Origin: a virus
DNA length: 27,924 nucleotides
Reading direction: 5' to 3' (one strand)
IMG/VR virus record: IMGVR_UViG_3300031951_000962
Span: 1 to 27,924 of that record
Shown here: in pieces, positions 1 to 27,924 of the stretch
Layout: each line of letters opens with the position of its first letter
Numbering within the stretch: position 1 is the first letter of the stretch
Program-made: the position numbers and the translations under genes
Notes under the pieces: generated by a model
The model's database searches: none
Told to the model about the DNA's origin: nothing
The model's input: the letters and a program-made list of their open reading frames with translations, nothing else

Positions 1-21
1 GCGCGTGGGCTTGCTCAGAAG

Positions 22-348
22 GTGGTGCGCCGTTGCCCAGAATGTGGGGCGGAGCATGCGGGGAAGTGTTCATACCGGCGCAAAAACGGCCCGACTCAGA
101 AGGCGACGGCTGAACAGGCGAGGGCTTGGCTAGAGAAGCGGCGGCGTGATCGGCAACGAAGGCAGATACAGACTCTAATTAGGGAGTTATGTGATGGAAT
201 CGAAAGAGCGAGACGATCAATCAGACAGCAGAGTAGCTTCCGGGCGGTGGCGAAAGACCAAAGCCGAAGTGATTCTGGAGCAGATTTACGCAAAGCAGCG
301 CGAAATACGATTACTAGAAATCGAACTAGCGAGGACGGATCCAAATGA
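22..348 (+). CDS. Small protein with N-terminal zinc-ribbon-like motif (possibly 5' partial)
   Basis: The N terminus carries a CPECG motif (Cys5, Cys8), then His11 and a further Cys at 16, which looks like a small zinc ribbon; the rest is very basic (Arg/Lys-rich). The reading frame is open to the first base of the window, so the GTG at 22 may not be the true start; an AGAAGG sequence lies just before it. The TGA stop overlaps the ATG of the next small ORF as ATGA (345-348), which fits the coupling pattern of the rest of this operon. The last third is doubtful: from about 190 on, the +2 frame holds a better-looking ORF, and the composition here (Arg/Ser-rich) is what a shadow frame gives. No family recognised; DNA or RNA binding would be a guess. 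Confidence 0.5.
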   Translation: MVRRCPECGAEHAGKCSYRRKNGPTQKATAEQARAWLEKRRRDRQRRQIQTLIRELCDGIERARRSIRQQSSFRAVAKDQSRSDSGADLRKAARNTITRNRTSEDGSK

Positions 349-385
349 ACTGGTACCAAAGTTGGAAGGCGAGACTGCGCGTTAA
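194..385 (+). CDS. Small charged hypothetical protein, overlapping its neighbours
   Basis: The 63-residue product starts at ATG 194, with AGGGAG at 181-186, a well-placed ribosome binding site (an in-frame GTG at 191 is an alternative). The protein is charged. Residues about 22-50 (KTKAEVILEQIYAKQREIRL and on) should form one amphipathic helix or short coiled coil. Codons are rich in G at the first position, as expected of real coding sequence. It overlaps the zinc-ribbon ORF by about 155 bases in another frame and the following W-rich ORF by 41 bases, so at least one of the three is probably mis-bounded. No family recognised. Confidence 0.55.
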   Translation: MESKERDDQSDSRVASGRWRKTKAEVILEQIYAKQREIRLLEIELARTDPNELVPKLEGETAR

Positions 386-464
386 GTTTTGGAGCGACTG
401 GGATCATGTACCGCCGCCGAATTGGGGCTGTAGTCGCCGCAAGTTGGGGGGTTACTACTGGTGA
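345..464 (+). CDS. Tiny Trp-rich hypothetical protein (39 aa)
   Basis: This short ORF begins MNWYQSWKARLRVKFWSDWD and ends GGYYW. It has six tryptophans in 39 residues and is basic. Support comes mainly from architecture: its ATG overlaps the preceding TGA as ATGA, and its own TGA overlaps the GTG of the next gene as GTGA (461-464), continuing the chain of 4-base couplings. No domain is recognised. It competes with the 3' end of the 194-385 ORF for 41 bases. Confidence 0.5.
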   Translation: MNWYQSWKARLRVKFWSDWDHVPPPNWGCSRRKLGGYYW

Positions 465-634
465 AGCTGGAATACTCACACGACCGGCTGCGGGCTGAGA
501 TTCGCGGGCTTGAGGAGCAGATCAAGCAAATGGAGCGCGACCGTGATGAGCTGGGCGATAAGGTGCTGGTGGCGGAGATTGCGCTATCGGTGGTTGTGTT
601 TACGGTGGGCTTCTTTGTGGGGCGTATGACATGA
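461..634 (+). CDS. Small coiled-coil, tail-anchored membrane protein (57 aa)
   Basis: The product begins MKLEYSHDRLRAEIRGLEEQ. Residues about 6-35 are a heptad-like charged helix (coiled coil). Residues about 38-54 (VAEIALSVVVFTVGFFVG) form one hydrophobic segment long enough to cross a membrane, with RMT after it. This predicts an inner-membrane protein with its coiled coil on one side and a very short tail on the other. The start is GTG at 461, overlapping the previous stop; the stop (632-634) overlaps ATG 631. Such proteins can be holin/spanin-like or superinfection-exclusion factors, but no lysis neighbour is present, so the function stays open. Confidence 0.65.
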   Translation: MKLEYSHDRLRAEIRGLEEQIKQMERDRDELGDKVLVAEIALSVVVFTVGFFVGRMT

Positions 635-840
635 AGGTAGAAATATGCTCGCAGGGTTTGGACGCAATTATTCGCGGTGATCTTAAAAGCGTATTGGACT
701 CATTGAAGCGTGATTTGAAGGCCAGAAAGAGCGGCAAGGGTGTCGGGATCTTTGATACGGATAAGGCCAAAGACGTTGCTGAGATCCAGCGTCATGTTGA
801 TGCCTTAAAGATTGTTTTGAAGTATTACGGTGGACGATGA
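631..840 (+). CDS. Small conserved phage protein of unknown function (69 aa)
   Basis: It begins MKVEICSQGLDAIIRGDLKS and contains a central Gly-Lys turn (KSGKGVGIFDTDKAKD) between two predicted helices, ending KIVLKYYGG. The pattern resembles a short protein seen in many environmental tailed phages, but I know no function for it. The start is ATG 631 in ATGA overlap with the membrane protein gene, and the stop overlaps the next start as ATGA at 837-840. It is translated as part of the coupled small-ORF operon. Confidence 0.85.
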   Translation: MKVEICSQGLDAIIRGDLKSVLDSLKRDLKARKSGKGVGIFDTDKAKDVAEIQRHVDALKIVLKYYGGR

Positions 841-1034
841 GATGCCCGAAGGTAACGCTGTCATTTGATCAGTACAAGATCCTGCTTGATCGTAAGCGTC
901 GGGCGAACGGTAGGAACGTCAAATACAAAGACTTGATCCAACAGTGGGGTATTCCGCACTACCATTTATCGACGGCGGTGTACCGTGGGATCAAGCAGTA
1001 CGATTACAGGCTGTGGAAGGAGCAGATGCAATGA
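837..1034 (+). CDS. Small basic hypothetical protein, possibly helix-turn-helix (65 aa)
   Basis: The basic protein has the segment VKYKDLIQQWGIPHYHLSTA at about residues 28-47, which could be a helix-turn-helix (first helix KDLIQQW, turn GIP, second helix HYHLSTAVYRGI). DNA binding is therefore possible but not shown. No cysteines or membrane segment matter here. The start is in ATGA overlap with the upstream gene and the stop in ATGA overlap with the gene at 1031. Confidence 0.8.
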   Translation: MRCPKVTLSFDQYKILLDRKRRANGRNVKYKDLIQQWGIPHYHLSTAVYRGIKQYDYRLWKEQMQ

Positions 1035-1204
1035 AACTCTATGACGTACCGCGAGACTCGCGCATTCAATTGTCTGACGGCACTCAACTGAACTTTAAAC
1101 GCATTGACGGCATGTATTCACTATGCCTCACGGACGACAACGAGCCGGTGCATGTGGCCGCGTGGACTGAAGTGGCGGTGATGAAGAAGGAGCAACCGCG
1201 ATGA
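1031..1204 (+). CDS. Small conserved phage protein (57 aa)
   Basis: It begins MKLYDVPRDSRIQLSDGTQL and continues through an IDGMYSLC segment to HVAAWTEV, a compact beta-rich pattern that I associate with a widespread but uncharacterised small phage protein. An in-frame start further upstream at 944 exists, but it lies inside the previous gene. ATG 1031 makes the 4-base ATGA overlap seen at every junction here, so it is chosen. The stop overlaps ATG 1201. Confidence 0.8.
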   Translation: MKLYDVPRDSRIQLSDGTQLNFKRIDGMYSLCLTDDNEPVHVAAWTEVAVMKKEQPR

Positions 1205-1539
1205 CCCGCGACGACATTATTAACATGGCGCGTGAGGCAGGGTGGACAGAGTATTCACTTTTACACGCGGTGGAGGTGCAGCGGTTAGAAACTTTCGCCG
1301 CCCTCGTTGCCGAGCGAGAAAGAGAGGCGTGTGCGAAGGTGTGTGAGGACTTGGGGCGTGGCCACGGATTTGCGTTTGCTGAGTTTGACTGTGCCGCCGC
1401 GATTCGGGCGAGGGGTGAAGAACAACCGTATGCCACGCAAGCCGCAATGATTGAATCGCAAACGCATGGGCGAATGCAGATAGACCCTGCAACAGGCAAC
1501 GTATCAATAGGCGCGATTCGGGCGAGGGGTGAGACATGA
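1201..1539 (+). CDS. Hypothetical phage protein with duplicated AIRARGE element (112 aa)
   Basis: The N terminus (MTRDDIINMAREAGWTEYSL) is followed by a helix with EREREACAKVCEDLG and then AAAIRARGE. This arrangement is common in small proteins of phages and prophages of proteobacteria and has no known function. The C-terminal 38 residues look like an added segment: it ends with a second GAIRARGE, and a 21-base DNA repeat lies under both copies (1398-1418 and 1512-1532, 114 bases apart, in frame). Family members commonly end near the first copy, as far as I recall. ATGA overlaps occur at both ends. Confidence 0.8.
   Translation: MTRDDIINMAREAGWTEYSLLHAVEVQRLETFAALVAEREREACAKVCEDLGRGHGFAFAEFDCAAAIRARGEEQPYATQAAMIESQTHGRMQIDPATGNVSIGAIRARGET
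1398..1532 (+). repeat. In-frame 21-base direct repeat pair
   Basis: Bases 1398-1418 and 1512-1532 are identical over 21 bases (core gattcgggcgaggggtga) and 114 bases, or 38 codons, apart. Both encode IRARGE in the same gene. Only the repeat units at the two ends are duplicated; the sequence between them is not a copy. The pair may mark an insertion by recombination at the end of the gene. Confidence 0.85.
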
Positions 1540-1709
1540 AACCTGACACTTACAAGTTGATTCAGATGTGCGTTGAGTCTGGTGTTGAAAAAGGGTTACA
1601 ACGAGCGAAAAAACATAACGATGCGCCGACAGAGGAGCAGATTCATTACGCAATCACTAAGGAAGTGATGCTGGAAATCCGCGAATGGTTTGAGTTTGAA
1701 GAGCCATGA
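1536..1709 (+). CDS. Small acidic hypothetical protein (57 aa)
   Basis: It begins MKPDTYKLIQMCVESGVEKG and ends MLEIREWFEFEEP. It is predicted to be largely helical: an N-terminal helix, a loop with KHNDAPTEEQ, and a second helix. No motif is recognised. ATG 1536 overlaps the preceding TGA, and its TGA (1707-1709) overlaps ATG 1706, which makes the call much more likely than its size alone would. Confidence 0.75.
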   Translation: MKPDTYKLIQMCVESGVEKGLQRAKKHNDAPTEEQIHYAITKEVMLEIREWFEFEEP

Positions 1710-1894
1710 AAAACATATGGGGCGACGACGTTTTTTTGGCGCTGGCTAAGATCCGCGAGCAGGGCTTGTGGGCTGAAGCTGATTTAGTGTCTAAAGAAAT
1801 GCTCGCTCTACAGGCTGAGGTCGTTTACTTACGGCGACGTATTGAAGCGTCTATTCAAGACCGGGACACATTTAAAGCAGAGTTTGATATATGA
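1706..1894 (+). CDS. Small helical hypothetical protein (62 aa)
   Basis: It begins MKNIWGDDVFLALAKIREQG, and from about residue 25 it is a continuous charged helix (KEMLALQAEVVYLRRRIEAS) with leucines or valines at heptad-like spacing, so probably a dimeric coiled coil. No family is recognised. ATGA overlaps the genes on both sides (1706-1709 and 1891-1894). Confidence 0.75.
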   Translation: MKNIWGDDVFLALAKIREQGLWAEADLVSKEMLALQAEVVYLRRRIEASIQDRDTFKAEFDI

Positions 1895-2664
1895 AAATAA
1901 TTAACCCGGCTTGTTTGCTGATTAACAAGGACTACGCAGAGTCTTTTGATCGCGAGGGCATGGAGTTGTTCCACAAGACGATGGTGTCTTTGGCGAGCCA
2001 GTTGAAGATCGGAAATCCGAACACTACGGCAACGATGCACGATGATTTGGTGGTGTGGTTTCGCAATCTTTTCTTTCTTGAAGATAAGAAATTTGCCGAG
2101 GCTTTGCGTCCTTACATGGGCGATCACACTCTGCACGCACGGACATGGCGTATCTACAATTTGTGCTGGGCACTTTCTCAGGCCGCGCATGTTGCCGGTG
2201 ATGTGGTAGACATTGGGTGTTACGAGGCCCGCAGCACACACGTTTTTTGTACATACAATAAAGACTTGCTCAAGTATAAGGCTTTGTATTTGTTTGACTA
2301 CTTTGACGCCCCGGCTGGTGATCATAAAAAGGCGCTACACGGCCCAAAGTTGGAAGAGTTGGTAGCGAAACGCATGTCGGACTTTGAGCCTTTTGTGTGC
2401 CCCGGCAGCGTGACGGATACGATTCCGAAGCATTTACCGGATGAGATTTGCTTTGCCCATATTGACTTGAACAGTGCCGAGGCTGAAGCGCATGTGATGC
2501 CGGAAGTGTACGAGCGCATGTCGAGGGGCGGGATCATTGTGTTTGATGACTACGGGTTTGCGCGGTATCGGAATTCGGCGCTGGCGCATCAGAAGTTTTT
2601 GTCTAAGAAGTTAGAACGTATTTTGGAATTGCCCACTGGGCAGGGGATGATGGTGAAGTTATGA
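1891..2664 (+). CDS. TylF/MycF-like SAM-dependent methyltransferase
   Basis: This is probably a class I SAM-dependent methyltransferase of the macrocin O-methyltransferase (TylF) type, which O-methylates sugar hydroxyls. The SAM-binding glycine-rich motif I is GDVVDIGCYEARS at about residues 103-115 (the acidic end of beta 2 is less clear). The segment CFAHIDLNSAEAEAHVMPE (187-205) followed by RGGIIVFDDYG (212-222) matches the family's metal-binding aspartates (here D192, D219, D220). Length 257 residues is normal. It is the first gene of the glycan cassette and sits two small genes before two glycosyltransferases, so a sugar-capping role is likely (inference). ATGA overlaps occur at both ends. 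Confidence 0.8.
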   Translation: MKIINPACLLINKDYAESFDREGMELFHKTMVSLASQLKIGNPNTTATMHDDLVVWFRNLFFLEDKKFAEALRPYMGDHTLHARTWRIYNLCWALSQAAHVAGDVVDIGCYEARSTHVFCTYNKDLLKYKALYLFDYFDAPAGDHKKALHGPKLEELVAKRMSDFEPFVCPGSVTDTIPKHLPDEICFAHIDLNSAEAEAHVMPEVYERMSRGGIIVFDDYGFARYRNSALAHQKFLSKKLERILELPTGQGMMVKL

Positions 2665-2966
2665 GTGAAGAGTTTGATTTCATTTCGCGACCAGAGAGCA
2701 AGAACGACGAGCACGTTTGGTGCAAGATCGATCAAGACGGCAAGCTGGAAGTGTTTGATTGGGAGTTTGTTGAGAAGACGGCTGTGGAGTACGACATGGC
2801 GGGTGCTGTGACCCAGCGCAGCAATGCTCAGATCATTTGCAAGTTGGCGATGTTGATTCGTCAGCAGGCACTTGAGCAAGCGGCAGCGGCACTGACTAAG
2901 TATCGGGACTTGCCTGCTACGGCTACGGTAATCATGTTGAAAGACCCTTTGGGAGAAGAGTTATGA
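2661..2966 (+). CDS. Hypothetical protein (101 aa)
   Basis: An acidic N-terminal half (MSEEFDFISRPESKNDEHVW) is followed by a helical region rich in Ala and Gln (LIRQQALEQAAAALTKYRDL). No domain, signal peptide or membrane segment is recognised. It lies between the methyltransferase and the first glycosyltransferase and is coupled to both neighbours by ATGA overlaps, so it should be made together with the cassette; whether it acts in it is unknown. Confidence 0.8.
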   Translation: MSEEFDFISRPESKNDEHVWCKIDQDGKLEVFDWEFVEKTAVEYDMAGAVTQRSNAQIICKLAMLIRQQALEQAAAALTKYRDLPATATVIMLKDPLGEEL

Positions 2967-3148
2967 GAGACGACGATCAGAGTTGGCCGATGCCCATAGC
3001 GGACTTAAGCGCAAGGGACTACTTTGCTGCGATGGCGCTACAAGCCATTTTGTCTGGCAACGAGGGTCGGCATGAGAACCGATGGGATTTAGCCAGAGAC
3101 GCTTATAACGTGGCCGATGCCATGCTTGAAGTAAGGGATGAACAATGA
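2963..3148 (+). CDS. Small conserved phage protein with RDYFAAMALQ motif (61 aa)
   Basis: The core LSARDYFAAMALQAILSGNE followed by DLARDAYNVADAMLEVRDE is a pattern I recognise from many phage and prophage small hypothetical proteins, all helical and with no function assigned. It is not a glycosylation gene by sequence; it appears to be a typical phage nano-ORF sitting inside the cassette. ATGA overlaps with neighbours at 2963 and 3145. Confidence 0.85.
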   Translation: MRDDDQSWPMPIADLSARDYFAAMALQAILSGNEGRHENRWDLARDAYNVADAMLEVRDEQ

Positions 3149-3816
3149 GCCGTTTTGTTTTCTTTCACGTTGGATCTGACATCAGTTTCCCGACGAAGAT
3201 GGTGCAGTCGCTGAAGGCTGTGATGCCTGACGCTGAGGTCATTATGTGCACGGACGATGCGACTCCGCAGGTGCCGGGAGTAGATGACTACAAGTACTCG
3301 CAGGGCAACTACGAGCAGATGATGTACTGGCGAACGAGGGCGTTTGCTGAGGCGAGGCTGACCAAACCGGCTGCGTACATTGACACCGACATGTTGTTTG
3401 CGTTGCCGCTAGACCCGGCTGCGATTCTGGCGGAGCGCGAGATTGTGTTCTGTCGGCGGTCGTTTGACCGGGACGCGGGTTTTAACGGACAGCAGCGGGG
3501 TGGGGTATTCAAGAAGTATCACGGCATTCCGCTTGGGACTTTGTACCCGTACTTGGGGTGTTTCACGATCACGAAGTCGTGGCGCGAGTGGCAAAACCTG
3601 ACGTTGCTGATGGGCTTTATGGATAAGCCGTTGCAGTCGTGGTATGGCGATCAGGAGGCCCTAAAGGTGTACTCGCACATGCTGTACCCGGAGCTGGTGG
3701 GCGAAGTTGAAGAGATGGATTATGCGTGCTTGCCCGACAAGGCACCCGAGGGTCATGTACCCCGGATTCTGCACTATAAGGGTGCAGCGCGTAAGGAGGC
3801 ATTTTTAAATGCTTAA
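3145..3816 (+). CDS. GT-A type glycosyltransferase 1
   Basis: A 223-residue protein with the layout of a small GT-A (GT8-like) glycosyltransferase. It has an N-terminal beta strand FVFFHVGSD, a nucleotide-site region with MCTDDATPQ, and a DxD metal/nucleotide-sugar motif in AAYIDTDMLFALPLD (D80, D82). It also has a C-terminal acceptor-side WYGDQEAL, then ILHYKG with H210, the usual second metal ligand position. It should transfer a sugar from an NDP-sugar to an unknown acceptor in the cytoplasm. It overlaps the second glycosyltransferase by 8 bases. The start in ATGA overlap is well supported. Donor and acceptor cannot be read from sequence. Confidence 0.8.
   Translation: MSRFVFFHVGSDISFPTKMVQSLKAVMPDAEVIMCTDDATPQVPGVDDYKYSQGNYEQMMYWRTRAFAEARLTKPAAYIDTDMLFALPLDPAAILAEREIVFCRRSFDRDAGFNGQQRGGVFKKYHGIPLGTLYPYLGCFTITKSWREWQNLTLLMGFMDKPLQSWYGDQEALKVYSHMLYPELVGEVEEMDYACLPDKAPEGHVPRILHYKGAARKEAFLNA
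3793..3799 (+). promoter_or_regulatory. Strong Shine-Dalgarno site for the second glycosyltransferase
   Basis: AAGGAGG at 3793-3799 ends nine bases before ATG 3809. It is the clearest ribosome binding site in the left operon and lies where the 4-base overlap pattern is replaced by an 8-base overlap. It fixes the start at 3809 and suggests independent, strong initiation of this gene. Confidence 0.8.
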
Positions 3817-4480
3817 GGTATTTATTGGCTGGGATCGGCGTGAGGACGGGGCTTATCAAGTAGCCAAGCATTCGATGGAGTTGTATTCGTCAATCCCGCT
3901 CGACATCGTTCCGATAAAGCAGCACGAGTTGCGCGAACAGGGCAGCTACTGGCGTCCGGTTGATTCGTTGGCGAGCACGGAGTTCAGCCTCACGCGGTTT
4001 TTGACTCCATATCTCGCGGGGTATTCCGGCTGGGCCTTGTTTTGCGACTGCGATTTTCTTTTCCGGGGGGACATCGCGACTTTGCTTGACTACGCCGACG
4101 GGGCAAAAGCGTGCTTCGTTGTACCGCACGACTACCGGCCTACCGAAGCGATCAAAATGGATAACAAGGCGCAACATCAATATCCCCGAAAGAACTGGTC
4201 AAGCTTTATGTTCATCAACTGTGAGCATGAACAAGTTAAGCGATTAACGCCAGAGATTGTGAACACTGCCACACCCGCGTATCTTCATAGGTTTGAGTGG
4301 CTAACGGACGATGTGATCGGGCACTTGCCGATTGCGTACAACTATTTGGAGGGGTGGTACAGCCGCAATGACTGCCCGAACCCGATAGCGGTGCACATGA
4401 CTCGCGGGACTCCATTGTTCAAGGACTGGACGCATGTGGAGTACGGCAAGGAATGGATGGCCATGGCGGCGATGGTATGA
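3809..4480 (+). CDS. GT-A type glycosyltransferase 2
   Basis: Also exactly 223 residues. It begins MLKVFIGWDRREDGAYQVAK, where the FIGWD region is the first Rossmann strand. The DxD is in GWALFCDCDFLFRGD (D80, D82), the same residue positions as in the preceding enzyme. KNWSSFMFINCEH (about 128-140) and AVHMTRGTP with H196 complete a GT8-like fold. It probably adds a second sugar in the same pathway. ATG 3809 follows AAGGAGG. The stop overlaps the start of the TPR-glycosyltransferase gene as ATGA at 4477-4480. The equal length and motif position suggest an old tandem duplication with strong divergence. Confidence 0.8.
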   Translation: MLKVFIGWDRREDGAYQVAKHSMELYSSIPLDIVPIKQHELREQGSYWRPVDSLASTEFSLTRFLTPYLAGYSGWALFCDCDFLFRGDIATLLDYADGAKACFVVPHDYRPTEAIKMDNKAQHQYPRKNWSSFMFINCEHEQVKRLTPEIVNTATPAYLHRFEWLTDDVIGHLPIAYNYLEGWYSRNDCPNPIAVHMTRGTPLFKDWTHVEYGKEWMAMAAMV

Positions 4481-5859
4481 GCAAGCACGCTAAAGCCATT
4501 AAGGCGATTGAGACGGCGTTTCAGGCGGGCAAGTATGCCGAAGCCTTGGATCTGACTAACCATGCCATTGCCTTGAATCCGAAGGATCCTGTTGCGTACC
4601 GGGCCAAGGGTCGGTTGCTTCAGATGCAGCGCAAGTTTGAGGAGGCCATCAAGTACTACGAGGCTGCGGAGCGGCGGGGTGCCAAGGACGCGGACGACTT
4701 TGTGAACCGTGGTATCTGCAAGGCTGAGTTGCAGCGGTACGACGATGGGATTGAGGACTTTACGAAAGCGTTGGAGAAGAATCCGAAGTACTTACATGCT
4801 GTGATTCAGCGTGGCGCGGCCCAGTGGGAGATGCGGCGTTGGGACAAGGCAGAGGAGAACTTCCGGCTTGCCAACGAGATTGCGCCCGACGATGCCAATG
4901 CGAACTGGATCTTGGGTTTGTTGGCTTTGCAGCGTAATGACTTCAAGACGGGCTGGCCGTTGTATAACCGCAGGTGGAAGAGCGAGCGGTTCAAGTCGCG
5001 TCCGTTGCAAACTGACAAGCCGGAGTGGGAGAAGGACACGGGGCTACGGTCTGTGCTGGTATGGGGCGAGCAGGGCATTGGCGATCAGATCATTTACGGG
5101 TCTTTGCTGCCAGCGGTTCGCGAGCGTACTGATCATGTCACGGCGATGGTTGACCCCCGGTTGATTTCTATTTTCAGCCGGTCGATGCCAGACATTGTTT
5201 TTCAGTCTCAGATGGACAAGATCCCGAAGGATCGACATGACTCGCACTTGCCATTTGCGTCGATTGGGGGTCATTTCATTCAAGAGGTGGAGGACATACC
5301 CCGTCACGTTAATTCGCCCTTTCTGAAGGCTGACCCTGACCGTGTAGCGCAATTGAGAGTAGAGTTGGGTATTCAGCCGGGGGACTTTGTGGTGGGGCTA
5401 TCGTGGTTAAGCACTGCGATGAAGATTGGCCCGCACAAGAGCATTCCACTGGTCGAGTTGTTACCAATTATCAACGGGCCTAACAGGAAGGTCGTCAATG
5501 TTCAGTACGGCTTCAAGAAGTCTGACACAGACCTCTTCAACGCAGAGCATGGCACCAACGTCCTTACCTCTTCGGTGGACTTATGGAAAGACTTTGAGGG
5601 TCTCGCCGCACTGCTCATGGTCTGCGATGTTGTCGTGGCGGTCAGCAGCACAACGGTGCATTTGGCCGGAGCGCTTGGGCAGCGGGTCTTGCTCATGGAT
5701 GCCAACAAGCTGTGGTACTGGGGAAACAAAATCGGTGACACGAGCGCGTGGTATCCAAGGACGAAGATTTTTCAGAGAGAGAACATGATTTCTCCTTGGA
5801 ATAAAGTGGTTGATTTAGTTAGAAGTGAAGTGGAGTTTATTCAAAATGAAAGAGGGTAA
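4477..5859 (+). CDS. TPR-repeat protein fused to GT-B glycosyltransferase domain
   Basis: The 460-residue product has about four to five TPR units at residues 5-172 (seen in AGKYAEALDLTNHAIALNP, RKFEEAIKYYEAAERRGAK, RYDDGIEDFTKALEKNP, RWDKAEENFRLANEIAPDD). Then comes a GT-B domain like GT9/GT41 proteins: VWGEQGIGDQIIYGSLLPA (about 195-213), VVGLSWLS (306-313) and the nucleotide-sugar site CDVVVAVSSTTVHLAGALG (383-401). The architecture resembles bacterial O-GlcNAc-transferase-like and heptosyltransferase-like proteins; TPRs usually bind a protein acceptor. An in-frame ATG at 4453 exists, but ATG 4477 makes the ATGA overlap and is preferred. This is the last large gene of the glycan cassette. 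Confidence 0.85.
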   Translation: MSKHAKAIKAIETAFQAGKYAEALDLTNHAIALNPKDPVAYRAKGRLLQMQRKFEEAIKYYEAAERRGAKDADDFVNRGICKAELQRYDDGIEDFTKALEKNPKYLHAVIQRGAAQWEMRRWDKAEENFRLANEIAPDDANANWILGLLALQRNDFKTGWPLYNRRWKSERFKSRPLQTDKPEWEKDTGLRSVLVWGEQGIGDQIIYGSLLPAVRERTDHVTAMVDPRLISIFSRSMPDIVFQSQMDKIPKDRHDSHLPFASIGGHFIQEVEDIPRHVNSPFLKADPDRVAQLRVELGIQPGDFVVGLSWLSTAMKIGPHKSIPLVELLPIINGPNRKVVNVQYGFKKSDTDLFNAEHGTNVLTSSVDLWKDFEGLAALLMVCDVVVAVSSTTVHLAGALGQRVLLMDANKLWYWGNKIGDTSAWYPRTKIFQRENMISPWNKVVDLVRSEVEFIQNERG

Positions 5860-6037
5860 AGATGCCGTCCGAGAATACCTTGCGACTATCGGAAGCCGAG
5901 GTGGCAGCGCTGCTAGAGGAGCTAAGAAGCGACGTCCCAAGGAGCACTATAAGCGAATGGCAAAGCTCAGCGCCGCCAAGCGACGAAAGAACAAGCGATC
6001 CCGTGAACCCGAGCCACTACAAGAAGGGCGGGATTGA
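5846..6037 (+). CDS. Small very basic protein with GSRGG motif (63 aa)
   Basis: From ATG 5846 the product starts MKEGKDAVREYLATIGSRGG, then SAARGAKKRRPKEHYKRMAK and a Lys/Arg-rich helix. The (S/K)xGG(S)xxxxA pattern plus Lys/Arg-rich tail is frequent in small phage and plasmid proteins thought to bind nucleic acid; function is unknown. It overlaps the TPR-glycosyltransferase stop by 14 bases and shares 176 bases with the long form of the DUF3310 ORF in another frame. An in-frame ATG at 5825 has no better support. No clear ribosome binding site is visible. Confidence 0.6.
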   Translation: MKEGKDAVREYLATIGSRGGSAARGAKKRRPKEHYKRMAKLSAAKRRKNKRSREPEPLQEGRD

Positions 6038-6209
6038 GTGTATTGATGCCATACGGTCGATGCTGACCGAGGAGGAATGGCGGGGTTTTCTGAAGGGTAC
6101 AGCTATGGCGTATATCTGGAGGCTTGGGCATAAGGATGCCCCCGAGCAGGACGCTAGAAAGACGTTGTGGTACGTCTCATGGCTTGCCAATCAAGATCCG
6201 AGGGGGTAA
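5862..6209 (+). CDS. DUF3310 domain protein
   Basis: Residues 48-112 match DUF3310: DPVNPSHYKKGGIECIDAIR, then FLKGTAMAYIWRLGHKD and ARKTLWYVSWLAN. The family is found in many tailed phages (a T7 gp1.7-like nucleotide kinase relation has been noted) and its role in phages is mostly unclear. Two starts are possible. ATG 5862 follows AGAGGG and lies two bases after the previous stop, adding a 47-residue amphipathic and Ser/Pro-rich leader. GTG 6003 begins MNPSHYKKGG, leaves just the domain and greatly shortens the overlap with the basic protein. This is the last gene before the terminator. Confidence 0.8.
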   Translation: MPSENTLRLSEAEVAALLEELRSDVPRSTISEWQSSAPPSDERTSDPVNPSHYKKGGIECIDAIRSMLTEEEWRGFLKGTAMAYIWRLGHKDAPEQDARKTLWYVSWLANQDPRG

Positions 6210-6254
6210 GATCCCCCTGTGCTATCTCGTGACACTCTCCTGTAAATCAGGTTG

Positions 6255-6293
6255 CCCCGGAGTTGAGCGAAAGTTCCTCCGGGGATTTTTTTT
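6255..6293 (+). terminator. Rho-independent terminator
   Basis: An 8-base perfect stem CCCCGGAG (6255-6262) / CTCCGGGG (6277-6284) with a 14-base loop is followed by A and eight T (6286-6293). It stands 45 bases after the DUF3310 stop and ends the + strand left operon. There is no T-run on the other side, so it should not stop the converging leftward transcript, whose last gene ends at 6295. Confidence 0.92.
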
Positions 6294-6294
6294 G

Positions 6295-8538
6295 TCACTT
6301 TGCCCTGACACGATAAACACGGCGATCCCGTCCGGGGCCATTCGCCTTGATGACTTCTTCCACAATGTCGCCTGCCTCTAGGAGCGTTTGCAGGATCTCG
6401 TTGCGGTCGCGGGCTTTCATGCCTTGGAGCGACTTGGCGAGTTGAGTACTGCTGGCTCCGAGGTCGCCTTGCTTGCGGATGAAGTTCAGGATGCGCTTGT
6501 GCGAGGCTTCGGTTTCGTTCTCTGAGATTTCCCGCACGAGCAGATCTTCGGTGTAGTTGAAGCTCCAGCGGCAAAAGTCGTTAGCCATTTTGAAGACTTC
6601 TAAAGTGACGATGGGGCTAACCGGGTTGCGTGCGATGGCTTCGATCATGGCGACTTTGATAGTCATTTCGGAGAAACGCACCCAGATATGTTCGTCCTTG
6701 CGGGACTGTTGGGTTTGCCATCTCTTGACGACTTCGTACTCTGTGAAAGCTTCCTTATCCCACATGACCGGAATGGGCTCGACTGATGCGTTAGGGATCA
6801 TTACTTGGTTACTCAGGTTCCCTGCATTAGGCGGGACAACTGCGTAGGAGTCTGCGATGTCCTTGACCAGTTCTTCTGGCGGCGGAATGCGGGCCGGTAC
6901 GCAGGAGTCTGGGAAGTCTTCAAAGGGCGGCACAAGCAGGATGCGCGACATCGTGCCGTTATCCACCATATCGTGGTTGAGTGCCGGGATCAGCGTGCGC
7001 GGGGTTGTAGTGCCAAAGAAGTTGAAGTTAGGCTGATTGATGTCGAAGCGCACACGATTGGTTGAATCGGCGTATTCCTGTCCGTGATAGATACCGTTGC
7101 TGCTGGAGTAAATCTCAAGCAGGGTTTTGATGATGTCGCGTTGATGGCTTGCAGCGTTCTTGGCGGTCAGGCTCTGAAGGTACAGGCCCATTTCGTCAAG
7201 GTGGCTGATACGCGAGGGGAAGTCGAACAGGGTGCGTAAGATAGCGACGCCTGAACTGAAGCGATCCCCGCAGATTAATTGATTGAGGTTTGCTGCAATC
7301 ATCAACTCTTTGACGCGCTGCCGGGAGTGGTCTTTACCTGCTCCGGGTTTGGCAACGGCGATTGCGAACAGGTTGCAGCGTGTGCCGAGATCGGCCATGG
7401 CGTACCGCCGCCCAAAGATGGCACCGAACATAACGAGGGCGTTAGCGAGCGCAAAGGTCGGCTGCGGCTGCTGAGCAGTGTTGATGACCCAGCGGGTTAC
7501 CCTGCCTACGAGAGACGGGGTATCGAACCATACATGCGGGAAGTTTTCCTTGGTGCTCTTTTGAGTCTTCTTAGGTTCCTTAAGATTGGTAAGGTCAACG
7601 AGCTTAACCGCCTTGACGGGATTCAGGTCAATATGGGTTGGGGGCACCCAGCCGTTTTGCTGAGCGTAGTAATAGAGGGTTCCTGCGCCGATTTTGCTAG
7701 GCGGCGACTTGCTGTAATGATCCCAGCGCTGACTGGTTTCGAGGCTGTTGTACTTGCCGGAGGCTCGCGACCACTGATCGAATACGTGCAACCCCTTACC
7801 TTCGGTGGCGCAATAGATGGCCATGCCGATACGGTTCCAGTCGTCCCACGAGAGGTCTGGGTTAGGTACATACTTCAGGGCGTCCTCGACCGCTGTCAGA
7901 GTGCCCACGAGCCCATCGTTGGAGGTTTTAAGATCCTTTTCGGCCAGAAGCGTGCTGACCAGTCTCTTACGTCTCAGATTGGGCGGTAAAGCGTTATAAG
8001 CCTCTTCAGCGGCCTCCAGCACCTGCTGACGGGTCACGATTGGCAGGGCGTTTACGGGCGTCTGGTGCGGTGCGTCGAACGGCCATGCGTAAGGCTTGTT
8101 GGTTTCCGGGTGATAGGCGTAGGCAACGAACTGCTGACCGACCCCAAGCACTTCGATAGGGTGCAAGGAGATCTTACTGAAGGGCTCCAGTGTCCGGTAC
8201 AGGTACAGGGCCTTGGGGGATTTGCCGATGCGGATGAGATCGGTCTGGCCGAGTTTGTTTTGGAACACCTCCCCGACTTTGAGGGCAACGCCTTCGTCCA
8301 ATACGTCAATATCGATGGCGACGACTTCCCCTGTCAGGATGCCGATGCCGCAACCGGGCCACTTGGTCCAGATGTCGATATGGGTATTAGCAGCGTTGAT
8401 TTCTGTCCAGCGCGGCAGTTCCCCCCAGACGCCTTCAAAGTAGCGCCCCGGTCGCTTAGTACCCGGCATGATGGGAATGATTCGGTAACCGCCATCAACA
8501 AGTTTGGCGGCATAGTCTTCGATGAAGTTGTCAGACAT
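6295..8538 (-). CDS. Bifunctional prim-pol / DUF3987 primase-helicase
   Basis: A replication protein of 747 residues. The N-terminal prim-pol domain (about 5-190) has GYRIIPIMPGTKRP, GIGILTG and the catalytic acidic pair in AIDIDV (D76, D78). A PriCT-2-like segment follows (about 211-290: LKYVPNPDLSWDDWNRIGMA, FDQWSRASGKY). A DUF3987-like ATPase/helicase domain has Walker A VAKPGAGKDHS (395-405) and Walker B-like ISHLDEMG (444-451). The C terminus is a winged-helix-like segment (about 680-745). The Walker A has Asp after the lysine instead of Ser/Thr. ATG 8538 overlaps the RusA stop by 8 bases; an upstream in-frame start at 8616 lies inside rusA and is rejected. It primes and unwinds DNA, probably at the phage origin. 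Confidence 0.9.
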   Translation of the reverse strand: MSDNFIEDYAAKLVDGGYRIIPIMPGTKRPGRYFEGVWGELPRWTEINAANTHIDIWTKWPGCGIGILTGEVVAIDIDVLDEGVALKVGEVFQNKLGQTDLIRIGKSPKALYLYRTLEPFSKISLHPIEVLGVGQQFVAYAYHPETNKPYAWPFDAPHQTPVNALPIVTRQQVLEAAEEAYNALPPNLRRKRLVSTLLAEKDLKTSNDGLVGTLTAVEDALKYVPNPDLSWDDWNRIGMAIYCATEGKGLHVFDQWSRASGKYNSLETSQRWDHYSKSPPSKIGAGTLYYYAQQNGWVPPTHIDLNPVKAVKLVDLTNLKEPKKTQKSTKENFPHVWFDTPSLVGRVTRWVINTAQQPQPTFALANALVMFGAIFGRRYAMADLGTRCNLFAIAVAKPGAGKDHSRQRVKELMIAANLNQLICGDRFSSGVAILRTLFDFPSRISHLDEMGLYLQSLTAKNAASHQRDIIKTLLEIYSSSNGIYHGQEYADSTNRVRFDINQPNFNFFGTTTPRTLIPALNHDMVDNGTMSRILLVPPFEDFPDSCVPARIPPPEELVKDIADSYAVVPPNAGNLSNQVMIPNASVEPIPVMWDKEAFTEYEVVKRWQTQQSRKDEHIWVRFSEMTIKVAMIEAIARNPVSPIVTLEVFKMANDFCRWSFNYTEDLLVREISENETEASHKRILNFIRKQGDLGASSTQLAKSLQGMKARDRNEILQTLLEAGDIVEEVIKANGPGRDRRVYRVRAK

Positions 8539-8914
8539 TTTCGATTTGAACCTCGACCCGCTCTTCGCCTTCGTCGTACTGCTTGCTAGCAATAATTTGA
8601 GCAACAGCGGCGTCATCTTGCAGAACGATGCCGTTCATGGAGTCCAGTATTACCTTGATGATGTTGTCAAGATCCGGTCGAGAGGTGTGCCAGCCCGTCT
8701 TCTTCTTGCTGTTGAAGTAAGCTGTGATCGTGACCTTAACAGGCCCTTCTAGCATAGCCTTACCAAACATAGCAATCTGGAACAGCGACTTAACTTCCTG
8801 CTCGTACTTGCGAGTCTTGAAAGGCGTGTAAGCGACCATGTTGCCATTCTTGGCACGACCAAAGCGCGGCCTTCCTTTGCTGACCGGCTTGCCAACAATC
8901 ACTGCATCAATCAT
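8531..8914 (-). CDS. rusA: RusA-family Holliday junction resolvase
   Basis: A 127-residue endonuclease resolving Holliday junctions during recombination-dependent replication and packaging. The RusA pattern is clear: an N-terminal strand with KGRPRF (13-18), then SRPDLDNIIKVILDSMNGI (78-96) with catalytic D81, D83 and K87, and QDDAAV with D100/D101 as the third acidic site. The length is normal. It overlaps the regulator stop by 8 bases (8907-8914) and the primase start by 8 bases (8531-8538), so the three genes are one translationally coupled leftward operon. Confidence 0.92.
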   Translation of the reverse strand: MIDAVIVGKPVSKGRPRFGRAKNGNMVAYTPFKTRKYEQEVKSLFQIAMFGKAMLEGPVKVTITAYFNSKKKTGWHTSRPDLDNIIKVILDSMNGIVLQDDAAVAQIIASKQYDEGEERVEVQIENV

Positions 8915-9269
8915 GTGTCAACCCCGCTAATTTATGAATTTTTTGAACGATGCGCCACGGCGTAAGGCTCTTGCGGTTCAAGTAGTTCGCCAAAGTATTG
9001 CGATGAATCTTGAGCCTCTTTGCCGCAGAACTAATAGTGAACCCTTGGCGATACAGCAGCAGATACACCTTGTCCCTATCAGACATCCAATCGTAAATAC
9101 CAATAGCTACTTGCCCTTTGGTTACTCTTTCAATTACCTTCTGCCACTTAGGCGATGGTGCTCTTGAGCCAGTCACCCAGCGGGTCACAGCTTCACGAGA
9201 ACAGCCGCACATACGCGCAAACTCTGAGTGTGTCAATCCTTTCGATTCGATCCAGTCGTCAAGGGTCAT
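8907..9269 (-). CDS. Regulator with two helix-turn-helix motifs
   Basis: A 120-residue DNA-binding protein. HTH 1 at about 11-40 (GLTHSEFARMCGCSREAVTR then WVTGSRAPSP) is Cro/CI-like. HTH 2 at about 76-100 (GFTISSAAKRLKIHRNTLAN) resembles FIS/resolvase-type HTH. ATG 9269 is preceded by AGGAGG (six bases plus A-run); a longer in-frame start at 9296 would lie on the predicted -10 box and is rejected. As first gene of the leftward operon beside a divergent promoter region with a dyad (9301-9324), it probably controls its own and the rightward operon. Repressor or activator status cannot be told. Confidence 0.85.
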   Translation of the reverse strand: MTLDDWIESKGLTHSEFARMCGCSREAVTRWVTGSRAPSPKWQKVIERVTKGQVAIGIYDWMSDRDKVYLLLYRQGFTISSAAKRLKIHRNTLANYLNRKSLTPWRIVQKIHKLAGLTHD

Positions 9270-9291
9270 TTTTCCTCCTGCCCACAGTGAC

Positions 9292-9320
9292 ATCATGCCA
9301 CCCCTTGCAATCCGTCACAA
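9292..9320 (-). promoter_or_regulatory. Leftward sigma70-like promoter
   Basis: On the - strand, -35 TTGTGA (9320-9315) and -10 CATGAT (9297-9292) are separated by exactly 17 bases; each matches the consensus at 4 of 6 positions. It would start transcription near 9285, 16 bases before the regulator's ATG at 9269. The -35 box sits in the right arm of the dyad at 9301-9324. Confidence 0.5.
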
Positions 9321-9324
9321 GGGG
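9301..9324. promoter_or_regulatory. Candidate operator: dyad CCCCTTG-N10-CAAGGGG
   Basis: A perfect 7-base inverted repeat, CCCCTTG at 9301-9307 and CAAGGGG at 9318-9324, with a 10-base spacer. It is centred at 9312/9313, which is also the midpoint of both the -35 pair and the -10 pair of the divergent promoters. Half-sites about 17 bases centre to centre suit an HTH dimer. No T-run follows, so it is not a terminator. Binding by the adjacent HTH protein is inferred. Confidence 0.65.
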
Positions 9325-9333
9325 GAGTATTGT
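9305..9333 (+). promoter_or_regulatory. Rightward sigma70-like promoter
   Basis: The -35 TTGCAA (9305-9310) and -10 TATTGT (9328-9333) are 17 bases apart, 4 of 6 matches each. It would start transcription near 9340 and give a leader of about 50 bases before ATG 9390. The -35 box lies in the left arm of the dyad. It is the mirror image of the leftward promoter around 9312/9313. Confidence 0.5.
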
Positions 9334-9354
9334 TCGACTACCGGGTAAGCCGGG

Positions 9355-9389
9355 AACACGCTAAACACGCTAAACAGAGGAACACGCAA
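9355..9389 (+). repeat. 9-base direct repeats in the leader
   Basis: AACACGCTA occurs in tandem at 9355-9363 and 9364-9372, and AACACGCAA follows at 9381-9389, ending at the ATG. The gap between copies two and three (9373-9380) contains the ribosome binding site AGAGG (9376-9380). Copies flank the translation start region, so a protein or RNA-binding role at the leader is possible. Confidence 0.7.
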
Positions 9390-9764
9390 ATGAGAACTGA
9401 ACTTGAGATTGCCGAAGATCTCTTCAAGGCCAAGCAGGCTGAGAAGGAGGCTGAAGCAAAACGGATAGCGCTGGAAGAAGAACTTGTCGCAGTCCTTGGC
9501 AAGCGCGACGAGGGAAGTAAGACCCACTCAGTGGGCGACTACAAGGTGACCATCACCGGACGAGTTAACCGCAAGATTGACTGGGAAGCGTTCGACACTT
9601 TGTCGCACAAGATCCCTGAGAACTTGTGGCCGGTGAAGCGAGCCTTGGACGAGACTGGTGTCAAGTACCTTGCGAACAATGAGCCGCAACTTTACAAGAT
9701 GCTTGCTCCGGCGCTGACTGTTGCACCCGCAAAAACCACTGTATCAATTGTTATGGGAGCATGA
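9390..9764 (+). CDS. Conserved phage recombination-module protein of unknown function (124 aa)
   Basis: It begins MRTELEIAEDLFKAKQAEKE with a charged helix (about 1-37), then a compact domain with VGDYKVTITGRVNRKIDWEA and DETGVKYLANNEP, ending VAPAKTTVSIVM. This order is familiar from many phages, always next to an AAA_24 ATPase and DUF669 gene, with no proven function. It may help the recombinase/annealing set. ATG 9390 is chosen because AGAGG (9376-9380) precedes it; an upstream TTG at 9330 lies inside the promoter. One base separates its stop from the next ATG. Confidence 0.85.
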   Translation: MRTELEIAEDLFKAKQAEKEAEAKRIALEEELVAVLGKRDEGSKTHSVGDYKVTITGRVNRKIDWEAFDTLSHKIPENLWPVKRALDETGVKYLANNEPQLYKMLAPALTVAPAKTTVSIVMGA

Positions 9765-9765
9765 G

Positions 9766-10530
9766 ATGGCTATTTCACTTCAAAGTTTACGCAAAACAGG
9801 CACTGCCCGACCGCCACGGATTGTGGTCTACGGCACCCACGGCATCGGTAAGTCCACTTTTGCTGCACAGGCTCCGAACCCGGTCTTTATTCAGACCGAA
9901 GAGGGCTTGGATGCGGTCAATGCAACGGCTTTCCCGGTATCGCAGTCTTTTGATGAAATGATGGAATCGATTGGTTCGCTGGCCTCTGAGGATCACGACT
10001 TCAATACGGTTGTGCTCGACTCAGCGGATTGGGCGGAGCAGTTGATCCACAAGCGCGTCGCGCAGGACAACAACGTGGCTACTATTGACGCCATCGGTTA
10101 CGGGCGCGGCTACAAGGCGGCAGGTGATTACTGGAAGCAATTGCTGGAAGGCTTCGATCACTTGCGCACTGTCAAGAACATGCAGGTTGTGCTGTTGGCG
10201 CATACACAGGTCAAGCGATTCGACGATCCGCTGGCTGACCCGTATGACCGCTATCAGTTGGATCTGCACCACGGCAGCGCGAGTCTCATCAGCGAATGGT
10301 GTGACATCCTGATGTTTGCTAACCAGCAATACACTACTGTCAAAAGTGATGTGGGCTTCAATCAGAAGGTCACTCGCGCAATTGGCACCGGCAGTCGTGT
10401 ACTGTACACGCAGGAGCGTCCGGGCTGGCAGGCCAAGAGTCGATGGCCGCTGCCTGATATGGTTCCCCTCGACTATTCCAAGTTTGCGGATGCCTTGAGC
10501 ACTGCAATGACAAACGTGATCGGAGAGTAA
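9766..10530 (+). CDS. AAA_24 family RecA-like ATPase (Sak4-like)
   Basis: A 254-residue P-loop ATPase of the phage AAA_24 / Sak4-like group, single-strand annealing or strand-exchange proteins related to the RecA core. Walker A is GTHGIGKST (23-31); Walker B is TVVLDSADW (81-89). A sensor-like strand VVLLAHTQVK (141-150) and the C-terminal GWQAKSRWPLPD (about 220-232) are typical of this group. ATG 9766 follows GGGAG with seven bases between; a start at 9721 would lie inside the previous gene. Its neighbour is a DUF669 protein, which commonly pairs with it. Confidence 0.85.
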   Translation: MAISLQSLRKTGTARPPRIVVYGTHGIGKSTFAAQAPNPVFIQTEEGLDAVNATAFPVSQSFDEMMESIGSLASEDHDFNTVVLDSADWAEQLIHKRVAQDNNVATIDAIGYGRGYKAAGDYWKQLLEGFDHLRTVKNMQVVLLAHTQVKRFDDPLADPYDRYQLDLHHGSASLISEWCDILMFANQQYTTVKSDVGFNQKVTRAIGTGSRVLYTQERPGWQAKSRWPLPDMVPLDYSKFADALSTAMTNVIGE

Positions 10531-10531
10531 A

Positions 10532-11020
10532 ATGGCTAAGTTAAATTTTGATGCAAACGCTTTTGATGGCGTTGAGGCCCCGCAAGAGAACACGCTTCTT
10601 CCGGCGGGTGAGTACACCATGCAGATTGTGCAGTCCGACTTGCGGCCTACCAAGGCTGGCACGGGTCAGTATCTGTGGCTGGAGTTTGACGTTGTGAGCG
10701 GCCCTTGCGCTCCGGGTCGAAAGTTTTGGGATCGACTCAACATCGAAAACCCGAACGATCAGGCCAAGAAGATTGGCTTGTTCCAGTTGCTGGCAATCTC
10801 TAAGGCAGTGGGCTTTGCTTTCCCGCCGCCAGACTCGCAGGAACTTCACTTCAAGCCTGTCAAGGTCGTGATTAAGCATAAGGAAAACAAGCAGGGTGCT
10901 CTGGAGACCCGTCCCAGCTATTACGGGCTGACGGAAACTCCGAAGGCGGCTCCTGCTGCTGCACCGGCTGCGGCTCCTGCTGGGGCTGCTCCGAAGCCTT
11001 GGGAACGGCATAAGAAGTAA
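10532..11020 (+). CDS. DUF669 protein, probable ssDNA-binding partner
   Basis: A 162-residue protein. Residues 1-125 match DUF669: AGEYTMQIVQSDLRPTKAGT, LWLEFDVVSGPCAPGRKFWD, and KPVKVVIKHKENKQG. The C-terminal tail is a low-complexity Ala/Pro linker (KAAPAAAPAAAPAGAAPKPW) ending in basic ERHKK. Members commonly lie next to AAA_24 ATPases; an OB-fold-like ssDNA-binding role has been suggested. It lacks the acidic tail of typical SSB proteins. The start follows GGAG at 10522-10525. Its stop is followed by the long hairpin. Confidence 0.8.
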   Translation: MAKLNFDANAFDGVEAPQENTLLPAGEYTMQIVQSDLRPTKAGTGQYLWLEFDVVSGPCAPGRKFWDRLNIENPNDQAKKIGLFQLLAISKAVGFAFPPPDSQELHFKPVKVVIKHKENKQGALETRPSYYGLTETPKAAPAAAPAAAPAGAAPKPWERHKK

Positions 11021-11021
11021 C

Positions 11022-11090
11022 GGCGAGGGCGCGGCATCTTGGTGTTTCCCCCACACACCCACCGCTACACTGGGATGTCGCGTCCTCTCC
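11022..11090 (+). promoter_or_regulatory. Long imperfect RNA hairpin between recombination genes
   Basis: Bases 11022-11045 pair with 11067-11090: 23 of 24 positions pair, of which five are G-U (29/83, 34/78, 39/73, 40/72, 41/71 in the last two digits) and one is mismatched (24/88). The loop is about 21 bases, pyrimidine/C-A rich (11046-11066). It fills the gap between the DUF669 stop (11020) and the nuclease start (11103). G-U pairs mean the structure exists in the + strand RNA only. No U-run follows, so it is not an intrinsic terminator. RNase III processing or a translational control site is possible. Confidence 0.75.
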
Positions 11091-11102
11091 TTGAGAGAAA
11101 TC

Positions 11103-12053
11103 ATGGCCAAACTACCTGAAACGCATGACCCTACTTTGCTCGCTATTGACGCTGCCTTAGAGGGATCTCAAGAACAAAGGTCTAGACCCTACCTTGGGGC
11201 TTCTGCTATTGGTGCCTCGTGCGACCGAAAGTTGTGGCTGAATTTCAGATGGGTCAAACGCGGCTTTATTGAGGCTGCGGGCTTAAGACGAATCAATGAT
11301 GGGCACCGGGGTGAAAAGGTGGTCGCAGACTTGCTTCGGATGGTTCCGGGGCTTGATCTTTCCACGGAAAAGGAACCCGGTGTCCAGCATTCCTTTGAGG
11401 CTTTAGGCGGTCACTTTCGCGGCAACTGCGACGGTTTGCTGATGGGGTTACTGCAAGACCCAACGACGCTGTATATGTGGGAGTGCAAGATCGTCAACGA
11501 AGCCAAGTTCAAGAAGTTGGACTCGCTGAAACTTAAGAGCCCAGCAGATGCGCTGAAGAACTGGGACATTGTGTATTACGCGCAAGCGCAGATCTACATG
11601 CACTTCTTCAATGCCTCAAAGCATTACCTGACAGTAGGCTCCCCCGGAGTGCGTGACTTAACGAGTGCTGTAACAGAGTACGACAAGGGCGAAGCCGAGA
11701 AGTACATCGAAAAAGCAAAGCGGATTATTTTTTCGCCAAGACCGTTTTTGAAGATTAGCAATGATGCTGCATGGCACGAGTGCAAGATTTGCTCATTCCA
11801 TTCCATGTGCCACGAACAGGACATGCCGAGACACAAGAGTTGTAGAACCTGTCTGCACAGTACTCCGCTGAAAGAGGGCGGCTGGAAGTGCGAACTGCAT
11901 CAAAAGGACTTGGACACCGAAGCTCAAGTTAAAGGCTGCGGGAGTCACTTGTTTGTTCCCGATTTGATCCCCGGAGAACAGATAAACTCAGGGCCTAACT
12001 GGGTTGAGTACAAGATGCCCGGAGGTGCCGTATGGGTCGACAAGACGACTTGA
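11103..12053 (+). CDS. PD-(D/E)XK nuclease, Cas4/RecB-like with Fe-S cysteines
   Basis: A 316-residue nuclease. The motifs are SAIGASCDRKLW (34-45, with C40), GHRGEKVV (H68), GNCDG (D110), WECK (E127, K129) and YAQAQIY (Q161), which fit the RecB/Cas4 superfamily active site. Cysteines C40, C237, C240 and C246 (WHECKICSFHSMC) match the Cx(n)CxxCx5C pattern of the Fe-S cluster. A second C-terminal cysteine set (C257, C260, C273, C289) could be a zinc site. ATG 11103 is preferred over the TTG at 11091, which touches the hairpin. It probably trims DNA ends for recombination. Confidence 0.85.
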   Translation: MAKLPETHDPTLLAIDAALEGSQEQRSRPYLGASAIGASCDRKLWLNFRWVKRGFIEAAGLRRINDGHRGEKVVADLLRMVPGLDLSTEKEPGVQHSFEALGGHFRGNCDGLLMGLLQDPTTLYMWECKIVNEAKFKKLDSLKLKSPADALKNWDIVYYAQAQIYMHFFNASKHYLTVGSPGVRDLTSAVTEYDKGEAEKYIEKAKRIIFSPRPFLKISNDAAWHECKICSFHSMCHEQDMPRHKSCRTCLHSTPLKEGGWKCELHQKDLDTEAQVKGCGSHLFVPDLIPGEQINSGPNWVEYKMPGGAVWVDKTT

Positions 12054-12235
12054 GCGAAGAAGATGTTGAGGCGACGATGCTTCTGAACAGTGACCAGATG
12101 TTTGTAATTATGAAGGCGCTGGATGTGTATGCCTACGCGCTGATCGTTTCAGAAAGCAAAAAAGAACTGCGTGAAGTTAAGAAGATTGCAGAGATCATTT
12201 TGTCTAAAATGCCGAAGCCGGAGTTAAATTCGTGA
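12032..12235 (+). CDS. Small hypothetical helical protein (67 aa)
   Basis: An acidic N terminus (MGRQDDLSEEDVEATMLLNS) is followed by helices LNSDQMFVIMKALDVYAYAL and KKELREVKKIAEIILSKMP. No family recognised. It overlaps the nuclease by 22 bases from ATG 12032; an internal ATG at 12077 (MLLNSDQ) would remove the overlap. The stop makes a GTGA overlap with the helicase GTG at 12232, so it is translationally coupled to it. Confidence 0.7.
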   Translation: MGRQDDLSEEDVEATMLLNSDQMFVIMKALDVYAYALIVSESKKELREVKKIAEIILSKMPKPELNS

Positions 12236-13881
12236 TTAACCTTAGGCCATATCAAAAAGAAGCCATCGATAGCACGTTTCGATACTTTGCCGACAACGAC
12301 GGCAACCCGCTGATTGTTCTGCCCACGGGGACTGGCAAGTCAGTTGTGATTGCAGAGTTTTGTCGCCAGACGCTGACAGATTGGCCAGACACTAAGATTC
12401 TGGTAGTCACTCATGTTCGCGAACTGATCAAGCAGAACCACGACGAACTGAAGACGCTCTGGCCTGAAGCCCCGGCAGGAATCAACTCCGCTGGTCTTAA
12501 GAAGCGTGACTACGAGCCGCCTATCGTATTCTGTGGAATTCAGTCGGTGCATAAGAAGGCATCGAAGTTTGTGAAAGTTGATTTGGTGTTGATTGACGAG
12601 GTGCATCTGGTGCCACGCAAGACCAACACGATGTATCAGCGGTTTCTGAGCAACCTGAAGATTATGAATCCGCACATGCGGGTAATCGGGTTGACTGCGA
12701 CCCCCTACCGGCTGGACTCTGGGCTGCTGCACGCGGGCAAGGAAGCACTGTTTGATGCCGTCTCTTACGAGGCAGAACTGAAGGATATGGTCGATCAGGG
12801 TTACCTTACCCGGCTGATGTCCAAGCAGCCCAAGACCAGACTAGATGTCTCAAGTGTCAGCATCCGTGGTGGCGAGTTCGTAGCCGGTGAACTGGAGCGG
12901 GCAGTGGATCGTACCGATGTCAACGAGTCGGTCGTGCGTGAGATTGTCGTGTTGGGTGCCGAGCGCAAGTCTTGGCTGATTTTCTGCGCAGGTGTTAAAC
13001 ACGCGACCCACATTGCCGAGATCGTCCGCCGGTACGGCGTTAGCTGCGAAACCATTTTTGGTGACACCCCGAGTGCCGAGCGTGACCGGATTGTCCGCGA
13101 CTTCAAGGCAGGCAAGATCCGCGCACTGGCGTCCATGGGGGTATTAACGACGGGGTTCAATGCGCCAATCGTGGACCTGCTCGCCATACTTCGGCCTACA
13201 GAGTCAACCGGCTTGTATATACAAATCATGGGCCGAGGGATGCGTAACTCGCCCGGCAAGGAAGACTGTCTGGTACTGGACTTTGCTGGGAACATTGCAC
13301 GCCATGGGCCGGTAGATCGGGTCAACCCCAAGAAGCCCCGCCAGAGCGACGGAGAAGGCGTAGCGCCGACTAAAACCTGTCCCAAGTGCCAGAGTATCGT
13401 CTTTGCTGGAACGTCTGAATGCCCCGATTGCGGCTACAGATGGCCTCCGACGCCGATAGCCATTGACCAGACGGCAACGACGCTGCCAGTGATGAGCATG
13501 AATGCCCCTTCAGAGTGGTTTAAGGTCAACTCTGTCTCCTACAGGCTACACAAGAAGGCAGGCAGTCCTGACTCTATGCGAGTGGAATACCGCTGCGGGA
13601 TAGCCCTGCACAGCGAATGGGTCTGCTTTGACCATAAAGGCTATCCGCACGATAAGGCACTTCGCTGGTGGCAGCGGCGCATGACAGGGCCCGGTATCCT
13701 GCCTAAGTCAACGGCTGACGCTATTGAGAAGTCCGAATCTCTACGCAAGCCAGCCGAAATTAAGGTTCGCAAGAATGGCAAGTACACAGAAATTGTCGAG
13801 TTTCGGTTTATGTCCGATGTGCAATCGGGAGGCCCGAGGATTCCTGTACCTGCCCCCGCCCGGCATCACTCGACGGGCTAA
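12232..13881 (+). CDS. Superfamily 2 DEAD/DEAH-type helicase
   Basis: A 549-residue SF2 helicase. Q-like region LRPYQKEAI (4-12), Walker A PTGTGKS (31-37), motif II DEVH (122-125), motif III TATPYR (155-160), motif V TTGFN and motif VI QIMGRGMR (331-338) are all present. A zinc ribbon follows (C383, C386, C397, C400; CPKC...CPDCGYRW), then a C-terminal basic domain of about 140 residues. The GTG start overlaps the preceding stop (GTGA). The last 25 residues after KYTEIVEFRF look unlike a domain (Pro-rich, ending HHSTG) and overlap the next gene; the stop may have moved. It should unwind DNA in replication or recombination. Confidence 0.92.
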   Translation: MINLRPYQKEAIDSTFRYFADNDGNPLIVLPTGTGKSVVIAEFCRQTLTDWPDTKILVVTHVRELIKQNHDELKTLWPEAPAGINSAGLKKRDYEPPIVFCGIQSVHKKASKFVKVDLVLIDEVHLVPRKTNTMYQRFLSNLKIMNPHMRVIGLTATPYRLDSGLLHAGKEALFDAVSYEAELKDMVDQGYLTRLMSKQPKTRLDVSSVSIRGGEFVAGELERAVDRTDVNESVVREIVVLGAERKSWLIFCAGVKHATHIAEIVRRYGVSCETIFGDTPSAERDRIVRDFKAGKIRALASMGVLTTGFNAPIVDLLAILRPTESTGLYIQIMGRGMRNSPGKEDCLVLDFAGNIARHGPVDRVNPKKPRQSDGEGVAPTKTCPKCQSIVFAGTSECPDCGYRWPPTPIAIDQTATTLPVMSMNAPSEWFKVNSVSYRLHKKAGSPDSMRVEYRCGIALHSEWVCFDHKGYPHDKALRWWQRRMTGPGILPKSTADAIEKSESLRKPAEIKVRKNGKYTEIVEFRFMSDVQSGGPRIPVPAPARHHSTG

Positions 13882-14119
13882 AAGACTCTGCTCACTTCGC
13901 TGCATGGATGACTACATGATCGACAAATCACCCAACGAGAAACTGGCTTTGAACGATGCTTCAGCGGCTGCGGGGCACTACATCGAAGCCACCGGGATGT
14001 ACAACTTTCTGGACTTTACGCCAGATCAGTTTGACGAGTTTATTGAGTCAATCGTCACAGCTTATGTGGAGTCTCTTCAGGATCAAAGCCCTCAGGAAGA
14101 GCGGACTCGCTTCCCTTGA
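13775..14119 (+). CDS. DUF6511-like zinc-finger protein
   Basis: From ATG 13775 the 114-residue product has a zinc site CPMC (C13, C16) and CSLRC (C39, C43), with REARGFLYLPP between them. It continues DYMIDKSPNEKLALNDASAA and an EFIESIVTAYVES helix, the order I associate with DUF6511 phage proteins. ATG 13817 would cut off C13, so a start upstream is needed to keep the zinc site; this forces about 107 bases of overlap with the helicase gene in another frame. It also overlaps the - strand gene at 14055-14119. Last gene of the rightward operon; no terminator is seen after it. Confidence 0.75.
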   Translation: MASTQKLSSFGLCPMCNREARGFLYLPPPGITRRAKRLCSLRCMDDYMIDKSPNEKLALNDASAAAGHYIEATGMYNFLDFTPDQFDEFIESIVTAYVESLQDQSPQEERTRFP

Positions 14120-14249
14120 CGTATCCATGCCCACGGCAAGACTCTTCGTTGAGATGCAGCATGACTATTCCTGAGTACTTGGAATGGGAGCACCAGCCCT
14201 CGCCGTCATACGTCTTGATAAAGTTCTTGCACTGACCGCAGCGCATCAT
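14055..14249 (-). CDS. Small Cys-rich, probably zinc-binding protein (64 aa)
   Basis: It begins MMRCGQCKNFIKTYDGEGWC and has CxxC (C4, C7), C20 and a later CRGHGY, which suggests a small treble-clef or ribbon zinc site; the C-terminal 20 residues are acidic. It is the last gene of the leftward virion-side block. It makes an ATGA overlap with the phosphoesterase gene (14246-14249), and its 3' 65 bases overlap the end of the + strand DUF6511 gene. No function known. Confidence 0.75.
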   Translation of the reverse strand: MMRCGQCKNFIKTYDGEGWCSHSKYSGIVMLHLNEESCRGHGYVKGSESALPEGFDPEETPHKL

Positions 14250-15247
14250 ACTCGTTGCCCTCTGAAGTAAGCCTGCCCGTTAATTACTACGCACATTTCA
14301 GGTTCCAAAAGCCGCCCATCCCTGAATGTCAGCACCGCAAAGCCCGATGCCCAGTTAAGCGGCCCAGCCTCTGTATAGTGAAACTGTGGCCCCTTGGGTT
14401 CTGCCAGAGTGCCTGTGTCTACGCCGTACCTACGGCCACGGTAATCGCCCCACGGGGTGTATTGGAGCTTGTGCAGGTGTCCATGGACGTAATTGACCCC
14501 AGAGCGTAAAGCGCTGTTATACGCCGCGTGGATGCCTCCACCCACAGGCCGATGCCGGATAACCGTCCAGCTCTCACTTTCTGCATTAACATGCACCGCC
14601 CAGCCAGCCCGCCAACGCGGCAAGTAGTCGAGCAGCATTGCCCCCGGCATCTCCTCCATCTCTGGGGCATTGGTGCACAGGTAGTTCTCAAAGCGGGCAT
14701 CGTGATTGCCAATCGTGCGGATCAACTTTGCCTTGCCAGCAGCCCTCTCAATTTCGCCGCAGCGATCCTGAACGGCATGGATCTCTTCCTTAAGTTCCGG
14801 CTGTTTCTCCCAAAGGGATCTGGGGTGCCTGCTGATCCGGGCCCCATCCAAGATGTCTCCATTCAGGATGACTAAAGCCGGACTAAGCGACTTGACTAAC
14901 TTGCAGAAGGCTTCGTGCGCAGGGGTAACGATTTGGGGCCAGTAGTGCGCGTCAGAAGCTATCAGAACAATGGCATCGCTGACATCAACGTGCATCTCGG
15001 TTTCATAACGCCTTGCCCTATCTTCAGACAACTTGGTAATGGCGTTGCCAACTATCGTTTTTTTACTGGTGTTGGAGGTAGGCGGGATTACACTTGGAAG
15101 CGATATTCCGTACTTCTTCTCCATGCTTCGTCGTCGGGAAGCCGCTGCCCTAGTGGCCATTTTTAAGTATTTTGCTACGGCAGATGGAGAACCTAGTCTA
15201 TTCCAAGCGTCAATAAACTCTTCGTCACTGATTCGCTTTGACATCAT
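14246..15247 (-). CDS. Calcineurin-like metallophosphoesterase with N-terminal HTH
   Basis: A 333-residue protein. Residues 5-45 look like a helix-turn-helix (DEEFIDAWNRLGSPSAVAKY). The catalytic domain follows with all metallophosphoesterase motifs: SDAHYW (D99, H101), NGDILDG (D131), GNHD (N171, H172, D173) and HGHLH (H235, H237, H239). It hydrolyses phosphoesters with two metal ions; the substrate (nucleotide, RNA or DNA) is unknown. ATG 15247 or ATG 15244 may be used, the second being better spaced from AAAGG. It overlaps the upstream small gene by about 20 bases. Placement between virion genes and the end of the operon is common in such phages. Confidence 0.88.
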   Translation of the reverse strand: MMSKRISDEEFIDAWNRLGSPSAVAKYLKMATRAAASRRRSMEKKYGISLPSVIPPTSNTSKKTIVGNAITKLSEDRARRYETEMHVDVSDAIVLIASDAHYWPQIVTPAHEAFCKLVKSLSPALVILNGDILDGARISRHPRSLWEKQPELKEEIHAVQDRCGEIERAAGKAKLIRTIGNHDARFENYLCTNAPEMEEMPGAMLLDYLPRWRAGWAVHVNAESESWTVIRHRPVGGGIHAAYNSALRSGVNYVHGHLHKLQYTPWGDYRGRRYGVDTGTLAEPKGPQFHYTEAGPLNWASGFAVLTFRDGRLLEPEMCVVINGQAYFRGQRV

Positions 15248-15458
15248 TCACCTTTAACTGGATCCCAAGCTCTTGTCGGCGCTTGTGAGTCTTCTTATCG
15301 TCGCGAACGGCTCGCCATTCCAGATGGCCATCGACAAGGCGGAATTCTTCCCTGTGTACCAAGGCGCAGTCGCAACACTCTGTATGCGTATACCCACGGA
15401 CGCGATACCACTTTCCGTCCTCAATCTGGACAGGAGTGTACTTGTCCTTCTTTTTCAT
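15225..15458 (-). CDS. Small conserved phage protein with ECCDCALVH motif (77 aa)
   Basis: It begins MKKKDKYTPVQIEDGKWYRV, then CCDC with ALVHREEFRLVDGHLEW, followed by a basic tail (RDDKKTHKRRQ). The CxDCxLVH plus short beta hairpin is a familiar small phage protein pattern; a zinc or nucleic-acid role is possible but not shown. It lies 10 bases after the 1138-aa gene and overlaps the phosphoesterase start. Confidence 0.8.
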   Translation of the reverse strand: MKKKDKYTPVQIEDGKWYRVRGYTHTECCDCALVHREEFRLVDGHLEWRAVRDDKKTHKRRQELGIQLKVNDVKANQ

Positions 15459-15468
15459 GGGCTTGACT

Positions 15469-18400
15469 CTACCTGCTTGCGTAGCGTCTTAGCAAGAGTT
15501 CTTCCTGCGGGGTGTAGACGGGACCGCCACGAGCCTTTTTGACGCGCTGGGCTTCCATTTCATGGAGCTTTTGAGCGTAGGTCGTAGCCGATTCGGGAGT
15601 ATCAAAAATACCAAGGTGCCGCCCGGTTCTCATGTACTGATTAATAGCGTCTTTTTCCGACACAATCCGACCATTGATTACAGTCGGGATCAATACCTCT
15701 TTGCCATTAATATTGACGCTCATAGAGCGAACAGTGCTGACAGTCCCATCCGGATTTCGGACAGCCGGGAGTTTGCTGACATCGATGTTGCCGGGGGTTA
15801 CAAGACCGCCTTCGGCCATGTTTCTCGCTTGAATAGCCGCAAAGAGTTTCTGCCGCTTCTCTAAAGGAGTTGCGTTAAAGTTTTGTGCGCTCATCAGAAA
15901 GTCTTTGTTAAGACCCAGCGAAGTCAGATATTGACTTAACTTGTCCTTTTGCTCGCTAGTCAGGCTTTCGTAGGTATACGGCTCAGCCTCAGGAGCAGCG
16001 GGTTCCTCAGCGGGAGCAGCGGCAGGTTCTTCCTCAGACTCGGGCTCAACAGGTTCTTCTAAGTTTCCTTCAAAGCCACCAACAAAAATATCTTCTGCCA
16101 TTTCTTTCTGCCGTTGCTTTTGGCGAAGTTCCCGCTCCTCACCGGCTACAGCGGTCTTACCAGAACTGTACAAAGCACGGGGCATTACATCTGAGACGGC
16201 ATTAGCAAGTTTCTTAACCCTGCCAGCGGCATCAACAGAAAAGTCAATATCAGCCGCGACTTTAGCAAGCTTTTGCACGCCGTTTGGATCAAGCAACAAC
16301 TCTTTAATGGCTTCGTCGGTTTTGCCAGACATTTTAGCGGCATTAATACGCGACATTAGAATGGTAATTTTCTGAGGAATGCTGGTAATTCTGTCGCGAT
16401 AAATAGACATAACTTTTGGAACACTCAGGCCCTTAGCCTTTTGCTCCAAAACGTCAAGCTTTTCAGTGCCAACACTCATGCCAACCTTGCTGATGTCGGC
16501 TTGAGAAACCTTGTCAGCCAACAACCCAACCTTCCGAAGCGCAGGCTGGAAAGCAGAACCAAAGATCTGATCTAAGGCATCTTTGTTTTTTGGGTCCATT
16601 AAATAATTAACAAACCCGCTTGGATTGTTGTCAGCTAAATCAACGACTTCAGCACGAAGAGTGCGGCGAACAGCCCGAGCTGATTCAGCATCAAGATCGC
16701 CAATATCACGCATCAACTTGGCTCTAGCGCCGGGATCAACCATAAACGAGCGAGCCAATGCGTTATAATTTGGCGCATCAAATTTAGTCAAAGCGTTATC
16801 AGAAATACGCTTCTGAGCTGCGTTTGCGGCATCATCAAGAGCGTCAATTCTTGCCCTGACTTGAGAATCGTCTAAAAGAGCAGTCGTAAGCTTTTCTCTT
16901 AAGCCGGGAATCTGATTAATAATTCCTTCTTTAGTCTTTATGTAACTTGCCAACTTGGAAGGCTTGATGACCCCATCTTCTATAACCTTGTCATAAATGT
17001 CGCTAATGATGGAATCTTCGGCTACCTTAAATCCCTCTTCCTTTCCAGCAGCACGAACAAACTGATTGAAAGATTCGGTATTCTTTAGAATAACGGGGGC
17101 AACTTGAGTTGCATAGGTTTTAGAGTCGATGTCCTTGATGCCTTGAGCACCAAAAGGAACGCCAACTTTCTGCCAGTATTCTCGGTCAACTGCACGCAGC
17201 TTTTCGCTAAATTCACCCGGAATGGTTTTTCTCGCCTCATCAAAGGCATCTTCAAGCTGCTCAACTCTCCGAAGAGAGTCAGGGCTCATTCGGCCACGCT
17301 TTAATTTGTTAATTGCGCGTTTTAAAGAGTCTACGTTTTCAAAAGACAGCGTGGGATAAACCCGAACAATATCGCCTGTGCTTGGAGACAACTCTTCTGC
17401 TGGCTTAAGAAACTTCATAACTTGTTTGTCAAGTTCAGTTCCTTTGCCAAAAATATCTCTCAAGTTGTTCTGTTCAACAAAATCATAAATTTGCTGTACG
17501 CCTTCTGGGGGCATTTCAACCCCCTTGGCAACGGCATCATCAGTAAGAGCCTTGTACTTTGGAGACATCTCATCTCCAACAACTTTTTTCCTAGCTTCAA
17601 TCAATCCCTCAATTCGCTCTCCAAGAGCTTCTTTTGTAGTCGTAGGCTCAAACCCAGAGGCAATGTCTTCAATTCTCTTGGACAGAACTTCTCTGCGCTG
17701 AACCACATTGCCAACATCAAGTCCAGAGGCAACCTGTTTTCCCGGCTTATAATCAGGGTCAAATACAGATCGCTCAGCACCCTTGGCTTCATAGCGACTG
17801 CCAAAAATCTTTTCAACCTTGCTCCGCATATCCCCCTTTAAGCCAGCCAAGGTATCATTTACTTGTTGACGAAAAACAGGATCTGTTTTAGCAAGACGAA
17901 TGACTTGCTGTCTAATAATTGGGTTGTCAGCCATTGCAACAAACAATGGAGCGTCTTTTCCGGTTGCAAACTTAGACGCTTCGCTGGCTTCTTTCAAAAT
18001 TTCATCAATGGACTTTGTGCCTTGCTCTTGAACGGCAAAATCAAGCAATCGTTTAGCAGCGCCAGTAATAATTTGTTGCTCTGTTTCAGAGGGTTTCCCT
18101 TTAAGAACAACTTGTTTAACCATATCGACTGCACGAGAAACAACTGGAGCAGATTGCTCTGCCAAATTAGCCGCAGTTTCTCGTTTAGCTGCGCTTGCTC
18201 CACCGGCCAAAAGAGCCCCGGCAAGCCTTCCAGCGCCAGACTCTTCTCCAAAAACAGCCTTTTCAGCCGCAGCTCCACCACGGCCACCTATATCAGCGGC
18301 AACGCCAGTTAAAAACTCTCCAGCAGATCTCCCTGCTACGAGCAATGGCTTTGCTTTTCCAATTAGACCTAAAGGATCTGTTGCAGATTCTACCCCTGCA

Positions 18401-18885
18401 CCAACAATTTCAGTAACGAGACCGGGAGCGGTTAAGTCGCGAGCTCCTGTAACGCGAGCCGCAGCCCTTTGTTTTTCGCCATACTTTTCTGCAAGTTTAG
18501 AAAGGCTTGGGAAGTAACCGCTTTGTCGCAGCATTTCCATGCGCTCTTCTACGCCCATCTTTTCGCGCTGAGAACGCTCTTGCATCTCACGACCTTTACG
18601 CATCATTTCTGCGCCAGTTTCGTAAGCAGCGCCAATGGCAGAAGTAGTTCCAGTAAGACCTCTTTTTGCAGCGTTAATCAAATAGTCAATAACACCAACT
18701 TCCTCTTGCGGCTCCCCCGATACAGCAGGGGCTGGTTTGGAAGTGGGCGAAGGAGCAACAGGCTCAGAAACATACTTTTCTCCAGCAAGCATTCTCAAAG
18801 TTTCTTCAGAAAGTTTGGAATAGTCACCACTTTTAATGGCTTCCAACTCTTCATCTGAAAGCTTGCTGTAGTCAATGTTTGCCAT
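15469..18885 (-). CDS. Very large virion-associated protein (1138 aa), probable internal/ejection protein
   Basis: It begins MANIDYSKLSDEELEAIKSG with a repeated DYSKLSxE motif (about 5-11 and 21-27). It is mostly long helices with Ala/Lys/Glu-rich segments, an acidic Pro/Glu linker (EEPVEPESEEEPAAAPAEEP, about 925-950), and a C-terminal domain (about 1040-1120). That domain, seen in PDGTVSTVRSMSVNING, VLIPTVINGR and GIFDTPESATTYAQKLHE, I have seen in other large phage virion proteins. ATG 18885 is preceded by AAAGAGG. Codons are more A/T-rich than in most of the window. Candidate DNA-ejection protein; no lytic active site is obvious. Confidence 0.75.
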   Translation of the reverse strand: MANIDYSKLSDEELEAIKSGDYSKLSEETLRMLAGEKYVSEPVAPSPTSKPAPAVSGEPQEEVGVIDYLINAAKRGLTGTTSAIGAAYETGAEMMRKGREMQERSQREKMGVEERMEMLRQSGYFPSLSKLAEKYGEKQRAAARVTGARDLTAPGLVTEIVGAGVESATDPLGLIGKAKPLLVAGRSAGEFLTGVAADIGGRGGAAAEKAVFGEESGAGRLAGALLAGGASAAKRETAANLAEQSAPVVSRAVDMVKQVVLKGKPSETEQQIITGAAKRLLDFAVQEQGTKSIDEILKEASEASKFATGKDAPLFVAMADNPIIRQQVIRLAKTDPVFRQQVNDTLAGLKGDMRSKVEKIFGSRYEAKGAERSVFDPDYKPGKQVASGLDVGNVVQRREVLSKRIEDIASGFEPTTTKEALGERIEGLIEARKKVVGDEMSPKYKALTDDAVAKGVEMPPEGVQQIYDFVEQNNLRDIFGKGTELDKQVMKFLKPAEELSPSTGDIVRVYPTLSFENVDSLKRAINKLKRGRMSPDSLRRVEQLEDAFDEARKTIPGEFSEKLRAVDREYWQKVGVPFGAQGIKDIDSKTYATQVAPVILKNTESFNQFVRAAGKEEGFKVAEDSIISDIYDKVIEDGVIKPSKLASYIKTKEGIINQIPGLREKLTTALLDDSQVRARIDALDDAANAAQKRISDNALTKFDAPNYNALARSFMVDPGARAKLMRDIGDLDAESARAVRRTLRAEVVDLADNNPSGFVNYLMDPKNKDALDQIFGSAFQPALRKVGLLADKVSQADISKVGMSVGTEKLDVLEQKAKGLSVPKVMSIYRDRITSIPQKITILMSRINAAKMSGKTDEAIKELLLDPNGVQKLAKVAADIDFSVDAAGRVKKLANAVSDVMPRALYSSGKTAVAGEERELRQKQRQKEMAEDIFVGGFEGNLEEPVEPESEEEPAAAPAEEPAAPEAEPYTYESLTSEQKDKLSQYLTSLGLNKDFLMSAQNFNATPLEKRQKLFAAIQARNMAEGGLVTPGNIDVSKLPAVRNPDGTVSTVRSMSVNINGKEVLIPTVINGRIVSEKDAINQYMRTGRHLGIFDTPESATTYAQKLHEMEAQRVKKARGGPVYTPQEELLLRRYASR

Positions 18886-18899
18886 GTAATAGTCCTCTT

Positions 18900-20102
18900 T
18901 TATTTCTTTTTAGCCTGTTCGCGGCGTAAAAGTTCATCTGCGGCCAATTGCGCAGGTGTTTTAACTTCACTACCAGCAGGTGGGCCTTCGCTTCTTCTGC
19001 GATTTCTCCTTTCGTTAACGCTAATATAAGGCGAGTCAAAAATGTCTTCAGGAAGATTTGTTAAACCAGCACCAGAATAAATGTTTTTCAACCGTTTTCT
19101 TGAATTGTTGTATTGATTGGCGTAGTACGCCTCGTAAGTTTCAAGCAGCTCTTTCTTTTGCTCGTTGGTCAAGTCACCAGCGCCGCCAGTAAAGAACTTG
19201 GAAATAGCATTGGTTACGCGCTGAGCAAAAGATCCTGCTCCAACAACGCTTTCAACTTCAGCCATACTAAGCTGCTTGTCTCCAGAAATTGTCGCAAGAG
19301 ATCTATTAAGTTGAGCCTCAGCTTGCGGGTTTCCCTTAATAGCAAGGCCAAGATTGCTCAAACCCTCATTAATTGTGGTCAGCCTATCCTTTGGACCAGA
19401 AAGAGTTGAGGCAACTTCTAAACGAATAGAACGCACATCTGCGGGGCTGAGTCCGCTAGAATCAGCGGCTCCAATTGAATTAAGCTCACGCTGTGCAGCC
19501 CGTTTTTCTTCAGTTGATCTTTTAGGGTCATTAATAATTGACTGAAGATCAATGATCTTTTGAGCATCGGCTTGAAGAGACTTTGGCCTTCCCTTCTGAG
19601 CCTCAATCATCATTTGCCTTTGAGCCAAAGAGGTCAGGCCACGCATAGCAGATTCTTGAGTCTTTTGCGCCTCAGTGAGACCGTACTTAGCCCCCATCTC
19701 TTCAAGGGCAGCGATCTTAGCCAGCCGCTCTTTCTCAGCTTGCTTTTGTTCCTGACCGTACTCGCCAACGTCGCGCAAGAAGGTATACAGGTTCTGTCGC
19801 TCATAAAAGCGAGGATCACCCTCAGTTCGCGGAGCAGCAAGTTTTTGCGCAAGACCCATCAACGCCTCTTTACGGCTGGGGGCCTCTAGCAACTTGAGCC
19901 TTGCTGCTTGAATTTTTTCAAGGACCTTACGGTTCTTTTTCGCCTCAGAAGAAGCAGAGGACAACTGATTGCGAAGTTCCGCAATAGACGCTAATGAATC
20001 AAGAGGTCCAGAGGGAGCCTCTTCATCAGCGGTCTCGTCAACGGTCTCGTCCTGAAGTTCGTCTTCAAGACCTGCTTCTTCGTCTTCATCAAAAAGAGCC
20101 AT
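18900..20102 (-). CDS. Coiled-coil virion protein (400 aa), function unknown
   Basis: A strongly acidic N terminus (MALFDEDEEAGLEDELQDET) leads into long helices (AELRNQLSSASSEAKKNRKV and EQKQAEKERLAKIAALEEMG), a middle region with GAGSFAQRVTNAISKFFTGG and a basic C terminus ending EQAKKK. No family is recognised. It lies between two proteins of virion type, with 20-base and 14-base gaps, and shares their A/T-rich codons. The start follows GGAG. Confidence 0.7.
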   Translation of the reverse strand: MALFDEDEEAGLEDELQDETVDETADEEAPSGPLDSLASIAELRNQLSSASSEAKKNRKVLEKIQAARLKLLEAPSRKEALMGLAQKLAAPRTEGDPRFYERQNLYTFLRDVGEYGQEQKQAEKERLAKIAALEEMGAKYGLTEAQKTQESAMRGLTSLAQRQMMIEAQKGRPKSLQADAQKIIDLQSIINDPKRSTEEKRAAQRELNSIGAADSSGLSPADVRSIRLEVASTLSGPKDRLTTINEGLSNLGLAIKGNPQAEAQLNRSLATISGDKQLSMAEVESVVGAGSFAQRVTNAISKFFTGGAGDLTNEQKKELLETYEAYYANQYNNSRKRLKNIYSGAGLTNLPEDIFDSPYISVNERRNRRRSEGPPAGSEVKTPAQLAADELLRREQAKKK

Positions 20103-20122
20103 AGCTTACTCCGTTAACCGCC

Positions 20123-21358
20123 CTACGGCGCGTCCTTTTTAGGGAAGTACTTTTCAATGAGTTCTAAAATCTCATTAACACCAGCGCCGCCAGTAATGAT
20201 CTTTTTAATCAGTGGATCCTCACCCGCAGAGCCCGGCGTTTCAGACTTTTCAACTATTGTGGTTTGCGGAAGCTGAATGCTTTTAAGGATTTCAGCCATG
20301 AAAGCAAGCTTGCGCTCCGGATCCTTCTCCTGCTCAAGAAAGTCCTTGTAAGCAAGTTCCAGATTCTTCTGCTTCATCTCGCGCTCTTTCTCGCCAATGT
20401 CCATATAGGTCTTGGCTTCGCGACCACCCAGAACCTGTTCCGTCTCGGCAGCGCTCATATACTTATCAGCCAAAGCCCGAAGGTTCTCAGCATCCTTGAG
20501 CGACAGCTCGCCACGAGTACTACCAATACGGCTCAACAGTTCAGCGTCTGCCGAAGTCAACTGACCCGCAGCCCTGCCGATGTCAGCAAGTCGAGAAGCG
20601 TCCTCGCCCGTCAACTGACCAATTTTCCCGCCAATGCCAGAAATACGCTCAACGTCGCGAGCGAAGATGTCCGCTGCCTGACCATAACCAGCCTGCAACG
20701 CCTTGCTCTGCTCACCCAAAACAGACTGCTGGACATCGCGTAGGGCACGAGCGCCAAACTCTCCCATACGGGTACTGCCCGGACCCACGCCAAACTGACC
20801 AGAGCGAATGAACTCTTCGCCTACCGCCGGGAGATACTTTTCCTGAAGTTGCTTTACACCAACATCTGCGATTTGTTCAACAACCGCTTTGGTGTACGGA
20901 TTCATGTATTCCGCAGCAGCTTCAGGGAAAGTCCTTGCCGCATAGGCAAGATAAGGCTGCGCCGCCGCTACCCCAGAAGCACCCGCTGCCTTAGAGAAGT
21001 AGTCCCTCGCAGCACCGGCCCCAGACATCTTCTCTGCCCTAGAGAGCGCATCTTCCGCAGCCCCAAGGCCGCTGTACTTCTTAGACGCCCCCAAGGCATC
21101 GTAAGCCTCTTTCAGCGACGGCTTGTATGCTCCAGCCGCTGTCTTGGCCTTCTCAAATCCTTCGCGCTCAGTGGTTGTAAAGTCCGCAATACGCGGGCCG
21201 GTATAGGTCGCATAAGGAAGATCGCCAATGGCTTTAGACTTGCCAAGGATGTCCGCAGCGTATTCGTTATACCACGCAGGCAACTGAATGCTGCTCGTAG
21301 TCGTTGACGAACCAGCAGTCGGGGCTTTGCCACCGAACAAAAAGTCTACGATGCTCAT
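20123..21358 (-). CDS. Probable virion protein (411 aa) with YMNPYTKAVVEQ motif
   Basis: It begins MSIVDFLFGGKAPTAGSSTT, and after a short N-terminal Trp/Tyr region (LPAWYNEYAADILGKSKAIG) is helical and rich in Ala/Gly. The segment EYMNPYTKAVVEQIADV and FGVGPGSTRMGEFGARAL resemble internal head/injection proteins of environmental podoviruses. Repeated short LTSADAELLSRIG-like units run from about 240 to 300. ATG 21358 overlaps the previous gene by one base (TAATG). Role inferred from context and style only. Confidence 0.7.
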   Translation of the reverse strand: MSIVDFLFGGKAPTAGSSTTTSSIQLPAWYNEYAADILGKSKAIGDLPYATYTGPRIADFTTTEREGFEKAKTAAGAYKPSLKEAYDALGASKKYSGLGAAEDALSRAEKMSGAGAARDYFSKAAGASGVAAAQPYLAYAARTFPEAAAEYMNPYTKAVVEQIADVGVKQLQEKYLPAVGEEFIRSGQFGVGPGSTRMGEFGARALRDVQQSVLGEQSKALQAGYGQAADIFARDVERISGIGGKIGQLTGEDASRLADIGRAAGQLTSADAELLSRIGSTRGELSLKDAENLRALADKYMSAAETEQVLGGREAKTYMDIGEKEREMKQKNLELAYKDFLEQEKDPERKLAFMAEILKSIQLPQTTIVEKSETPGSAGEDPLIKKIITGGAGVNEILELIEKYFPKKDAP

Positions 21359-24069
21359 TAGGTCAACCCTCCGCCCATATACTTGTCAGGCGATTTAGCG
21401 TCCGGACTGATCTGGCCACGCGATAGGGCACGACCCTTGTGCTTCCGGATATTAGCACGGAATTGGTCCATTCTACGGGCCCCCTCCTTGGTCGAGCCGT
21501 CGCCCAAAAGAGCCAAGGTTTCAGCGTCCATTACGTACTCCCCGTCGCTGAGAAGTGCCGGAATTTTGTCGTCCCGACCAGAGCCTTCTCCGGCCATATA
21601 TCGTGAGCGGTTAGACCCCCCGGCGGCGTACCCCGTCAGACCCCCTGTAGCCATGCCCGTTTCAGGCTCCTTGGCCGGTGGCTGCGTCGGTTCAACCACT
21701 TTCTGGGCGTACTCAAAAAACCGCGCTTCCGGACGGGTGCCGTAGGTGTAGTAGTCAATGTCCGGACTCAACTGGGTACGCTTGATTTCGTACTTCGGCA
21801 ACGCTCCGCCCAGACCACCAGTGACGCCAGTGCCCGTAGTTTTAGTCGTAGTCCCCGAAGAGGATGTTCCAGCCGCCAGACCCCCGAGGAGCTTCAGGAT
21901 GTTCTCAGGGGTGGCGTAGTCGCCCAGCAGGTCTTTCAGTTTGTCTAAGAAGGAGGGAGCAACAACAGTAGATGCTTTAGCCAAATTTTCTTGAATTTTG
22001 TCCAGTTCTTTTTCTGTTTTTGGCGTTTCCTTTGGCTTTCCAGTCACAGGATCAATATTAGGATCTGTAAAACCTTCAGTTAAAGCACCAGTGACCAAGC
22101 CAATAGCGACATCTTTAACGTCAATAGGCTGCGGTTTAGTTCCTTTAACAACAACTTCTTGCTCTCCAGTTACAGGATCAACATTAGGATCTTTAAATCC
22201 TTCAGTCAAATCGCCAGTGCCAAGAGTTAGCGCGGGATCAAAAGGCTTTTTCCCAGTAATCTTAATTTCTTCAAGTTCCTCTTCAGACAGCGGAGATTTA
22301 GACTCAGTCGTTTCCTCTGAAAGATCAGTTTTGGTTTCTTTTGAAATGTCAGGAGTGCCAAGAGTTAGTGCAGGATCAAAAGGCTTTTTCCCAGTAACCT
22401 TAATTTCTTCAAGCTCCTCTTCAGCCTTCTGCTCGGCCTCTTTAGCCTCTTGTATCTGACGCTCAGACAAAATATCTTGAACGCCACCAGTTGTAACGGT
22501 GCTTGCAAGAGCCTTCTCAAGACTTGGCTTAAAAGTAGATACTTCAATTTGCTCAAGACCTGCCTCTGCTTGATTACGCAAAGCATTGTCAATTGCCTTG
22601 GAAACAAGCGTCCCGGTAACCGCAGAGCCAAGCCCCTGTTCAGCAGCGGCACGAACCACAACTTCAGCAAGAGCATCGCCGGTTAACCCAGCAGCAACAC
22701 CTTGAGTAGCAGCTTTCTCTACAGCCGACTCTGCTGCTTTTGATACAGCACTAGAAGATGGGATCAAGTCTCCAACCTTTTGGCCAACAGTCGTTCCAAC
22801 ATAAGTCGCCGCAGCGGCCTTAAGCACAGCCTCCATGTTGCCGCCTGTTTCCGCATAAGTTTGAGCGGCTTTAGTTAGCGCAGCAAACGTTGGGGGAATT
22901 CCTGCCGCAGCCATAATTGCATCAAGCCCGTACTCGGTTGCAAACTTAATGGCGTCAGTTATTACAGACTCTTTTGCCTTTAACCCCGCTCGCGGATCAG
23001 CAAATCCAGCCTTGCCACCCAGTTCCGCAAGGTTTCTCTCCAAGGCACGCTCGGAAATAAAGTCGCTACGATCACCATATCGCTTTAAGTATTCATCCTG
23101 AGGCAGCTCGGCATAGAACTTGCGCATTTCATCTGCCGTCATCGGGCCACGCAGGTAACGCATCTTGTCGGGGTCAATAATGTTCTCAAAGAACATCCCC
23201 TTGCCTTCCTGCTCAGCCTTCAGCGCGACGTCAAACGCACCCTTGAAGTCATTAGCCTTCAGTCGGTCGCCAATCTCCGAAAGAATCGCATTGCGCTCAA
23301 GATAGGGTTCGCTAATCTGCTTTTGGGCAGCGGTAAGATCTTCCTCAGAAAGACCAGACATTTTTGCTACTTCAGCAGTTGAAACTTCAGGAGCCTTCTG
23401 AGGAGCCACATAAGACTTGGCGATCTCCTCGCGCATAGCCTTTTCAGCATCAGTCTCCTCAGGGGCATACAGCGACTTCTCAATAACCGTGGGCAATCCA
23501 CCACCGCCACCGCCGCCAAAGTCCAACGCAAAGTTCAGCGCACCAATCGGCTCCATCCTTGCGGCATCGGCTTGAGTAAGCAGTGCATAGGACTCTTGCA
23601 TGGCCTTGGCTTGCTCAGGAGTCTTCGGCTCAACGAATGAACTTGCTGACTCAATCGGAGACGCCTCAGCAGCCTTAGCCGCCTCAGCAACCCTAGCCGC
23701 CTCAGCAGCCCTAGCCTCTTCTGCCGCACGTGCAGCCGCCAAACTCTCCTGCTCTGCTGCAATGCGCTCTTGTTCTTTACGCGCTGCCGCTGCCTCACGG
23801 GCTGTCCGGGCTTCTGCCTCTGCACGCTCTGCCATGGCTGCTTCACGAGCCAACTGCGCCTCTCGGGCTGCAATCAGTTCCTGTTCATCAGAAACACTAA
23901 GCCTTTCTTCAGCAGGCAAAAATTCTTCTAAAGCACCTACATCCGAAACAGCAGATGGCGCAGCCTCAGGACTGTATTGAGACAGGATTGAATCCATATC
24001 TTTAGAAGAAATGCCCGAAACGGCCTCTTCAACATCAGGCATGTCACCATACGTGTAGAAATTAGCCAT
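21358..24069 (-). CDS. Large repeat-bearing virion protein (903 aa)
   Basis: Domains in order: an N-terminal acidic part; an Ala/Glu/Arg coiled coil of about 75 residues (AREAQLAREAAMAERAEAEA and on, to AAKAAEA); a seven-glycine run (about 185-191); mixed helices; duplicated segments EELEEIKVTGKKPFDPALTL and LTEGFKDPNVDPVTG. A Gly/Thr-rich linker follows, then a C-terminal DDKIPALLSDGEYVMDAETL with ALLGDGSTKEGARRMDQFRA, which I associate with phage virion proteins. GGL motifs near the end resemble those of the 1138-aa protein. It is transcribed after the 77-aa gene, and its stop overlaps the 411-aa start. Attachment or ejection role is a guess. Confidence 0.75.
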   Translation of the reverse strand: MANFYTYGDMPDVEEAVSGISSKDMDSILSQYSPEAAPSAVSDVGALEEFLPAEERLSVSDEQELIAAREAQLAREAAMAERAEAEARTAREAAAARKEQERIAAEQESLAAARAAEEARAAEAARVAEAAKAAEASPIESASSFVEPKTPEQAKAMQESYALLTQADAARMEPIGALNFALDFGGGGGGGLPTVIEKSLYAPEETDAEKAMREEIAKSYVAPQKAPEVSTAEVAKMSGLSEEDLTAAQKQISEPYLERNAILSEIGDRLKANDFKGAFDVALKAEQEGKGMFFENIIDPDKMRYLRGPMTADEMRKFYAELPQDEYLKRYGDRSDFISERALERNLAELGGKAGFADPRAGLKAKESVITDAIKFATEYGLDAIMAAAGIPPTFAALTKAAQTYAETGGNMEAVLKAAAATYVGTTVGQKVGDLIPSSSAVSKAAESAVEKAATQGVAAGLTGDALAEVVVRAAAEQGLGSAVTGTLVSKAIDNALRNQAEAGLEQIEVSTFKPSLEKALASTVTTGGVQDILSERQIQEAKEAEQKAEEELEEIKVTGKKPFDPALTLGTPDISKETKTDLSEETTESKSPLSEEELEEIKITGKKPFDPALTLGTGDLTEGFKDPNVDPVTGEQEVVVKGTKPQPIDVKDVAIGLVTGALTEGFTDPNIDPVTGKPKETPKTEKELDKIQENLAKASTVVAPSFLDKLKDLLGDYATPENILKLLGGLAAGTSSSGTTTKTTGTGVTGGLGGALPKYEIKRTQLSPDIDYYTYGTRPEARFFEYAQKVVEPTQPPAKEPETGMATGGLTGYAAGGSNRSRYMAGEGSGRDDKIPALLSDGEYVMDAETLALLGDGSTKEGARRMDQFRANIRKHKGRALSRGQISPDAKSPDKYMGGGLT
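22040..22220 (-). repeat. Second imperfect repeat pair (LTEGFxDPNxDPVTG)
   Basis: Copies starting at about 22040 and 22166 (126 bases, 42 codons apart) encode LTEGFTDPNIDPVTG and LTEGFKDPNVDPVTG in the 903-aa protein. They adjoin the 71-base repeat, so this part of the gene looks built by stepwise duplication. Confidence 0.7.
22216..22424 (-). repeat. 71-base imperfect direct repeat pair (EELEEIKxTGKKPFDPALTLGT)
   Basis: Bases 22216-22286 and 22354-22424 match at about 67 of 71 positions, 138 bases apart (46 codons). They encode EELEEIKITGKKPFDPALTL and EELEEIKVTGKKPFDPALTL inside the 903-aa protein. The near identity including third positions points to a recent duplication or ongoing gene conversion. 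Confidence 0.85.
23663..23716 (-). repeat. Three tandem 18-base units
   Basis: Units at 23663-23680, 23681-23698 and 23699-23716 read gcctcagcagccttagcc with one to two changes. They encode a hexapeptide Ala/Glu-rich stretch in the coiled coil of the 903-aa protein. This kind of tandem unit can change length by slippage. Confidence 0.8.
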
Positions 24070-24076
24070 GACTCAC

Positions 24077-24310
24077 CTAATCCAAAACTTGGTAAAACCG
24101 AAGAGCCCATTCACGCCAGTCTGAAAACTGATACGGCGACGGCGGATTACGTTGCGAAATACCATTAATCCCAATTATTCCTGCGCCCCAATTCTGCCAC
24201 TCGTTTTCTTTCTCAAGACGAGCAATAGGACCATAAGACTCTAAGTCAAGCACAGTGTAATCAGCCCAATTCTGCAAAGAATGAAATCGCGGGTCTGTTA
24301 AAAGACTCAC
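24077..24310 (-). CDS. Small virion-module protein (77 aa)
   Basis: It begins MSLLTDPRFHSLQNWADYTV and continues through IARLEKENEWQNWGAGIIGI to FSDWREWALRFYQVL; it is Trp-rich. This small protein is often placed beside tail genes in similar phages as far as I recall, with no known function; a tail-assembly or minor virion role is inferred. The start is GTG at 24310 in GTGA overlap (24307-24310) with the gp10-like gene, and its stop lies 7 bases before the 903-aa start. Confidence 0.8.
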   Translation of the reverse strand: MSLLTDPRFHSLQNWADYTVLDLESYGPIARLEKENEWQNWGAGIIGINGISQRNPPSPYQFSDWREWALRFYQVLD

Positions 24311-25923
24311 GGGTTCTCTCCCAGAATCGTGCCCGTAGCCGGTTCGATGTGAGCAATCGTCTGCCCCATCTGGTAATTGCCGCCAATCACGTTGCTCTCA
24401 AACCTAAAGCGCAACTCGCGACGAATCTCGCGGAAATACACCAACTGCTGCTGCTTGGTCTGGGGAGAGGAGTAAATGGTCTGTGGGTCGCTCGTAACCT
24501 CAGCAGACTTGGCATTGGCACGGCCCGTAACCTGAACCGTCATGTCGCCTGCCTGAACAAAGTCTGGCTCAATCATCTCAACGCGAAGGGCCATGTTTTG
24601 CGGGTTTTCTGAAGCAAGAAGCGACATGTCAGAAGTCTCAAAGTACGACTGCACCGGCCTGATCTGAGTGCCGTTGATCTCATCCACTCCGTACTCGTGC
24701 TGCCACACCACATACCCCTTCGGGTCGTTGATGATTCTGGGGCTACCGTCTTCAGTTACGCGCAAGTCACCAGTATCCGTGATGCGATAAATAGGCTGCG
24801 TCGCCTCAGTGTCAATGACACCAATTACCAGCGGAGAACTAAACACCTGCGCATACTGACCGGCAGATCGCCCGCCATTGGGCAGAATGGTGTCGTACCA
24901 CGTTTCCTCACGCACGTTGTAAATCACAGCATGAGTACATTCAGTAGCGTTGCCACGGGGGTAGCACCACCAGATCTCGCCCCAGCGCGGTACTTTGAAC
25001 GCAAAGACCTTTTGACGCTGAGCATAGTTCAAGTTGTCGTAGAACCAGTTCAGGTTAAGCTGGTTCGGCACTTCGCGTACAACACCGTTGAACATCAAGA
25101 AGCGGTCAACGCCGCACCAGAAGTACAAACCATCGTACTCAATCACGCTCTGCCCAGAGAGAATGCTTGACTGCGAGGTAATGGTGTCAAAGTTGAAGAT
25201 GGACGATCCACCTACATACGTCGCACGAACCAAAGAGTCCAAAGACCAAAAGAGACCAGACGGAGCATTGCCAGCACCGGCTCGCAGTGGAAGACCCTTG
25301 ACGATCTTCTGGCTGGTTACACGGGCAGCGCCAGAGCCAGATCCGCTCCAGTCATCCGTATATCCCGCACGACTCCACTGCACAAAACCATCGGTGCCAT
25401 ACGCAAACACATACGGCGCAAGCGCCACAATTCCGCCAGACACCGTGACCGCAGGAACCAAGTCCAAAGCGCCCGTGCCGTTGTCGTAACCGCGATACAA
25501 AGCGCCATTGGCATCAGACGAAATGTCTTCCAGATCCGACGATACATGCGCCAGAATTTCGTTCTGATTGGTTGTGGTGTTATACGCCACATCAAAATGC
25601 CACATGGCATCAATGTCGCTAACGTAATACGGGTTCGTCCGATTGGTAACAATACTGCTGTTGCCGTTCTGGCTTAACCGAAAACGAAACACCCCGTCCG
25701 ATGTACCAATATGGACATAGGTATAGCCGTTGTGGTTGTGAATATGCATGCCACGCGCAATACCATCTAGCCGATCTTGCAGTGCACGATAACCGCCCAT
25801 CTTTCTCGGCAGGCCACGCTGAAACCGGCACCACTGCCCGTCAACGTAATAGTTGCCTTCAAACTTCGTACCGTCCCGCTTGATACCGGGTTGCGGACGC
25901 AGAACAACTGGCTGCAAAGGCAT
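24307..25923 (-). CDS. P22 gp10-like tail hub/stabilisation protein
   Basis: A 538-residue virion protein. It begins MPLQPVVLRPQPGIKRDGTK, and a beta-propeller-like middle has repeats of short blades (GYTYVHIGTSDGVFRFRL, LYFWCGVDRFLMFNGVVREV). NLNWFYDNLNYAQRQKVFAF and RWGEIWWCYPRG are also characteristic. The C-terminal third (about 430-538) is beta-rich, with ALRVEMIEPDFVQAGDMTVQ. The overall pattern recalls packaged-DNA stabilisation and tail-hub proteins of podoviruses such as P22 gp10, but the identity is by pattern only. It overlaps the tail fibre stop by one base (TAATG). Confidence 0.65.
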   Translation of the reverse strand: MPLQPVVLRPQPGIKRDGTKFEGNYYVDGQWCRFQRGLPRKMGGYRALQDRLDGIARGMHIHNHNGYTYVHIGTSDGVFRFRLSQNGNSSIVTNRTNPYYVSDIDAMWHFDVAYNTTTNQNEILAHVSSDLEDISSDANGALYRGYDNGTGALDLVPAVTVSGGIVALAPYVFAYGTDGFVQWSRAGYTDDWSGSGSGAARVTSQKIVKGLPLRAGAGNAPSGLFWSLDSLVRATYVGGSSIFNFDTITSQSSILSGQSVIEYDGLYFWCGVDRFLMFNGVVREVPNQLNLNWFYDNLNYAQRQKVFAFKVPRWGEIWWCYPRGNATECTHAVIYNVREETWYDTILPNGGRSAGQYAQVFSSPLVIGVIDTEATQPIYRITDTGDLRVTEDGSPRIINDPKGYVVWQHEYGVDEINGTQIRPVQSYFETSDMSLLASENPQNMALRVEMIEPDFVQAGDMTVQVTGRANAKSAEVTSDPQTIYSSPQTKQQQLVYFREIRRELRFRFESNVIGGNYQMGQTIAHIEPATGTILGENP

Positions 25924-27122
25924 TAGTACGTGCCACCCTTGATGGGGTCAAGATCCAAGGCAATCTGGGCCGCTGAAGTACTCGCAGCAATAAACACCGC
26001 GTTACCTACCGTCGTAGCTCCAAGATTGGTTCTAGCACCCGATGCCGTCGTAGCACCCGTACCACCTTGCGCCACAGAAAGCGGGATACCAATCGTGGAC
26101 GTATCAGCATCCACCACATCCGTACCGTCGCAGTACAAGATGGCCCGCGCACCCTGCGATACCGTCACACCCGGCGATGCCTGACCCGAAGTGCGAACCC
26201 CCAAGGTGTACGAACCCGTGGTTTGGTTGCTCACCCAGTACTGCTGGGCAGTCGTCGGAACAATGATGTCCCGGTTACCAGTCAGCAAACCCGTGAAGAT
26301 ATAAGCCGTCTTGTTCAGTTCGGCAATCGACAGCGTGTAGTTACCCGACCCAGCAACGTCAATCTGCAACACGCTGAAGGCATAAATGGCAGACTGGCCA
26401 AAACCAATCGTCCAGAACTGAACACCATCCGTCACGATGATGCAGGAGTCCCCCGGCGACAACACAAGCGTCGAAGCGCCGTTAATCGACTCTGAACTAT
26501 TGGGGTCAATCGTCAAGTCGCCCGTGCCGTTGTTACGAACCTGCACAAACCAGTCATTGCCCAAGGTCGGAGCAGCGGTCACGCTCAAGGTTCCTGAACC
26601 ACCCGTCCAAATCAGCGCCTTGGCACGGTCGCTCACACCCGTCGTGTAGTTGGTGTTAAAGGTCGAAACCGGAGCAGACTGGTTCAGCGTCGTAGCAATC
26701 GCCTTCAGCCCAAGACCAGCCAGAGCCGACGCATTCGCCGCAGATGCCGCTGCCCCGTACTGGAACGACCGCCAAGTACCCGACACCGTGCTGTTGTCAG
26801 TCAGGTAAATCTGAAACGTGCTGCCCGAAGTCGGAGCGCAAATCTGCACCCCAGTGTTCGTCTTAACCGTAAAGGTGTTTGACCCCACGTTGTTAAAGAG
26901 CACCGTCTGACCCGTGGATGCCTCAGTCGCATCCGGCATCGTAATGACCAGACTCGTTGTCGTAGCATTGATGTCCATGATGGACGCCACAACGTCGTTC
27001 GTCGGAGCAGTCTCTAAAGGCCAATCCACAGTCTGACTAATGGTCAGAGATACATAGCGATACGAGACATCACTTGGATAAAGAGTCGTGCCGCCGAAAG
27101 TTTGTGTAAAGGATGCGGTCAT
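25923..27122 (-). CDS. Tail fibre/tailspike protein
   Basis: A 399-residue Thr/Ser/Gly-rich beta protein beginning MTASFTQTFGGTTLYPSDVS. The C terminus has SVAQGGTGATTASGARTNLG, the typical collar motif of phage tail fibres (QGGTGATT...R.NLG). The N-terminal part likely anchors the fibre to the tail, and the middle is repeated beta strands with TLSVTAAPTLGNDWFVQVRN. It recognises the host surface. Located directly before the gp10-like gene and 2 bases after the adaptor gene. Length is short for a complete receptor-binding fibre, so another receptor-binding protein may exist elsewhere. Confidence 0.8.
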   Translation of the reverse strand: MTASFTQTFGGTTLYPSDVSYRYVSLTISQTVDWPLETAPTNDVVASIMDINATTTSLVITMPDATEASTGQTVLFNNVGSNTFTVKTNTGVQICAPTSGSTFQIYLTDNSTVSGTWRSFQYGAAASAANASALAGLGLKAIATTLNQSAPVSTFNTNYTTGVSDRAKALIWTGGSGTLSVTAAPTLGNDWFVQVRNNGTGDLTIDPNSSESINGASTLVLSPGDSCIIVTDGVQFWTIGFGQSAIYAFSVLQIDVAGSGNYTLSIAELNKTAYIFTGLLTGNRDIIVPTTAQQYWVSNQTTGSYTLGVRTSGQASPGVTVSQGARAILYCDGTDVVDADTSTIGIPLSVAQGGTGATTASGARTNLGATTVGNAVFIAASTSAAQIALDLDPIKGGTY

Positions 27123-27124
27123 GG

Positions 27125-27772
27125 TTATGCCTCGCGCCGGTTCGTAGACCGATCAACAATCTTCTGCAAATCTTCGCCGTTTAGCGCCGCCAGCGCACGA
27201 TCATAATACGATTGCCACAGCTGCACACGCTGGTCGTCTTTCACAAAAGGCGTCGCTTCAACCAATGCCCCATACAGCAACAGGTTCGGGGCGTATTCCG
27301 AAAGCCAATTGGTCTGGTTTGCATCGTCCAGCAACGGCGGCAGTTCGTAATACAGGATCTCTACCGGATAGGTCGCGTCTGGTGTCGGCGCAAAAATCCA
27401 ATACTGATAATTGTAATCCGCATAGAACTCTGGTGCATCAGTTTCGGTCTCATTGGGCCAATACTGCCTGATGTACTCATAAGAGCGCGGAAATACCGCC
27501 ACCCTAGTGTTGTTCCCGGTGCCCGTGCCGTAGTTAATGCTGACCGTATCGCGCCACCGATCAGGCTTGGCATACACCGCAACGCCGGTTTGCATCGCCA
27601 TTGTCACGACATTCTGGAACCCTTGGATCTTAAGTTCACGCGCAATTCGTCGTTCAGCTAAAGTAATTAAACGAGGAATCTGCTCGTAAACAATAGGGTC
27701 AGTCGCGCCGCCTCGCTCAAGGTAGTTGCGAATGTCGGACTGTAAGCTGGTAAAAGTCATCGAAGCAGGCAT
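27125..27772 (-). CDS. Head-tail adaptor protein (SU10/P22 gp4-like)
   Basis: A 215-residue connector protein. It starts MPASMTFTSLQSDIRNYLER and has YEQIPRLITLAERRIARELK (about 29-48), a middle strand region with TYPVEILYYELPPLLDDANQ, and SEYAPNLLLYGALVEATPFV near the C terminus. This order matches the adaptor family that binds the portal ring and forms the top of the tail. The start ATG 27772 is in TAATG overlap with the upstream gene. The order adaptor, fibre, gp10-like fits a short-tailed particle. Confidence 0.78.
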   Translation of the reverse strand: MPASMTFTSLQSDIRNYLERGGATDPIVYEQIPRLITLAERRIARELKIQGFQNVVTMAMQTGVAVYAKPDRWRDTVSINYGTGTGNNTRVAVFPRSYEYIRQYWPNETETDAPEFYADYNYQYWIFAPTPDATYPVEILYYELPPLLDDANQTNWLSEYAPNLLLYGALVEATPFVKDDQRVQLWQSYYDRALAALNGEDLQKIVDRSTNRREA

Positions 27773-27924
27773 TACACAACTCCCGACAAATACATGGCAC
27801 GTTCGTCTTTTCTGCGCTTAACCAAGCCGGGTAGAACTTTACCAGCAGCTTTAGTCCATTTGAGAAACTCGTCTGCGGCCTCGTCAAAGTCGCCCCGGTT
27901 GGTCTTCATCCGCAGCCCAGAGCG
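27772..27924 (-). CDS. Small phage protein, 5' end outside the window (partial)
   Basis: The last 50 codons of a gene running in from the right edge: RSGLRMKTNRGDFDEAADEF, then LKWTKAAGKVLPGLVKRRKD and ERAMYLSGVV, stop TAA at 27772-27774. It is basic and helical, a type often found just before the adaptor gene in environmental phages, with no known function. Its stop overlaps the adaptor ATG (TAATG). Confidence 0.75.
   Translation of the reverse strand, partial: RSGLRMKTNRGDFDEAADEFLKWTKAAGKVLPGLVKRRKDERAMYLSGVV

Follow-up and report, generated by a model that had tools for sequence, protein, structure and literature searches.

What does a phage modify with a set of sugar-related enzymes of its own? 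The question is raised by IMG/VR virus record IMGVR_UViG_3300031951_000962, of which we analysed a stretch of 27,924 nucleotides, here called the window. A sequence-only reading had described an operon of four enzymes, i.e. a TylF-like methyltransferase (MT), two DxD-glycosyltransferases (GT1 and GT2) and a fusion of TPRs with a GT-B domain (TPR-GT), and had considered virion decoration, serotype conversion and DNA hypermodification as functions. All four ORFs were present where they had been claimed (Table 1). Two small ORFs between MT and GT1, s101 and s61, had been overlooked. The operon does end in a predicted terminator, yet not at position 5859: the gene of a DUF3310 protein starts 2 nt beyond the end of TPR-GT, and the hairpin is located 3' of it. 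A fold of positions 6200-6300 gave the terminator-like hairpin with its 8 U an MFE z-score of -4.3, while a simple consensus terminator scan did not have it among its predictions. The DUF3310 protein presumably has no share in the glycan function. The cassette genes are closely spaced with mostly ATGA-type stop/start overlaps. Because of the lengths of its homologues the start of TPR-GT is most likely the ATG at 4477, not that at 4453. In the window the cassette is accompanied by replication genes and by small genes that are probably early, away from the virion genes.

Table 1. Positions of the cassette genes and associated features in the window.
Feature	Position	Strand	Basis
MT, TylF/MycF-type sugar O-methyltransferase, accessory cassette member	1891..2664	+	Pfam, family profile, invariant Asp
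s101, small acidic protein, constant partner of phage TPR-GT genes	2661..2966	+	linkage, 54/54 contigs
s61, short PHROG 2201-like phage protein, probable passenger	2963..3148	+	phrog_2201, E 3e-11
GT1, GT-A glycosyltransferase with DTD motif (predicted fold)	3145..3816	+	AF2, Foldseek, motif
GT2, putative GT-A glycosyltransferase with DCD motif	3809..4480	+	phrog_28018, homologue annotation, motif
TPR-GT, N-terminal TPRs and C-terminal GT-B-like glycosyltransferase domain	4477..5859	+	Pfam, AF2, Foldseek
DUF3310 protein, final gene of the transcription unit	5862..6209	+	Pfam DUF3310, E 2.5e-15
Intrinsic terminator predicted for the cassette transcript	~6255-6293	+	GC-rich hairpin, then U8
Ser/Thr-rich tail-fibre-like protein, candidate acceptor only	25923..27122	-	25.8% Ser+Thr

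Homologues of the cassette genes were found in many independent contigs, and the median pairwise dN/dS was low with 0.087 for TPR-GT, 0.117 for GT1, 0.163 for GT2 and 0.158 for MT (3 pairs only for the latter). Therefore the ORFs are genuine rather than due to chance, and purifying selection acts on the cassette.

The TPR-GT protein matched TPRs in Pfam and, weakly and below the cut-off, Glyco_transf_9. Its AF2 model had a pLDDT of 92.5, and the nearest solved structures in Foldseek were SPINDLY and OGT, which bears out the OGT-like TPR plus GT-B architecture proposed earlier. On the other hand, the phage protein differs from these GT41 enzymes in its weakly GT9-like GT domain, in a low whole-protein TM-score to OGT of about 0.35, which is partly due to domain geometry, and in the lack of a match to the GT41 domain PF13844, a profile that did match one TPR-GT of a Polynucleobacter island (see below). 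An N-terminal TPR domain and a C-terminal GT-B domain within one soluble protein are also the layout of FlmG from Caulobacter crescentus, a cytoplasmic, OTase-independent flagellin O-glycosyltransferase whose TPR domain binds the acceptor and which was described as sufficient to modify flagellin with pseudaminic acid (PMC7591256). The likeness is one of architecture; unlike FlmG, the phage TPR-GT is accompanied by GT1, GT2 and s101.

The AF2 model of GT1 (pLDDT 94.7) matched best with GT6 ABO/GTB, BoGT6a and glycogenin in Foldseek (TMq 0.55-0.64). Thus the model confidently predicts a GT-A fold resembling GT6/GT8 enzymes. GT2 is a putative GT-A glycosyltransferase, judging from its similarity to phrog_28018 (E 9e-55) and from homologues in phages that are annotated as nucleotide-diphospho-sugar transferases. 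Neither protein matched a Pfam family, their profiles gave no meaningful match to PDB sequences, and a comparison of the two profiles detected no homology between GT1 and GT2. The two DxD-glycosyltransferases of the earlier reading were confirmed insofar as the motifs D80-T-D82 of GT1 and D80-C-D82 of GT2 were invariant in the alignments of homologues; in the GT-B domain of TPR-GT, H320, K321 and H395 were invariant as well, i.e. the sites whose loss in homologues had been named as evidence against the proposal were retained. The profiles of GT1, TPR-GT and s101 detected nothing beyond GT2 in the annotated clusters that surround GT2 in the phages S-SCSM2R, Mosig, DLP_6 and CcrColossus.

MT exceeded the curated cut-offs of Pfam Methyltransf_24 and TylF (PF05711). 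As a single sequence it had no match in the PDB, and the family profile was needed to find MycF; this profile matched MycF, NovP and CalS11 over the catalytic domain with E-values of 1e-13 to 2e-6. D192, D219 and D220, which we take to be residues of the metal-binding site, were invariant. Taken together, domain, acidic residues and alignment agree with a TylF-like methyltransferase. MycF, NovP and TylF, which share the catalytic domain and the acidic residues with MT, act on natural-product sugars; for MT a phage glycan would be the substrate.

Linkage was assessed in those distinct viral contigs that extend for 4 kb or more to either side of TPR-GT, 54 in all. GT2 was present in 53 and GT1 in 52 of them, and s101 in all 54. 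Furthermore, TPR-GT and GT1 are fused in a single ORF at about 70 loci of a second phage group. Among the PrimPol relatives every phage whose contig reached far enough past DUF3310 had a TPR-GT, and scores of uncultured relatives of the window phage have the conserved set. The cassette is thus core to the phage group of the window. MT is an accessory member because it occurred in only 5 of the 54 contigs.

Serotype conversion would require that the enzymes build or alter sugars of LPS or capsule. The weak GT9-likeness of the GT-B domain and the resemblance of GT1 to sugar-chain enzymes of GT6/GT8 would fit such a role, as would MT, since surface polysaccharides commonly carry O-methylated sugars. 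Yet there was no GtrA flippase, GtrB, prenyl-linked transferase or polytopic Gtr-type glycosyltransferase beside the cassette. The enzymes look soluble: membrane-helix-like stretches were not found in MT, s101, GT1 and GT2, and the sole membrane-like stretch among the enzymes lies inside the folded GT-B domain of TPR-GT. In addition, the TPR domain and the fusion with GT1 favour a protein acceptor. Four bacterial genomes with GT1 but no flagellin (see below) speak for a polysaccharide; altogether we consider modification of the envelope improbable.

DNA is often the target of phage glycosyltransferases (PMC12619734), and the cassette adjoins replication genes. Transfer of sugars to hydroxymethylated bases of the phage DNA should, however, be accompanied by a hydroxymethylase of the thymidylate-synthase family (PF00303), which was absent from nine contigs, several of them incomplete. 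The cassette enzymes had no Pfam match to the DNA glucosyltransferases of T4, TPR-GT carries a TPR domain, and homologues reside in bacterial flagellar islands. DNA hypermodification is thus very unlikely, the least probable of the readings considered.

Where, then, are the closest bacterial relatives encoded? The phage clade of the GT1 tree grouped with GT1s of Polynucleobacter and TMED82 (34-row group, 97/91). These closest bacterial GT1s are located in flagellar islands of Polynucleobacter hallstattensis and of Betaproteobacteria TMED82, in the latter beside giant flagellins, and both islands contain further TPR-GT genes. GT2 is also present in the Polynucleobacter island, while the TMED82 contig has it at a distance of about 48 kb. 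The islands differ from the phage cassette in that they have many more genes, adjoin flagellar genes and lack s101. In the GT-domain tree the TPR-GTs of phage types 1-3 formed one clade (99/99) among bacterial TPR-GTs, to which the Caulobacterales TPR-GT found beside flagellins was not the nearest row. GT1 is not flagellin-specific since flagellin was not seen in 4 of the 11 bacterial genomes with GT1, most of which are MAGs. Because of the flagellar linkage of the nearest GT1s and the precedent of FlmG (PMC7591256) a protein acceptor is probable. Of the earlier proposal of a glycan cassette acting on protein, the cassette holds, while the acceptor is accepted as probable only.

The flagellar linkage may also mean that a host protein is modified, e.g. 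flagellin, pilin or another surface or intracellular protein, and that the infected cell is altered, for instance by a block of superinfection or of the receptor. The position among small and replication genes in phages of the window type is compatible with this. On the other hand, an assembled filament would change little within one infection cycle, neither an integrase or lysogeny gene nor a flagellin was recognised within the window, and homologues reside in virion gene regions of other phages: in podovirus MW202512 the major capsid gene and a tail gene flank a group of TPR-GT, GT2 and an FkbM methyltransferase, and in CcrColossus GT2 is downstream of a tail gene. We regard a host target as rather unlikely, but as the strongest competitor to a virion acceptor. 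A phage virion protein is the likely candidate for the acceptor, even though the location of the window cassette apart from virion genes counts against it.

The tail-fibre-like protein had been put forward as a possible target on account of its Ser and Thr. In our measurements these make up 25.8% of it, compared to 8-14% of the other proteins of the window that were included. Caulobacter phage RW has a homologous fibre that is equally rich (26.2%), and tblastn found no cassette genes in RW. Ser/Thr content thus does not discriminate, and we discarded it as a guide to the acceptor. The virion relatives RW, GB2A, KcrB and RLK all lacked matches to cassette genes, so that tails of this type do not require glycosylation.

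The constant partner s101 has the conserved core W..I...G.L....W...E..A..[FY]D...[CS]KL..L[VI]R. The window protein belonged to no Pfam family and to no convincing PHROG family; a PHROG search with 25 members produced a single stray weak match. The second small protein, s61, is similar to phrog_2201 (E 3e-11), a PHROG without assigned function. It was detected in part of the relatives only and probably is a passenger. One may speculate that phages domesticated a flagellin-type glycosylation machine of bacteria and retargeted it with s101, which would serve the TPR domain as an adaptor that selects the acceptor. We consider this rather unlikely. If true, uncultured phages would widely possess a compact protein O-glycosylation system that extends its glycan and can add a methyl cap.

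With a confidence that falls just short of even, we favor the view that the cassette is a cytoplasmic, OTase-independent module for protein O-glycosylation captured from bacteria. We infer catalysis, order of action, the role of s101 and the acceptor as follows. The TPR domain of TPR-GT would grip the acceptor, most likely a phage virion protein, and the GT-B domain would attach the first sugar to Ser/Thr in the manner of FlmG on Caulobacter flagellin. GT1 and GT2 would then extend the glycan, which is most likely short, from nucleotide sugars of the host, and in the window phage the MycF-like MT may add an O-methyl cap. The simplest role for the phage-specific s101 would be that of an adaptor by which the acceptor is presented or selected.

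The literature searched contained no report on phage TPR-GT cassettes, and to that extent the earlier designation as undescribed is fair for the cassette. It does not extend to virion glycosylation by phages as such: in PMC11256854 and PMC12619734, glycans on virion proteins and phage-encoded glycosyltransferases are cited for mycobacteriophages (Che8 and others). These phages are unrelated to the window phage and share with it the possession of glycosyltransferases; a cassette of TPR-GT and s101 is not described for them in the literature covered.

Little has been documented on the glycosylation of proteins by phages, and the cassette would be a conserved and maintained module for it, shared by a large uncultured phage group. 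Its plausible evolutionary source is enzymes closely related to those of bacterial flagellar islands; it has a fused two-enzyme form and, in s101, a previously unnamed partner. The small set of soluble proteins lets the choice of acceptor by cytoplasmic O-glycosyltransferases be tested, and may bear on how phage particles escape recognition or tune adsorption.

The glycan cassette proposed in the sequence-only reading proved to be real and richer than described. It occupies a compact gene run on the + strand of the 27.9-kb virus record, from orf62 through DUF3310, with mostly ATGA-like stop/start overlaps at the gene junctions. The genes for PrimPol, RusA and an HTH protein are convergent to the run. 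PrimPol (6295-8616) carries PriCT_2 and DUF3987 domains and is strongly conserved beside the cassette in phages of the window's arrangement (type 1, see below). The right half of the window consists of virion genes on the - strand, including a tail stabilization protein with 51% identity to its counterparts in the Caulobacter phages RW, GB2A, KcrB and RLK.

Genes of the cassette run and its end
Feature	Position	Strand	Description
orf62	1706-1894	+	first gene of the run
MT	1891-2664	+	TylF-type methyltransferase
s101	2661-2966	+	small acidic protein
s61	2963-3148	+	short protein, homologous to the C-terminal region of phrog_2201 members
GT1	3145-3816	+	GT-A-type glycosyltransferase, DTD motif
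GT2	3809-4480	+	putative GT-A-type glycosyltransferase, PHROG 28018
TPR-GT	4477-5859	+	TPR + GT-B
DUF3310	5862-6209	+	last gene of the run
hairpin, then eight U	about 6255-6293	+	end of the run

MT scored above the Pfam cut-offs for both Methyltransf_24 and TylF, and its family profile matched the sugar O-methyltransferases MycF, NovP and CalS11. GT1 had no match in a Pfam search; its confident predicted model (pLDDT 94.7) resembles GT6 ABO enzymes, BoGT6a and glycogenin. The DTD motif of GT1 and the DCD motif of GT2 were invariant. The OGT-like architecture that the sequence-only reading had claimed for TPR-GT was borne out by a confident model (pLDDT 92.5) with SPINDLY and OGT as best PDB matches. 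In Pfam the GT domain was weakly GT9-like and did not match GT41. BFVD holds similar whole-length models from an uncultured Caudovirales phage and Synechococcus phage S-SRM01; thus the architecture is present in other phages, where its function is unassigned. Rhizobium phage RHph_X2_30 encodes a 1177-aa protein with a TPR-GT-like stretch (L239:9451-12984), convergent with tail genes.

Scans with each cassette protein (up to 80 loci apiece) yielded three arrangements in phages. Type 1 has s101, GT1, GT2 and TPR-GT next to DUF3310 and PrimPol, with MT optional. In type 2, TPR-GT and GT1 share a single reading frame (about 70 loci; two read through), which indicates that the two work together; GT2 and s101 lie downstream. 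The fusion ORF encodes a three-domain protein of TPR, GT-B and GT-A (e.g. L009:3627-5510, L022:4852-6771). Type 2 phages have replication genes different from those of type 1 and at most a distant tail stabilization protein, or none detected. Type 3 comprises only TPR-GT and s101.

In 54 distinct contigs where TPR-GT has 4 kb or more of sequence to either side, the companions were s101 (54/54), GT2 (53/54), GT1 (52/54) and MT (5/54). Furthermore, TPR-GT was found in every contig of PrimPol relatives extending far enough beyond DUF3310, and the enzymes had median dN/dS values of 0.09-0.16, compared with 0.31 for s101. Given this linkage, presence and low dN/dS, the cassette is a maintained core function of the window's phage group. 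The sole constant companion of every well-flanked phage TPR-GT gene examined was s101, whose place in the cluster shifts among the three types. It had no Pfam and no convincing PHROG match and gave no hit in the bacterial islands examined; the simplest guess is a putative adaptor.

A single scan of a genome collection with GT1 returned 11 bacterial loci. In Polynucleobacter hallstattensis, GT1 shares an island with GT2, methyltransferases and several TPR-GTs. This island borders flhB and the flg/fli cluster, and the latter contains an additional TPR-GT. The island includes a tyrosine-type (phage_integrase family) integrase gene (L245:13017-14000, about 403-404 kb on the contig) and thus may be mobile. 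In Betaproteobacteria TMED82, a giant flagellin gene has GT1 on one side and a TPR-GT on the other; two more giant flagellins, FliD and another flagellin-family gene adjoin the site. The giant flagellins of this betaproteobacterial MAG measure 1145-1893 aa (L248-L249, contig 147-169 kb). A Caulobacterales MAG has one TPR-GT beside two flagellins and another immediately upstream of GT2; in a proteobacterial MAG TPR-GT is adjacent to GT2. No flagellin was found in 4 of the 11 GT1-bearing genomes, so the GT1 family is not flagellin-specific. In midpoint-rooted trees with long bacterial branches, phage GT1 sequences formed one group nearest to Polynucleobacter and TMED82 (97/91 for the group of 34 rows, but just 84/55 for the bacterial pair), and the GT domains of type 1-3 phage TPR-GTs formed one clade (99/99) amid bacterial ones.

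Caulobacter FlmG, whose TPR domain binds flagellin, glycosylates flagellin in the cytoplasm (PMC7591256) and shares the TPR + GT-B architecture of the phage protein. By this analogy, and from the flagellar linkage of the relatives, the most likely role of phage TPR-GT is to prime a protein acceptor. The glycan would then be lengthened by GT1 and GT2 and, in some phages, capped by MT. Like the sequence-only reading, the analysis recognised no sugar-nucleotide gene in the window; donors would therefore be host-derived.

As acceptor we favor a phage virion protein, because in podovirus MW202512 the stretch from capsid to tail genes holds TPR-GT, GT2 and a methyltransferase, GT2 of CcrColossus lies downstream of a tail gene, and virion glycosylation has been reported for mycobacteriophages (PMC11256854; PMC12619734). 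On the other hand, window-type cassettes lie outside the virion genes, and some phages with a related tail lack the cassette; a host protein is a serious rival. A virion glycosylation system is plausible, and the cassette is best filed as a form of phage protein glycosylation with bacterial, flagellin-type kinship.
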